Source: Betaproteobacteria bacterium
GTDB taxonomy: Bacteria; Pseudomonadota; Gammaproteobacteria; Burkholderiales; SG8-39
Assembly: GCA_005881595.1 (NCBI GenBank)
Contig: VBBY01000005.1
Span: 1-64,000 of the forward strand
Reading direction: 5' to 3'
DNA length: 64,000 nucleotides
Made by a program: the position numbers and the translations under genes. This document shows positions 1 through 64,000 of the stretch, piece after piece (position 1 is the stretch's first letter; each line of letters starts with the position of its first letter). The notes under the pieces were generated by a model. The model had not been told where the DNA came from. It saw only the letters and a list, made by a program, of their open reading frames with translations, and made no database searches.

Positions 1-165
1 ATCCGGGGGCAGATTCCCGGCCTGGAGATCGTGCAGCCCACCGCAATCGTGATGATCGGCGGCCTGCTCGCCTCGACGCTGATGACGCTGTTCGTGATGC
101 CGGCGCTGTACCTCGCTGCAGGCGCGCCGGAGGAGCGTGAGCGTGGGCTGGGACTCGCGAACTAA
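1..165 (+). CDS. RND efflux transporter, C-terminal end (partial)
   Basis: Open from the first base to a TAA at 163-165, giving the last 54 residues of a protein that starts outside the window. The residues form one membrane helix ending in the motif LFVMPALYL, typical of the last transmembrane segment of inner-membrane RND pumps of the CzcA/HME or HAE1 type, followed by a short polar tail. Such pumps export metals or drugs using the proton gradient. The substrate cannot be judged from the tail. The next gene starts inside this one. Confidence 0.75.
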   Translation: MRGQIPGLEIVQPTAIVMIGGLLASTLMTLFVMPALYLAAGAPEERERGLGLAN

Positions 166-1579
166 TGCATGCTGCGCGGCTTTTTCCCTGGCGCTAGGCT
201 CTGGCCCTTCGTCGGTCGCGGCGCAGATAGACACGGATCGACCCGGCGCGCCCGACGAGACGCGCGAGGAGCGCCGCTACGGCAAGCAGCCCGAGGCGCC
301 CTCGCCTCTGCTCTTTCGACTGCCGGGAACCGGGCCGGCCGCGCCGCCGCAGCGCCTGACCTACCAATATTCGTACAGCGGCGAGGCGGAAGCGACCTAC
401 CGCCGCGACCGGGATCTGGACCGGCGGGTGCTGGACAACGTCAGCCTGGTGAAGCCCCAGGTGAACGGGATCATCGTCTACCGGCCCACCGATTCGCTGG
501 AGGCAACCCTCGAGATGGTCCTCGAGCGCGAAATCCCGATCAGGGAGCCGGCCGAATTGGCACCTCCCAAGCGGCGCTGGTCGCTGCTCGTCGACCAGGG
601 CTTCGTCACTTTCAGGCGTCCCGGCCAGCCGTTCTCGCTGACCGTCGGCCGCCGCAACTTCGAGGACGACCGGCACTGGCTCTACGACACGTCGATGGAC
701 ATGGTCAGCGCGGGCTACCGCGAAGGCAGGTTCCGGGCGGAAGTCTCGTTCGGACGCGAGATCTGGACGGATCTCGACCTCGCCCCGCATGTCCAGCAGG
801 TCAAGGACCGGATCGACACCTACATGCTGTATGCCGATTATCGCGGGATCGAAAACCACCGGCTCGGGGTCTATGGGATCGCCCGCGACGACCGCGCCAA
901 GCTCGAGGGGCGCCCGGTGCTTGCCGGGGTGCGCTTGCAGGGCACGCCGTCGGAGAGCCTGAGCTACTGGAGCGAGCTCGCGGCGGTGCGCGGCAAGGAC
1001 GAGGATTCGCACCGGCTCAAAGGACATGCGTTCGACGTAGGCGGTACCTACCGGTTCAGCAGCCTGCCGTTCAAGCCGAACGTCACGCTCGGCTATGCGT
1101 TTGGCAGCGGCGACGGCAATCCCAGGGACAAGACCAACACCGAGTTCCGCCAGACCGGCCTGCAGTCGAACGAGAGCCGGTTCGCCGGCGTCGCCCTGTT
1201 CAACATTTACGGCGAGGCCATCGAGACGGAGCTCAGCAACCTTCAGGTCGCCACCGTCGGCCTCGGCTTCCGTCCGGATTACGCCACGTCCCTGGATTTC
1301 GTGTTTCATCGCTACCGCCTGCACAAGATAGCCGACGAAAACCGCTCGTGGGCGTTGACGGCGCTGATGAACCAGGTGCCCGGGCAGCAGAGCAAGCAGG
1401 TGGGACAGGCGTTCGACATCGTCCTGGGGTTTCGCAACATGTTCGGAGTGCGTCGCCTGGGCCTCGACCTGCGCATGGGATGGTTCTTCCCCGGCAAGGC
1501 GTTCAACCGGGACGAGGAGCAGCCGAGCATTCGCCGCGCCAACAACGCCTTCGCGCTGGTGGCGAAATTTTTCTACTGA
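143..1579 (+). CDS. Outer-membrane beta-barrel protein, alginate-export (AlgE-like) family
   Basis: About 478 residues. The N-terminus carries a plausible signal peptide ending near SSVAAQ. The rest alternates polar and aromatic residues as expected of a large outer-membrane barrel and ends in Phe-Tyr after KFF, a typical barrel C-terminus. Segments such as VTLGYAFGSGDGN and VGRRNFEDDRHWLYD resemble the alginate_exp family, in which AlgE exports a polysaccharide; that function is not implied here. Two GTG starts exist, at 137 and 143. I chose 143 because GGAGGA at about 129-134 is then properly spaced. It overlaps the end of the RND gene, so it may be the outer-membrane partner of that pump or merely co-transcribed. 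Confidence 0.72.
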   Translation: MGWDSRTNACCAAFSLALGSGPSSVAAQIDTDRPGAPDETREERRYGKQPEAPSPLLFRLPGTGPAAPPQRLTYQYSYSGEAEATYRRDRDLDRRVLDNVSLVKPQVNGIIVYRPTDSLEATLEMVLEREIPIREPAELAPPKRRWSLLVDQGFVTFRRPGQPFSLTVGRRNFEDDRHWLYDTSMDMVSAGYREGRFRAEVSFGREIWTDLDLAPHVQQVKDRIDTYMLYADYRGIENHRLGVYGIARDDRAKLEGRPVLAGVRLQGTPSESLSYWSELAAVRGKDEDSHRLKGHAFDVGGTYRFSSLPFKPNVTLGYAFGSGDGNPRDKTNTEFRQTGLQSNESRFAGVALFNIYGEAIETELSNLQVATVGLGFRPDYATSLDFVFHRYRLHKIADENRSWALTALMNQVPGQQSKQVGQAFDIVLGFRNMFGVRRLGLDLRMGWFFPGKAFNRDEEQPSIRRANNAFALVAKFFY

Positions 1580-1597
1580 CCTGACAAGGAGGATTTC

Positions 1598-2305
1598 ATG
1601 ATGAAACAGGCACTGCGATGCGGGTTCGCCGCGACGGCGATCCTGGCGGTTTCTCTGGCGACGGGGCAGGGCAAGGCCAAGCCCGAGTGGCAGGAGGAAT
1701 TCGGCATCTCAAGCTGCACCCTGCAGACCACCGGGCGCAATGAGTACTTCATTCTGGAGCCTGGCCACCAGCTCGTCCTGGAAGGCGGCGGCGTGAAGCT
1801 GCACAGGACGGTGCTCAACGAGACGCACACGGTGGACGGCGTCCTGACGCGGGTGGTCGAGGAACGGGAATGGAAGGACGGGCAGCTTCACGAGGTCGCC
1901 AGGAACTACTTTGCCATCTGCGACCAGACGAAGGACGTGTTCTATTTCGGCGAAGACGTCGCTTTCTACGAGAACGGCAAGGTCACCAAGACCGACGGCT
2001 CCTGGCAGGCGGGAAAGGGCAACCGCGCCGGCCTGATGATGCCTGGCAGCCCGAAGCCGAAGATGAAGTTCTACCAGGAGCTCGCCCCCGGGGTGGCGAT
2101 GGACCGCGCCGAGATCGTGAGCCTCACCGACACCTGCAAGACGCCGGCCGGGACCTTCCAGCGATGCATGCGGGTGAAGGAGAGCTCGCCGCTCGAGCCG
2201 GGTGCGAGCGAGTACAAGTTTCACGCGCCCGGCATCGGCCTGGTGCGCGACGACGAGCTGCGGCTCGTGAAGCACGGCTTCATCGACGCCGCGAAGGGCA
2301 AATAG
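1598..2305 (+). CDS. Exported protein of unknown function
   Basis: 235 residues with an N-terminal signal peptide cleaved around TGQGKA. A strong ribosome site (AAGGAGG) precedes two consecutive ATG codons at 1598 and 1601. The mature part is rich in beta-strand-like segments with several cysteines (CTLQT, AICDQT, DTCKTPAG, QRCMRV), which could form periplasmic disulphides. I do not recognise a characterised family. It lies 18 bases after the AlgE-like gene and 24 before another barrel-like gene on the same strand, so the three are probably one envelope operon. Confidence 0.7.
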   Translation: MMKQALRCGFAATAILAVSLATGQGKAKPEWQEEFGISSCTLQTTGRNEYFILEPGHQLVLEGGGVKLHRTVLNETHTVDGVLTRVVEEREWKDGQLHEVARNYFAICDQTKDVFYFGEDVAFYENGKVTKTDGSWQAGKGNRAGLMMPGSPKPKMKFYQELAPGVAMDRAEIVSLTDTCKTPAGTFQRCMRVKESSPLEPGASEYKFHAPGIGLVRDDELRLVKHGFIDAAKGK

Positions 2306-2329
2306 CGGCTGGCCGATTGGGGCGTCGCG

Positions 2330-3196
2330 ATGGGCGCCAAGACCCTGACCATCGCCGCGCTTGCGGCGATGGCCCTCGCCGGCGGTGCACCGCCCTGCCG
2401 CGCGGCCGAGCCTGCCGGATTGCCCGGGTACCTGTCGGACCGCGGCGACGGCATCCCCACGTCGCTGCTCGGCACCTACATCCGCGAGAAAGAGTTCCTG
2501 TTCTACCCGTTCTATGAGTACACGCGGTTCAGGAATTTCGAGTACAGCCCGAAGGACCTTGGTGTGCGCGGTCCCAGGGAAGACGACAAGTTCTTTGGCA
2601 AGCGGGTCGAGCGCGAGGGGTTGGTCTTTCTGGCCTACGCCTTCAGCGACTCGCTCGCGGTCGAGTTCGAATCCGCAGTGTACAGCTCGGTCGATTTTAC
2701 GATGTCGGCCGACGACAACACCGCCGTGCCGGATCCCCTGCGGGAACGCGGACTCGGGGACACCGAAGCCAATATCCGCTGGAGATACTCGAAAGAGACG
2801 GCGACCCGGCCGGAGGCGATTCTCTTCCTCAAGACGGTCTTCCCGCTGCAGAAGAACAAGGCGCTCCTCGGCTCGAAGCATTTGCAACTCGAGCCGGGCA
2901 TCGTCCTGACCAAGGGCTTTTCGTTCGGCACGCTCGCGTTGCGCGGATCGGCCAACTATGACCGGGGCGAGCGCAAGCTGTCATTCAGCGGGTACGCGGT
3001 CGATTACGTGAAACGACTGAGCCCGGCGTGGCGCGTGGCATTCTCGCTCGAGGGCCACGAGGACGAGCTCTCGGCCATCGGCGAGGTGCAATACACCCTG
3101 AGCAAGAACGCCGTGCTGAAACTAAACAGCGGTTTCGGCGTGACGAAGAAGGCACCGACGTTCGCGCCGGAGATCGGCGTGCTGTTTACCTTTTGA
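2330..3196 (+). CDS. Putative outer-membrane barrel protein
   Basis: 288 residues with a signal peptide ending near PPCRAAEPA. The mature chain has many alternating-residue strands and ends in LFTF with a terminal Phe, the usual signature for Bam-dependent barrel insertion. A tail segment (VLKLNSGFGVTKKAPTFAPE) looks like the last hairpins of a transporter-like barrel. Its specific role is unknown. It is the last gene of the plus-strand run and overlaps the convergent rhomboid gene by 11 bases. Confidence 0.65.
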   Translation: MGAKTLTIAALAAMALAGGAPPCRAAEPAGLPGYLSDRGDGIPTSLLGTYIREKEFLFYPFYEYTRFRNFEYSPKDLGVRGPREDDKFFGKRVEREGLVFLAYAFSDSLAVEFESAVYSSVDFTMSADDNTAVPDPLRERGLGDTEANIRWRYSKETATRPEAILFLKTVFPLQKNKALLGSKHLQLEPGIVLTKGFSFGTLALRGSANYDRGERKLSFSGYAVDYVKRLSPAWRVAFSLEGHEDELSAIGEVQYTLSKNAVLKLNSGFGVTKKAPTFAPEIGVLFTF

Positions 3197-3884
3197 AGGG
3201 AAACCGCCCGCGCCGGTACTGGATCAGCAGCCAGCCGCCCAGCATGCCTCCCAGATGGGCGAAATGGGCGATCCCGGCAGCAGTTCCGGTGATGCCGAAG
3301 AACAGCTCCAGGGCCGCGAAGCCGAAGACAAAGGTGCGCGCCGACATGGGAATCGGCGGAAACAGCAGGATCACCCGGCGATCAGGGAAGTACCCGAAGA
3401 ACAGCTCCAGGGCCGCGAAGCCGAAGACAAAGGTGCGCGCCGACATGGGAATCGGCGGAAACAGCAGGATCACCCGGCGATCAGGGAAGTACAGGCCGAA
3501 CGCGAGCAGCAGGCCGTAGATCCCGCCCGAGGCGCCCACCGTCGGGTACGGCGTGCCGCCCATCCAGCCCGTGACAACCAGGTGCGTGACCGCCGCGGAG
3601 AGCACGCAGGCGAAGTAGTACGCGAGGTAGAAGCGCGAGCCGAACAGCCGCTCGATCTCGCCGCCGAACATGTAGAGCGCGAACATGTTGAAGAGGATGT
3701 GCGCGACGCCGCCGTGCAGGAAGCTGTAGCTGATGAGCTGCCAGGGCTCGAAGCCGGGGCCGGCCTCCAGGCCGGAGCTCACCGGCCAGAGGGCGAACCA
3801 CTCGATGAGCGGCAGGTCGGTCGCCATCTGCAGCAGGAAGACGGCGACGTTGACGACGATCAGCGCCTGGGTGACCGGGGGCAT
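3186..3884 (-). CDS. Rhomboid family intramembrane serine protease with internal duplication
   Basis: 232 residues from the ATG at 3882-3884. Rhomboids cut membrane proteins within the bilayer using a Ser-His dyad. The serine motif GASGGIYG and the histidine motif HFAHLGG are both present, as is the helix HGGVAHILFNMFALYMFGGEIE, given here as HGGVAHILFN then MFALYMFGGEIE. A 33-residue segment (FPDRRVILLFPPIPMSAR plus the TM5 helix) occurs twice in tandem between the Ser and His helices, encoded by a perfect 99-bp DNA repeat. One copy gives the standard six-helix fold. Two copies add a helix and should invert the His helix, so the allele may be inactive, unless the repeat is an assembly error. 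The earlier in-frame start would make the N-terminus unlike the family. Confidence 0.85.
   Translation of the reverse strand: MPPVTQALIVVNVAVFLLQMATDLPLIEWFALWPVSSGLEAGPGFEPWQLISYSFLHGGVAHILFNMFALYMFGGEIERLFGSRFYLAYYFACVLSAAVTHLVVTGWMGGTPYPTVGASGGIYGLLLAFGLYFPDRRVILLFPPIPMSARTFVFGFAALELFFGYFPDRRVILLFPPIPMSARTFVFGFAALELFFGITGTAAGIAHFAHLGGMLGGWLLIQYRRGRFPFKR
3295..3492. repeat. Perfect 99-bp tandem duplication inside the rhomboid gene
   Basis: Bases 3295-3393 and 3394-3492 are identical over all 99 positions; identity stops at both outer edges (3294 versus 3393 and 3394 versus 3493). The unit is a multiple of three, so the frame is kept and 33 residues are repeated. Perfect identity points to a very recent event or an assembly artefact. 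Confidence 0.95.
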
Positions 3885-3918
3885 GGGCAGGAACGCGATG
3901 GTACCGCGGCGATGAAGT

Positions 3919-4605
3919 TCAAGCGGCGTCCAGCTCCGGGTAGCGGCGGAAGATCCCCTGCTGGTTGAACGCAATGCGGCGCTTCGAGCGCAGGTATCTG
4001 CCGAGTCTCGGCCGCTCGGCGACGCGCTCGTGCAGCTCGACCAGGCGAGGGACATTTTTTTCCAGGCGGCTCATCGTCCGCGGGAAGGCGTAACGCAGCC
4101 CCTCGATCATCTGGAAGAGGGACAGATCGATGTAGGAAAAGGACCTGGACTCCATCTTTTCGAAGTACTGCAAGAACTTCGGCAGGCGTTCGCTCCTGAA
4201 GTCCGCCGCGCGCCGCTTTGCTTCGGGCCTCTGGTCCTCGTAATAGAGGCCGCTGCCGATAGGGTGATGGGTGTCGTGCACCTCGACCAGCCAGTCGGCG
4301 ATGGTGAGCTGCAGCTGGTGCAGCCACAGCCGGCCGGGCTCGGCCTTGGGCGCAAGGCCCAGGCGGGGCCCGAGGTAGAAGAGGATGTTCGCGGTCTGGG
4401 CGATCAGCAGCTCTCCGGCGCGCAGGAATGGCGGCGCGAAAGGCGCTCGCTTGATCGAGGGACTCTCCAGCAGACGCTCCATCGCCTGCATGCCGCGCGC
4501 ACGGCGCGCAACGTCGATGTAATCGGCGCCCGCGTCCTCGAGCGCGAGGCGGACGAACTCGCCGCGCCCTTGGATGGAGGGCCAGTAATAGAGCGCGTAT
4601 CTCAC
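3919..4605 (-). CDS. Glutathione S-transferase family protein
   Basis: 228 residues. The N-terminal thioredoxin-like half begins MRYALYYWPSIQGRGEFVRL, the sigma/alpha-like GST opening in which a Tyr near residue 7 activates glutathione, followed by the glutathione-binding turn near AQTANILFYLG. The C-terminal half is all-helical. The likely role is conjugation or reduction of electrophiles with glutathione in the cytoplasm; the substrate is unknown. Its start overlaps the preceding thioesterase stop by four bases (ATGA), which indicates translational coupling. Confidence 0.85.
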   Translation of the reverse strand: MRYALYYWPSIQGRGEFVRLALEDAGADYIDVARRARGMQAMERLLESPSIKRAPFAPPFLRAGELLIAQTANILFYLGPRLGLAPKAEPGRLWLHQLQLTIADWLVEVHDTHHPIGSGLYYEDQRPEAKRRAADFRSERLPKFLQYFEKMESRSFSYIDLSLFQMIEGLRYAFPRTMSRLEKNVPRLVELHERVAERPRLGRYLRSKRRIAFNQQGIFRRYPELDAA

Positions 4606-4970
4606 AGGATCATCTGCGTCTGGATAGTGAGAGACAGCAGCCTGCCCGAGTCATCGGTGATGCGCGTCTGCCAGACATGCGTGCGCCTGCCCTTGTGGAG
4701 CGCGGTCGATTCGGCGCGCAGCTTGCCCGCGGTCGCCGCCGCGAAGAAGTTGGTCTTCGATTCGAGCGTGGCGGTCTTCAGGCCCATCGCCGAGGTGCCG
4801 ACGGCGCCGATGGTGTCGGCGAACGCCATCAGCGTGCCGCCGTGCACCGCCCCGGTGGTCGTCTTCAGGTGCTCGCCGATTTCCAGCTCGCCCACCACGC
4901 GCTCCGGCGCCACCTCCACGATGCGCATCCCGAGGTGCGCCATCAGCCCGGTATTCCATTGATCGGTCAC
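4602..4970 (-). CDS. PaaI-type hotdog-fold thioesterase
   Basis: 122 residues, the usual size of a single hotdog domain. The motif TGAVHGGTLMAFADTIGA is the HGG signature of PaaI/YdiI acyl-CoA thioesterases. These release CoA from aryl- or acyl-CoA thioesters in the cytoplasm. It lies in the minus-strand operon after the MFS gene (25 bases away) and is coupled to the GST gene, suggesting a detoxification or aromatic-acid setting, although the substrate cannot be told. Confidence 0.85.
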   Translation of the reverse strand: MTDQWNTGLMAHLGMRIVEVAPERVVGELEIGEHLKTTTGAVHGGTLMAFADTIGAVGTSAMGLKTATLESKTNFFAAATAGKLRAESTALHKGRRTHVWQTRITDDSGRLLSLTIQTQMIL

Positions 4971-4995
4971 GGATGTATCCCCTTTAGTGAAGTAG

Positions 4996-6204
4996 CTAGC
5001 GAGCCGAGCGCAGCGTTAGAGAGAAGAGAGTCATTGTCAGAGCGAGAAGAGCGGCGGCGCTCGCGGCGAGCGACCAGTGGATGCCGATGAGGCTGCCGCC
5101 GAGCCCGACGGTCACGCCGCTGAAGGCGCGCAGCCCGAGGCTCGCCATGGCGAACAGGCCGATGATGCGGCCGCGGACTTCGGAGGGCGCGTGCACCTGC
5201 ACCAGGGTCTGCGCCATGGCGTTGAACGACAGCTCGAAAAACCCCGCGATGAACAGCAGCGCGAGCGCTAGCGGATACGACGTTGCCGCCGCGAAGCTGC
5301 CGATGGCAAGGCACCACAGCATCGCCAGCAGGAATGCGGTGCGCGCGTGGGGCGGCAGCAAGCCGCGGGCCTCGAGCACCAGGCCGGCGACCAGAGCGCC
5401 GGCGGCGTCGGCCGCGAGCAGCATGCTGTAGGTGAAATCGGCGTTGCCGTGACCGAGGTCGCGCGCGAACTCGGGCATCTGCGCCTGGTAGGCGTTGCCC
5501 ACCAGCAGCGACGCGCCGCCCGCGAGGAGCGTCATCGACACGATCACGCGGCTCTGCGCAGCCGCCCGGATCATCGGCAGGAGCTCGGCGAAGCCGCGCG
5601 AGGCTGGCGCCGGTTTGCGCCCGCCGTACGGCGCCTTCCACAGCCACAGGATGAGCGGCAGGTAGATCAGCATGTTGAACAGGATGCCGCGGGCGGGCCC
5701 CATCGCGAGCAGGATCAGGCCGCCGACCGCCGGGCCGAGCAGCAGCCCCAGGTAGCGGCCGGTGGCGATCAGCCGGATCGCGCTATGCAGGTGCTTTTCG
5801 CCGACGATGTCGTGGATCAACAGCTGCGCCGCCGGCGCCCACAGCACGCCGGCGAAGCCGTGCACGACGAGCAGCGCCGCGGCATGCCACATCTCGAGCG
5901 AGCCGGTCAGGAACAGCAGCCCCCAGCCGAGCGAGGCCGCCATGAACAGCAGCATGCCGAGCTGGATGATGCGCCGCGGGTCCAAGCGGTCGGCGAGCGC
6001 GCCCGAGTACACCGAGAAGAACAGGAACGGCAGCCAGTGCGACAGCACCGCGAAGCCGCCGAGCGCCGGCGAATGAAATTTCTGGAAGATGATCCAGTAG
6101 CTGATGACGTGCTCGATGCTGTCCGCCATCATGGCGAGCGCCGAGCCGATGAAATAGGCCCGGTAGCCCGGATGGCGCAGGGCGGCGAAGGACTGCTGCG
6201 GCAC
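4996..6204 (-). CDS. MFS transporter (MFS_3 / EntS-like)
   Basis: 402 residues with about 12 hydrophobic segments in two halves. The N-terminal part (FRGYFIG-like opening ALRHPGYRAYFIGSA and the loop GALADRLDPRRI) matches drug and siderophore exporters of the DHA3/MFS_3 group. The second half has the loop HAPSEVRGRIIGLFAMASLG, where RGR is the usual conserved loop. The likely role is export of a small molecule by proton antiport. It sits 15 bases after the AT-hook-like small gene and 25 before the thioesterase. Confidence 0.85.
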   Translation of the reverse strand: MPQQSFAALRHPGYRAYFIGSALAMMADSIEHVISYWIIFQKFHSPALGGFAVLSHWLPFLFFSVYSGALADRLDPRRIIQLGMLLFMAASLGWGLLFLTGSLEMWHAAALLVVHGFAGVLWAPAAQLLIHDIVGEKHLHSAIRLIATGRYLGLLLGPAVGGLILLAMGPARGILFNMLIYLPLILWLWKAPYGGRKPAPASRGFAELLPMIRAAAQSRVIVSMTLLAGGASLLVGNAYQAQMPEFARDLGHGNADFTYSMLLAADAAGALVAGLVLEARGLLPPHARTAFLLAMLWCLAIGSFAAATSYPLALALLFIAGFFELSFNAMAQTLVQVHAPSEVRGRIIGLFAMASLGLRAFSGVTVGLGGSLIGIHWSLAASAAALLALTMTLFSLTLRSAR

Positions 6205-6219
6205 GCCCGGGCGCTGCGG

Positions 6220-6495
6220 CTAGCTGTTTTCTTCCGTCCTTGAGGCGGGGAGGGCGCCTTTTTTCGGCCGGCCCGGGCGGTAGACGACCTGGAAGATCTT
6301 CACCGGCGGCACCGCCGGCGGGCTCTCGAGGAAGCGGCAGTCGGACTCGGTCGGCATGCTCGCCAGTGCGCCGATGCGCTTGCCGGCAACGAACACCGTG
6401 TAGCGCAGCATGTGCGTCGAGTAGGGAATCGGCTGCGCCACCACCTCGTACTTGCCGACCATGAACCGCTTGCGTTCCACCACCGGGATTCTCAT
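6220..6495 (-). CDS. Small conserved protein with AT-hook-like tail (paralogue A)
   Basis: 91 residues, no signal peptide or membrane segment. I do not recognise a named family. It is clearly paralogous to the product at 22791-23120: both share VGKY, PIPYS-HMLRY, GKRIGA, ESDC, FLESPP and a tail YRPGRPKKGA. The PGRPKK tail resembles an AT-hook core (GRP flanked by basic residues), so minor-groove DNA binding is possible but unproven. Only four bases separate it from the coiled-coil gene upstream, so the two are co-expressed. Confidence 0.75.
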   Translation of the reverse strand: MRIPVVERKRFMVGKYEVVAQPIPYSTHMLRYTVFVAGKRIGALASMPTESDCRFLESPPAVPPVKIFQVVYRPGRPKKGALPASRTEENS

Positions 6496-6499
6496 GGAG

Positions 6500-6736
6500 T
6501 CAGTATCGCTTTCCAGAGTTGAATTCCACCTTGACCCGCGCGACTGCGCGCCGCACCGCTTCCATCTCGGCGCGCGCCGTCTGCGCCTGCTGCATCAGGT
6601 CTTCGCTGAGCGCGCCGCCGGCCGCGGCCTGCAGGCGCGAGATCTCGTCGTTGACCCGCTTGTAGCGCTCCGCGGCGAGGTTCCAGCGCTCCACCAGACG
6701 CTGCTCCTGCTCTCGCCATGCCTTGCGCTTGTCCAT
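6500..6736 (-). CDS. Small coiled-coil protein of unknown function
   Basis: 78 residues, highly charged, with heptad-like spacing of Leu, Ile and Val throughout (for example RWNLAAERYKRVNDEISRL), predicting one long coiled coil. No signal peptide. It is the first gene of the minus-strand run to 3186. Function unknown; it may oligomerise or act with the AT-hook-like protein encoded immediately after it. Confidence 0.68.
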   Translation of the reverse strand: MDKRKAWREQEQRLVERWNLAAERYKRVNDEISRLQAAAGGALSEDLMQQAQTARAEMEAVRRAVARVKVEFNSGKRY

Positions 6737-6844
6737 GGATGCCTTAGAGGTGAACTGTGAAGTTTATCACACGAAGCGCCCCTTCCGGCCGCCCGTTTAG
6801 GCGGTAGGAGCTTGAAAAGACTTGTGAAAGCCCCTGCCCGCGGC

Positions 6845-7459
6845 TCAAAAGCTGGTGGCCCGCTGAATGGCCGGCCGCCCGCCCAGCTCCTTCGCCCAGC
6901 GCTCCAGGTTGGGCAGCCCCTCGCAGGTCTCCGGCACCGCGCCTTTCGCGCGCGCGTAGCCGGCGTAAAGCGACAGGTCGGCGATCGTCAGCTCGCTTCC
7001 CGCACAGTACCTGCGCTCGCCGAGATAGTCGTCCCACACCTTGAAGTAGCCGCGCACCCGGCTGCGGAACAGGTCCGCGGTCGGGCCGTGCGGGTCCTTG
7101 GAGCGGATCACGGCGAACAGCGCGCCGAGCATCGGCGTGATGTCGGTAGAGGCGCTCATCAGCGCCTGCAGCATCGCTGCGCGCGCCGCCGGGTCGCGCG
7201 GCAGGAACCTGCCCGACTTCTCCGCGCAATACACCAGGATCGCGGTCGACTGCGACAGCGTCAGCGGCTTGCCGCCCGGGCCTTCGTTGTCGACGAGCAC
7301 CGGGATCTGCCCCATCGGGTTCATGGCGAGAAACCCGGGCAGCTTCTGCTCGCCCTTCTGGATGTCGATCGGGTGGAAGCGATAGGCGAGGCCGCATTCC
7401 TCGACTGCGATGCGTGCGCGCATGCCGTTCGACGTGCCGGCGGCGTAAAGATCGATCAT
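6845..7459 (-). CDS. Glutathione S-transferase (Ure2p/YghU-like)
   Basis: 204 residues. The N-terminus MIDLYAAGTSNGMRARIAV carries the GTSNG/RARI pattern of the beta/nu-type GSTs, followed by NPMGQIPVLVD (cis-Pro loop) and LSQSTAILVYCAE (glutathione gamma-glutamyl contact). The C-terminal helical domain has the ELTIADLSLYAGY motif that stabilises the fold. The likely activity is a disulphide reductase or transferase in the cytoplasm. It appears to be a single transcription unit; the 108 bases downstream (6737-6844) hold no recognisable gene. Confidence 0.87.
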   Translation of the reverse strand: MIDLYAAGTSNGMRARIAVEECGLAYRFHPIDIQKGEQKLPGFLAMNPMGQIPVLVDNEGPGGKPLTLSQSTAILVYCAEKSGRFLPRDPAARAAMLQALMSASTDITPMLGALFAVIRSKDPHGPTADLFRSRVRGYFKVWDDYLGERRYCAGSELTIADLSLYAGYARAKGAVPETCEGLPNLERWAKELGGRPAIQRATSF

Positions 7460-7489
7460 GGGCTCCTCCGCGAAAAAAAAAGATGGTAC

Positions 7490-8104
7490 TCAGAATCGTT
7501 TCTTCAATCCAACCGTCACCTGGTGCGGCAGCACCCCAAGGATAAACGGCGTATCGCGATGGGACGCGTGATAGCCGGCCGCGGCGCCGATGGCAAACCC
7601 GGTGATCACGTCGCTCTGCCAATGGGCCTGCAGCTTCATGCGCGCGATCGCGACATACGCCGGAAGGAGCCCCAGCGCATAGACGGCCGGATGATCCTTT
7701 CCGTACTCCAGCACGAAGGGAGTCACCGCCGCGCCAGCGAGCGCCACCTCGCCCGACGGAAAGCTGTGATGGCCGTCGCCCTTGAACCACTGGCTGGGGT
7801 CGTTGACCTCGCCCGGCCGCGGCCGCGTAAAGATCTCTTTCAGGAGTGTGGTGCTCACCGCCTCGATCGCGACGGCATCCAGCGTCTTCCAATAGGTCCG
7901 GCCAAGGCGCGTCTCGCCTCCTTCCCACAAGGCGCCGCCGATCACCACGGCGAGGGTCCCGTATTCGACGAAGGTCTGGTTGCTGCGCTTCCAGATTCCG
8001 CTGTTGTCGTAGCCAAGCCGGTGATCGATGCCGAGCGGTCCGCCGCCCGCCTGCGCCTGGAATGCGGCGGCCAGAAGAAGCCAGAACACGGGGCTACGCC
8101 GCAT
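7490..8104 (-). CDS. PAP2-family phosphatase, exported
   Basis: 204 residues from the ATG at 8102-8104, beginning with a signal peptide (FWLLLAAAFQAQAGG). The three PAP2 motifs are present: KEIFTRPRP, HHSFPSGEVAL and ARMKLQAHWQSDVITG. The middle motif reads PSGE rather than the usual PSGH. Such enzymes dephosphorylate lipid phosphates (undecaprenyl or phosphatidyl) at the periplasmic face. The ORF remains open far upstream, but that region opposes the ParB-like gene and is not coding. Divergent from the next gene by 15 bases. Confidence 0.85.
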   Translation of the reverse strand: MRRSPVFWLLLAAAFQAQAGGGPLGIDHRLGYDNSGIWKRSNQTFVEYGTLAVVIGGALWEGGETRLGRTYWKTLDAVAIEAVSTTLLKEIFTRPRPGEVNDPSQWFKGDGHHSFPSGEVALAGAAVTPFVLEYGKDHPAVYALGLLPAYVAIARMKLQAHWQSDVITGFAIGAAAGYHASHRDTPFILGVLPHQVTVGLKKRF

Positions 8105-8119
8105 ACGCAATAATAAGAG

Positions 8120-9079
8120 GTGGCAAAAGCCAAGGCGCGCCGCAGGTCCCGCAAGGCAAAAGCCGGATCGCGCGGCCCGACGCCGCTCGAATGCCGCCTC
8201 GAGTCGCTGTCGGGCGACGGCAAGGAAGCGAGCAGCCGCGTGGAAGGCGAGGGCGGGATCGTGCTGGGCTGCTACAGCGACCCGCTCGGCAAGAACCCGC
8301 TGCTCCTCGCGATCCTGCCGATCGGTTGCGTCGAGCCGACGCCGTTCCAGCGCGATCTGTCGCAGGCGCATCACCGCCGGCTCGCCGACGTCATCGACCG
8401 CACCGGCCTGTTCCTCGACCCGGTGATCGCGGTCACGGCGCCCGGCAAGGGGTTCTGGACGCCGAACGGCCGGCACCGGCTCGAGGCGATGCGGCGCCTC
8501 GGCGCGCGGGCGATCACCGCGCTGGTCGTGCCGCAGCGCGAGATCGCCTGGCAGATCCTCGCGCTCAACACCGAGAAGGCGCACAACCTGCGCGAGCGCG
8601 CGCTGGAAGTCATCCGCATCTACCGCGGGCTGATCGAAGAGGACGGCGCGCGGCCGGAATCGCAGTTCGCGTTCTATCTGGAAGAGGCGGCGCTGGTCAC
8701 GCTCGGCGTGTGCTACGAGCGCAATCCGAAATTCGCCGGCGCGTCCTACAACCCCATCGTGCGCCGCCTCGAGAGCTTTTCTCCCGACGCTCTGAATAAA
8801 ACTATCCGCGTCCATGAGAAGCATGCCGGGCTGCTGATGGAGCTCGACGAGCGCGTCGCCGCGGTCATCGCGCGGCTGAAGGCGCGCGGCTTCGTCAGCC
8901 CGTATCTGCGCGCCTTCGTCATCGCGCGCATCAACCCGCTGCGCTGGATCAAGGGCGAGCCGCCGCCGCTCGAGGAAGTGCTGAAGACGATGCGCGAGCG
9001 CGCCGGCAAGTTCAATACCGACAAAGTGAAGCAGGAAGACCTCGCCGGCGCCGGCGGCGCGCCCGACGAGCCGGATTGA
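8120..9079 (+). CDS. ParB N-terminal (ParB/Srx fold) domain protein, orphan
   Basis: About 319 residues from a GTG at 8120. The basic N-terminus (AKAKARRRSRKAKAG) is followed by a ParB/sulfiredoxin-like domain with NGRHRLEAMRRLGARAITALVV (the GxxRxxA box II) and a helical region starting NTEKAHNLRERALEVI. ParB folds bind and hydrolyse CTP in chromosome or plasmid partition and nucleoid occlusion proteins, but no parA or parS-like cluster is visible here. The role could be an orphan nucleoid-associated or regulatory protein. The start has only a weak AGAGG site at very short spacing. Confidence 0.75.
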   Translation: MAKAKARRRSRKAKAGSRGPTPLECRLESLSGDGKEASSRVEGEGGIVLGCYSDPLGKNPLLLAILPIGCVEPTPFQRDLSQAHHRRLADVIDRTGLFLDPVIAVTAPGKGFWTPNGRHRLEAMRRLGARAITALVVPQREIAWQILALNTEKAHNLRERALEVIRIYRGLIEEDGARPESQFAFYLEEAALVTLGVCYERNPKFAGASYNPIVRRLESFSPDALNKTIRVHEKHAGLLMELDERVAAVIARLKARGFVSPYLRAFVIARINPLRWIKGEPPPLEEVLKTMRERAGKFNTDKVKQEDLAGAGGAPDEPD

Positions 9080-9299
9080 GCGCCGCGAGTCAGTTCGCAG
9101 TCAGTTCGCCGTCAACCTGGAGTCAGCGCGAGCGCGTTGCAGACGCAACACGTTCTTGCACCGCGCTGACGTAAGCCTGACCGGCGAAGTTTCCGCTGGA
9201 CTGGCGCAGACCTGCTCGCTCATCCTTCCCGCGGGGTCGCCCGCATCGGGCGACGTTTTTTTCACGCTCATCAAGTTGAAAGAGGAGAGAGAGACAATC
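9080..9299 (+). other. Intergenic/5-prime leader of the porin gene
   Basis: 220 bases with no ORF I would support. The first part holds short imperfect direct repeats of AGTCAGTTCGC (around 9089-9107). The second part holds a strong terminator-type hairpin (9236-9262) only 37 bases before the porin ATG, and a purine-rich ribosome site (GAGGAGAGAGAG) just before that ATG. Confidence 0.6.
9236..9262 (+). terminator. Intrinsic terminator or leader attenuator before porin gene
   Basis: GTCGCCC (9236-9242), loop GCATC, GGGCGAC (9248-9254), then G and seven Ts. This is a textbook rho-independent terminator. It can end the parB-like transcript, but it sits so close to the porin start that no promoter fits between, so it may act as an attenuator in the porin leader. 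Confidence 0.85.
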
Positions 9300-10516
9300 A
9301 TGAAGTTGAATCGCACTGCAGTTGCAGTCGCGCTCGCCATGGCGGGCGGCAGCGCGCTCGGGCAACAGGCTGCCGCCCCCGTGACGGCGGAGACCTCGGT
9401 CCAGATCTACGGGCACCTAGACGTGTCCATCGACGACATCACGAAAGGCATCGCTGGAAAGAGCAGCACAGTGGCTCCTGTCGCTACCATTCCCGCGACC
9501 GGGAAGCTCGGCTACCAGTCCGACATCTCCAGCAATCTTTCTTATCTCGGGGCTCGCGGATCCCAGACGCTCGGGTCGAGCGGACTGAGGGGGGTGTTTC
9601 AGGTCGAGATAGCTTCGTGGGCCTGGCAGGCAGCTGGGGCGCCTTCAAGATCGGCAAAACCGACGCACCCTACAAGCTGTCCACCGCGCGGATGGATCCG
9701 TTCGCCTCCTCCATCGGCGACTACAACAGCATCATGGGCAACACCGGCGGCGACAATCGCGCGGAGTTCGACACGAGGCTGTCGCACGCCGCGTGGTATG
9801 AATCGCCAAACATAAGCGGCTTCCGGGTCAATGCGCTGTTCGCGCCGGGCCAGAACCGGTCCTCCGACAACTCGATCCCCGCCAGCGGCGAACCGAACTG
9901 CACCGGCGGCAATAGCCCTGACCCGGCAAACGGTTGCAACGATGGCTCCTACGGCAATGCGTTGAGCATCGCGGGCATTTACGAGGCGGGCCCGGCCTAT
10001 TTGATCGCCGCGTACGAAAAGCACACCGACGTGAATCGCACCGGAGATGGGGCGGCGGTCGGCATCGGCGACGAGCAGGCGTTCAAGGTGGGCGTCCAAT
10101 ACAGCTTGCCGACCAACACGACGCTCAACTTCATCGTCGAGCGGATGACTCGTCACGGATCGGTCGCCGACTTCAACGAGCGGCAGCGCAGCGGCTTCTG
10201 GCTCGCCGCGACGCAGAAGGTCACGGCCAGCGATGACGTGAACATCGGCTGGGCGCACGCCGGCAAGACGCCCGGCACGCCCGACGGGCCGCTCGACAAC
10301 AAGGCGAATATGCTGGCCCTCGGCTACAAGCATCACTTCAACCGGCAGGCCAACTGGTATGCGGTTTATGCCCGCCAGGACAATAAGGATGGAGCGCACT
10401 ACGACCTCGGCGCGAGCGGGCATGGCATCACGACCGACTGCCACGACGCGGCCGGCAACTGCTACCCCGGAGGCAAGATACAAGGCCTTTCGGTCGGCAT
10501 GCAATACAACTTCTAG
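9300..10516 (+). pseudogene. Gram-negative porin (Porin_4 family), disrupted by internal deletion/frameshift
   Basis: The first frame runs from ATG 9300 (signal peptide LNRTAVAVALAMAGGSALGQ, then VQIYGHLDVSID) to about 9610, ending GVFQVE. The porin then continues in another frame as RDSFVGLAGSWGAFKIGK and ends properly in VGMQYNF at 10516. In related porins about 15-25 residues (part of loop L2/L3) lie between FQVE and RDSFVGL; here they are missing and the two halves meet at a shared GGTCGAGAT. The loss is 3n+1 bases, so translation of the first half runs off frame to 9815. General porins admit small hydrophilic solutes. Probably a pseudogene or an assembly collapse. Confidence 0.85.
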
Positions 10517-10539
10517 GCCCGATGCGTTAGCGCAGGTTC

Positions 10540-10575
10540 GAGGCGGGCATCGTATGATGTCCGCCTCGATTTTTA
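10540..10575 (+). terminator. Intrinsic terminator after the porin gene
   Basis: GAGGCGG (10540-10546) pairs with CCGCCTC (10561-10567), with inner pairing CATC/GATG and a GTAT loop, followed by GATTTTTAC. It ends 18 bases before the next start codon, so it also lies in the leader of the 10594 gene. Confidence 0.82.
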
Positions 10576-10593
10576 CAGACCTGGATTTTCATC

Positions 10594-11022
10594 ATGAAAC
10601 GCATCGTTTGCGTTGCAATGCTGCTGGCGGCGCTTTGCACCGCCGCGCCGCCGGCGCTGGCGGTGTTCGTTTTCAGGGCGGGCGATACAGTCTACGTCGA
10701 CGGCAAGCGCTACACCTGGGAGGAGTGGAAGAAAATCCGCGATACCTATCAACAGCAGCCGACGCCGACTGCCGCGGTTTCTGTTCCATCTGAGGCTCCC
10801 CGGGCTGCGTCCTGCATCACGACGATCTACTACGATGAGTTTCCGTCCCAGGACGAGCGCTTCCAATGCACCTCCGGCCTCGGTGCCGTGACCCGGGAAG
10901 AGATCCTGCAGCGCGGCTGGAAAGTCGACCTGATCGAGAAAATTCCCACCACGCCCGGCCAGCCGGCGCAGTCGCCGCGCGGGCTTCCGCTATTCCTCTA
11001 CAAGCTGGTCATCTCCAGATAA
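10594..11022 (+). CDS. Small exported protein of unknown function
   Basis: 142 residues with a clear signal peptide (MLLAALCTAAPPALA). The mature protein has a short segment YVDGKRYTWEEWKKIRD, a Pro/Thr linker, and a C-terminal part containing two cysteines (SCITTIYY and FQCTSG) that could form a disulphide. No family recognised. It lies immediately after the porin terminator and four bases before a small lipoprotein gene, with which it is probably co-transcribed. Confidence 0.7.
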   Translation: MKRIVCVAMLLAALCTAAPPALAVFVFRAGDTVYVDGKRYTWEEWKKIRDTYQQQPTPTAAVSVPSEAPRAASCITTIYYDEFPSQDERFQCTSGLGAVTREEILQRGWKVDLIEKIPTTPGQPAQSPRGLPLFLYKLVISR

Positions 11023-11026
11023 CGCC

Positions 11027-11203
11027 ATGATCCGAGCCGCCTTGCTTCTCGCCGCCCTGCTCGCCGCCGGATGCGCCGCTCCACCACAGTCCGATCAGAG
11101 CCCCAGGCCGAGAGCGCAAAGACAGACCGACATGTTGTGCATGAACGATTGCCTGGGCAGCGGCGGGGCGCGCGAGTTCTGTCAGGATCGATGCACTGAC
11201 TAG
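11027..11203 (+). CDS. Small Cys-rich lipoprotein
   Basis: 58 residues, starting at the ATG four bases after the previous stop. It begins MIRAALLLAALLAAGCAAPP, a signal peptide with a proper lipobox (LAAGC), so it should be lipid-anchored. The mature part is short and ends with three further cysteines in MLCMNDC and FCQDRC. No homologue recognised, but the lipobox and tight spacing support a real gene. Confidence 0.68.
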   Translation: MIRAALLLAALLAAGCAAPPQSDQSPRPRAQRQTDMLCMNDCLGSGGAREFCQDRCTD

Positions 11204-11317
11204 GCGTCACCGGCAGACCATCCGGTCGCCCATCGACGTGCACGACAGGCGCGCGCGCGCCGACCTGGCGAAGGGCCTCCTTGTAGTACCATCACGCCGG
11301 GAGGGGCGCCTGACACT

Positions 11318-12271
11318 ATGCGGATTCTGCTCGTCTTCGCGTTGCTGGCTCTGGCGGCGGGCCTCGCCCAGAGCCAGCAATATCCCACCAAGCCGGTGCG
11401 CATCATCGCGCCGTTCGCTCCCGGCGGCGGCACCGATTTCATCGCGCGGCTGATCGCGCAGAAGCTCACCGAGCGGCTCGGCCAGCAGGTGATCGTCGAG
11501 AACAAGCCCGGCGCCGGCGGCAATCTGGGAGCCGAGTTCGCGGTCAAATCGGCGCCCGACGGCTACACCCTGCTGCTGGTGGCGGGCAGCTACACGGTGA
11601 ACCCGAGCCTGTACAAGCTGTCGTTCGATCCGGTGAACGACATCACGCCGATCGTCCAGCTCTCGCAGGGGCCGTTCGTGGTCGCGGTGCATCCTTCGGT
11701 GCCAGCGAACAACCTGAAGGAGCTGATCGAGCTGGCGCGGCGCCAGCCGGACAAGCTGTCGTACGCGTCGGCCGGCTCGGGCAGCATCACGCACCTGGCG
11801 AGCGAGCTGTTCCTCGACATGGCCAAGATCAAGATCGTCCACATCCCGTACAAGGGCACCGGCCCGGCGCTGAACGACACGATCGCGGGCAGCACGCAGC
11901 TGATTTTCGGCAGCGTCTCGACCACGCTTCAGTTCATCAAGTCCGGCCGCCTGCGCGGCCTGGCCGTCACCACCCCGCGACGCATCTCCGCGCTGCCTGA
12001 CCTTCCCACCGTCGCCGAGGCGGGAGTGCCGGGTTACGAGGTCGTGCTCTGGCACGGCCTGGTGGCCCCCAAGGGCGTGCCGCGCCTGATCGTGGATCGC
12101 CTCAACCGCGAAGCCAACGAGGTGCTGAAGGCGAAGGACATGGGCGACCTGCTGGCCACCGACGGCGTGGCCCCGGCCGGCGGCACGCCCGAGCAGTTTC
12201 GCGCGGTCATCAAGGCGGACATCGGGCGCTGGCGCGGGGTCGTGAAGCAGGCCAACATCAAGCTGGACTAG
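11318..12271 (+). CDS. Bug-family tricarboxylate/solute-binding receptor (TctC-like)
   Basis: 317 residues with a signal peptide ending around GLAQSQQ. The mature start YPTKPVRIIAPFAPGGGTD, followed by VENKPGAGGNLGAEF and SAPDGYTLLL, is the hallmark of Bug periplasmic receptors of the tripartite tricarboxylate transporter (TTT) system. These bind carboxylates in a Venus-flytrap fold and deliver them to TctAB. No TctA or TctB genes are in the window, as is usual for the many orphan Bug genes of Burkholderiales. The ligand is unknown. Confidence 0.93.
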   Translation: MRILLVFALLALAAGLAQSQQYPTKPVRIIAPFAPGGGTDFIARLIAQKLTERLGQQVIVENKPGAGGNLGAEFAVKSAPDGYTLLLVAGSYTVNPSLYKLSFDPVNDITPIVQLSQGPFVVAVHPSVPANNLKELIELARRQPDKLSYASAGSGSITHLASELFLDMAKIKIVHIPYKGTGPALNDTIAGSTQLIFGSVSTTLQFIKSGRLRGLAVTTPRRISALPDLPTVAEAGVPGYEVVLWHGLVAPKGVPRLIVDRLNREANEVLKAKDMGDLLATDGVAPAGGTPEQFRAVIKADIGRWRGVVKQANIKLD

Positions 12272-12276
12272 CGGGC

Positions 12277-13119
12277 CTAGAGCGTCGGGCCCGGCTGCGC
12301 GAGCGCGTGCTCGGCGAGCTGCAGGACGAGCCAGTCGTAGGCGTCGTCTACCGAGTCGGTGCGGTGCACCAGCTCGACGTCGCGCGCGTCGATGGTGCCG
12401 TGGCGCACCAGGGCGTCGAAGTCGATCACCTGCCGCCAGTACTCGGTGCCGAACAGCACCATCGGCAGGGGCTTGCGCATTTTGCGCGTCTGCACCAGCG
12501 TCAGCAGCTCGAACAGCTCGTCGAGCGTGCCGTAGCCGCCGGGAAACACGATCACCGCCTTCGCCAGGTAGGCGAACCAGAACTTGCGCATGAAGAAGTA
12601 GTGGAAGTGGAAGGCGAGCTCGCGCGTGACGTAGGGGTTGTCGAATTCCTCGGTCGGGATCGAGATCGTCAGGCCCACGTTCACGCCGTGCGCCTCGGCG
12701 GCGCCGCGGTTGGCCGCCTCCATGATTCCCGGCCCGCCGCCGGTGCACACCACGAAGCGGCGCTCCTTGCGGTCGAGCTCCTTGGACCAGCTCGTGAGGC
12801 GGAAGGCGAGGCTGCGCGCGGCCTCGTAGTAGATCGACATCTTGAGCGCCATGCGCGCGGCCTCGACGCCGGCGCCGGCGGCCTCCGCCGCGCGCAGCGC
12901 CTCTTCCGCCGCCTCGCGCGACTTCAGGCGCGCCGAGCCCATGAACACGATGGTGTCGTCCACCTTGTGGTAGTCGAACCGGCTCTTTGGCTCGAGGTAT
13001 TCCGCCAGGATCCTCAGCTCGCGGGCGTCCTTGCTGCTCAGGAAGCCCGGGTTGCGGTAGGCCTGGACGGGCCGTTTCGGGCGTTCGGTCATGGCGAGTC
13101 CATCCGGAGTGGAATTCAT
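12277..13119 (-). CDS. LOG-family protein (TIGR00730-like nucleotide phosphoribohydrolase)
   Basis: 280 residues from ATG 13117-13119, or 271 from the internal ATG at 13092. The Rossmann-like core has VVCTGGGPGIMEAANRGA and PGGYGTLDELFELLT, the PGGxGTxxE signature of LOG proteins once called lysine decarboxylases. Characterised members hydrolyse cytokinin riboside 5-monophosphates or AMP/ppGpp-related nucleotides. This longer form with an N-terminal helical extension is common in proteobacteria; its substrate is not established. Convergent with the Bug gene five bases away. Confidence 0.87.
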   Translation of the reverse strand: MNSTPDGLAMTERPKRPVQAYRNPGFLSSKDARELRILAEYLEPKSRFDYHKVDDTIVFMGSARLKSREAAEEALRAAEAAGAGVEAARMALKMSIYYEAARSLAFRLTSWSKELDRKERRFVVCTGGGPGIMEAANRGAAEAHGVNVGLTISIPTEEFDNPYVTRELAFHFHYFFMRKFWFAYLAKAVIVFPGGYGTLDELFELLTLVQTRKMRKPLPMVLFGTEYWRQVIDFDALVRHGTIDARDVELVHRTDSVDDAYDWLVLQLAEHALAQPGPTL

Positions 13120-13154
13120 AATCCTACGATGGACTCGCCGGCCCGACTGAAATG

Positions 13155-13178
13155 AAAAGGGCGGCCCATTCGCCGCCC
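13155..13178 (-). terminator. Intrinsic terminator after the small barrel gene
   Basis: Read on the minus strand: GGGCGGC, loop GAATGG, GCCGCCC, then TTTTC. A seven-pair GC stem and short T run 25 bases after the stop of the 13204-13848 gene. Confidence 0.8.
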
Positions 13179-13203
13179 CTGGAACAGCCCCGTTCTTCCT
13201 TTC

Positions 13204-13848
13204 TCAGAACCGGTAGCCGACTCCAATCGAGTACACGTCGGCGTGGCCCTTGCCGGTGTCGTCGCTGCCGAGCTGCGCGTAGCGGTCCCAGCCGGCCCTG
13301 GCGAACACGTTGCGGTTGAAGTCGTACATCGCCCCGGCGCCGATCAGCAGGCCGGTCCTCGAATCGGAGGCATTGCCGACCGCGACCGCGCCGGTGTCCG
13401 AGCTCGCCTCCAGGTCGGTCTTGGTGCGGGCCACGCCGGCCTTGCCGTACACCGACCAGCTCTGCCGCAACGGCAGGATGCCGATGCCCGACAGCGAGAG
13501 CGCGTGCGCCTTGTACTTCCCGCTGATCGTGTCGGCCGCCGGGCTGGACGCCGCGGCGCTGTAGTTGAATTCGCCCAGGCGCGTGTAAGCGCCTTCGAGG
13601 GCGAAGTTGCGGTTGAAGAGATAGCCGACGCTGAAGCCCAGGCTCGTGTCGCTGCGCTCGTTGCTGCTCGAGGCGCCGATGCCCTGGTTGGCAAGCGCGT
13701 TGTCGAAGTCGCCGCCGCCCAGGCCGAGGCGGCTGCGGCCGAGGTCGATGCCGCCGTACCAGGCGCTGTCGGCGCTCTGCGCGCGAACCATGCCGGCGCC
13801 GATCGAAAGTGCGATCGCCGTGCTTGCAATGATGGCCTTCTTGTACAT
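13204..13848 (-). CDS. OmpA/OmpW-like eight-stranded outer-membrane barrel protein
   Basis: 214 residues with a signal peptide (MYKKAIIASTAIALSIGAG, then VRAQS). The chain has about eight beta strands with short turns and ends in SIGVGYRF, a classic barrel C-terminus. Motifs WYGGIDLGRSR and FSVGYLFNRNFALEGAYTRLG fit the OmpA_membrane / OMP_b-brl family. A strong AAAAGGAGC site precedes the ATG. Upstream, inside the end of the histidine kinase gene, lie GTAAA repeats like those before the Spy-like gene, so it is probably controlled by the adjacent CpxR-like regulator. Confidence 0.85.
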   Translation of the reverse strand: MYKKAIIASTAIALSIGAGMVRAQSADSAWYGGIDLGRSRLGLGGGDFDNALANQGIGASSSNERSDTSLGFSVGYLFNRNFALEGAYTRLGEFNYSAAASSPAADTISGKYKAHALSLSGIGILPLRQSWSVYGKAGVARTKTDLEASSDTGAVAVGNASDSRTGLLIGAGAMYDFNRNVFARAGWDRYAQLGSDDTGKGHADVYSIGVGYRF

Positions 13849-13914
13849 CCGTGCTCCTTTTCACTTGTGATGAGCGCTTGTGCGCCCGGTGAAGGGAGCA
13901 TCGCCGCCCGGCGC

Positions 13915-13950
13915 GTAAAGGCCGGTCAGCCTTGCGTAAAGCTGGGTAAA
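13915..13950 (-). promoter_or_regulatory. CpxR-like boxes upstream of the small barrel gene
   Basis: GTAAA (plus-strand reading) at 13936-13940 and 13946-13950 separated by exactly five bases, matching the CpxR consensus GTAAA-N5-GTAAA, with a further GTAAA at 13915-13919, 21 bases away (two helical turns). On the gene strand it reads CTTTACCCAGCTTTAC, nearly identical to the box before the Spy-like gene. It starts about 67 bases upstream of the barrel ATG. Confidence 0.72.
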
Positions 13951-15263
13951 GCGATTTCCATGCGCAGGCCGCCGCCTTCGACGTTGGCAGCGCGGATCTG
14001 TCCGCCGTGCGCCTCGATCGCGCGCTGCGCGATGGCGAGGCCGAGGCCGAAGCCCTGTGCGCCGCCCGCGTCGCTGCCCCCGCGGTAGAACGGCTCGAAG
14101 ATCCTGCCGAGCTCCTCCGGCGCGATGCCGGGGCCGCGGTCGGTGATGCTGACCACGGCGCGCGGCGGATTCACCTCCAGGCGCATGGCGATGTCGACGA
14201 TCGAACCCGGCGCGGTGTACTTCACCGCGTTGCGCACGACGTTCTCCACCGCGCGGTGCAGGAGCTCGGCGCGGCCGCGCACGATGGCGCCGCCGACCCC
14301 ATGAAACGAGACGTCGCGCCCGGCGGCCTGCGCCTCGAAGCGCGCGTCCTCCGCGACGCTCGCCACGACCTCGGCGAGCTCGACGGGCTCAGCGGCGGGA
14401 TTCACGCTCTCCAGCCGCGCCAGCGTCAGGACTTCGCCCACCAGCTCGGAAAGCCGCGTGGCTTCGCGCTCGATGCGCTCGAGCGAGGCGTCGAGCTTCT
14501 GCGGGCTCTGGCGCACCAGGCCGATCGCCGCCTGCAGGCGCGCGAGCGGCGAGCGCAGCTCGTGCGACACGTCGTGCAGCAGCCGCCGCTGCGCGCTGAC
14601 CAGCTTCTGCAGCTGCTGCGCCATGCGGTCGAAGTCGCGCCCGAGATCGGCGATCTCGTCGCGCCGGCGTCCCATCAGCGGGCGCACGCGCGTCTCGAGG
14701 CGCCCGCCCGCCGCGGCGTCGAACGCCCAGCGCAGGCTGCGGATCGGCCGCGCCAGGTACCAGGCGAGGATCGCGCTCACCGCGAGGCTGGTGGCGGCGC
14801 CGATCACGATCAGCATCCACGGTGACACCGGCAGCGGCGGCGGGGGCGGCGCAAGCGCGGTATGCGGAACGAACAGCAGATAGCTCTCGCCGCCCGGCGC
14901 GGCGACGACTTGCGCGGCACGCGGGTGCGCGGATTCGGCGGCCAGCTCCCGCGCCCGCGCCAGGGCGCCTTCCGGCACCGCCCGGCCGAGGAGATCGCTG
15001 CCGGCGGCATCGACGGCGAAGACGCGCACCCTTCGTACTCGGCCCGTCTCCTCCATCCATTCGCGCAGGGCGGCGACGCCGCCGTGCCTGAGCGTGGCGG
15101 CCGCCATGTCGGTGGCGAACATCTGCGGCGGCCCCACCGCGAGCTGCGGCTCGGCCGACTCTCTCGCGTAGCGGTGCCACCATACCGCCGCGCCGCTGCC
15201 GGCCGCCGCCGCCACCAGCGCGAGCCAGAACGCGAAGAAGATTTTCCAGAACAGGCGCCCCAT
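13926..15263 (-). CDS. CpxA-like sensor histidine kinase
   Basis: 445 residues from ATG 15261-15263, six bases after the regulator stop. Order: TM1 (FFAFWLALVAAAAGSGAAV), a periplasmic sensor region, a Pro-rich stretch, TM2 (MLIVIGAATSLAVSAILAWYL split around residue 155), HAMP (ARPIRSLRWAF), HisKA with HDVSHELRSPLARLQ (phospho-acceptor His), and HATPase_c with NVVRNAVKYTAP, DRGPGIA and GFGLGLAIA. HELRSPL and the neighbouring Spy-like genes fit a Cpx envelope-stress sensor, although the sensor domain is shorter than that of E. coli CpxA. Inner membrane. Confidence 0.88.
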   Translation of the reverse strand: MGRLFWKIFFAFWLALVAAAAGSGAAVWWHRYARESAEPQLAVGPPQMFATDMAAATLRHGGVAALREWMEETGRVRRVRVFAVDAAGSDLLGRAVPEGALARARELAAESAHPRAAQVVAAPGGESYLLFVPHTALAPPPPPLPVSPWMLIVIGAATSLAVSAILAWYLARPIRSLRWAFDAAAGGRLETRVRPLMGRRRDEIADLGRDFDRMAQQLQKLVSAQRRLLHDVSHELRSPLARLQAAIGLVRQSPQKLDASLERIEREATRLSELVGEVLTLARLESVNPAAEPVELAEVVASVAEDARFEAQAAGRDVSFHGVGGAIVRGRAELLHRAVENVVRNAVKYTAPGSIVDIAMRLEVNPPRAVVSITDRGPGIAPEELGRIFEPFYRGGSDAGGAQGFGLGLAIAQRAIEAHGGQIRAANVEGGGLRMEIALPSFTQG

Positions 15264-15268
15264 GCGGC

Positions 15269-15940
15269 TCAGCCCTTCGCCAGGTGATAGCCGATGCCGC
15301 GCACGGTGTGGATGAGCGCCGAGCCGCGGCCGAGCTTCTGGCGCACGCTGCTCAGGTGGACGTCCACGCTGCGGTCGAAGCGCGCCATCGGGCGGCCGAG
15401 CGCCTGCTCCGAGAGCTCCTTCTTGCTCACCACGCGGCCGGCGTTGCGCATCAGCACCTCGAGCACGTTGAACTCGGTGCCGGTCAGCTCGAGCGAGCGC
15501 CCGAGCCATTCGACGCGGCGCTTCTCGGGCCACATGACGAGCCCGCTCACCGACAGCGGGCCGCCGTCGGGCTGCGGCTGCAGGCGGCGCAGGATCGCGC
15601 GCAGGCGCGCCACCAGCTCGCGGGGCGTGCAGGGCTTCGGCACGTAATCGTCGGCGCCGAGCTCGAGGCCGACGATGCGGTCGACGTCGTCGCCGCGCGC
15701 CGTGAGCATGATCACCGGCACGCGGCTCGCCTGCCGGATGCGGCGCAGCGCCTCGACGCCGTCGAGCTTCGGCATCATCACGTCCAGAACCACGATCTGG
15801 TAGGCGCCGCCCGGCGCAAGGCGCGCCGCCGCCTCGCCGTCGTGCACGGCGGTGACCGCGAAGCCTTCGCGCTCGAGATACTCCTTCAGCATGGCGCTGA
15901 GCTCGACGTCGTCGTCGGCCAGCAGGACCTGCGTGCTCAT
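15269..15940 (-). CDS. CpxR-like OmpR-family response regulator
   Basis: 223 residues. The receiver domain has the acidic pocket LLADDDVELS, the phospho-acceptor Asp in VVLDVMMPKLDG, T in MLTARGDD and the Lys in YVPKPCTPRE. The C-terminal winged helix (TGTEFNVLEVLMRNAG, then RSVDVHLSSVRQKLG) is OmpR-type. It is the first gene of the regulator-kinase operon and is divergent from two Spy/CpxP-like genes. GTAAA repeats between them match the CpxR consensus, so autoregulation and control of the chaperones are likely. Confidence 0.9.
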   Translation of the reverse strand: MSTQVLLADDDVELSAMLKEYLEREGFAVTAVHDGEAAARLAPGGAYQIVVLDVMMPKLDGVEALRRIRQASRVPVIMLTARGDDVDRIVGLELGADDYVPKPCTPRELVARLRAILRRLQPQPDGGPLSVSGLVMWPEKRRVEWLGRSLELTGTEFNVLEVLMRNAGRVVSKKELSEQALGRPMARFDRSVDVHLSSVRQKLGRGSALIHTVRGIGYHLAKG

Positions 15941-15981
15941 GGCGCCGAATGATACCGGTGAGACCTTCGCGATGTCCTGTC

Positions 15982-16007
15982 TTTACCTAGCTTTACCCAA
16001 GGTTTAC
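15982..16007 (+). promoter_or_regulatory. CpxR-like box in the divergent regulator/chaperone promoter
   Basis: Three TTTAC elements on the plus strand at 15982-15986, 15992-15996 and 16003-16007. The first two are separated by five bases and the last two by six, so read on the other strand they give GTAAA-N6-GTAAA-N5-GTAAA. This matches the known CpxR recognition pattern GTAAA-N5-GTAAA. The block ends 52 bases before the Spy-like start codon and starts 41 bases before the regulator start. Confidence 0.75.
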
Positions 16008-16059
16008 GGCGCTTGATGGCGGCGTCGCGGAGAGTGTCTCTGTCAAACCAGGAGGCCTT

Positions 16060-16497
16060 ATGACCCGTCACAGCAACCCGCATGTCCGCAGATTCCTCAT
16101 CGCCAGCAGCCTCGCTTTCGGCCTGGGCTCCGGCGCCCTGGCGCAGCCCGAAGACAGGCCGGGACCGATGCCCTCCCACGGCATGGGAATGCATCGCATG
16201 CTGCGCCACCTCGATCTGAGCGACGCGCAGCGCGACCAGGTGTTCAAGATCTTCCACGACCAGTCGCCGGCAATGCACGAGCGCATGAAGGCGATGCGCG
16301 CCGCGCGCAAGGACCTGGAGAAACTCGCTTTGGCTTCCGCATTCGACCGCGAGCGCGCCCGCGCCATCGCCGACAGCGAGGCGAAGGCGATCGCCGACAT
16401 GGAACTCCTGCGCGCCGAGAGCATGGCGCGCGTGCGCCAGGTGCTCACCTCCGAGCAGCGCGCCAAGCTCGACCAGATGCGCGAGCACCGCCGATGA
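16060..16497 (+). CDS. Spy/CpxP-family periplasmic chaperone-like protein (first copy)
   Basis: 145 residues with a signal peptide (FLIASSLAFGLGSGALAQ). The mature protein is helical and basic, with the LTxxQ-type motifs LDLSDAQRDQVFKI and LTSEQRAKLDQM that define the Spy/CpxP family. Members are periplasmic dimers that hold unfolded envelope proteins or restrain the CpxA sensor. An AGGAGG site lies five bases before the ATG. Divergent from the CpxR-like gene and preceded by CpxR-like boxes; its stop overlaps the next start (ATGA). Confidence 0.88.
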   Translation: MTRHSNPHVRRFLIASSLAFGLGSGALAQPEDRPGPMPSHGMGMHRMLRHLDLSDAQRDQVFKIFHDQSPAMHERMKAMRAARKDLEKLALASAFDRERARAIADSEAKAIADMELLRAESMARVRQVLTSEQRAKLDQMREHRR

Positions 16498-16961
16498 AAA
16501 GACGCCGGTGGCTTGCATTGATCGCTCTTCCCCTGGTGGGCAATGCTTTTGCACAATTCGGCGGCAGGCGCCGGCGCGAGGGCGGCGATGCGCAGAAAAA
16601 AAGCGGCGAGGAGCCGCGGGTCAACCAGATCGAGGCGACGCTGCACGAGTTCCACGAGGACCTCAAGCTCACCGACGCGCAAGCGCCCGCCTGGGAAAGC
16701 TATGTCGCGAAGCTGAGGGCGCTCGCGAGCGATCTCGCCAGGGAGAGCCGCTCACGCCCCCCGCAGCTTGGCCTGCTGCAGCGAATCGACCGCGTCGTCG
16801 ACGCGGCGCGCAACCGCCTCACCGCGCTCGAGGACATCGCGCAGTCCGCGAAGGCTCTCTATGCGGGGCTGACGCCCGAGCAGCAGAAGATGGCCGACCC
16901 GCGCCTGGCGAACCTCATCGCGATGCCTCTTGCCGCCAGGTCGCCTTTGTCAGCGAATTGA
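16494..16961 (+). CDS. LTxxQ/Spy-like periplasmic protein (second copy)
   Basis: 155 residues with a signal peptide (RWLALIALPLVGNAFAQ), then a basic stretch RRRREGG and a helical domain carrying KLTDAQAPAWESYVAKL and AGLTPEQQKMADPRL. This is the LTxxQ pattern with a conserved W-x-x-Y, resembling the second, CpxQ-like or Spy-like protein often found beside CpxP homologues. Coupled by a four-base overlap to the first chaperone gene, so both should rise together under envelope stress. Confidence 0.78.
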   Translation: MKRRRWLALIALPLVGNAFAQFGGRRRREGGDAQKKSGEEPRVNQIEATLHEFHEDLKLTDAQAPAWESYVAKLRALASDLARESRSRPPQLGLLQRIDRVVDAARNRLTALEDIAQSAKALYAGLTPEQQKMADPRLANLIAMPLAARSPLSAN

Positions 16962-17438
16962 AAGGAGGCAGGATTCCAGCAGCTCGAGCGCTCTGCGCGC
17001 GAAGGCCCACATGTTGGCCTCGCGCTCCGAGCTGCCTGTCTCGACAGTGATCGCGGCCTCGACCGGACCGCTGACCGCGATGCAGGCGTGGCCCGGCGCA
17101 TCCCCATAGCGGTTTCCGGTCGGGCCGCTGGCGCCGGTTTCGCTCAGGCCCCACGTCGCGCCGAGGTTGATCCGCATGCGCTGCGCGAGCAGCTTCGCGT
17201 AAGGCTCGGTTGCCGAGCGCAGGTTGGCCATGTCCTGCGCGGTGATGCCAAGCAGCGCCGAGCGGCTGGCGCCGGTATAGATGACGCCGCCGCCGAGATA
17301 GCAGGCGGAGGCTCCGGGCACCGCGACGAGCGCGGCGTTGATCAATCCGCCGGCGGCGGATTCCGCGACCGCAAGAGTCTGTCGGCGCTCCTTGAGCAGA
17401 TGGCCGACGGCGCTGCCGAGAGCGCTGAGCGATTGCAT
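16950..17438 (-). CDS. CinA C-terminal family protein (PncC-like nicotinamide-nucleotide amidase)
   Basis: 162 residues, the size of a stand-alone PncC/YgaD domain. The opening TLAVAESAAGGLINAAL corresponds to the conserved AESCTGG motif with Cys-Thr replaced by Ala-Ala, followed by YLGGGVIYTG, the SETGASGPTGNRYG catalytic segment and a C-terminal helix. PncC converts NMN to nicotinate mononucleotide in pyridine-nucleotide recycling. Whether the altered motif retains activity cannot be told. It overlaps the end of the Spy-like gene by 12 bases in convergent orientation. Confidence 0.83.
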   Translation of the reverse strand: MQSLSALGSAVGHLLKERRQTLAVAESAAGGLINAALVAVPGASACYLGGGVIYTGASRSALLGITAQDMANLRSATEPYAKLLAQRMRINLGATWGLSETGASGPTGNRYGDAPGHACIAVSGPVEAAITVETGSSEREANMWAFARRALELLESCLLSIR

Positions 17439-17523
17439 TCATTCATGTTACCAATGGATACAAATGCTCACCCAGTTCCTGCGTGGCGGGGGATAGGATC
17501 GCCGTGAAACTTCGAAGGAGCTG

Positions 17524-18141
17524 ATGATGAAGACATTTCTGCCGGCGCCGGCGCGACTCGCCGCCGCGTTCGTCGCGGCGGCCCTGCTGTCGGTGTCCCT
17601 CGCGCATGCGCAGGAGCGGCGCGAAAGGCGCGAGCACGAGCGCGAGCGCTTTCAGACGCCGCACTGGGTCTTCGACGATCGCTTCCACCACAACCACTAC
17701 TATCCGGCGGTCGGCTATGCGGTGGACGTGCTGCCGGCAGGAAACGTGGTCGTCAACTTCCGCAGCGGCCGCTTCTGGTTCCACTCCGGCGTGTGGTTCC
17801 AGCAGGCCGGCCCGCGCTATGTCGTCGTGAGGCCGCCGGTCGGCGTCCTCGTGCCCGTGCTGCCTCCGGCCTACTCGACGGTCTACGTCGCCGGCGTGCC
17901 GTATTACTACGCCAACGATGTCTATTACCTCCAGCAGCCCGGCGGCTATGCGGTGGCCGAGCCGCCGATGGTGGCGAGCCAGAACCCGCCGCCTCCGGCG
18001 GCCGCGCCCGGCAGCGCCGCACCGCCGAGTTCCCCGGGGACCTGGTACTACTGCGCCTCCGCGAAGGCGTACTATCCCTATGTTGCCGAGTGCAAGGAGG
18101 GCTGGCGAAGCGTTCCGGCGACCCCGCCGCAAGCGCGCTGA
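17524..18141 (+). CDS. Exported Tyr/Pro-rich protein (DUF6515-like)
   Basis: 205 residues with a signal peptide (LAAAFVAAALLSVSLAHAQ). The mature part starts with a charged Arg/Glu/His run, then a Val/Tyr-rich region with PAVGYAVDVLPAGNVVVNF and VPYYYANDVYYLQQ, a Pro/Ala linker and a C-terminal module WYYCASAKAYYPYVAEC-EGW with two cysteines. The same module ends the next gene product. These proteins are probably periplasmic or cell-surface; no function is known. A good AAGGAG site precedes the tandem ATG. Confidence 0.75.
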   Translation: MMKTFLPAPARLAAAFVAAALLSVSLAHAQERRERREHERERFQTPHWVFDDRFHHNHYYPAVGYAVDVLPAGNVVVNFRSGRFWFHSGVWFQQAGPRYVVVRPPVGVLVPVLPPAYSTVYVAGVPYYYANDVYYLQQPGGYAVAEPPMVASQNPPPPAAAPGSAAPPSSPGTWYYCASAKAYYPYVAECKEGWRSVPATPPQAR

Positions 18142-18169
18142 TTGTTCGAGCCATTGGAGAGCGCGAAGC

Positions 18170-18559
18170 ATGAAGCTGCTGGTCAAGCTGATGGTGGTCG
18201 TGCTGGTGGCGCTTCTGAGCGTTCCGGCGCTGGCTGGGCGCGGCTCCAGCGGGCGCTCGGGGGGCTTTAGTCACTCCGGAGCCCATTTTTCGGGCGGCCG
18301 GCATTTTGTCTCGGGCGGTCATTTCTTCCCCGGCCGCCGGGTTTTTCGGAGCACGACCGTGTTCCTCGGCGTCGGAATCCCGTTCTACGCTTATTACCCT
18401 CCGCCGCTGCCTTACTACTACGACTATCCGCCGGCCTACTATCCGGCTCCTCCGCAGCAGGGCTATTGGTATTTCTGCCCGAGCGCGAATGCGTATTACC
18501 CCTATGTGCAGCAATGTCCCGAGGGCTGGCAGGCGGTCGTGCCGGTGCCGCCGTCATAA
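18170..18559 (+). CDS. Small exported protein sharing a C-terminal YYPYV-C module
   Basis: 129 residues with a signal peptide (LLVKLMVVVLVALLSVPALA). The mature chain has a Gly/Ser/His-rich segment (SGGFSHSGAHFSGGRHF), a Tyr/Pro-rich stretch and the C-terminal module YWYFCPSANAYYPYVQQC-EGW also found at the end of the preceding gene product. The His- and Gly-rich part could bind metal, but this is only inference. 28 bases after the preceding stop; probably one operon with its neighbours. Confidence 0.72.
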   Translation: MKLLVKLMVVVLVALLSVPALAGRGSSGRSGGFSHSGAHFSGGRHFVSGGHFFPGRRVFRSTTVFLGVGIPFYAYYPPPLPYYYDYPPAYYPAPPQQGYWYFCPSANAYYPYVQQCPEGWQAVVPVPPS

Positions 18560-19017
18560 GCCCGAAGCTCCTTGCGGTGGTTCTCCTTCTCGTCGCGCGT
18601 CCTCTGTGCGCCGAAACCTACAAGTGGGTCGATGAGAAAGGGGTCACCAACTACTCGAGCAGCCCGCCCGCCAACGCCAAGCTGGCGGAAAAAACGCAAG
18701 TCGTGGAGGAGCGCCTCTCGGTCTATACGCCCGATCCAGGGCTCCTGCGGGCCATACAGGTTCGCCCTCCAATGAGCGCTCCGATGCCCTATTCCACGGC
18801 CGTGACATACGCGCCCCAGCACGATGCCGCTGCGACACAGCCGATGTACGACGACTATCCGTACGCAGGGTATTTCCCCTACATAGTGGTGTTCGCAGCT
18901 CCAAGGCATGTTCGGCGCACGCCTTCGTCCTCCGGATTCCACGTGCGGACGGCAAGCATGGCTTCATCGTTCCCAGTTCATTCCGCGCGCATGGGCCGCG
19001 CTTCCTGGTCGAGGTAG
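18514..19017 (+). CDS. DUF4124 domain exported protein
   Basis: About 167 residues from ATG 18514; a start further upstream (18466) would add residues unlike a signal peptide. The hydrophobic segment LLAVVLLLVARPLCA leads to ETYKWVDEKGVTNYSSSPP, the recognisable DUF4124 domain of betaproteobacterial periplasmic proteins. The C-terminal half is low-complexity Tyr/Pro/Ala. Function unknown. It overlaps the previous gene by 46 bases and the convergent ABC gene by 40, so the exact start and tail matter. Confidence 0.62.
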   Translation: MSRGLAGGRAGAAVISPKLLAVVLLLVARPLCAETYKWVDEKGVTNYSSSPPANAKLAEKTQVVEERLSVYTPDPGLLRAIQVRPPMSAPMPYSTAVTYAPQHDAAATQPMYDDYPYAGYFPYIVVFAAPRHVRRTPSSSGFHVRTASMASSFPVHSARMGRASWSR

Positions 19018-20930
19018 GACAGCTCGAACTCGGGCTCGGTCGCAAACACGTCGTCGGCGAGAAAGCCGCCCGACTGGTGGCGCCACAGCTTCTCATACTG
19101 GCCGCCGAGGAGCAGCAGCTCGGCGTGCGTGCCCTGCTCGACGATGCGGCCGGCGTCGAGCACGATCAGGCGGTCCATGCGCGCGATCGTGGACAGGCGA
19201 TGCGCGATCGCAATCACCGTCTTGCCCTCCATCAGGCCGAGCAACTGCTCCTGGATCGCTAGCTCCACTTCGCTGTCGAGGGCGGAGGTCGCCTCGTCGA
19301 GCACCAGAATCGGGGCATCTTTCAAAACAACCCTGGCCAGGGCGATCCGTTGTCGCTGGCCGCCGGAGAGCTTGACGCCGCGCTCGCCGACGTGGGCCTC
19401 GTAGCCGCTGTGGCCTTTCCAGTCCCTGAGGGCGAGGATGAACTCGTGCGCTTGCGCCTTGCGTGCGGCCGCCACCACGTCCTCGTCGCTTGCGCTCGGC
19501 CGGCCGTAGCGGATGTTGGCTGCAATCGAGCGATGCAGGAGCGAAGTGTCCTGCGTCACCATGCCGATCGCCGCGCGCAGGCTCTCCTGCGTGACGTGGG
19601 CGATGTCCTGCCCGTCGATGCAGATCCTGCCTTGCTCCGCGTCGTAGAAGCGCTGCAGGAGATTGACTAGCGTCGATTTGCCGGCGCCAGAGCGTCCGAC
19701 GACGCCCACGCGCTCCCCATGCCGAATTTGCAAACTCAATTCATTTAGTACCGGCGGAGCATCGCGCCTGCCGTAGCCGAAGGTCACGTCCTCGAAGCGG
19801 ATCTCGCCGCGCGACACCTGGAGCGCCCTCGCCTCCGGACGGTCCACTCCGCTGTGCGGCACGGCGATCGACTGCATGCCTTCCTGCACCACGCCGATGT
19901 TCTCGAAGATGCCGGTCACCTCCCAGCTCACCCAGCCGGACACGTTGGCGACCTGCCAGGCGAGCGGCAGCGCCGTGGCCACCACTCCCGCGCTCACGCT
20001 GCCCTGCGCCCACAGCCAGATGCCGGTGCCTGCGGTGCTCACCAGCAGCGCCGCATTCATCGCTGTCAGGCAGAACATGAAACGCGTGATGAGGCGCATG
20101 TGCGCGGCGATCGCGCCCTGATGCTCGTCGACCGTCTCGCGCACGTAGGCGTCCTCATCGGCGAGCCGCGCGAAGAGCTTGACCGTGAGAATGTTGGTGT
20201 AGCTGTCGACCACCCGCGCCATCACGAGCGAGCGCGCCTCCGAGCTCGCCTTCGCCAGATCGCGCATGCGCGGCACGAAGTAGCGCAGGAAAAGGAGGTA
20301 GCCGCAGAACCACAGCAGCGTCGGCAGCCCCAGGCGCCAGTCCGCCAGCGCCATCAGCGCATACGCGCTCGCGCCGTACGCCCCGATGTACCAGACCGCG
20401 CGAATGCTCGCCATCGCGCTCTCGCGCAGCGCGTTGGCGGTCTGCATCACCCGATTGGCGATACGCCCGGCGAAATCGTTCTGGAAGAACGGCCAGCTCT
20501 GGCGCACCACGTGCCAGTGGCTCTGCCAGCGGATGAGGCAGGTCGCCCCGGGGATCAGCGCGTTATGCCGGATCGCGATGTCCGCGAGCAGCACGAGCGG
20601 CCGCACGATGAGCACCAGCCCCACCATTCCCAGGAGCAGCGGCCATTGCGCGGCAAGCGCCGCCTGGCGATCCGTCGCTTCCATCAGCGACACCAGCCTG
20701 CCGATGAACAGCGGGATCACCGTATCGAGCAGCGCCACCGCCAGGCTGGCGGCGAACATCGCCGCGAACCAGCCCTTCGCCTGGCTTACGAAATGCCAAT
20801 AGAAAGCGAGCAGGCCTTGCGGCGGCGCGCCCGGCCCCGGACTGGCCGTGCCACGGATACTCGACTGGAAAAGCTTCAAGACTACCGGCAACATACCAGA
20901 TTTTCGGCGGAGGTTGAATCCTGGTCTCAA
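18978..20930 (-). CDS. ABC exporter, fused permease and ATPase (MsbA/ABCB type)
   Basis: 650 residues. The N-terminal half (about residues 40-330) has six hydrophobic segments of an ABC type-1 exporter, with coupling-helix-like ARVVDSYTNILTVKLFA. The C-terminal ATPase has Walker A GRSGAGKSTLVNLL, the signature LSGGQRQRIALARV, Walker B ILVLDEATSALD and the H-loop AIAHRLSTI. One polypeptide forms half of a homodimeric inner-membrane exporter of lipid, peptide or drug. Met13 (20894) is an alternative start. Divergent from the peptidase gene with overlapping promoter regions. Confidence 0.92.
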   Translation of the reverse strand: MRPGFNLRRKSGMLPVVLKLFQSSIRGTASPGPGAPPQGLLAFYWHFVSQAKGWFAAMFAASLAVALLDTVIPLFIGRLVSLMEATDRQAALAAQWPLLLGMVGLVLIVRPLVLLADIAIRHNALIPGATCLIRWQSHWHVVRQSWPFFQNDFAGRIANRVMQTANALRESAMASIRAVWYIGAYGASAYALMALADWRLGLPTLLWFCGYLLFLRYFVPRMRDLAKASSEARSLVMARVVDSYTNILTVKLFARLADEDAYVRETVDEHQGAIAAHMRLITRFMFCLTAMNAALLVSTAGTGIWLWAQGSVSAGVVATALPLAWQVANVSGWVSWEVTGIFENIGVVQEGMQSIAVPHSGVDRPEARALQVSRGEIRFEDVTFGYGRRDAPPVLNELSLQIRHGERVGVVGRSGAGKSTLVNLLQRFYDAEQGRICIDGQDIAHVTQESLRAAIGMVTQDTSLLHRSIAANIRYGRPSASDEDVVAAARKAQAHEFILALRDWKGHSGYEAHVGERGVKLSGGQRQRIALARVVLKDAPILVLDEATSALDSEVELAIQEQLLGLMEGKTVIAIAHRLSTIARMDRLIVLDAGRIVEQGTHAELLLLGGQYEKLWRHQSGGFLADDVFATEPEFELSYLDQEARPMRAE

Positions 20931-20944
20931 TCACTATTCGCGGC

Positions 20945-22780
20945 GTGGCCTTGCTCGCTGCGCTCTGGGCGAGCGCTGCACCCGGCGCGGCCGAGCGCCC
21001 CGAGGACCGCTGGAACCTTGCCGATCTCTATCCTTCGGTCAACGCGTGGGCCGACGACGCCGCGAGGCTCGAAGCGCAGTTGAAGGAGTTCGCTGCCTGC
21101 CGCGGGCAGCTGGGCGATTCGGCGCGCCGCCTCAAGGCCTGCCTCGACGCCAAGGCGGACTTCACCAAGCGCTACGCGAGGCTCGAAGTGTATGCCTCGG
21201 AGCTCTTCGACGAGGACACCGGCTTGCCCGATAGCCTGGAGCTGAGCGAGAAGACGCGCATCCTCGGCACCAAGCTCGAAGAGGCGACGTCATTCGTGAG
21301 GCCCGAGATCCTGCGCCTGAGCAAAGCCCGGCTCGAGCGCTTCTACGCGCGGGAGAAATCGCTCGCTATCTACCGCCACCCGCTCGAGCGGATCCTGCGC
21401 GCAGCCGCCCATACGCTCGACAGCAGCGGCGAGAGCATCGTCGCCGCCTTTGCCCTGTCGAAGGAGGCGGCGGGCTCGACCCGCCAGATTCTCGCCAACG
21501 CGGACATGCCCTGGCCGACGCTCAGGCTGGCCGACGGTAACGAAGTGAAGCTCGACCAATCGGCCTATACCGAATACCGGGAAACGGCGAACCGCGACGA
21601 CCGCAAGAAGGTTTTCGACGCGTTCTTCGGCACCTGGAAGCAGTTCGAGCGCACTTTCGGCGTCACCTTCCACGAGAGCCTGAAGAAGGACGCGATCTAC
21701 ACCAGGCTGCGCAAGTACCCGGACACCCTCTCGCGCGCGCTCGATCGCGAACGCATTCCCGCCGGCATCTATGAAACCCTGATCGCGGAGACCAACAGGA
21801 ACCTGCCCACCCTGCACCGTTACTTCAGGCTGCGGGCAAGGCTGCTCGGCATCAAGGGCGAGATGCGCTACTACGACATCTACCCGCCCCTGGTGAGCAG
21901 CGCGCGCAAGTACCCGATCGATGAGGGCAAGAAGATGATGCTCGCAGCGGTGAAGCCGCTCGGCGAGCGTTACGTGGCGGCGATGGCCGCCGGGCTGCAG
22001 AACCGCTGGATGGACGTCTATCCGCGGCCGCGCAAGCTCTCGGGCGCTCACATGGACGGCGCGGCGTACGACGTGCACCCCTTTGTCCTCATGAACTACA
22101 ACGACAACTACGAGTCGGTGTCCACGCTGGTGCACGAATGGGGACACGCGATGCACTCGTACCTGTCGAACGCGGCGCAGCCGTTCGTCACCTCGGACTA
22201 TGCCATCTTCGTCGCCGAGATCGCCTCGACCTTCAACGAAGCCCTGCTTCTGGAGCACGTGCTCAGGAACGCGGCCGACGACAACGAGCGCCTGCTGTAT
22301 CTCGGCACGGCGCTCGAGAACCTGCGCGGCACGTTCTTCCGCCAGGCGATGTTCGCGGAGTTCGAGCGCGAGGTTCACGCCCGCGTCGACCGCGGCGAGC
22401 CGCTAAGCGGCGATAAATTGACACAGATCTACGGGGAGATCCTGCGCCGCTACCACGGCGACAAGGAGGGAGTGGTGAAAATCGACGACCTGTACGGCGT
22501 CGAGTGGGCCTACATCCCGCACTTCTACCGCCCGTTCTACGTCTTCCAGTACGCCACGTCGATCGCCGCGAGCTCGCTCCTCGCCGACGCGGTGCTCAAG
22601 GGCGAGCCGGGGGCGCGCGAGCGCTATCTCGAGCTGCTCAGCGCCGGCGGCTCCGACTATCCGTACGAGCTGGTGAAGGCGGCGGGCGTCGACCTCGCAA
22701 GCCCCGCCCCCTACCGCGCGGTCGTTGCGCGGATGAACCGCATCATGGACGAGATCGAGGCGATCCAGGCCCGGCGCTGA
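20945..22780 (+). CDS. Secreted oligoendopeptidase F-like M3 metallopeptidase
   Basis: About 611 residues from GTG 20945. The zinc motif VHEWGHAMHSY (HExxH, with the third ligand Glu in AEIASTFNEALL) defines family M3B (PepF), which cuts short peptides. Domain order and length fit PepF, but a hydrophobic start (ALLAALWASAAPGAAE) suggests export to the periplasm, unlike the cytoplasmic PepF of Gram-positives. An in-frame CTG at 20921 is preceded by GGAGG at 20908-20912 and would give a better signal peptide with an Arg in the n-region, so the real start may be CTG 20921. Confidence 0.87.
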   Translation: MALLAALWASAAPGAAERPEDRWNLADLYPSVNAWADDAARLEAQLKEFAACRGQLGDSARRLKACLDAKADFTKRYARLEVYASELFDEDTGLPDSLELSEKTRILGTKLEEATSFVRPEILRLSKARLERFYAREKSLAIYRHPLERILRAAAHTLDSSGESIVAAFALSKEAAGSTRQILANADMPWPTLRLADGNEVKLDQSAYTEYRETANRDDRKKVFDAFFGTWKQFERTFGVTFHESLKKDAIYTRLRKYPDTLSRALDRERIPAGIYETLIAETNRNLPTLHRYFRLRARLLGIKGEMRYYDIYPPLVSSARKYPIDEGKKMMLAAVKPLGERYVAAMAAGLQNRWMDVYPRPRKLSGAHMDGAAYDVHPFVLMNYNDNYESVSTLVHEWGHAMHSYLSNAAQPFVTSDYAIFVAEIASTFNEALLLEHVLRNAADDNERLLYLGTALENLRGTFFRQAMFAEFEREVHARVDRGEPLSGDKLTQIYGEILRRYHGDKEGVVKIDDLYGVEWAYIPHFYRPFYVFQYATSIAASSLLADAVLKGEPGARERYLELLSAGGSDYPYELVKAAGVDLASPAPYRAVVARMNRIMDEIEAIQARR

Positions 22781-22790
22781 CCCGCCGCGG

Positions 22791-23120
22791 CTAGCGCTCT
22801 TCCATTCGTTGCGGAAGCGCCATGCCGTGCGGGAGCTCCTCGCGAGGAGGCGCAGCGGCTTCGCTGGTGCGGGGAGGGGCGCCTTTCTTCGGGCGCCCGG
22901 GCCGGTAGACGTATTGAAAAGGGACGAGCGGGGGAACGACGGGCGGACTTTCGAGGAACTTGCAATCGGATTCGCTTGGCAGGCTTGCCGTCGCCCCGAT
23001 GCGCTTGCCATTGAGGAATACAGCGTAGCGCAGCATGTGAGCGGAGTAGGGGATCGGCGTGGCGATGATGTCGTACTTGCCGACGGAGAAGCGCCTGCCT
23101 AGGACGGTAGGGATGGTCAT
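22791..23120 (-). CDS. Small conserved protein with AT-hook-like tail (paralogue B)
   Basis: 109 residues from ATG 23118-23120. Paralogous to the 6220-6495 product, sharing VGKY, PIPYS-HMLRY-VF, GKRIGA, P-ESDC, FLESPP-VPP and YRPGRPKKGA, followed by a Pro/Glu/Ala-rich extension of about 28 residues. The PGRPKK segment looks like an AT-hook core. No membrane segment or signal. It overlaps the upstream gene by four bases (ATGA), so the two are translated together. Function unknown; DNA binding is a guess from the tail. Confidence 0.75.
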   Translation of the reverse strand: MTIPTVLGRRFSVGKYDIIATPIPYSAHMLRYAVFLNGKRIGATASLPSESDCKFLESPPVVPPLVPFQYVYRPGRPKKGAPPRTSEAAAPPREELPHGMALPQRMEER

Positions 23121-23791
23121 TCGAAGCTGTTGACGACGACGCGCTTTTCCGCCGGGGTCCACCTTGCCCAGTATTCGTCGCCGCGCTTCTCGACCCGGAG
23201 GTTGAGGAGGGTTTCGGCGTCCACGCGGTCCGCCCGGGGCCCTTTGTCCCCCGGCGGCGCACCCGCCGCGCGCTTGCCGTAGATCAGCAACCCTTCCGCT
23301 GCGCCGCGCTCGAGCGCGATGCGGCAATGCTCCAGCCGTTCCTTGCCGCCCGGGGAGTCCGACCAGGGACGCGAATCGGCGACGTTCGGCGCCCACAGCA
23401 GGCAGCTGTTCGCGCCCTCGGCCTCCTGTACTTCCTCGGCGCGCACGCTCAGGAGCACGGTGCCGTCTGTTCGTATGCCGCCGCAGCTCCAGACCCGGTT
23501 GCGCAAGCGAACGCCGTTCACCTCGAACGCCTTGCCCCGCGTGACGAGCCGGCGTGCTTCGCCCGCCTGCCTGGGGCGGCGCACCAGCGGGTGGCCGCGC
23601 GGGCGCGCATCGAGCAGCTCGTTGCACAGCGCCGCGATCTCCGTCTCCTTGAGGCGCTCCGCGTTCGCGAGCAGCGCCCGCAGCTCGAGCGTGGTGAGCT
23701 TGTCGATCTGCTCCTTGCTCCACTTCGCCACCCGGCCCCGGGGCAGGATAGGCGCGGCACGGATGTCTTTGATGACCGGACCTGGTTTCAC
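23117..23791 (-). CDS. Cytoplasmic protein of unknown function
   Basis: 224 residues, no signal peptide. The N-terminal third is helical and charged (KWSKEQIDKLTTLELRALL, then LKETEIAALCNELLDARPRG). The centre holds several Trp and Cys residues (RNRVWSCGGIRTDG, NSCLLWAPNVADSRPW), and the C-terminus has a short beta-rich end (LRVEKRGDEYWARWTPAEKR). I recall similar uncharacterised proteins in Burkholderiales but no function. It is 12 bases after cspA and coupled to the AT-hook-like gene, so the three likely share one transcript. Confidence 0.7.
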   Translation of the reverse strand: MKPGPVIKDIRAAPILPRGRVAKWSKEQIDKLTTLELRALLANAERLKETEIAALCNELLDARPRGHPLVRRPRQAGEARRLVTRGKAFEVNGVRLRNRVWSCGGIRTDGTVLLSVRAEEVQEAEGANSCLLWAPNVADSRPWSDSPGGKERLEHCRIALERGAAEGLLIYGKRAAGAPPGDKGPRADRVDAETLLNLRVEKRGDEYWARWTPAEKRVVVNSFE

Positions 23792-23803
23792 CTCGCTGGT
23801 CCG

Positions 23804-24007
23804 TTACACGGGCTTGATGTTGGCGGCGCGAGGGCCCTTGGGGCTCTGCTCGACCTCGTATTGCACCTTGTCGTTCTCCTTCAGCGTCTTGAACCCGCTC
23901 GCCTGGATGGACGAGAAGTGCACGAAGAGATCCTTGCTGCCGTCATCGGGCGTGATGAAGCCGAAGCCCTTGGCGTCGTTGAACCACTTTACGGTACCTG
24001 TACTCAT
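23804..24007 (-). CDS. Cold-shock protein (CspA family)
   Basis: 67 residues from ATG 24005-24007, the usual size. It carries [19 protein letters not shown] (RNP1) and [15 protein letters not shown] (RNP2), the single-strand nucleic-acid-binding patches of the CSD fold. CspA-type proteins melt RNA structure and act as antiterminators. AAGGAAAC precedes the ATG. The upstream region of about 140 bases without genes fits the long leader typical of csp mRNAs. A LexA-like box overlies the putative promoter. No terminator fits before the next gene, so downstream genes are likely co-transcribed. Confidence 0.95.
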
Positions 24008-24146
24008 GTCTGTTTCCTTGATATCGATTGGAAAGAAGGGCGCCATCGGAAGAGAGGCGGCCCTGCGGAAAATCAAGGAGAGAACCAACCGACGAGGACA
24101 GTACGAACCGCTACGACCCGACCAGCTACTCGCTGCTTGAGAATCC

Positions 24147-24164
24147 TACTGTATCGTTATACAG
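24147..24164. promoter_or_regulatory. LexA (SOS) box-like palindrome
   Basis: TACTGTATCGTTATACAG. The arms CTGTAT and ATACAG are perfectly inverted around CGTT, and the core CTGT-N8-ACAG matches the LexA operator of beta- and gammaproteobacteria. It lies 140 bases upstream of the cspA start and 22 bases after the end of the next minus-strand gene, so cspA is the only gene it could plausibly control. Confidence 0.6.
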
Positions 24165-24184
24165 GCATTCGAGCGCGCAGTCCA
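24156..24184 (-). promoter_or_regulatory. Putative cspA promoter
   Basis: On the minus strand TGGACT (24184-24179) is followed by a 17-base spacer and TATAAC (24161-24156). This is a reasonable sigma70 pair (four of six at -35, five of six at -10). It predicts a leader of roughly 140 bases before the cspA ATG, typical of cold-shock genes. The LexA-like palindrome covers the -10. Confidence 0.5.
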
Positions 24185-24186
24185 GT

Positions 24187-25365
24187 CTAACCCGGGCGCG
24201 GCCAGGGCACGCCCTGGCTGCCGCGGCGCACCGGGCCAACGCCCTTGTAGACGAACTTCTGCAGGCGCTTGCCCTCGTAGGTCTCGGTCGTGTAGAGGTT
24301 GCCCTTCGAGTCGGTGGCGATGCTGTGCACGCCGAAGAACTGGCCGGGCTGGCGGCCGCCGTCGCCGAAGCTGGTCAGCTCCTCCAGCGTCTCGCGCAGG
24401 ATGATGCGCACCTTCTGGTTGCGGCCGTCGGCCATGAAAATGTAGCGCTGCTGCGGATCGCGCGAGAAGGCGACGTCCCAGACCGAGCCTTCGCTCAGGC
24501 TCCTCCTCGCATACCACTGCTCCTTGATGAACTTGCCGTCCTTCGTGAACACCTGCAGGCGATCGTTCTGCCGGTCGCAGACGTACACCAGGCCGTCGTT
24601 CGAGACGTCGGAGCAGTGCACCGGGTTGCGGAACTGCTGCGCCGGCGGCGCGTCGGGATTGTAAGGCCCGAGGTTGCTGTCGTCGGGCTTGTTGCCGTAG
24701 GCGCCCCAGTAGCGCTTCATCTTGCCGGTGTCGGCGTCGAGCACGGCGACGCGCTTGTTCTGGTAGCCGTCGGCGACGAACGCCTCGTTGGTTTTCGGGT
24801 CGACGAAGATCTTCGCCACGCGGCCGAAGTTCTCCAGGTCGTTGCTGCCTTTGTTGTTGCCGTACTTGCCCACCTGCAGCAGGAACTTGCCGTCCTTGGT
24901 GAACTTCAGCACCTGCGCGTCCTTCGCGCCGTTGCCGCCGATCCAGACATTGCCCTTGTGGTCGACGAAGATGCCATGGTTCGACTCGGGCCATTCGTAG
25001 CCCGGTCCCGGGCCGCCCCAGTGCCGCACCAGGTTGCCGGCCTGGTCGAACACCAGCACCGGCGGCGCGCCGCGGCAGCATTCGCCGGTCGGCGGGCTGA
25101 GCTCCAGGCCCTTCTCGTTGTTGTTGAGCGTGGCCGAGCTGCGATGGATGATCCAGACGTGGTCCTGCTCGTCGACCCAGACGCCGATCGTCATGCCGAG
25201 CAGCCAGTGGTTGGGCAGGGGCTTGGGCCACAGCGGATCGACTTCGAACACCGGCGCCTGCACGACCTCGGCTTGGTTAGCCTGCCGGTCGAGGAGCGCC
25301 TGCGTGCAGCCGAGCACCGCGAGTAGCGCGACGAACGCCGCGCCGACTGCTCTGCGATTCGTCAT
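24187..25365 (-). CDS. NHL-repeat six-bladed beta-propeller lipoprotein
   Basis: 392 residues. The signal segment AAFVALLAVLGCTQ ends in a lipobox (VLGC), so the protein is probably a lipoprotein. The mature part has repeated blades with motifs such as IFVDHKGNVWIGGNG, VLKFTKDGKFLLQVG, LQVFTKDGKFIKEQW and HSIATDSKGNLYTTET, typical of NHL or peptidyl-amidoglycolate-lyase-like propellers. The enzymatic or scaffold role is unknown. Divergent from the HupE-like gene. Confidence 0.8.
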   Translation of the reverse strand: MTNRRAVGAAFVALLAVLGCTQALLDRQANQAEVVQAPVFEVDPLWPKPLPNHWLLGMTIGVWVDEQDHVWIIHRSSATLNNNEKGLELSPPTGECCRGAPPVLVFDQAGNLVRHWGGPGPGYEWPESNHGIFVDHKGNVWIGGNGAKDAQVLKFTKDGKFLLQVGKYGNNKGSNDLENFGRVAKIFVDPKTNEAFVADGYQNKRVAVLDADTGKMKRYWGAYGNKPDDSNLGPYNPDAPPAQQFRNPVHCSDVSNDGLVYVCDRQNDRLQVFTKDGKFIKEQWYARRSLSEGSVWDVAFSRDPQQRYIFMADGRNQKVRIILRETLEELTSFGDGGRQPGQFFGVHSIATDSKGNLYTTETYEGKRLQKFVYKGVGPVRRGSQGVPWPRPG

Positions 25366-25400
25366 CCGTGCCTCCTCCGGGAAGCGACCGGGCCGAGTAT

Positions 25401-26705
25401 ATGCAAACTCTGCAATACTGGGTGCGATTGGATCGCAATTTCATCCTCGCCGCGGCACTTCTCGCGTTCGCGCCGGGCGCGCGGGCGCACGACATCCCCG
25501 ACGAAGTCCGCGTCCAGGCCTTCGTAAAGCCCGAAGGCCAGGCGCTGAAACTGCTGGTGCGCGTGCCGCTCAAGGCGATGCGCGACGTCGACGTGCCGCA
25601 GCGGCAGGGAGGCTTCCTCGACTTCGCGCGCGTCGACAGCTCGCTGCGCGACGCGGTCGCCCTGTGGCTCGCAGGCGAGATCGAGCTTTACGAGAACGAC
25701 GCGCGGCTCGGCAAGCCGAAGCTGGTCGATGCCCGCGTCTCGCTCGAGTCGGACCGCTCCTTCGCCGCGTACGAAAGCGCGCTCGCGCATTTCAAGGATC
25801 CGCGCCTCGGCAACGACACCGAGCTCTACTGGAACCAGGGGCTGCTGGACGTGCTGCTCGCGTACCCGGTGCGCTCCGAGCGCTCCGCCTTCTCGATCCG
25901 GCCGCGGCTCGAGCGGCTCGGCATCAAGGTCAACATCGTGCTGCGCTTCCTGCCGCCGGGCGGCGAGGCGAGGGCGTTCGACCTGCACGGCGACCCCGGC
26001 CTCGTGCGCCTCGACCCGCGCTGGCACCAGGCGGCGCTGCGCTTCGTGTACTCGGGCTTCCTGCACATCCTGCAGGGCAGCGACCACCTTCTCTTCGTGC
26101 TCTGCCTGGTCGTCCCGTTCCGGCGCTTCTGGCCGCTCGCGGCCATCGTCACCGCCTTCACCGTCGCGCACTCCGTCACCCTCATCATGACTGCCCTCGG
26201 CCACGGCCCGGACGCGCTCTGGTTTCCCCCGCTGATCGAGCTGCTGATCGCCGCCTCGATCTTCTACATGGCCGCCGAGAACGTCCTCGGCAGCAGCCTG
26301 CAGCGGCGCTGGATCATCGCCTTCGCCTTCGGCCTGGTGCACGGCTTCGGCTTCGCCTACGGCCTGCAGCAGCTCCTGCAGTTCGCCGGATCCCACCTCA
26401 TCACCTCGCTCCTCGCCTTCAACCTCGGAGTCGAGCTCGGCCAGCTCCTCGTGCTGATCGTCCTCGTCCCGCTGCTCAGCTTCCTCTTCCGCTATCTTCC
26501 CGAGCGCGTCGGCACGATCATCATCTCGCTGGTCGTGGGTCACACAGCCTGGCATTGGCTCCTCGAGCGCTGGGAGCGCCTGAGCAGATTCCCCTGGCCC
26601 ACGCTCGACGCCGCGACGCTCGCCAGCGCAATTCGCTGGCTCATCGCACTGCTGGTGCTTGCAGGGTTGGCGTGGATAGCTGCTCACAAAAGATCACACA
26701 GATAA
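25401..26705 (+). CDS. HupE/UreJ-like membrane protein
   Basis: About 434 residues from ATG 25401; a GTG at 25368 would lie only two bases from the divergent gene. A signal peptide (LAAALLAFAPGARAHDIPDE) is followed by a periplasmic domain of about 200 residues, then six or more membrane helices carrying HILQGSDHLLFVLCLVVPF, TVAHSVTLIMTALG and VHGFGFAYGL. These His-rich helices mark the HupE/UreJ_2 family, linked to nickel or other metal permeation. No hydrogenase or urease genes are nearby, so the metal and role are uncertain. Confidence 0.8.
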   Translation: MQTLQYWVRLDRNFILAAALLAFAPGARAHDIPDEVRVQAFVKPEGQALKLLVRVPLKAMRDVDVPQRQGGFLDFARVDSSLRDAVALWLAGEIELYENDARLGKPKLVDARVSLESDRSFAAYESALAHFKDPRLGNDTELYWNQGLLDVLLAYPVRSERSAFSIRPRLERLGIKVNIVLRFLPPGGEARAFDLHGDPGLVRLDPRWHQAALRFVYSGFLHILQGSDHLLFVLCLVVPFRRFWPLAAIVTAFTVAHSVTLIMTALGHGPDALWFPPLIELLIAASIFYMAAENVLGSSLQRRWIIAFAFGLVHGFGFAYGLQQLLQFAGSHLITSLLAFNLGVELGQLLVLIVLVPLLSFLFRYLPERVGTIIISLVVGHTAWHWLLERWERLSRFPWPTLDAATLASAIRWLIALLVLAGLAWIAAHKRSHR

Positions 26706-26754
26706 ATCCAAATAATGCATGGACGAGTCGCGCCGGGGGATTCATTGTGCGGCG

Positions 26755-28293
26755 ATGTCAAACCTTAAAATTACCCATAGACTCGCGCTCCTGCTCGGGG
26801 TGCTGGTCCTCTCTCCGGTGGTTTGGGCCGGCGCACCGCAGGCCTACATCACCAATCTCAACGACGGCACGGTCTCAGTGATCGACACGGCGAGTAACAC
26901 CGTGATGGCGACGGTGCCGGTGGGGAATTTCCCTAACGGCGTGGCGCTGACGCCCGACGGGGCGCACGTCTATGTGGCGAATGTTGTCGACGGCACGGTC
27001 TCGGTGATCGAAACGGCCGGCAACACCGTGACCGCGACCGTACCGGTGGGGCTGTTCCCATTCGGCGTGGCAGTGACGCCCGACGGCGCCCACGTCTATG
27101 TGGCGAACCAGGGCGGCGGCAACGTCTCGGTGATCGCCACGGCAAGCAATACCGTGACGGCGACGGTGACGGTTGGCCCCAGCCCAACCGGAGTTGCGGT
27201 AACGCCCGACGGGACCCGCGTCTATGTGGCGAACGATGGCGACGGCACGGTCTCGGTAATCGACACCGCAAGCAACGGCGTGATCGCGACCGTGACGGTA
27301 GGGGGCGGCCCGGTGGGCGTTGCGGTGACGCCTGACGGAGCCCGCGTCTATGTGGGGAATTTTTCCGGCAGCACGGTTTCGGTGATCGCCACGGCAACCA
27401 ATACCGTGACGGCGACGGTGACGGTGGGGCTCAACCCGGAGGGCATTGCGGTGACGCCCGACGGGACCCGCGTCTATGTGGCGAACTTCAACGCGAACAC
27501 GATCTCGGTGATCGCCACGGCCAGCAATACCGTAACGGCGACGGTGACCGTTGGCGCCAACCCAGCTGGAGTTGCGGTGACGCCCGACGGCGCCCACGTC
27601 TATGTGGCGAATCAGAACAGCAACAATGTCGCGATGATCGCCACGGCCGGCAACACCGTGACGGCGACGGTGCCGGTGGGTGTCCTTCCCCGTGCCTTCG
27701 GCAAGTTCATCAGCTCCTCGGGTGACGCGACGCCGCCGGTGACGAGCTTGGCCGCGCAGCCCGGAACGCTCAAGGGGCGGAAGTTGATGACCGCGAACGC
27801 GACGCTGACCGTTTCGCCGGGCGGCCTGACGATCCAGACACGATGCTTCGACTCGTTCGGCCTTAACGTCCTTCTGTCGGCGACCGACGATTCCTCCGGC
27901 GTCGCGCAGATCAACTACGGGTCTGCACACTTCGTGCTCGGACAGCAGCCGCCGAATCCTGCGCTCGACCAGAGCATCGCGTCGGCAAGCGGAACGATCC
28001 CGTTCCCGACCACCGGCGTCTTCGTGCTCAACTACGGCGCGGTGGACCTCGCAGGGAACCAGGAAACGACGAAGAGCGCGCTGGTGATGGTGAATTCGTT
28101 CAAGGCGTTTGCGTGCGCGACACAACCGTTCGCCTTGGCAGCGCTCCCGAGCTCCGCAACGGTGACCGTGAGCGGCACCCTGACCAACGGCTCGAAGACC
28201 AAGCCGTTCAGGTTCAAGTTCAAGTACGGACCGCGCTCAGCAGGGCGCGACGGCGATGACGACGAGAACGACAACGACGCCCGCGATGATTGA
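26755..28293 (+). CDS. YVTN-type seven-repeat beta-propeller exported protein
   Basis: 512 residues from ATG 26755, preferred over 26719 because it directly starts a signal peptide (ALLLGVLVLSPVVWAG). Seven tandem repeats of about 42 residues, each of the form VYVAN-GTVSVI-TASNTVTATV-VG-P-GVAVTPDG, form a complete seven-bladed YVTN propeller (about residues 27-320). A distinct C-terminal domain of about 190 residues resembles surface-associated domains and includes cysteines, ending in an acidic tail rich in Asp and Asn. Probably secreted or surface-attached; function unknown. Confidence 0.83.
   Translation: MSNLKITHRLALLLGVLVLSPVVWAGAPQAYITNLNDGTVSVIDTASNTVMATVPVGNFPNGVALTPDGAHVYVANVVDGTVSVIETAGNTVTATVPVGLFPFGVAVTPDGAHVYVANQGGGNVSVIATASNTVTATVTVGPSPTGVAVTPDGTRVYVANDGDGTVSVIDTASNGVIATVTVGGGPVGVAVTPDGARVYVGNFSGSTVSVIATATNTVTATVTVGLNPEGIAVTPDGTRVYVANFNANTISVIATASNTVTATVTVGANPAGVAVTPDGAHVYVANQNSNNVAMIATAGNTVTATVPVGVLPRAFGKFISSSGDATPPVTSLAAQPGTLKGRKLMTANATLTVSPGGLTIQTRCFDSFGLNVLLSATDDSSGVAQINYGSAHFVLGQQPPNPALDQSIASASGTIPFPTTGVFVLNYGAVDLAGNQETTKSALVMVNSFKAFACATQPFALAALPSSATVTVSGTLTNGSKTKPFRFKFKYGPRSAGRDGDDDENDNDARDD
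26833..27711 (+). repeat. Seven 126-bp coding repeats (propeller blades)
   Basis: Each unit encodes one 42-residue YVTN blade. Units are similar but not identical at the DNA level; blades 3, 6 and 7 are closest. In-frame throughout and explained by the protein fold. Confidence 0.88.
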
Positions 28294-28378
28294 TCACCTA
28301 GCGGAGCGCCGCCAGAGGCCAGCCTTGCTTCAGGCGTAAACTACCCCGCCTGTCTTTGGACCCGAGCGGGAGCACGTC

Positions 28379-29560
28379 ATGAAGAACCTTGGTTTTGCGC
28401 TTAGACCGATGTTAAGCGTCGCGTTGGCGATGTGTCTGGTGGCGAGCGTTACTCCGGCCGCAGCTCAATTCGTGATCATCGGCATCGACAACAAGGTTTT
28501 CTGGGATAGCGACGCGAAACCGATCCTCTCCCCGCCTGGAAAGGACGCGGTCATCATCTTGGATATCAGCGACCGCATGAATCCGCGGATCGTCGCCAGT
28601 CTGGCACTGATGAATTCCGTGTTCGGTCCACCCGTGAATCTGGCCATCACGCCGGACGAGAGCCTGGCACTCGTAGCGAACTCTATGGACTGGGTTCAGG
28701 ACGGCGCAGCGTGGAAGGGCGTTCCCGGAAGCGACATATTCGTGATCGACCTGAAGGCGAACCCACCCGCGCTAGTCTCCACCGTAAAAGCGGGCAGGCA
28801 GCCTTCTGGCATGGCAATCAATCGTGCGGGGAATCTGGCGCTCGTTACCAACCGGGCTGATAACTCTATTTCCGTACTCTCAATTCGCGGAAAAGAGGTC
28901 AAGGTGGTGGACACCGTAGCGATGGGCGAACAGGTTTCGGCCGTGGCGTTCACACCGGACGGCAAACGGGCGCTCGCCGCCAAGAACGTCAACAATAAGG
29001 CTGCTCTGCTGCAGGTCGACGGCGAGAAAGTGACCTACGCAAAGTACGACATGTTGGTGGGTCTTTTTCCCTACAACTTGGGAATTACGCCGAATGGAAA
29101 ACTCGCCCTCACGGCGAATAACGGCAACTCCGGCTCCGCGGACGGAAACGTAGATACTGTTGGCGTAATTGACCTGGAGGCAACGCCACCCCGCGTCATT
29201 GACCAGGTGGTGGTCGGCGACGGGCCGGAGGGCTTCGCCATCAGCCCGACGGGCGAGGTCGCAGTGGCCATCCTGCTTCGCGGCAGCAACGCAGCCAAAT
29301 CAGCGTTTTTCTACAATCGCAACGGATCGGTGGCAGTGCTGAAGATCGATGGCAAGAAGGTTACGAAGGTAGGTGAAGTGGAGGTCCGAGGCTTGCCTGA
29401 GGGAGCGGTATTCAGTCCGGATGGCAAGTACCTGTACGTCGGAAACTACATGGACGACGACATCTCCATTCTCAGGGTAGACGGGACCACCGTGACTAAC
29501 ACCGGCAAGCTGGTCAAACTGCCTGGCCATCCGGCTTCCATGCGCAGCGTTGTCCCCTGA
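28379..29560 (+). CDS. YncE/lactonase-like beta-propeller exported protein
   Basis: 393 residues with a signal peptide (VALAMCLVASVTPAAAQ). The mature protein has seven or so blades with motifs VNLAITPDESLALVAN, SAVAFTPDGKRALAAK, YNLGITPNGKLALTANN, EGFAISPTGEVAVAI and GAVFSPDGKYLYVGNY, typical of the YncE or 6-phosphogluconolactonase-like superfamily. It has lower GC codon choice in places than its neighbours (for example around 28800-29150), a possible sign of a different history. Function unknown; exported propellers of this kind often bind DNA or carry redox partners. Confidence 0.78.
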   Translation: MKNLGFALRPMLSVALAMCLVASVTPAAAQFVIIGIDNKVFWDSDAKPILSPPGKDAVIILDISDRMNPRIVASLALMNSVFGPPVNLAITPDESLALVANSMDWVQDGAAWKGVPGSDIFVIDLKANPPALVSTVKAGRQPSGMAINRAGNLALVTNRADNSISVLSIRGKEVKVVDTVAMGEQVSAVAFTPDGKRALAAKNVNNKAALLQVDGEKVTYAKYDMLVGLFPYNLGITPNGKLALTANNGNSGSADGNVDTVGVIDLEATPPRVIDQVVVGDGPEGFAISPTGEVAVAILLRGSNAAKSAFFYNRNGSVAVLKIDGKKVTKVGEVEVRGLPEGAVFSPDGKYLYVGNYMDDDISILRVDGTTVTNTGKLVKLPGHPASMRSVVP

Positions 29561-29569
29561 CGTAAGAGA

Positions 29570-30043
29570 CTAGGATTTTGGCGCGGGATGGATGTTGTCC
29601 ACCCAATGCACCTCTTCTGGTTTCTCCACCACCGGAATATCCAGGTTCACCACCACCGGCTGCTGACCGCTGCGGCATAGGACGCAGGAGAGCGGCTCGG
29701 TGTCGCTCGCGTTGATTTCCTGATGCGGGACGAAGGGCGGGACGTAGATGAAGTCGCCGGGGCCGGCTTCGGCCATGAACTCGAGCTTGTCGCCCCAGCG
29801 CATGCGCGCCTTGCCGCTCACCACGTAGATCACGCTCTCTACCGGGCCGTGATGGTGGGCGCCGGTCTTGGCCTTGGGGTGGATGACGACGGTGCCGGCC
29901 CAGAGTTTCTCGGCGCCGGCGCGCGCGTGGGTGATGGCGGCGGCGCGGTTCATGCCCGGGGTCTGCGGGGTGTTGATGTCGAGCTCGTTGGAGTGGACGA
30001 CGCGCACGCCGTCGTACTTCCACTTGGGCTTGGGATCGGTCAT
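29570..30043 (-). CDS. Cupin-domain protein
   Basis: 157 residues from ATG 30041-30043. The cupin core shows TGAHHHGPVESVIYVVSGKAR (first motif, given as AHHHGPVE then VIYVVSGKA) and PGDFIYVPPFVPHQE (second motif), the metal-binding His pattern of single-domain cupins. Some related proteins are dioxygenases or sensors; the substrate is unknown. Its ATG overlaps the M20 peptidase stop (ATGA), so they are coupled. Convergent with the propeller gene nine bases away. Confidence 0.85.
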   Translation of the reverse strand: MTDPKPKWKYDGVRVVHSNELDINTPQTPGMNRAAAITHARAGAEKLWAGTVVIHPKAKTGAHHHGPVESVIYVVSGKARMRWGDKLEFMAEAGPGDFIYVPPFVPHQEINASDTEPLSCVLCRSGQQPVVVNLDIPVVEKPEEVHWVDNIHPAPKS

Positions 30044-31344
30044 CGCGAGCCTCCGGGTTTGCGTGCCTCGAGCAGCGGCGGGCTCACGCCGTCGAGACCG
30101 GCGAGCCCGAGCACGACGAGCAGCGCGTTCTGCGGGCCGAGCCAGGCGTCGGTCGGCTTGTAGGATTCGTTGAGCGAGTGCATGGCCTGATGGTCGCCGC
30201 CGTGGCTGATGGTCACGGCCGGGATGCCGAGGGACATGGCGAGATTGGAGTCCGTGCTCGCCGAATCCAGGGTCGCTTGCTGGCCAAGCGCGCGGAGCGA
30301 GCGACGGGCAACGTGGACGATCTTCGAGTCCTCGGGCGTGCGCCCCGCCGGGCGGTCGCCGATCAGCTTCAGCTCTACGGTGATGCCGTCGGCGTTCCAG
30401 CGCCGGTTCTCTTCCGCCGCCGCGTCGCGGACGTGCGCGAGGATGGTCTTCTCGAGCTTGAGCAGCTCGTCCATGCTGTCGGAGCGCATGTCGATGCCCA
30501 TGCGCGCGTCGCCGGCGATGGCGTTGACCGAGGTGCCGCCGCGCACGATGCCGACGGTGAACGTGGTCTTGGGCGAGGAGGGCGTCCTCACCTCCGAGAT
30601 CTTCGCGATCGCCCGTCCCATGGCGTGGATCGCGCTCGGCAGGCCGAAGGCGCCGAAGCTGTGGCCGCCCGGCCCCTTGAAGATCGCCTCGTAGCGATGG
30701 CTGCCGGTCGCGCGGCTGACGATGCGGCCGATCCGGTCGCCGTCCAGCGAAATGAAGCCGTCGATGTCCGGGTGGTCGCGGAAGAGGGCCTTCACGCCGC
30801 GCAGGTCGCCGAGCTCCTCCTCGCCTACCGTGCCGACGAACAGCACGTCGCCCACGGTGGAGAGGGCGTTGGCGCCCATGGCGCGGAGCACCGCGAGCAG
30901 CTCGACCAGGCCGCGCGTATCGTCGCCGATGCCGGGCGCGTAGTAGCGGCCGTCCTTTTCCTTCACTGTCACGTCGGTGCCCTCGGGAAAGACGGTGTCG
31001 AGATGGGCGGAGATCGCCAGCTTCGGGCCGCTGCCGCGGCCTTTGCGCGCGCCGATGACGTTGCCTTCGCGGTCGATGTAGGCGTCGCTCAGGCCCACCT
31101 CGCGCAGGCGCTTCACGTAGTACGCGGCGCGCGCCTGCTCCTTGAAGGGCGGCGAGGGGATCTCGGTGAGGGTCTTCTGCTCCTCGAACGTGCGCGCGTC
31201 GTCGGCTCTGATGTCGGCGAGCGCCTTGATAACGGCAGGTGCAGAGAGGATGGAGTGGAACGCCTGGTCGACGTCCTGCGCGAGCGCAGCCGCGGCGAGG
31301 CCAATGCCGCCCAGGGCGGCGATCCACCGGGAAACGGCTTTCAT
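30040..31344 (-). CDS. Exported M20-family metallopeptidase
   Basis: 434 residues from ATG 31342-31344; the ATG at 31357 is an alternative. A signal peptide (WIAALGGIGLAAAALAQ) is followed by an M20 domain. Zinc ligands and catalytic residues are seen in ISAHLDTVFPEG, PGIGDDTRGLVELL, VGTVGEEELGDL, SLDGDRIG and TISHGGDHQAMHS. A dimerisation lid domain carries SGH-like GPGGHSFGAFG. M20 enzymes cut small peptides or amidohydrolyse amino-acid conjugates; here probably in the periplasm. Coupled to the cupin gene by four bases. Confidence 0.88.
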   Translation of the reverse strand: MKAVSRWIAALGGIGLAAAALAQDVDQAFHSILSAPAVIKALADIRADDARTFEEQKTLTEIPSPPFKEQARAAYYVKRLREVGLSDAYIDREGNVIGARKGRGSGPKLAISAHLDTVFPEGTDVTVKEKDGRYYAPGIGDDTRGLVELLAVLRAMGANALSTVGDVLFVGTVGEEELGDLRGVKALFRDHPDIDGFISLDGDRIGRIVSRATGSHRYEAIFKGPGGHSFGAFGLPSAIHAMGRAIAKISEVRTPSSPKTTFTVGIVRGGTSVNAIAGDARMGIDMRSDSMDELLKLEKTILAHVRDAAAEENRRWNADGITVELKLIGDRPAGRTPEDSKIVHVARRSLRALGQQATLDSASTDSNLAMSLGIPAVTISHGGDHQAMHSLNESYKPTDAWLGPQNALLVVLGLAGLDGVSPPLLEARKPGGSR

Positions 31345-31413
31345 TTCGCTCGCGAGCATAGCGCAGGTGGCGAAGGAAGCTAACATCAAAGGTCGAATAA
31401 CAGGGAGGGGAAA

Positions 31414-32265
31414 ATGATCCGCTTCGGAACGTGGCTGGTCGCGGCGTTGAGCATGGCGGCGGCAGTGGCGGCGGCGGAAACGCCGCTCGAGCGCGGCAAG
31501 TACCTGGTGGAAGGGATCCTGACCTGCGGGAACTGCCACACGCCGCGGGTGCAGGGCGGCGCGCTCGATACGGCGCGGCTGCACGCGGGCGGCCCGCAGA
31601 GCTGGGAAACGTCGGAGTACAGGGTCAAGGGCGCGAACATCACGCCCGACCGGGAGACCGGCATCGGCGGCTGGAGCGCCAATGATGTGCTGCGCGCCAT
31701 TCGCGACGGCGTGCGGCCGAACGGCCAGCAGCTCTCGCCGCAGATGCCTTACGCCTACTACAAGATCTTCACGCCGTCAGACCTCGAGGCGGTGGTGGCC
31801 TATGTCCGCTCGCTGCCTGCGGTTTCCAGCAAGCTGCCGGCATCGGTTTACAAGGTGGCGAAGATGCACGTCGAGATCCCGGCGGGCGCGGACCAGCCGA
31901 TGCCGGAGAGCGCCATGAAGGATCCGGTGAAGCGAGGCTTCTACCTCGTCACCATCGGCCATTGCATGGAATGCCACTCGCCGCGCACCGACGGGCGCAG
32001 CGATCTGAAGAATGGGCTCGGCAAAGGCGGCGAGAAGTTCGAGGGGCCGTGGGGCGTGAGCGTGTCGCGTAACATCACTTCGCATCCGGTCGCCGGCCTC
32101 GGCGGCTGGAGCGACGCCGAGATCAAGCGCGCGATCACGCAAGGCGTCGGCAAGGGCGGCAGGAAGCTCTTGCCGCCGATGGGCTTCGCCTGGTACGCGC
32201 GCATGACCGAGCCGGACCTCGACGCGATCGTCGCCTACCTGCGGACCGTGCCGCCTTTGGAATGA
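31414..32265 (+). CDS. Exported diheme cytochrome c
   Basis: 283 residues with a signal peptide (LVAALSMAAAVAAAETP). Two CXXCH haem sites are present, in LTCGNCHTPRVQ and HCMECHSPRTDG, with later Met residues available as distal ligands (PMGFAWYARM). The architecture matches two-domain cytochromes acting as electron acceptors for periplasmic dehydrogenases. Divergent from the peptidase gene by 69 bases; the partner dehydrogenase is not adjacent. The convergent zinc-ribbon gene overlaps it by 31 bases. Confidence 0.9.
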   Translation: MIRFGTWLVAALSMAAAVAAAETPLERGKYLVEGILTCGNCHTPRVQGGALDTARLHAGGPQSWETSEYRVKGANITPDRETGIGGWSANDVLRAIRDGVRPNGQQLSPQMPYAYYKIFTPSDLEAVVAYVRSLPAVSSKLPASVYKVAKMHVEIPAGADQPMPESAMKDPVKRGFYLVTIGHCMECHSPRTDGRSDLKNGLGKGGEKFEGPWGVSVSRNITSHPVAGLGGWSDAEIKRAITQGVGKGGRKLLPPMGFAWYARMTEPDLDAIVAYLRTVPPLE

Positions 32266-32477
32266 GCGCGCTTTCGCCGGGGGACGCGGGCTTCCTTCGA
32301 AGGCGGCGCGGCCTGCTGCCCGATCTGCGCGATCAGGTCCGCATACTGCATCGCGGTGCCGCAGACCGCGCAGTAGAACCGCGCCAGCGGCCCGGAATAA
32401 TCCTCTGGATCGGGCTTGAACTGCGTGCTGTCGCAAGAAGAGCACTTCGCGCTGATCTTGCCGATGCGGAATTGCAT
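32235..32477 (-). CDS. Small zinc-ribbon protein
   Basis: 80 residues from ATG 32475-32477. Two CXXC pairs (KCSSCDS and YCAVCGTA) separated by about 20 residues form a zinc ribbon. The basic C-terminus (PRRKRAHSKGG) may bind nucleic acid. Function unknown. An earlier in-frame start (32546) adds a segment unlike the core. It overlaps the cytochrome gene by 31 bases and ends it convergently. Confidence 0.68.
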   Translation of the reverse strand: MQFRIGKISAKCSSCDSTQFKPDPEDYSGPLARFYCAVCGTAMQYADLIAQIGQQAAPPSKEARVPRRKRAHSKGGTVRR

Positions 32478-32551
32478 GCGAGCCTTTCTGGACGTGAGCA
32501 GCGAGGGTAGTAAAACCGCAACCGCGGCGCGAGGAATTATGACCACGTTTT

Positions 32552-34200
<1,649 letters not shown>

Positions 34201-34201
<1 letters not shown>

Positions 34202-35910
34202 CAGACCGCGGTCAGACGCTTGGCGAAGTCGCTGTCGACGCCGAGAGCGTAGCGCGCCAGCTCATCGGCCATAGCGGTGACGGCGGCGGCCGGGATGCGG
34301 CCGCGGACCTTGCCGATGCGCCGCACGTTGGTCGCGTCGATCGTCACCGCGAGCGCCTCGTAGTCGGCGCGGATCTCCACCTCGCAAAGCAGCCCGGAGC
34401 GCACGCTGAAGGTGGCGCGCGTTGCCTCGCCGAAGTCGCTGCGCGCGTCGACGCGCAGGTCGTAGACCGCCTTCATCGACTTCAGGTACTGCTCGAAGCG
34501 CGGGATGTCGGCGGTTTGCAGCGTGACCCGCGCCGGCGGCTGCGGGCTGACGCGGAAGCGCAGCAGCACGTGCTCGCAGTAGTCCTTGCCCTCGATGCGG
34601 CGCGGCCGGCTGTCGCACCAGGCCTCCGACAGCGTCGCCGCCGCGACGCGGCCGAGATAGAGGAAGTCATAGGGCGCGCTCGTGGCGGGCGCCACGTCGT
34701 TCAGCTCCTTCGCGAACTCGGCCAGGTACTGGGTCGCGGCGCGCAGGTCCTGGTCGAGCTTCGCTATGGCCTTCGCGCGCGCCGCGGCCGGGTCTTCGCG
34801 GCGCGGCTGCAGCGCTCCCTGCTTGCGCAGCATCTCGACTGCGCCCAGGCGGCGCGCCGCCTCGCCGGCCTGGCGCTCGCGCTCGTACGCCGCGCGCTTG
34901 CGCGCCTCTTCCTCCTGCCAGCGCCGCACCTGCTGTTCCCTCTTGAGCCGCTCCTCCTCGGCGGCGCGCAGCCGCGCCTGCTCCTCGAGGTCGTAGCGCT
35001 TGGTGAACTCGTCGAGATCGTCGAGGAGCGGGTTGTGCGCCGGCTTCTGCGGGTTGATGAGCAGCGTCTTGTCGTACGCCGTGTCGGCGTACTGCATTTT
35101 GCGGAGCTCCTGCGCCATGTCCCCGGCGCGCTGATAGCGCTGCTCGGGCCTTTTCGCGAGCGCGCGGTCGACGATGCGCTCGAACCCGACCGGGAGCTGC
35201 GGCTCGAGCGAGCGCAGCGGGGGGTGCGGCTCGCCGGCGATGCGATTCATGATCTGGAACACCGAGGTGTCGCCCGGCCGCTCGAACGGCGAGCTGCCGG
35301 TGAGCATCTCGTAGAGCACGCTGCCGAGCGAGAACACGTCGGAGCGCGGATCGCTCTTCTGGCCGAGCACCTGCTCCGGCGACATGTACTTCGGCGAGCC
35401 GAGGGCGGCGCCGGTCTGCGTCATCGTCGAGGAGGGCACGTAGGCGACGCCGAAGTCGGTCAGCTTGCAGCGCCCCGAGGCCGCGACCATCACGTTCGCC
35501 GGCTTCACGTCGCGATGCACGATCGAGAACTTGTGCGCGTGCTCGAGCGCGTCGGCGATCTGCGCGGCGAGATCGGCGGTGGTCTGCAGCGGGATGCGCT
35601 GCGGGTCCTTCAGCATCTGCTGCAGCGAGCGGCCCTCGAGCAGCTCCATCGCGATGTAGGCGACGCCGTCCTGCTCGCCCACGTCGTGGATGATGACGAT
35701 GTTGGGGTGATTGAGCCGGCCGGCCGAGCGCGCTTCGCGCAGGAACCGCTCCCGCACCTCGGCCATCACCTCCTCGGGCAGGTCGGGCAGCAGCGTCTTC
35801 AGCGCGACCTCGCGCTCGATCAGCGGGTCGATGGCGCGGAACACCGCGCCCATCGCGCCGCGGCCCAGCTCTCCAAGGATCCTGTAACGGCCAAGCGCCT
35901 TTGCGTTCAA
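34201..35910 (-). CDS. Ser/Thr protein kinase 1 with coiled coil and novel C-terminal domain
   Basis: 569 residues from a TTG start, matched to the GTG start of its paralogue at 38108-39850 (both begin M-x-x-K-x-LGRYRILGELGRG). Kinase domain about residues 7-280: Gly loop GELGRGAMGAVF, Lys in VALKTLLPD, HRDVKPANVMV, DFGVAYVP and GSPKYMSPEQV. A coiled coil rich in Glu/Arg/Ala follows (about 300-370), then a domain of about 190 residues shared with the paralogue (YDFLYLGRVAAATL, EVEIRADYEA, LGVDSDFAKRL). No membrane segment, so a cytoplasmic Hanks-type kinase. Coupled to glnS. Confidence 0.88.
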
Positions 35911-35953
35911 CCTCGGCTTCTCCCTTATCCCCGGTCTGCATAATGCCGGTTAC

Positions 35954-35969
35954 CCGCTTGAATTTCCAG
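35954..35969 (-). promoter_or_regulatory. Conserved element upstream of kinase 1
   Basis: CTGGAAATTCAAGCGG on the minus strand, 44 bases upstream of the kinase 1 start. The identical 16 bases occur 47 bases upstream of the kinase 2 start. May be a shared promoter or operator, or just residual similarity from duplication. Confidence 0.5.
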
Positions 35970-36055
35970 CGCTTTGGGCTTAACTGGGTCGTCCTGTTGA
36001 ATTCCCTCGTTGCGGCGTACACTGACTTCGTCCTCAGGGGAAGGAGACCATACCG

Positions 36056-37654
36056 ATGAAACCCGGGCTGCTCGCTGTTCTATCTCTATTTGCATTCACA
36101 ACGTCGAACGCGCTGGCTCACGACGGGAGGGAAGGCTTCGGCAGAGTGCTGTTCAAGACTTCGTGCACTGCGCAGGCGCAGAAGGAGTTCGAGCGGGCCC
36201 TAGCGCAGCTGCATTCGTTCGATTTTCCCGAAACGCTGAAATCGTTCGCCGCTATTCCCCAGACCGATCCGGGCTGCGCGATCTCTTACTGGGGGCTCGC
36301 GGTGGCGACGCGCCCCAATCCGCTCGTCGGCCCGTGGGACGCGGCGACGCTGAAGCGCGGCCTCGATGCGGTGGAGAAGGGCGAGGCGATCGGCGCCAAG
36401 ACGCAGCGCGAGCGCGACTGGCTGGCGGCGATCAAGGAGTTCTACAAGGACTTCGACAAGGTCGACCAGGACACGCGCACCCGGAACTACGAGAAAGCGA
36501 TGCAGGCGCTGACGAAGAAGTACCCGGGCGACGTCGAGGCGAAGGTGTTCCACGCGCTGGCGCTCAACGAGATTTTCGACCACAAGGACATGGCGCCGCT
36601 GCTGAAGGCGATCGCCATCCTGGAGCCGCTCGACAGGAAATATCCCGACCATCCCGGGATCACCCACTACCTGATCCACAGCTACGACTTCGCGCCGCTC
36701 GCCAGGAAGGGCGTGCCGGTGGCGAACAAGTACGCGAAGATCGCGCCGTCGGCGTCGCACGCGCAGCACATGCCTTCGCACATCTACTCGATGGTCGGCA
36801 TGTGGCAGGAGTCGATCGCCTCGAACCTCAGGTCGGTCGCCGTGGCGAGCGAATACGCGGCGAAAGCCAAGCTCGACGGCGTGCTGGTCGGGGTGCCGCA
36901 CTCGTATGACTTCATGCAGTACGCCTACCTGCAGCTCGGCCAGGACGCGAAGGCGCGCGAGCTGATCGGCGAGAACGCCAAGATCAGCAAGGTCCTCGGG
37001 CCGGTGTCGGCCGGCAACACCGCGCGCGCCGCGGTTCCCGCACGCTATGCGCTCGAGCGCCAGGACTGGAAGGGCGCGGCGCAGCTGCAGCCGCTCGGCA
37101 CGCCGTTCCCGGCCGCCGAAGCCATCACGCATTTCGCCCGCGCCATGGGCGCGGCGCGCAGCGGCGATGCCGCCGCCGCGCAGGCCGACATCGACAAGCT
37201 CAAGCAGCTGCGCGAAGGACTTCTCGCAGGCCGCCAGCCGTACTGGGCCGAGCAGGTCGAGATCCAGGTGCTCGCCGCGACCGCCTGGCTGCACAACAGC
37301 CAGGGTAACCGCGAAGAGGCGCTGAAGTTCATGCGCGGCGCCGCCGACCTCGAAGACTCGAGCGAGAAGCACGTCGCCATGGAAAACCGCCTGTATCCGA
37401 TGCGCGAGCAGCTCGGCGACATGCTGCGCGGCTACGGCGAGCCCGCTGCGGCGCTGAAGGAGTACGAGCTGTCGATGAAGAACGCGCCGAACCGGCTGCG
37501 CGGCTATTACGGCGCGGCAAAAGCGGCGCAAGACTCGGGACAGGCGAAGAAGGCAGGCGCCTATTTCAAGCAGCTGGCGAGATTGACCCGCGACGCCGAC
37601 GGCGACCGGCCCGAGATCGTCGAGCTGAAGCAGTACCTCGCCAGCGCGAAGTGA
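36056..37654 (+). CDS. Exported TPR-repeat protein
   Basis: 532 residues with a signal peptide (LLAVLSLFAFTTSNALAH). The mature part is all helical with TPR-like units, for example CAISYWGLAVATRPNP, VEAKVFHALALNEIF and AALKEYELSMKNAPNRLRGYYG. The segment ITHYLIHSYDFAPLARKG with HAQHMPSHIYSMVGMW recalls a family of uncharacterised periplasmic TPR proteins. TPRs mediate protein contacts. It is divergent from kinase 1 and overlaps the next gene by four bases (GTGA). Confidence 0.8.
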   Translation: MKPGLLAVLSLFAFTTSNALAHDGREGFGRVLFKTSCTAQAQKEFERALAQLHSFDFPETLKSFAAIPQTDPGCAISYWGLAVATRPNPLVGPWDAATLKRGLDAVEKGEAIGAKTQRERDWLAAIKEFYKDFDKVDQDTRTRNYEKAMQALTKKYPGDVEAKVFHALALNEIFDHKDMAPLLKAIAILEPLDRKYPDHPGITHYLIHSYDFAPLARKGVPVANKYAKIAPSASHAQHMPSHIYSMVGMWQESIASNLRSVAVASEYAAKAKLDGVLVGVPHSYDFMQYAYLQLGQDAKARELIGENAKISKVLGPVSAGNTARAAVPARYALERQDWKGAAQLQPLGTPFPAAEAITHFARAMGAARSGDAAAAQADIDKLKQLREGLLAGRQPYWAEQVEIQVLAATAWLHNSQGNREEALKFMRGAADLEDSSEKHVAMENRLYPMREQLGDMLRGYGEPAAALKEYELSMKNAPNRLRGYYGAAKAAQDSGQAKKAGAYFKQLARLTRDADGDRPEIVELKQYLASAK

Positions 37655-38107
37655 GCGGCCGGTTGCTGCGCCGGGCAGCGCTGGCGCTGCTGCTGTCCGG
37701 CGCGCGAGCCGCGCTCGGCGACCCCGGCGACGACGAGGGCTCCGGCGACCCCGAGTACGCGCGCGGCCGGCAGGCGATCGAGGCGAAGGACTGGCAGGGC
37801 GCGGTGCGGCTGCTTTCGTCCGCGGCGCTGCGCGACACGCGCAACGCCGACATCCAGAACTATCTGGGCTACGCGTACCGCAACCTCGGCGAGATGCCGC
37901 TCGCCTTCAAGCACTATTCGCGCGCGCTGCAGCTCGACCCGCGCCATCGCGGCGCCCACGAATATCTGGGCGAGGCCTACCTGATGATCGGGAACCTCGC
38001 CAAGGCCGAGGAGCACCTCGCGGCCCTGCGCAGAATCTGCCTGCTTCCCTGCGCGGAGTACGGCGACCTCGAGAAGAAGCTGGCCGAGTACCGGAAGGCG
38101 TCGGTGA

Positions 38108-38118
<11 letters not shown>
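37651..38118 (+). CDS. Small exported TPR protein
   Basis: 155 residues from a GTG start overlapping the previous stop. An N-terminal signal-like stretch (LLRRAALALLLSGARAALGD) precedes two to three TPR units (ADIQNYLGYAYRNLGEMP, HRGAHEYLGEAYLMIGNL). Two cysteines (RICLLPC) lie near the end. Probably periplasmic, co-produced with the larger TPR protein. Convergent with kinase 2, overlapping its end by 11 bases. Confidence 0.78.
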
Positions 38119-39850
<1,732 letters not shown>

Positions 39851-39896
39851 TTGCCCGCCTTCCCTTCTCTTCCCCAACATCAATGATGCCTCTTAG

Positions 39897-39912
39897 CCGC
39901 TTGAATTTCCAG
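39897..39912 (-). promoter_or_regulatory. Conserved element upstream of kinase 2
   Basis: The same CTGGAAATTCAAGCGG (minus strand) as before kinase 1, at 47 bases upstream of the inferred start. After it the two leaders diverge but keep similar length and a purine-rich ribosome site. Confidence 0.5.
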
Positions 39913-40000
39913 TAATTTGATATCAGGCGGAAAAATGCTGGTAGAGCAGAGACAAACCGGCGGGAAATCGCAGCGAGCTCGGCGAGCCCGCTTGCTGCGG

Positions 40001-40468
40001 CTAAATCCTAAGCGCCCACTCGCCCTCGCCGCGGCGGCACGCGACACCGCGGATCATGTGCTGGCGCCCGTCGGCGGTGATCAGCGTGGTGAACTCCCGG
40101 CACGGCCGCTCGGTCTGCTGGAAGTCGCGCGTGGGCACCAGGCGATAGCTGACGCCGGTCGCCTTGTTGGTCCAGACCACGGTGCTCTTCACTACGGCCA
40201 GCTCGAGCGCATGGCCCCAGCAGCCGCGGTCGGCATCATCTAGCTGCGGGCGGATCTTCGTGCCGCTCATCATTGCCACCGCGCCTTCCTGCTTCGCGGC
40301 CACGCTCTTGCTCACGGCAGCGGCGTCGCAGGTGCCGGCGATGACGCCGTAGTCCTTTGTCCACTTCTTGCCCGTGTAGCCGAGGTAGAAAGACGGATCG
40401 GCGAGGGCCGCGGGCGGCATGGAAACGAAGCCCAGCAGCGCAGCGAGCGCAATGCCTGTCTTCTTCAT
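40001..40468 (-). CDS. Exported protein with RT0821/17-kDa surface-antigen-like C-terminus
   Basis: 155 residues from ATG 40466-40468, which opens a signal peptide (MKKTGIALAALLGFVSMPPA). The C-terminal part PCREFTTLITADGRQHMIRG, then ACRRGEGEW, resembles the RT0821/Lpp0805 surface antigen domain with two conserved cysteines (PCREF and ACRR). Probably periplasmic or outer-membrane-associated; function unknown. Divergent from the FtsX-type permease gene. Confidence 0.68.
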   Translation of the reverse strand: MKKTGIALAALLGFVSMPPAALADPSFYLGYTGKKWTKDYGVIAGTCDAAAVSKSVAAKQEGAVAMMSGTKIRPQLDDADRGCWGHALELAVVKSTVVWTNKATGVSYRLVPTRDFQQTERPCREFTTLITADGRQHMIRGVACRRGEGEWALRI

Positions 40469-40574
40469 GGCAGCCCCCTTGATTGGAACTTCGTGGAGCG
40501 AGTCTAGACGCGCCGGGTCACGCCAGTCAGCGCAATATGTCACGTTGCCGTAGTCCAAATGATCCACGGTTATA

Positions 40575-43007
40575 GTGGGCGGCATGCTGCGCCTGCTGCT
40601 GCTCGGCTCTCATCGCCCGCGCGGCCGCGCGCTGCTCTCGGTCCTCGGCATCGCCCTCGGTGTCGCGCTCGGCTACGGCGTGTACCTGGTCAACCGCGCC
40701 GCGGTGGACGAGCTCGCCGCGGCGGTGCGCGGCCTCGCCGGCGAGGCGGACCTGGAAGTAAGGGGCGGGCGCGGCGGATTTCCGGACTCGCTCTATCCGG
40801 CCATCGCCAGGCTCCCCGGCGTCGCCTCGGCGAGCCCCGGGCTGGAGCTCGACGCCGGCCTGGCGGGCAGCGAGCGGACCATTCGGCTGATCGGCATCGA
40901 TGCGCTGCGCGAGCGGCGGCCGGAGCTGCTGACGCCCGACAGGGTCCTCCTCTCGGCGGCCGCTGCCGAGCTCGCGAAAGGCGATCGGCTGCGGCTGGTC
41001 GTCGGGCACCGGACAGTCGAGCTGCAGGTCGGCGGGGTCGTGGACCTCAAAGGCGTGGAGGCGCTGACCGACATCGCCACCGCGCAGTGGCGGCTCGAGC
41101 GCCTCGGCCAGCTGAACCGCCTCGATGTGCGCCTGAAGCGCGGGGCCGACCGCGAGGCAGTGCGGCTGCGCATCGCCGCCCTGCTGCCGCCCGGCGTTCA
41201 CGTGGCTCCGGTGCAAGCGCTCGAGCAGGCGAGCAGCTATCCCTCGCGCGCCTACCGCGTGAACCTCGACGTGCTCGCCATGGTGGCGCTCTTCACGGGA
41301 GGCTTCCTGGTGTTCTCGGCGCAGGCCCTGCAGGTCGCGCGGCGCCGCGGCGAGCATGCGCTGCTGCGGGTGCTGGGATTGCGGCGGCGCGGCGTTTTGC
41401 AGCTGGTCTTGCTGGAGGCTGCCGCGCTCGGCGCAATCGGCGGCCTGGCCGGCCTTGGACTCGGCTATGCGCTGGCGCTTGCGGCGGTGCGCGCGTCGGG
41501 CGCTGACCTCGGCGCCGGGGTGTTCCGGGGTCTTTCACCCAAGCTGGATTTTTCCTTGATCCCTGCATGTTTTTATCTGGCCGCAGGAATCGCCGTGGCT
41601 GTAGCCGGAGCGCTGCTTCCGGCGCGAGACGCGGCGCGCCAGGCGCCGGCACAGGCGCTGAAGGCGGGCGACGAGCAGCGCCTGTTCGCGCGGCTGTCGT
41701 CGCCCTGGCCCGGGCTGGCTTGCATCCTGGCTGGCGCCGCGCTGGCGCAGCTCGGACCGGTCGGCGGGCTGCCGATCTATGGCTACGCCGCCATCGGCTG
41801 CCTGCTCGTCGGCAGCATCGCGCTCATGCCGAGGCTCTCGCAGGCGGTGTTCGACGCGCTGCCTCTGCCGCGCTCGCCAGGCCTCGCGCTCGCGCTGGCC
41901 CAGCTGCGCGGCGCACCGGGGCAGGCGGCCGTGAGCCTCGCCGCGATCGTCGCCAGCTTCTCGCTGATGGCCGCGATGGCGATCATGGTCGCGTCGTTCC
42001 GGCAGTCCGTCGATGACTGGCTCAACACGGTGCTGCCGGCCGAGCTGTACTTGCGCACCAGCCATGCCGGCGACACCGGCTACCTCGAGCCCGGGTTCGA
42101 GGCGCGCGTGCGCGCGCTGCCGCAGGTGGCGCGCGCCGACTTTCTGCGCTCGGGCCGCATCCTCCTCGATCCCTCTCGTCCGCCGCTCGTGCTGATCGCG
42201 CGCGATCGCGCCGAGAAGGCGTTTCCGAAAGTTGGCCGGCAGTATGCGCGCCGGGCGGGCGACCCTGCTGCGGTGTGGATCAGCGAGGCGGTCAGCGATC
42301 TGTACGGCTTTTCTCCGGGCCGGAAAATCCAGCTGCCCGTCAACGGCCAAAGCATCACGTTCGTGGTTGCGGGAGCGTTCCGCGATTACGCCCGCCAGCA
42401 CGGCTCGGTTCTCATCGATCGCGCCGATTACGCCGCGCTCACCGGCGACCGGCGCGTGAACGACGCGGCGCTATGGCTCACGCCGGGCGCGACGCCGGCC
42501 CAGGCGATGGACGCGATCCGCGCGCTGCCCGGAGCCGCCGGGGTCGACCTCGCCACGCCGGGGGAGATCCGGCAGCTGTCGCTGCGCATCTTCGACCGCA
42601 GCTTCGCCGTCACCTATGCGATGGAGGCCGTGGCGATGCTGGTCGGCCTGTTCGGGCTCTCGTCCAGCCTCGGCGCCATCGTGCTCGCGCGGCGGCGCGA
42701 GTTCGGCATGCTGCGCCACCTCGGCCTCACCCGTGCGCAGATCCGCGCCATGCTCGCCGCGGAAGGCGGGCTGCTCGCTCTGCTCGGCGCGCTCGCCGGC
42801 CTTGCGGCGGGAGCTGCCATCAGCCTGGTTCTGGTCTACGTGGTGAACCGCCAGTCGTTCAACTGGAGCATGGAGCTGCATCCACCGTACGGGTTGTTGG
42901 GTGTTTTGATTTTGATACTCGTCGGTCTTGCAGTCTTTACGGCGATTCTCTCCGGAAAGGAAGCGATGGGAATCGGGCCGGTTCGAGCGGTGCGCGAGGA
43001 CTGGTGA
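40575..43007 (+). CDS. ABC transporter permease with two FtsX domains
   Basis: 810 residues. An N-terminal helix (ALLSVLGIALGVALGYGVYLV) and a periplasmic MacB-like domain precede an FtsX core (VALFTGGFLVFSAQALQ, QLVLLEAAALGAIGGLAGLG). A second periplasmic domain and second FtsX core follow (VAMLVGLFGLSSSLGAIVLA, AAEGGLLALLGALAGLAAG). About ten helices in all. Such permeases move lipids or lipoproteins out of the membrane with a LolD-type ATPase. In relatives the ATPase is usually adjacent; here none is. Start at 40575 or the ATG at 40584. Overlaps the CrtC-like gene by GTGA. Confidence 0.85.
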   Translation: MGGMLRLLLLGSHRPRGRALLSVLGIALGVALGYGVYLVNRAAVDELAAAVRGLAGEADLEVRGGRGGFPDSLYPAIARLPGVASASPGLELDAGLAGSERTIRLIGIDALRERRPELLTPDRVLLSAAAAELAKGDRLRLVVGHRTVELQVGGVVDLKGVEALTDIATAQWRLERLGQLNRLDVRLKRGADREAVRLRIAALLPPGVHVAPVQALEQASSYPSRAYRVNLDVLAMVALFTGGFLVFSAQALQVARRRGEHALLRVLGLRRRGVLQLVLLEAAALGAIGGLAGLGLGYALALAAVRASGADLGAGVFRGLSPKLDFSLIPACFYLAAGIAVAVAGALLPARDAARQAPAQALKAGDEQRLFARLSSPWPGLACILAGAALAQLGPVGGLPIYGYAAIGCLLVGSIALMPRLSQAVFDALPLPRSPGLALALAQLRGAPGQAAVSLAAIVASFSLMAAMAIMVASFRQSVDDWLNTVLPAELYLRTSHAGDTGYLEPGFEARVRALPQVARADFLRSGRILLDPSRPPLVLIARDRAEKAFPKVGRQYARRAGDPAAVWISEAVSDLYGFSPGRKIQLPVNGQSITFVVAGAFRDYARQHGSVLIDRADYAALTGDRRVNDAALWLTPGATPAQAMDAIRALPGAAGVDLATPGEIRQLSLRIFDRSFAVTYAMEAVAMLVGLFGLSSSLGAIVLARRREFGMLRHLGLTRAQIRAMLAAEGGLLALLGALAGLAAGAAISLVLVYVVNRQSFNWSMELHPPYGLLGVLILILVGLAVFTAILSGKEAMGIGPVRAVREDW

Positions 43008-43975
43008 AAAGAAGGGATTTCTTCAAGCTGCTCGCGCTGGCGGCGTATCCCAAGGTCGTTCCGCACCATCGCCTGCAGTTCCCGCGCGATCACGGCGCGC
43101 ATCCCGAGTACCGCACCGAGTGGTGGTACGTCACCGGCTGGCTCGACGGGCCGATGGGCTTCCAGGTCACCTTCTTCCGCGCGCGGCCGCAGGAACAGTC
43201 CGACAACCCGAGCAGCTTCAATCCGCGCCAGGTATTGCTGGCCCACGCCGCCATCGCCGATCCGAAGCGCGGCCGCCTGATCCACGAGGAGCGCGCGGCG
43301 CGCGCCGGTTTCACGCTCGCGCACGCCGAGACCGGGCGCACCGGCGTCTGGATCGACGACTGGCGGCTGGTGCTCGAGGGGGACAAGTACCACTCGCAGA
43401 TCGCAGCGCGCGAGTTCGACCTGGACTTGACGTTTTTCACTTCCGATCGCCCTTTATTGCAGGGCGAGGCGGGCTTCAGCCGAAAGGGTCATCGTCCCGA
43501 GGAAGCCAGCTACTACTACAGCCGGCCCCACCTGCACGTCGCCGGCAGCGTCAACGGCAGGCAGATCGACGGAGCCGCCTGGCTCGACCACGAATGGTCG
43601 AGCGCCTACCTCGCCCCCGAGGCCGCCGGCTGGGACTGGACCGGGATCAACCTGTTCGACGGCGGCTCGCTGACGGCGTTCCGCATGCGCGGGAAAAAGG
43701 ACGGCGTGCATTACGCGCCGCCGGGCGTGTCGTTCGAGCCGGTCCGCCTGTGGAAATCGCCGCGCACTGGAGTGGAATACCCAGTGTCTATGAAAGTAAA
43801 AAATGGAAACACCGAGTTACTGCTCGAACCGTTGATGGATGACCAGGAGCTCGACGCTCGCACGAGCGCGGGGACGATCTACTGGGAAGGCGCGGTGCGC
43901 GCTTTCGACGGCAGGAACGAAGTCGGCCGCGGCTACCTGGAGCTCACCGGGTACTGGCGGCCCATGTCCCTGTGA
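43004..43975 (+). CDS. CrtC/AttH lipocalin-like hydrolase or hydratase
   Basis: 323 residues from GTG 43004. An Arg-Arg start (MKRRDFFKLLALAAYPKV) suggests Tat-like or ordinary export. The body has FPRDHGAHPEYRTEWWYVTG, YYSRPHLHVAGSVNG and WLDHEWSSAYLAPEAAGWDW, the double-lipocalin pattern of AttH and carotenoid 1,2-hydratase. In similar clusters this protein is the partner of an FtsX-type permease, possibly handling lipid substrates. Coupled to the permease. Overlaps the convergent EamA gene by 32 bases. Confidence 0.87.
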   Translation: MKRRDFFKLLALAAYPKVVPHHRLQFPRDHGAHPEYRTEWWYVTGWLDGPMGFQVTFFRARPQEQSDNPSSFNPRQVLLAHAAIADPKRGRLIHEERAARAGFTLAHAETGRTGVWIDDWRLVLEGDKYHSQIAAREFDLDLTFFTSDRPLLQGEAGFSRKGHRPEEASYYYSRPHLHVAGSVNGRQIDGAAWLDHEWSSAYLAPEAAGWDWTGINLFDGGSLTAFRMRGKKDGVHYAPPGVSFEPVRLWKSPRTGVEYPVSMKVKNGNTELLLEPLMDDQELDARTSAGTIYWEGAVRAFDGRNEVGRGYLELTGYWRPMSL

Positions 43976-44807
43976 GAATGAGGCCGATGCCGGCGAAGTG
44001 GTACCAGCCCGGCAGCTCGCCGAGGAACAGCGCCGAAAGCGCCACTCCCATCGCCGGCATCAGGTGCAGCGTCGCGCCGGCCCGGGCTGCGCCGAGGCGC
44101 GTCACCACGTAGCTCCACCCGGCATATGCGAGGAGCAGCGAGCCGATCCCCGAGTAGAGCACCGCGAGCGTACCCTGCGCTGTCAACCGCATGTCATAAG
44201 CCGTGGTTTCCCATGCCAGCCAGGGAAGCATGTAGACCAGGCCGAAACCGCACACCATGGTGAGAAGCTCGGCGATGTCGAGCGGATCGCGCCTCACGCG
44301 CAGCAGCACGGTGTAGCCGGCCCACATCAGCATCGACGCGACCGCCATCAGGTCGCCGATGTTGAACGCAACCAGGTGGACCTTGCCCTGCGTGGCGATC
44401 AACGCCACGCCGCTGAACGAGATCATCACGCCGGCCCATTGCGCGAGGCGGATGCGCTCGCCGAGCGGCGCGGCGAGCAGCAGGATGAAGATCGGCGTGA
44501 CGGAAAGGTACAGGATGCCGCTCGTCGCCGTGGTGTAGTGCAGGCCGAGCCACTGCAGCGCGAGGTGCGGGCCGCCGCCGGCGAGGCCGAGGGATGCAAG
44601 CACGATCCAATCGCGCCGTTTCGTCAGAGGGAGCTTGCCGGTCAGACCCTTGAACGTGAACGGCAGCAGAATCGCCAGCACCAGGATCAGGCGCCCGACG
44701 GTGGCGAGCGCCGGGCCGATCTCCTCGCGCGCCGCGCGCGCGACGATCCAGTTGCCGGACCACAGCAGCAGCGTGGCGAAGAGGACGAGCCAGGCAGCGA
44801 AACGCAT
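43944..44807 (-). CDS. EamA/DMT family transporter
   Basis: 287 residues with about ten hydrophobic helices in two EamA repeats (first around LVLFATLLLWSGNWIVARA, second around VASMLMWAGYTVLLRV). The typical closing phrase FLGELPGWYHFAGIGLILTG, with the GE before a helix, is present. Inner-membrane exporter or importer of metabolites; the substrate is unknown. Divergent from the alpha/beta hydrolase gene by 36 bases. Confidence 0.9.
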   Translation of the reverse strand: MRFAAWLVLFATLLLWSGNWIVARAAREEIGPALATVGRLILVLAILLPFTFKGLTGKLPLTKRRDWIVLASLGLAGGGPHLALQWLGLHYTTATSGILYLSVTPIFILLLAAPLGERIRLAQWAGVMISFSGVALIATQGKVHLVAFNIGDLMAVASMLMWAGYTVLLRVRRDPLDIAELLTMVCGFGLVYMLPWLAWETTAYDMRLTAQGTLAVLYSGIGSLLLAYAGWSYVVTRLGAARAGATLHLMPAMGVALSALFLGELPGWYHFAGIGLILTGTWAASTR

Positions 44808-44843
44808 GCGCAGGCGATTATCGCCTGCATGCTAAGCTCGACC

Positions 44844-45611
44844 ATGCCTCGCGTAACGGCCGCGGGCCGCTCGCTCGAGTATGAATGGGTCGGGACACAG
44901 CGGAGCGGCAGGCCGGTGCTGGTGTTCCTGCACGAAGGTCTCGGCTCGATCCGGCAGTGGCGCGACTTCCCGCAAAACGTGGCCCAAGCCCTCGGCTGCG
45001 GCGCGCTCGTCTACGACCGCTATGGCTACGGGCAGTCCGACGTGCTGCAGGAACCCAGACGCAGCGTGCGATTCATGCACGACGAAGCCCTGCTTTCCCT
45101 GCCCGAAGTTCTTTCCCGCCTGAGAGTCGAAAATCCCGTCCTGGTCGGCCACTCCGACGGCGCTTCCATTTCCCTGATCCATGCAGGAGCCGGGCACAAG
45201 GTGAAGGCCGTGGTGGCGATGGCGCCGCACGTGTTCGTCGAGGAGATCTGCATTCGCTCGATCGTCGGGGCCGCGCGCGCTTTTGAAGCCACCGAGCTGC
45301 CGGACAAGCTCGGGCGCTACCACCGCGACGCGAAGAAAACCTTCTACGGCTGGGCCGACGTCTGGCGCGATCCCGAGTTCACGCGCTGGGACATCACCGA
45401 ATACCTTCCCCGGATCGGCTGCCCGGTGCTGGCGATTCAGGGCCGCGGCGACGAGTACGGCACGATGGCGCAGCTCGACGCGATCGAGCAGCGGGCAGGC
45501 GGCCCCTGCGAGGTGATGAAGCTCACCGACTGCGGGCACGCTCCGTTCCGGGATCAGCCGGAGAAGACGCTCTCAGCCGTCACCGCGTTCCTCGACAGGC
45601 TGAAAGCATGA
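44844..45611 (+). CDS. Alpha/beta hydrolase
   Basis: 255 residues from ATG 44844; the ATG at 44829 is an alternative with a poorer N-terminus. The fold is shown by FLHEGLGSIRQW (oxyanion HG-like turn), the nucleophile elbow VGHSDGASISL, the Asp in AIQGRGDEYG and the His in DCGHAPFRDQ. Cytoplasmic esterase or lactonase-like hydrolase with unknown substrate. It overlaps the MFS gene start by four bases. Confidence 0.88.
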   Translation: MPRVTAAGRSLEYEWVGTQRSGRPVLVFLHEGLGSIRQWRDFPQNVAQALGCGALVYDRYGYGQSDVLQEPRRSVRFMHDEALLSLPEVLSRLRVENPVLVGHSDGASISLIHAGAGHKVKAVVAMAPHVFVEEICIRSIVGAARAFEATELPDKLGRYHRDAKKTFYGWADVWRDPEFTRWDITEYLPRIGCPVLAIQGRGDEYGTMAQLDAIEQRAGGPCEVMKLTDCGHAPFRDQPEKTLSAVTAFLDRLKA

Positions 45612-46801
45612 ATCGCAACGATCCGCTCGTCATCTCGCTCATCGCCCTCGGCCACGCGACCAGCCACTTCATGCAGCTCGTGCTGCCGCCGCTCTTTCCG
45701 TTGATGCGCGAGGAGCTCGGCGTGACGTATGCGACGCTCGGCATGGTGGCGGCGGTGTTCTACGCCGTCTCGGCGCTGCTCCAGCCCCTCGCGGGGTTCG
45801 TCGTCGACCGCTACGGCGGCCGCGGCGTGCTGCTCGGCGGCATCACGCTAATGAGCCTCGGCACGGCGTTGATGAGCCTCGCGCACGGTCCCGGCCTGCT
45901 GCTGCTGGGCGCGTCTCTCTCGGGACTGGGCAACAGCGTATTCCATCCGGCCGATTTTGCGATCCTGAACGGCCGCGTGAGCCCGCCGCGGCTCGGCTAT
46001 GCCTTCAGCGCGCACGGCGTGGCCGGCTCGCTCGGCTTCGCCATCGCGCCGGTGTTCAGCGCCACGCTGGCGAGCCTCTTCGACTGGCACACAGCGCTGC
46101 TTGCCGGGGCCGGGGTGGCGTGCGCCGTGTTTCTGCTTTTGCTGCTCAACATGAATCAGCTCGCTTTCGTGCATGAAAAGCGCAGCCAGGTGAAAACCCC
46201 ATTCATGAACGACGCCCGCGTGCTGCTGTCAGGGCGCGTGGTGGCGTGCTTCCTGTTCTTCGCGCTGCACGCCGCGGCGCTCACCGGCCTGATGAGTTTC
46301 GGGGTCGCGGCGATGAACGAGCAGTTCGGCGTCGCCGCCACCCTGGCGTCCACCGCGGTCGCGGCGTACATGGTGGGCTCCGCGGGCGGCATGCTCCTCG
46401 GCGGGTTCGTCGCGTCGCGCGCTTCCCGTCCCGACTTCGTGGCGGCCGCCGGCATGGTGATCTCGGCGTGCGTGATGCTGAGCGTCGCGGCAGGCGCGAT
46501 TCCGGGAGCAGGGCTGCCCGCGGCGTTGGCGGCCGCCGGCATCGCGGTCGGCCTGACCTATCCGTCGCGCGACCTGATCGTGCGCGCCGCGACGCCGCCG
46601 GGTGCGACGGGGCGGGTGTACGGCTTCGTGTATTCCGGGCTCGACGTCGGGTCGTTCGCGACGCCGGTGTTCTATGGCTGGCTGATGGATCACAGCCTGC
46701 CGCACGGCGTGTTCTACGCGATCTTCGGCTTCACGCTGCTCGCGATGTTTACGGTATTGCAGTTGCCGGGCCGCAGGCCCGCTGCTATTCAGCGTATCTG
46801 A
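45608..46801 (+). CDS. MFS transporter, FSR (fosmidomycin-resistance)-like
   Basis: 397 residues with 12 predicted helices. The opening LIALGHATSHFMQLVLPPLFP matches the FSR subgroup of the major facilitator superfamily (Fsr/YfcJ-like), with the loop GFVVDRYGGRGVLLGG. Probable proton-driven exporter in the inner membrane. Coupled to the hydrolase; its end overlaps the convergent aldolase gene by 17 bases. Confidence 0.88.
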   Translation: MNRNDPLVISLIALGHATSHFMQLVLPPLFPLMREELGVTYATLGMVAAVFYAVSALLQPLAGFVVDRYGGRGVLLGGITLMSLGTALMSLAHGPGLLLLGASLSGLGNSVFHPADFAILNGRVSPPRLGYAFSAHGVAGSLGFAIAPVFSATLASLFDWHTALLAGAGVACAVFLLLLLNMNQLAFVHEKRSQVKTPFMNDARVLLSGRVVACFLFFALHAAALTGLMSFGVAAMNEQFGVAATLASTAVAAYMVGSAGGMLLGGFVASRASRPDFVAAAGMVISACVMLSVAAGAIPGAGLPAALAAAGIAVGLTYPSRDLIVRAATPPGATGRVYGFVYSGLDVGSFATPVFYGWLMDHSLPHGVFYAIFGFTLLAMFTVLQLPGRRPAAIQRI

Positions 46802-47564
46802 TCCCGCGGCGTTCGAGCATGCGCAGGAGCGCGGGCCAGTCCTTCTGCTGCGCCGGGCGGCTCTCGCGGCTGAACTGCTGCGCCGCGGTGTCCGCCGCCG
46901 CCTGCGACATCAGCTGCACGTTGTGCAGGCCGCCGGCCATCGCGTCGATCTGGATCTGGCAGGCGCAGTCGAGGTAGTACATCAGCTCGAACGCCTCGCG
47001 CACGGTCTCGCCGAGCGTGAGCAGGCCGTGGTTGCGCAGGATCATCGCCTTGGCGGTCTTGCCGAGGTCGCGCGCCATGCGGCTGCGCTCATCCATCTCG
47101 AGCGCGATGCCCTCGTAGTCGTGGTAGGCGACCTGCTGCTGCACCATCATCGCGTGCTGGCTGATGGGCAGCAGGCCGCACTTGTGCGCCGACACCGCCA
47201 CGCCGGCACGCGTGTGGGTGTGGAGCACGCAGTTGATCTCGGGGCGCGCCTCGTGCATGCAGCCGTGGATCACGAAGCCGGCCTCGTTGTAGCCCAGGCC
47301 CGTCGGATCGTCCAGCACCTTGCCGTGCGGATCGACCTTCACCAGGTTCGACGCGGTGATCTCGTCGAACATCAGCCCGTAGGGATTGACTAGGAAGTCC
47401 TCGGCACCGGGCACGCGCGCAGAGAAGTGCGTGTAGATGAGGTCGGTCCACTTGAAGATCGCCGCGAGCTGATAGGCGGCGGCCAGATCGACGCGCACGT
47501 CCCACTCTTCCTTGCTGACGCGCTCGCGCAGGGGGGTGGACTTGAACTGCAGGTTGGCGGCCAT
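46785..47564 (-). CDS. Class II aldolase/adducin-domain protein
   Basis: 259 residues from ATG 47562-47564. Zinc-site histidines lie in VLHTHTRAGVAVSAH and a third in LRNHGLLTLGETVREAF. THFSARVPGAEDFLVNPYG is the substrate loop of the fuculose-phosphate aldolase fold. Members cleave sugar phosphates or decarboxylate; this subgroup is often of unknown substrate. 13 bases after dusA. Confidence 0.88.
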   Translation of the reverse strand: MAANLQFKSTPLRERVSKEEWDVRVDLAAAYQLAAIFKWTDLIYTHFSARVPGAEDFLVNPYGLMFDEITASNLVKVDPHGKVLDDPTGLGYNEAGFVIHGCMHEARPEINCVLHTHTRAGVAVSAHKCGLLPISQHAMMVQQQVAYHDYEGIALEMDERSRMARDLGKTAKAMILRNHGLLTLGETVREAFELMYYLDCACQIQIDAMAGGLHNVQLMSQAAADTAAQQFSRESRPAQQKDWPALLRMLERRGIRYAE

Positions 47565-47577
47565 GGGGCTCTCCGGT

Positions 47578-48507
47578 TCAGGCGGCAATCATAACCCGGC
47601 TTTCGACGGCGTCCAGCGCATCGAGAAGCAGGCCGGGATGGTTCTGCTTTAACAGGGCGGAATCCGAAAGCAGGCGCCGCCACAGCCTCGCGCGCGGGTG
47701 GCCGTGATAGAGCCCGAGCATGTGGCGCGTGACCTGCCGCAGGGAGGCGACGGTTTTCGCATAGCCGGCCATCCTCTTCACTACGTCTGCGCGCGTTTTC
47801 CCCGCATCGGCGAGCAGCCAGGGATTGTGATACGCGGCCCGGCCGAGCATTACCCCGTCCACGTGCGCCAGATGCTCCTCGATTTGCTGCCTGGAGGTGA
47901 TGCCGCCGTTGATCACGATTTCGAGCTGCGGAAAGTCCTGCTTCAGCCGATAGACGTATTCGTACTTGAGCGGCGGCACCTCGCGGTTCTCCTTCGGCGA
48001 GAGGCCCTTAAGGATGGCATTGCGCGCGTGCACGATGAAGGTCTCGCAGCCCGCCGCGGCGACCGTGGCGACGAAGTTCCTGAGAAAAGCGTAATCCTCG
48101 ATCCGGTCGACGCCGGTTCGATGCTTCACCGTGACCGGAATGCCGGCTTCCTGCCTGATTCTCGAAACGCATTCTGCGACCAGCGCGGGCTCGGCCATCA
48201 GGCAGGCGCCGAAAGCGCCTTTCTGCACCCGCTCGCTCGGGCAGCCGATGTTGAGGTTGATCTCATCGTAGCCGTAGTCCGCGCCGAGCTTCGCGCAGCG
48301 GGCGAGATCCTCGGGGTCGCTGCCTCCGAGCTGCAGGCCGACCGGGTGCTCCGCGCGATCGAAAGCCAGATGCTGCTCGACGTCGCCGTGGATCAGCGCG
48401 CCGCAGGTGATCATCTCGGTATAGAGCCGGGCGCGCGAGCAGACCTGCCTGAGGAAGTACCGGCAGTGGCGGTCGGTGAGATCCATCATCGGCGCAACGA
48501 GAATCAT
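47578..48507 (-). CDS. dusA: tRNA dihydrouridine synthase A
   Basis: 309 residues. The FMN-binding barrel starts [20 protein letters not shown] and contains the catalytic Cys in NLNIGCPSERVQKGAFG. YTEMITCGALIHGD is typical of the DusA subgroup. It reduces uridines in the D-loop of tRNA with NADPH. Length is slightly below E. coli DusA. Its ATG overlaps the stop of the ketopantoate reductase gene by four bases. Confidence 0.93.
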   Translation of the reverse strand: MILVAPMMDLTDRHCRYFLRQVCSRARLYTEMITCGALIHGDVEQHLAFDRAEHPVGLQLGGSDPEDLARCAKLGADYGYDEINLNIGCPSERVQKGAFGACLMAEPALVAECVSRIRQEAGIPVTVKHRTGVDRIEDYAFLRNFVATVAAAGCETFIVHARNAILKGLSPKENREVPPLKYEYVYRLKQDFPQLEIVINGGITSRQQIEEHLAHVDGVMLGRAAYHNPWLLADAGKTRADVVKRMAGYAKTVASLRQVTRHMLGLYHGHPRARLWRRLLSDSALLKQNHPGLLLDALDAVESRVMIAA

Positions 48508-49481
48508 CGATATTGTCCCGAAGCCGCAGCGCGCGCCCGGATCAGGCCGAACAGGCTCTCGGTAAACGGCGCGCTCACATCAGCTTTCTTCGCGATCTCG
48601 AGGGTGCCCGCCAGCAGGCCGTCGATCTCGAGGGGCTTGCCCGCCTCCATGTCCTGCAGCATGGAGGTCTTGAACTTGCCGAGGTGGCGGGCCATGTCGA
48701 TGCGCGCCTCGGGGTCGATGTCGGCGTCGACGCCGACTGCGCGGCCGATGGCGAGCACCTCGCGAATGACCTGCACCATGTAGGCCTTGATCTCCGGGTC
48801 CTCGATCAGCCGGTCGGCCGTCGTCATGGTCAGCGCCGACACCGGGTTGAAGCTGACGTTGCCCAGCAGCTTCACCCAGAACTCCTTTTCGATGAACTCG
48901 CTCGTCACGGCCTCGAACCCGGCCGCGGCCAGCGCCTCGGCGATGCGCCGGGTGCGGGCGGTGTTCGTGCCGCCGGGCTCGCCGAGGATCAGGCGCCTGC
49001 CCATGTTGTGGCTGATGAGCCCCGGCTCGGGAGTCGAGGCGGCGAGGTGGATCACGCAGCCGACGATGCGGCCGGTCGGCATGGCGCGCGAGAGCTTGCC
49101 GCCGGGATCGAGCGACTCCAGGCGCTCGCGGCCGTTGCCGAATTTCAGGCGGTCGAAAAACCACCACGGCACGCCGTTCATTGCCGTGACGACCGAGGTG
49201 TCTTTGTCGAGCAGAGGTGAAATCGATTCGGCGACGTGCGTAAGGCTTTGCGCCTTCACCGTGACTAATACGTAGTCCTGCGTTCCGAGCTTCGCCGGGT
49301 CGGCTTCGGCCTTGATCCGGAAGGATTCGACCTCACCTTTGCTGCGCACGCGCAGGCCATGGCGCTGGATGGCCTGGAGTTGAGCGCCGCGCGCGACGAC
49401 CGAGACGCCCTGGCCGGAACGCGCGAGCCATGCCGCGATCAAACCACCGATGGCGCCGGCGCCGTAGACGCAAATGCGCAT
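48504..49481 (-). CDS. Ketopantoate reductase (PanE/ApbA) family protein
   Basis: 325 residues. The Rossmann motif [18 protein letters not shown] is at the N-terminus; a conserved KAQS loop ([11 protein letters not shown]) and [11 protein letters not shown] follow, and the C-terminal helical domain contains a Lys in [19 protein letters not shown]. PanE reduces 2-dehydropantoate to pantoate with NADPH in CoA synthesis. Several paralogues with other substrates exist in Burkholderiales, so the substrate is not certain. Divergent from msrA. Confidence 0.88.
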
Positions 49482-49528
49482 GGTGCTATTCTAGGGAAAA
49501 CAGGGACAGACCACGTTTTCGAGGAGTC

Positions 49529-50187
49529 ATGCAGATGTTCTCGTTCAGGAAGAAGATGACCCAGCTGCTGCCATCGCAAAGCACGCTTCCGGGCCGCTCG
49601 ACGCCGCTGCAGGTCCCGGCCGAGCATTTCGTGAATCGGCATGCGCTGAAGCCGCCGTTTCCAGAAGGCCTGCAGCGCGCCGTGTTCGGCATGGGCTGCT
49701 TCTGGGGCGCCGAGCGCCTGTTCTGGAAGACCCCCGGCGTGTACTCGACCGCAGTCGGCTACTCCGGCGGCGAGACGCAGAACCCGACCTACGAGGAAGT
49801 GTGCTCGGGATTGACCAACCACGCCGAAGTGGTGCTGGTGGTCTTTGACCCGAAGATCGTGAGCTACGACGAGCTGCTCAGGGTTTTCTGGGAAGGCCAC
49901 GACCCGACGCAGGGCATGCGCCAGGGCAACGATGCCGGCACGCAGTACCGCTCGGCCATCTATACATATGGTGCGGAGCATTTGAAAGCCGCGCTTTCCT
50001 CACGCGATCGTTTTCAGGAATCCCTGGAAAAGGCAGGATACGGCGCAATCAGCACCGAGATCCGCGAGGCGCCCGAGTTCTACTACGCCGAGGACTATCA
50101 CCAGCAGTACCTCGCCAAGAATCCCGCGGGCTACTGCGGCCTCGGCGGCACCGGCGTGTCCTGCCCGGTTGGAGTCCTCGCCAAGGC

Positions 50188-50191
<4 letters not shown>
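49529..50191 (+). CDS. msrA: Peptide methionine-S-sulfoxide reductase A
   Basis: 220 residues from ATG 49529, preceded by GAGGAG. The catalytic Cys is in [32 protein letters not shown] and [18 protein letters not shown] are family motifs. The C-terminal [14 protein letters not shown] holds the recycling cysteines. It reduces the S-form of methionine sulfoxide in proteins with thioredoxin. An N-terminal extension of about 48 residues with no clear signal is as in E. coli MsrA. Coupled to hslR by GTGA. Confidence 0.95.
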
Positions 50192-50553
<362 letters not shown>

Positions 50554-50645
50554 AGTCCGCCGAAGTGTGCCGTATGTAGAGCACTTAGCCGCTGTGCCGC
50601 AGGACCGCTAGCAAAAAATGCGTCATTGCATGTAGCCTATTACCC

Positions 50646-52712
50646 ATGAGAAAGGGGAGGAGGGTCGCGGCCATGGTGCTCGCCATGGTGCCGGCCTGCG
50701 CCGTGGCGCAGGACGACGTCGTGGTGATCACCGCGACGCGCCAGCCACAGCCGAGCCTGGAGATTCCGGCATCGGTCGACCGGATCTACGCCGACGAGAT
50801 CCGCGAAGGCCGGCCGCAGGTGAACCTCTCGGAGAGCCTCGGCCGCGTGCCGGGCATCGTGGTGCAGAACCGGCAGAACTACGCCCAGGACCTGCAGATC
50901 TCCTCGCGCGGCTTCGGCGCCCGCTCGACCTTCGGCGTGCGCGGCATCCGCCTCATCGCCGACGGCATTCCGGCAAGCATGCCCGACGGGCAGGCGCAGG
51001 CGGCCAACTTCGACTTGGGCTCGGCACAACGCATCGAGGTGCTGCGCGGCCCGTTCTCCAGCCTTTACGGCAACGCTGCCGGAGGCGTGATCAGCATCGA
51101 GACCGAGGATGGCGCGCCGATCCCGACGGGCGAAGCGAGCCTGACGCTCGGCAGCTACGGCACCTGGCGTGAAGCGATGAAGTTTGGCGGCCAGTCCGGG
51201 GAGCTCGGCGGCACGGCAAGCATGTCTCATTTCCATACCGAGGGGTATCGCCAGCACAGCGAAACGAACCGGGACCTTGCCAATGGAAAGTTGAAGTACG
51301 CAGTCAGCCAGGACACGTCGCTGACGCTGATTGGGAATACCCTGCGCCAACCACAGACCCAGGACCCCTTGGGGTTGAAGCGAGCAGAGTTCAGCCAAGA
51401 CCCGCGCCAGGCGACGCCGGACGCGATCACCTTCAATACGCGCAAAACCGTAGTGCAGGAGCAACTCGGTTTGGCTCTGGACCATCGACTCGATGCTTCT
51501 AACAGCTTGCAGGCGACGGTGTATGGCGGGCAGCGCTGGGTCGAGCAATTCCTCGCCATTCCGATCAACACCCAGATGGCGGCCACGCATTCGGGAGGCG
51601 TGGTGAATCTCGATCGCGGCTACGGCGGCGCGGCGCTGCGTTACTTCAGGACTATCTCCAGCTTCCGCCTTTCAGCCGGCGTGGAGTATGAAACGCTGAA
51701 GGAGCGGCGCAGGGGATTCCTCAACAACTTCGGCGAGTCCGGCGCGCTGAAGCGCGACGAAGACAATACCGTGTCGAGCACCGGCCTCTTTGCGCAAGGC
51801 GAATGGAAGTTTGCCGAGCGCTGGTCGGCGCACGCCGGCCTGCGCACGAGCAACGTGCGCTTTGAGTCCGAGGACCATTTCATCGCTACGGGGAACGGTG
51901 ACGACAGCGGCTCGAAGTCTTATCGGGGCACGACGCCCGTGGCCGGTTTGCTATATAGACTGAACCAAGCAACGAGTCTTTACGGCAATGTCGGCCGAGG
52001 CTTCGAGACGCCGACGCTGGTGGAGGTGGCGAACCGCCGCGGCGGAACCGGCTTCAATTTCGACATCCAGGCGAGCAGCAGCCGCCATGCCGAGCTCGGC
52101 GTGAAATCCATCGTTCCGGGCTGGATGCGGCTGAACGCGGCGTTGTTCGACATCGTTACCAGTAACGAAATCGTGGTCGATCAGAACTCCGGCGGGCGCG
52201 CTTCGTTCAAGAACGTCGGACATACCGACCGCAAAGGCATCGAGCTTGGCGCGGAGACGGTGTTCCCGGGGCCATTCGAGGCACGCATCGCCTACACGTA
52301 CTTGAAGGCGACGTTCCGCGAAGCTTTTACCACCGTGGTGACCCTGCCGCCAATGACGGTGAACGTGCCCGCGGGTAGCCTTCTACCTGGGGTGCCGAAG
52401 AACGTGCTCTACGGCGAGCTGCGCTACCGCCACGAGCCTTTCTATGCGCAGCTCGAGGCGCTCCACAAATCTCGCGTCCCGGTCAACGACCCCAACTCCG
52501 AGTTCGCGGACGCCTATACGACCCTCAACCTGATGGCCGGGGTGGTCCAGCAGGGCCGCAACTGGCGCATTACGGAGTTCGCGCGCATCGACAATCTGAC
52601 CGACCGCAACTATGTGGGCTCGGTGATCGTCAACGAGACGAACAGCCGCTTCTACGAGCCTTCGCCGCGCCGCAACATGACCATTGGCATCCAGGCAAGC
52701 CTTCAGTTCTAA
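50646..52712 (+). CDS. TonB-dependent receptor, PqqU (YncD)-like
   Basis: 688 residues with a signal peptide (VAAMVLAMVPACAVAQ), then a TonB box-like VVVITATRQP. Plug domain: LGRVPGIVVQNRQNYAQDL, SSRGFGARSTFGVRGIRLI, PASMPDGQAQAANFDLGSA, VEVLRGPFSSLYGNAAGG in sequence. These phrases closely resemble E. coli YncD/PqqU, the receptor for pyrroloquinoline quinone. The 22-strand barrel ends in IGIQASLQF. The following gene encodes a PQQ-type dehydrogenase, supporting PQQ uptake, but the ligand is inferred. Outer membrane. Confidence 0.85.
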   Translation: MRKGRRVAAMVLAMVPACAVAQDDVVVITATRQPQPSLEIPASVDRIYADEIREGRPQVNLSESLGRVPGIVVQNRQNYAQDLQISSRGFGARSTFGVRGIRLIADGIPASMPDGQAQAANFDLGSAQRIEVLRGPFSSLYGNAAGGVISIETEDGAPIPTGEASLTLGSYGTWREAMKFGGQSGELGGTASMSHFHTEGYRQHSETNRDLANGKLKYAVSQDTSLTLIGNTLRQPQTQDPLGLKRAEFSQDPRQATPDAITFNTRKTVVQEQLGLALDHRLDASNSLQATVYGGQRWVEQFLAIPINTQMAATHSGGVVNLDRGYGGAALRYFRTISSFRLSAGVEYETLKERRRGFLNNFGESGALKRDEDNTVSSTGLFAQGEWKFAERWSAHAGLRTSNVRFESEDHFIATGNGDDSGSKSYRGTTPVAGLLYRLNQATSLYGNVGRGFETPTLVEVANRRGGTGFNFDIQASSSRHAELGVKSIVPGWMRLNAALFDIVTSNEIVVDQNSGGRASFKNVGHTDRKGIELGAETVFPGPFEARIAYTYLKATFREAFTTVVTLPPMTVNVPAGSLLPGVPKNVLYGELRYRHEPFYAQLEALHKSRVPVNDPNSEFADAYTTLNLMAGVVQQGRNWRITEFARIDNLTDRNYVGSVIVNETNSRFYEPSPRRNMTIGIQASLQF

Positions 52713-52741
52713 TAGCGCCTCCTACCGAGGAGACGAGAGAC

Positions 52742-53959
52742 ATGAGAGACCTTGCCGTTGCTGCCGCGGCCATGGCCGTATTCACCGTTGCCCAAGCCCA
52801 GGACAAGCCCGCCGCAGCGCCGCCGCCTTCCTGGCACCAGGGCAAGCCACCCGCGCTCGGCGAGTCGACACTGCACCCGTTCGCGCCGAACCTGGCCGGG
52901 CGCTCGGCGAAGGACCTGCCGACCGACAAGCTGAAGGTTCCGCCCGGCTTCAAGGTCGAAGTCTGGGCCGAAGGCATTCCCGAGGCGCGCTCGCTCGCGC
53001 GCGGCGAAAAGGGCACGGTGTTCGTGAGCAACCGCCTGTCGAAGAACGTGTACGCCGTCGTGGACCGCGGCGGCACGCGCGAGGTGAAGACCATTCTCAA
53101 GGGCCTCAACTCGCCGAACGGCATCGCCTTCAGCCGCGGAACCCTGTTTGTCGCGGAGCGCGACAAGATCACGCGCTACGACGGCATCGAAGGCAGGCTC
53201 GACAATCCGGGCCAAGGCAAGGTGGTGGTCGAGGGTCTCGATCCGACCCAGCAGCCGGGGCACTACTGGAAGTACCTCGCGATGGGGCCGGACGGGAAGC
53301 TCTACTTCAACATCGGCGCCCCCGGCAACATCGTCATGCCGAACTACACGCAGGCCTCGATCATGCGCGTGGATCCCGGCAAGGGTGTGCTCGAGAACGT
53401 CGCGCTGGGCGTGCGCAACTCGGTCGGCTTCGACTGGAATCCCAGGACCAAGGAGCTGTGGTTCACCAACCACGGGCGCGACTGGCTGGGCGACGACTCG
53501 CCGAACGACACGCTTCACCGGGTGACGAGCAAGGGAGTCCATTTCGGCTATCCGTTCTGCCACCAGGGCGACACGCTCGACCCCGACTACGGGAAGAACC
53601 GGTCGTGCTCGGAATTCGCGCCGCCTGCGCTCAAGCTCGGCGCGCACATCGCGCCCCTCGGCATGAAGTTCTACACCGGCAAGATGTTCCCGGCGGAATA
53701 CCGGAACAACATCTTCATCGCCATGCACGGCTCGTGGAACCGCAGCACCAAGCAGGGTTATAACGTGACGCGCGTGGTGGTCAACGACAAGGGCAAGGTC
53801 ATCAGGTCGGTGCCATTCCTGACCGGCTTTCTGCAGGACGAGAGAGGCGATCCGCCGATGTGGGGCCGCCCGGTCGACGTCCTGGTGATGCGCGACGGCG
53901 CGTTGCTCGTTTCCGACGACTACAACGGCGTTATCTATCGGGTCAGCTACGGGAAGTGA
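52742..53959 (+). CDS. PQQ-dependent sorbosone/aldose dehydrogenase-like propeller
   Basis: 405 residues with a signal peptide (LAVAAAAMAVFTVAQAQ). The mature propeller shows PPGFKVEVWAEGIPEAR, LAMGPDGKLYFNIGAPG, FTNHGRDWLGDDSPND and MHGSWNRSTKQGY, which fits the L-sorbosone/glucose-sorbosone dehydrogenase family. Members oxidise sugars or alcohols in the periplasm using PQQ. It follows the TonB receptor by 29 bases and is coupled to a cytochrome c, the likely electron acceptor. Confidence 0.85.
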   Translation: MRDLAVAAAAMAVFTVAQAQDKPAAAPPPSWHQGKPPALGESTLHPFAPNLAGRSAKDLPTDKLKVPPGFKVEVWAEGIPEARSLARGEKGTVFVSNRLSKNVYAVVDRGGTREVKTILKGLNSPNGIAFSRGTLFVAERDKITRYDGIEGRLDNPGQGKVVVEGLDPTQQPGHYWKYLAMGPDGKLYFNIGAPGNIVMPNYTQASIMRVDPGKGVLENVALGVRNSVGFDWNPRTKELWFTNHGRDWLGDDSPNDTLHRVTSKGVHFGYPFCHQGDTLDPDYGKNRSCSEFAPPALKLGAHIAPLGMKFYTGKMFPAEYRNNIFIAMHGSWNRSTKQGYNVTRVVVNDKGKVIRSVPFLTGFLQDERGDPPMWGRPVDVLVMRDGALLVSDDYNGVIYRVSYGK

Positions 53960-54561
53960 CGGCGGCTTCGGCCACCCGGCGCGGCGCGGCGATCGCATTC
54001 GCTGCGCTGGCGCTCGGTGCGGCGAGCGTCGCCGCGGCCGATCGCGACGCCGGCCGGCGCAAGGCCGAGGTCTGTGCCGCCTGCCACGGCCCGGCGGGCA
54101 ATTCAGTGAACCCGGCAGTGCCGTCGATCGCCGGCCAGCCGGCGCAGTTCGTCGCCACCGAGCTGTTCCTGTTCCGTGAAGGCAACCGCAAGGACCCGCA
54201 GATGTCGGCGATCGCCGCGGGTCTTTCCAATGGCGACCTGAACGACCTGGCGGAATATTTCGCCGCCGAAAGGCCTGCGCCGCCCAAGCACCGCACCGCC
54301 CCGGAAAACGCCGCCGCGGCACCCGCTCTCGCGCACAAGTTCAACTGCGTGCAGTGCCACGGGCCCGAGCTCATGGGGCAGCAGCACATTCCGCGGCTGG
54401 CGGGACAGCAGCCGGACTACCTGCTCGCGCAGCTCAAGGGCTTCAAGGCGGGCACGCGCGCCGACATCGACGGCAACATGACCTCGGCCGCTCAGGCGCT
54501 CTCGGACCAGGACATCCAGGTCCTGGTCGACTATCTCGCCGGCTTGAGCTCCGGCAACTAA
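53956..54561 (+). CDS. Diheme cytochrome c (c4-like)
   Basis: 201 residues from GTG 53956, overlapping the dehydrogenase stop. A signal peptide (AAIAFAALALGAASVAAAD) is followed by two c4-type domains with haem motifs VCAACHGPAGNSVNPAVPSI (shown as CAACHG) and CVQCHGPELMG, each with a later Met ligand (PQMSAIAAGLS, NMTSAAQALS). It should accept electrons from the adjacent dehydrogenase and pass them to the oxidase. Convergent with acnA, four bases apart. Confidence 0.9.
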   Translation: MTAASATRRGAAIAFAALALGAASVAAADRDAGRRKAEVCAACHGPAGNSVNPAVPSIAGQPAQFVATELFLFREGNRKDPQMSAIAAGLSNGDLNDLAEYFAAERPAPPKHRTAPENAAAAPALAHKFNCVQCHGPELMGQQHIPRLAGQQPDYLLAQLKGFKAGTRADIDGNMTSAAQALSDQDIQVLVDYLAGLSSGN

Positions 54562-54565
54562 AGTC

Positions 54566-57245
<2,680 letters not shown>

Positions 57246-57256
<11 letters not shown>

Positions 57257-57410
57257 TGACGTCTCCATCACGTTTTTTCAATTCATTCAAAAGGCGCGAG
57301 CGCTCTTCCAGCAGCGCCGCGAGCTGCTCGTCGCAGCGCGCGATCGGCGTCGGATAGTTGCGGATTTCCTCCGACAGCTCGGCAATCCGCCGTTCCAGGT
57401 CGGTGCTCAT
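57246..57410 (-). CDS. Small coiled-coil protein between prpD and acnA
   Basis: 54 residues from ATG 57408-57410 (too short for many gene finders). Its start overlaps the prpD stop by four bases (ATGA) and its stop overlaps the acnA start by 11 bases, the coupling pattern seen throughout this operon. The chain is highly charged with heptad-like Leu/Ile ([33 protein letters not shown]), predicting a short coiled-coil hairpin. No family recognised. The in-phase overlaps make it very likely to be translated. Confidence 0.7.
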
Positions 57411-58837
57411 GGGACGAACAGGTCCACGAATTCATTGACCGGCGTTTTCTCCAGCCGGCCGGGATCCGCGCAGAGCTCAAGAATAGTCTTCTGCTGCTCC
57501 GGCGGGAAGCGCCGCGCGAGGTTGGTCTTGAACTTCTCGACCAGGATCGGCATGCCTTCCTTGCGCCGGCGCCGGTGGCCGATCGGGTACTCGCAGAGCA
57601 CTTCCTTCAGCTTGCTGCCGTCCTTGAACTCGACCGTGAGCGCGTTGGCGATCGAGCGCTTCTTCGGGTCGTGGTAGTCGCGGGTAAAGCGCTTGTCCTC
57701 CACGCACGTGATTTTCTTTCTCAAGGCATCTATCCCGGGGTCCGCGGCCACTTCGTCCTCGTAGTCCGCGGCCGTCAGGCGGCCGAAGATCAGCGGCACC
57801 GCGACCATGTACTGGATGCAGTGGTCGCGGTCGGCCGGGTTCGCGAGCGGCCCTTTCTTGTCGATGATGCGGATGGCCGCCTCATGGGTTCTGATGCGAA
57901 TACGCTTGATGTCCCGGATTCGGTCTTTCACCAGAGGGTGAAGCTGCATGGCGCATTCCACCGCGGTCTGCGCGTGGAATTCCGCCGGATACGAGATCTT
58001 GAACAGCACGTTCTCCATCACGTAGCTGCCGAAAGGGCGCTGGAACTTGAACGGCTGGCCCTTGAAGAGCACGTCGTAGAAGCCCCAGGTCCTGGCGGTG
58101 AGCGCAGACGGGTAACCCATCTCCCCGGTCCTGGAGATGAGCGCCAGCCGTACCGCCCGCGAAGCAGCATCGCCCGCGGCCCAGCTCTTGCGCGAGCCGG
58201 TGTTGGGCGCGTGGCGATAGGTGCGCAGACTCTGGCCGTCCACCCACGCCTGCGACACGGCGTTCACCACCTGCTCGTAGGTGCAGCCGAGCAGGGGCGC
58301 GACCACCGCGGCGGAGGCGACCTTCACCAGCACGACATGATCCAGGCCGACGCGGTTGAAGCTGTTCTCCAGGGCGATCACTCCCTGGATCTCGTGCGCC
58401 TTGATCATCGCCGTCAGCACGTCCCTGACGAGCAGGGGCTGCTTCTTGTTTCTCGACAGCCAATCCGCGACCGCCAGGATCGCGCCGAGGTTATCCGAGG
58501 GGTGGCCCCACTCGGCGGCGAGCCAGGTGTCGTTGAAATCGAGCCAGCGGATCATGGCGCCGATATTGAACGCCGCCTGCACCGGGTCGAGCTGGTAGCG
58601 CGTTCCAGGCACCTTCGCCCCGTTGGGCACGATTGGCCCGGGCACGATCGGTCCGAGCAGCTTGGTGCACGCCGGGTACTCGAGCGCCTCCAGCCCGCAG
58701 CCCAGGGTGTCCATCAGGCAATAGCGCGCCGTTTCGTAGGCCGGCCTGCTCTTGATGTCGAACTTGGTCGCGTAGTCGGCGATGAGCGTCAGCACCTTGT
58801 CGGGCTTCGGCCGGACGTTCGGGGGGAAGGCCGGCAT
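57407..58837 (-). CDS. prpD: 2-Methylcitrate dehydratase (PrpD/MmgE family)
   Basis: 476 residues. The family opening [18 protein letters not shown] and the conserved [33 protein letters not shown] and [13 protein letters not shown] (read [13 protein letters not shown]) fit PrpD. It dehydrates 2-methylcitrate to 2-methyl-cis-aconitate in propionate breakdown. The stop overlaps the start of the small coiled-coil gene; the start overlaps the DUF3460 stop by one base. Confidence 0.93.
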
Positions 58838-59043
58838 CAGGGGTCGGCCTCGTCTAGCGGCTCGAAGGTGTACTCACTTCCTCCGGCCTTCGGCGCGTGG
58901 CGCATCGGCGGAGCCGGCGCGCGCTCGCCCGGCTTCTTGTCCCACCAGATCGCGCGCCCCTGTTTCTGCGATTCGACCTCCTCGGGGTGCTCGGCGAGGA
59001 ACTGCCGAATGAACCTGGTTAGGTCCGATTCGTACATGCTCAT
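58837..59043 (-). CDS. DUF3460 family protein
   Basis: 68 residues from ATG 59041-59043. [19 protein letters not shown] and [12 protein letters not shown] are the DUF3460 hallmarks, a family found beside TCA and methylcitrate genes of Betaproteobacteria. Function unknown. It overlaps prpC by four bases (ATGA) and prpD by one (TGATG). Confidence 0.85.
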
Positions 59044-60194
59044 CGCTTCTCGAGCGGAACCCACGGCAGGTTTTCCGGGCCGGTGTAATTGGCGCCCGGG
59101 CGGATGATCTTGCCGTCGACGCGCTGCTCGATGACGTGCGCCGACCAGCCGCTCGCGCGCGAGATGACGAAGATCGGCGTGAACATCGCGGTGGGCACGC
59201 CGAGCATGTGATAGGAGACCGCGCTGAACCAGTCGAGGTTGGCGAACATCTTCTTCTCGCGCCACATCACCTGCTCGAGCCGCTCGGCGATGTCGAACAG
59301 CCTGGTGTTCCCGGCGCTCTTCGAGAGCCACCGCGCTACCGCCTTGATCACCCCGTTGCGCGGATCGCCGGTGGTGTACACCGGATGGCCGAAGCCGATG
59401 ACGATCTCCTTCGCCCGCACGCGGCGCACGATATCGGCTTCCGCCTCGTTGGGATCGGAATATCTGGACAGGACCTGGTAGGAGAACTCGTTCGCGCCGC
59501 CGTGCTTCGGGCCGCGCAGGGCGCCGATGCCGCCGCAGATCGCGCTGTACAGGTCCGAGCCGGTGCCGGCGATCACGCGGCAGGTGAAGGTGCTGGCGTT
59601 GAATTCATGCTCGGCGTAGAGGATGAGCGAAGTGTGCATCGCGCGCACCCATTCCGCGCCGGGTTTTTTCCCGTGCAGGAGATGCAGAAAATGGCCGCCG
59701 ATGGAATCGTCGTCAGTCTCGGTCTGGATGCGCTTGCCGTGATGCGTGAAGTGATGCCAGTAGAGCAGCATCGAGCCCAGCGAAGCCATCAGCCGGTCGG
59801 CGATATCGCGCGCGCCGGCGCTGCTGTGATCCGGCTTCTCCGGCTCCAGCGTGCCGAGCACCGATACGCCGGTGCGCATCACGTCCATGGGGTGCGCGCT
59901 GCCGGGGATGTTTTCCAGCGCTGCCCGCAGCTCGCGCGGCAGCGCGCGGAGCGCTTGAAGCTTCTTCTTGTAAGCCGTGAGCTCGCCACGAGTGGGAAGT
60001 TTCTCGTGCACCAGCAGGTAGGCAATCTCCTCGAATTCGGCCTTGTCGGCGAAGTCGAGGATGTCGTAGCCGCGGTAGTGCAGGTCGTTGCCGGTGCGCC
60101 CCACGGTGCACAGCGCGGTATTCCCGGCGACGACCCCGGACAGGGCGACCGACTTCTTGGGCTTAGCCGGCTTTGCCTCTGGAGAAGAGCTCAT
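59040..60194 (-). CDS. prpC: 2-Methylcitrate synthase
   Basis: 384 residues from ATG 60192-60194. Citrate-synthase-fold motifs: [38 protein letters not shown] (catalytic His), [13 protein letters not shown] and [15 protein letters not shown]. This length and the GFGHPVY context fit PrpC rather than the longer GltA. It condenses propionyl-CoA with oxaloacetate. The start lies 32 bases inside the end of prpB. Confidence 0.93.
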
Positions 60195-61044
60195 CCAGCT
60201 TCTTTTCGTAAGAGTGATAGTTGAGGAACTCGTACAGCTCTTCCCGGGTTTGCATTTCCGGCAGCAGGGCCTTTTGCGAGCCTTCCCGTCGCACGGTCTC
60301 AAAAGCCCTAAGCGCGGCCTTGTTCATGGCGCGGAACGCGGTCAATGGATAGAGCGCGATGGCCACGTCCGCCGAGCGCAGCTCGGCCACGCTGTAGAGC
60401 GGCGTGCGTCCGAACTCGGTGATGTTGGCGAGGATCGGCACCTTCACCGCGGCGGCGAACTTGCGGTACATCGCGAGCTCGGTGAGCGCCTCCGGGAAGA
60501 TCATGTCGGCGCCGGCTTCCACGTATTTCACCGCACGGGAAATTGCGGCGTCCAGGCCCTCGTTCGCGAGAGCATCGGTGCGCGCCATGATGACGAAGGC
60601 AGGATCGGTCCGCGCATCGACCGCCGCCTTGACGCGGTCGGCCATTTCCTCGCCGCTGACGAGCTCCTTGCCGGGACGGTGGCCGCAGCGCTTGGCGCCG
60701 GCCTGGTCCTCGATATGCATCGCCGCGGCGCCGGCCTTGATGAGCGAGCGCGTGGTGCGCGCCACGTTGAAGGCGCTGACGCCGAACCCGGTGTCGACGT
60801 CGGCGAGCAGCGGCAGGTCGCACACGTCGGTGATGCGCCGGATGTCGGTCAGCACGTCGTCGAGATTGGAGATGCCGAGGTCGGGCATGCCGAGCGAGCT
60901 GGCAGCGACGCCGGCGCCGGAAAGATAGATCGCGCGGTAGCCGACGCTCTTCGCCATCACGGCGTGATAGGCGCAGACGGTGCCGATCACCTGCAGGGGT
61001 GTTTCCTCGGTCAGCGCCTGCCTGAACTTCGCTCCGGCGCTCAT
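60163..61044 (-). CDS. prpB: 2-Methylisocitrate lyase
   Basis: 293 residues. TYPICAL phrases: [37 protein letters not shown] (metal-binding Asp), [19 protein letters not shown] (KRCGH active-site loop) and [14 protein letters not shown]. It splits 2-methylisocitrate to pyruvate and succinate, the latter feeding the divergent Sdh. Coupled to mdh by ATGA. Confidence 0.95.
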
Positions 61045-62030
61045 AGCAGATGCTTGACGCTGTCGCGCTCTTCGTGGAGCTCCTTCAGGGTCGCGGCCAT
61101 CCTTTTGCGGCTGAATTCCGAGATCTCGATGCCCTTGACGATCGAATACCTGCCGCCCTGCGTGGTCACCGGGTAGCCGTAGATCACGCCTTCCGGGACG
61201 CCGTAGCTGCCCTCGGCAGCGATGCCCATCGTCACCCAGTCGCCCTCGCGCGTGCCGCCGATCCAGTCGCGCACGTGGCCGATCGCTGCGTTGGCCGCGC
61301 TCGCCGCCGAGGACAGCCCGCGCGCGTCGATGATCGCGGCGCCGCGCTTCTGGATGGTGGGAATGAAGGTCTGCTCGAGCCAGGTCTGGTCGCTGATCAT
61401 CGGCCAGACCTTCTTGCCGTCGGCTTGGGCCTGGAAGATGTCCGGATACTGCGTCGCCGAGTGGTTTCCCCAGACGGTGACTTTTCGAATCGAGCTGACC
61501 GGCTGCGCCACCTTGTGCGCTATCTGCGAAACGGCCCGGTTATGGTCGAGGCGCATCATGCCGGTGAACTGCGCCGGCTTCAGGCCTGGCGCGTTTTTCA
61601 TCGCGATGAGGCAGTTGGTGTTCGCCGGGTTGCCGACGACCAGCACTTTCACGTCTCGCCTGGCGACCTTGTCGAGCGCTCGGCCTTGCGGCGCGAAAAT
61701 CCTGCCGTTCGCCTCAAGCAGGTCCTTGCGCTCCATGCCGGGACCGCGCGGGCGGGCGCCGACCAGCAGCGCGATGTCGACATCGCGGAACGCGACCTCC
61801 GGCTCGGAGGCGGCGGCCATGCCCTGGAGCAGCGGAAAGGCGCAGTCGTCGAGCTCCATCATCACGCCCTTCAGCGCCTTCTGCGCCTTCTCGTCGGGGA
61901 TCTCGAGCATCTGCAGGATCATCGGCTGGTCCGTCCCCAGCATCTCGCCCGCGGCGATGCGGAACAGCAGCGAGTAGCCGATCTGGCCGGCGGCGCCGGT
62001 CACGGCGACGCGTACGGGGGCTTTTGGCAT
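61041..62030 (-). CDS. mdh: Malate dehydrogenase
   Basis: 329 residues. NAD site [20 protein letters not shown]; catalytic region [17 protein letters not shown] (RLDHNR, with Asp) and [12 protein letters not shown] (His). The sequence is of the cytosolic-like/plant type usual in Betaproteobacteria. Reversibly oxidises malate to oxaloacetate, the partner of PrpC. First gene of the minus-strand operon; GGAG lies six bases before its ATG. Confidence 0.96.
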
Positions 62031-62098
62031 GTATGCTCCGGGATGGGGGGCGCGCAGCGATGGTACCGCAGCTAGACTGAGTTATTGCACTGCAGCGT

Positions 62099-62104
62099 TA
62101 TAAT
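62099..62104 (+). promoter_or_regulatory. Putative -10 element for sdhC
   Basis: A perfect TATAAT at 62099-62104, only 13 bases from the sdhC ATG, in the 86-base divergent mdh/sdhC region. No good -35 at 17 bases. If used, transcription would start around 62111 and leave a leader of about six bases. TTGCA and TGCAA flank it at 62085 and 62105, a possible operator. Confidence 0.4.
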
Positions 62105-62116
62105 TGCAAGACTCCA

Positions 62117-62524
62117 ATGGCGAATGCGGCGCTGAAGAGACGACGTCCGAAGTACCTGAGCCTTGCCGCACTTGTCTTCCAGATCCGCCTGCCCCTGCCG
62201 GGGAAGGTCTCAATCCTGCACCGCATCTCCGGCGCGCTGCTCGTCTTTCCGCTGGCGGCATGGCTGCTCTATCTGCTCGACCAGAGCCTCGCCTCCGAGG
62301 AAGGCTTCAACCACGTCAAGGACCACTATCTGCAGGCGCCTCTCGCGAAGGCGGGGCTGCTGGTCTTCATCTGGGCGTATTGCCATCACTTCTGCGCCGG
62401 CATTCGCTTTCTTCTCCTGGATATCAACCAGGGCATCGAGCTGCAGGCGGCGCGCCGCAGCGCCGCGCTGGTGCTCGCGGTGAGCCTCGCGCTCACGGCG
62501 TACTTCGGATACCGCGTATGGTGA
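62117..62524 (+). CDS. sdhC: Succinate dehydrogenase cytochrome b556 subunit
   Basis: 135 residues. [20 protein letters not shown] and [19 protein letters not shown] (haem/quinone-site His-Arg) are the SdhC signature, followed by three helices with [15 protein letters not shown] carrying the haem-ligand His. Anchors SdhAB to the inner membrane and reduces ubiquinone. No clear ribosome site before the ATG. Overlaps sdhD by seven bases. Confidence 0.94.
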
Positions 62525-62862
62525 ACCGCGTCATCGTCGGCGCGCACTACGGCATGGGCAGCTGGCTCGCGCAGCGCATCACCGCCGTGATCATGGCGGT
62601 CTACAGCCTGATCCTCGGCTTCGTGCTGATCGAAGAGGGGCCGTTCGATTACGCCGAGTGGCAGGAGCTGTTCGCGAACGGCTGGATGCGCGTCGCGACG
62701 CTGCTCTTCGCCGCGGGCCTAGCCTGGCACGCCTGGGTCGGCATGCGCGACATCTGGATGGATTACGTCAAGCAGGACGGGCTGCGCCTCGCCTTGCAGG
62801 TGCTGACAGTGCTCCTGCTCGCCTGCTACCTAGGCTGGGCCGTGCAGGTTCTCTGGCGGTGA
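62518..62862 (+). CDS. sdhD: Succinate dehydrogenase membrane anchor subunit
   Basis: 114 residues from ATG 62518. [20 protein letters not shown] and [19 protein letters not shown] (haem-ligand His, quinone-site Asp-Tyr region) fit betaproteobacterial SdhD with three helices. Second membrane anchor of complex II. Its stop overlaps the sdhA start by four bases. Confidence 0.94.
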
Positions 62863-64000
62863 TCCCGGTCCGCAAATTCGACGCGATCGTGGTCGGAGCT
62901 GGAGGCTCGGGCATGCGCGCCGCGCTGGAGCTCGCGCGCCGGGAGCTCAAGGTCGCGGTGCTCTCGAAGGTCTTCCCGACGCGCTCGCACACCGTGGCAG
63001 CACAGGGCGGAATCGCCGCGCCGCTCGCCAATTCGACCGAGGACCACTGGCACTGGCACATGTACGACACCGTCAAGGGCTCCGACTACCTCGGCGACCA
63101 GGACGCGATCGAATACATGTGCCGCCGCGCCATCGAAGTGGTGGTCGAGCTCGAGCACATGGGCATGCCCTTCGACCGCCTCGAGAACGGCAAGATCTAT
63201 CAGCGCCCCTTCGGCGGCCATACGCAGAACTACGGCAGCCCGAAGATGGCGATGCGCGCCTGCGCGGCGGCCGATCGCACCGGGCACGCGATGCTGCACA
63301 CGCTGTACCAGCAGAACGTGCGCGCCAACACGCAGTTCTTCGTCGAATGGATGGCGCTCGACCTGGTGCGCGACCCGCAGGACGGCGCCGTCATCGGCGT
63401 CACGGCCCTCGAGATGGAGAGCGGCGAGCTCTATCTGCTGCAGGCGAAAGCGGTGCTCCTGGCGACCGGCGGCGCCGGCCGTATCTACCTGTTCACGACC
63501 AACGCCTTCATCAACACCGGCGACGGCCTGGGAATGACCGCCCGCGCCGGCCTGCCGCTGCAGGACATGGAGTTCTGGCAATTCCACCCCAGCGGCGTGG
63601 CCGGCGCCGGGGTGCTCATCACCGAGGGCGTGCGCGGCGAGGGCGGCTATCTGGTCAACAAGAACGGCGAGCGCTTCATGGAGCGCTATGCGCCGAGCGC
63701 CAAGGACCTGGCGAGCCGCGACGTCGTGTCGCGCGCTATGATCACCGAGATAAAGGAGGGCCGGGGCTGCGGTCCAGAGGGCGACTACCTGCTGCTCAAG
63801 CTCGATCATCTCGGCTCGGAAGTGATCCAGCATCGGCTGCCGGGGATCCGCGAGATCGCGATCAAGTTCGCCAACGCCGATCCGATCCGCGATCCGATCC
63901 CGGTGGCGCCGACGGTGCACTATCAGATGGGCGGCATCCCGACGAATTACATGGGACAGGTGGTGGCGCCCGAGGGCTCGAGCAAGGAGGCCATCGTCCC
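62859..64000 (+). CDS. sdhA: Succinate dehydrogenase flavoprotein subunit (partial)
   Basis: Starts at GTG 62859 and stays open to the window end, giving 380 residues of an expected 590 or so. FAD motif [19 protein letters not shown], the flavinylated His in [15 protein letters not shown], and the active-site region [20 protein letters not shown] are present. It oxidises succinate to fumarate. The start overlaps the sdhD stop. The C-terminal part and sdhB lie outside the window. Confidence 0.96.

Follow-up and report, generated by a model that had tools for sequence, protein, structure and literature searches.

An exact 99-bp tandem repeat between the catalytic helices of a rhomboid protease gene is probably an assembly artefact

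As assembled, a bacterial gene for a rhomboid-family intramembrane serine protease contains, between the helices that carry its catalytic serine and its presumed catalytic histidine, a short segment that is present twice. The question raised by this locus is whether the doubled segment belongs to the organism, as a new architecture, a switchable allele or a passing mutation, or whether it was introduced during assembly of the genome.

The repeat occupies positions 3295-3492 of the window, that is, of the whole stretch of 64,000 nucleotides analysed, and the perfect 99-bp tandem duplication that had been predicted there was confirmed: the two copies are identical. The array measures exactly 198 bp, or 2.00 copies, with zero mismatches and without a further matching base at either edge (base 3294 is g versus c at 3393, and base 3493 is a versus c at 3394). 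No other exact two-copy tandem repeat of this kind occurs in the window, and no run of N is found at the site. A chance repeat is ruled out by the 99 identical bases, which are far above chance expectation. The repeat lies in frame within the gene, so that the same 33 amino acids, YFPDRRVILLFPPIPMSARTFVFGFAALELFFG, comprising loop 4 and TM5, are encoded twice; at the DNA level, the copies meet where GGGAAGTAC is followed directly by CCGAAGAAC. The doubled loop 4 and TM5 sit between the motifs GASGG (Ser119) and AHLGG (His210). The translation together with the Pfam match agrees with the claim that a rhomboid carries an extra loop and TM5 inserted between its Ser and His helices. Elsewhere in the window, at 26861-27680, there are diverged 126-bp tandem repeats with a period that is a multiple of 3, which resemble a YVTN-type beta-propeller protein.

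Table 1. Positions of the rhomboid gene, its repeat and motifs in the window, and of the other exact two-copy duplications of the same genome.
Feature	Position	Strand	Location	Evidence
Rhomboid-family intramembrane serine protease gene, 232 aa as assembled, ATG at 3882-3884	3186..3884	-	Window	Pfam PF01694, translation, GlpG-like sequence and fold
99-bp copy A, translated first, residues 132-164, loop 4 + TM5	3394..3492	-	Window	AlphaFold helix 149-165, pLDDT about 58-66
99-bp copy B, translated second, residues 165-197, loop 4 + TM5	3295..3393	-	Window	AlphaFold helix 182-198, pLDDT about 89-93
GASGG motif; catalytic Ser119 at 3528-3530	3522..3536	-	Window	Column invariant, 51 aligned sequences
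Presumed catalytic His210, AHFAHLGG motif, TM6	3255..3257	-	Window	Column invariant, 51 aligned sequences
39-bp exact two-copy repeat in rng (RNase G), variable loop	3777-3854		L188, contig C77, own genome	
213-bp exact two-copy repeat in DUF899 gene, doubles part of domain	15964-16390		L237, contig C212, own genome	
1863-bp exact tandem duplication, ends inside leuS and uvrD, spans both gene starts	9904-13631		L188, contig C77, own genome	

The product matched Pfam PF01694 with E=3.4e-29 and 102.3 bits, well above the curated cut-off of 22.6, and it also matched the GlpG proteins of E. coli and H. influenzae by sequence. Both the GxSG serine and the downstream histidine expected of a rhomboid protease are present (Ser119 and His210). 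The protein as assembled departs from the six-helix core with helices in the order TM4-TM5-TM6 and a normal distance between serine and histidine, since this distance amounts to 97 aa and two TM5 helices are predicted; the usual core would be recovered if the repeat were an artefact.

For structure prediction, AlphaFold was given the two-copy protein and an alignment with 50 single-copy relatives. The resulting model has a mean pLDDT of 86, a pTM of 0.83 and a GlpG-like core, and its top structural matches in the PDB were GlpG without exception. Copy B forms a confident TM5, and copy A is placed as an extra helix of low confidence (Table 1). Since the alignment imposes a one-copy fold, the model shows only where the program places the surplus segment and is no evidence that a two-copy protein folds. 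Should copy A span the membrane, His210 would face away from its proper side and the enzyme would be expected to be inactive; under this proviso, the inversion of the His helix that had been argued from an odd number of inserted helices is sound reasoning.

Next, relatives were searched for the same arrangement in 101 genomes, consisting of the window's own and 100 others. Only the window's own gene matched the 232-aa query over its full length. In well-matched relatives, residues 1-164 and 165-232 of the query aligned to overlapping DNA, which indicates that these genes contain a single copy. The spacing from GASGG to HLGG was then counted in the loci of this search together with 80 loci of a second collection, two sets that may share some genomes. 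Among the 107 relatives with readable motifs, the spacing was 64 aa in 101 and 63 aa in 6, versus 97 aa (64 + 33) in the window. Length variants of the Ser-His spacing, which the original prediction had proposed to look for in related strains, were thus absent from these 107 relatives. Two further explanations could be discarded from the same comparison: a chimeric join of unrelated DNA, because relatives carry the two flanks within one and the same rhomboid gene, and an old repeat or repeat family, because the copies are identical and the repeat is absent from the readable relatives. In one related draft genome (G010, contig C364), two near-identical rhomboid genes were observed at 9410-9991 and 11876-12457, 2466 bp apart, with a mismatch within the stretch that can be compared.

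The window comes from a draft genome, probably a MAG, whose 3.79 Mb are divided among 257 contigs, some as short as about 200 bp. We surveyed about 1.67 Mb of it (~44%), window included. In this sampled part, at least five contig pairs dovetail by exact, unmerged overlaps of 41, 68, 82, 83 and 117 bp, and in all five a long ORF spans the join once the overlap is collapsed. For L160/L165, this is the 365-aa frame of a Rieske-type oxygenase, and placing the two contigs end to end interrupts it. The assembly therefore contains neighbouring contigs that share exact overlaps, some shorter and some longer than 99 bp, which is evidence that such ends are present in it and not that any of them was abutted.

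The same survey revealed three further exact two-copy tandem duplications, of 39, 213 and 1863 bp (Table 1). Those in rng and in the DUF899 gene are single copy in the relatives examined. Over a comparable stretch, the rng loop has 75 aa here versus 58-62 aa in relatives, and, as this loop is variable in length, the 39-bp repeat may be real. The 1863-bp duplication appears to leave one intact copy each of leuS and uvrD and could be either real or an artefact. All four lengths are divisible by 3, for which the chance under an artefact is 1/81, or 1/27 for the three intragenic ones. A common k value of assemblers is 99; an origin from a fixed k-mer was not supported, however, given that contig overlaps vary from 41 to 117 bp and that the other duplications have other lengths. 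In a control of 0.59 Mb from relatives, zero exact two-copy repeats of at least 30 bp were found, with about 1.4 expected at the rate of the window's own genome, so that no excess of duplications is demonstrated. Real spontaneous duplications usually arise between short direct repeats. At the four duplications, 0, 0, 1 and 2 additional matching bases were counted at the junction (mean of 0.75 versus 0.78 for random breakpoints in this sequence), and none of the four shows microhomology above chance. In Salmonella, the spontaneous duplications confirmed by experiment all carried 11 bp or more of homology at their junctions, in a study that was pre-filtered on homology (PMC3411829).

Taken together, these results lead us to consider that the second 99-bp copy probably arose during assembly and that the rhomboid gene itself is probably an ordinary one. 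We infer that the site was an abutted join of overlapping contigs: two adjacent contigs would have ended inside one ordinary six-helix rhomboid gene, both ends carrying the same 99 bp, and scaffolding or gap closing would have set the ends side by side with the overlap left uncollapsed. The real product would then be about 199 aa long, a conventional rhomboid protease with a single TM5. This reading is supported by the exact 2.00 copies free of mismatch, the single-copy state of the 107 relatives, the fragmentation of the draft and its five unmerged overlaps, as well as by the three additional exact duplications and the chance-level homology at the junctions. Moreover, false duplications at contig boundaries, of about read length, are a described class of error in vertebrate genomes (PMC8081667); nothing specific was found in the literature on the same error in metagenome assemblies. 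Against an artefact speak the four lengths divisible by 3, because selection on real duplications would keep the frame, the lack of an N run at the site, the rng repeat that could be real and the control that shows no excess. As a caution, when exact two-copy tandem repeats are met in conserved genes of fragmented drafts, contig-end overlaps should be compared before a biological reading is attempted.

The chief rival to this reading is a real and very recent 99-bp tandem duplication in the strain, an ordinary transient mutation whose intact frame would be due to either chance or selection. We regard it as rather unlikely, and the minor share of belief that we keep for it is owed to the lengths in multiples of 3 at four sites, to the variable rng loop and to the control without a shown excess. 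The rhomboid gene pair of the related draft, with its mismatch, indicates in addition that duplications around this gene can be real. The GlpG-like core retained in the model, where TM5 is formed by copy B and the surplus helix of low confidence by copy A, would also suit a real duplication, but this core derives from a single-copy alignment and is not evidence of a two-copy fold. Against this rival, the junction is without microhomology, the copies have not diverged at all and the duplication is shared by none of the readable relatives. If it were real, protease activity would most likely be lowered or abolished by the extra helix before the His helix, or else the duplication would be tolerated with one copy outside the fold.

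We consider it very improbable that the repeat has altered function, whether by giving the rhomboid a seventh helix at a new, internal position or by acting as a slippage switch, in which reversible passage between one and two copies would alternately disable and restore the protease. In its favour, the reading frame is preserved, the loss of one unit from a perfect direct repeat is possible in principle, and gating in rhomboids is performed by TM5 and loop 5 (PMC12615303). However, a length variant occurs in none of the 107 relatives, there are just two copies, similar repeats are present in unrelated genes of the same assembly, and the odd helix, if membrane-spanning, should misplace His210. 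The original prediction had left a switch, a new topology and an assembly error side by side; the assembly error proved to be the best supported, while switch and new topology gained no support, since relatives show no length variant, copy A is of low confidence and copy B is a confident TM5. We would hardly give credence to a real two-copy allele whose rhomboid product has an added internal helix, be it active in a new topology or held in a reversible off state through gain and loss of 99 bp. If it were real and active, a rhomboid could accept a helix between its catalytic helices, contrary to the known terminal additions.

Compared with systems already described, the repeat shares with homotype false duplications (PMC8081667, PMC9516828) the identical, adjacent short copies, absent here from relatives, and a draft assembly with overlapping contig ends of similar length. 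Those duplications were described in vertebrate assemblies, whereas the present case concerns a bacterial draft in which the presumed join is unmarked by a gap. With GlpG (PDB 2ic8 and 2nr9; PF01694), the protein has in common the dyad motifs GASGG and AHxxHLGG, the HGGxxHxxFNM motif in the TM2 region and the core of its model, and it differs, as assembled, by the additional 33-aa unit of loop 4 and TM5 between the Ser and His helices. Finally, as had been stated beforehand, the extra helices of known rhomboids are found at the N or C terminus, in 1+6 or 6+1 arrangements (PMC12615303). These proteins also have a seventh helix on top of the six-helix core, but theirs is terminal, whereas the extra segment of the window protein is internal and lies between TM4 and TM6.
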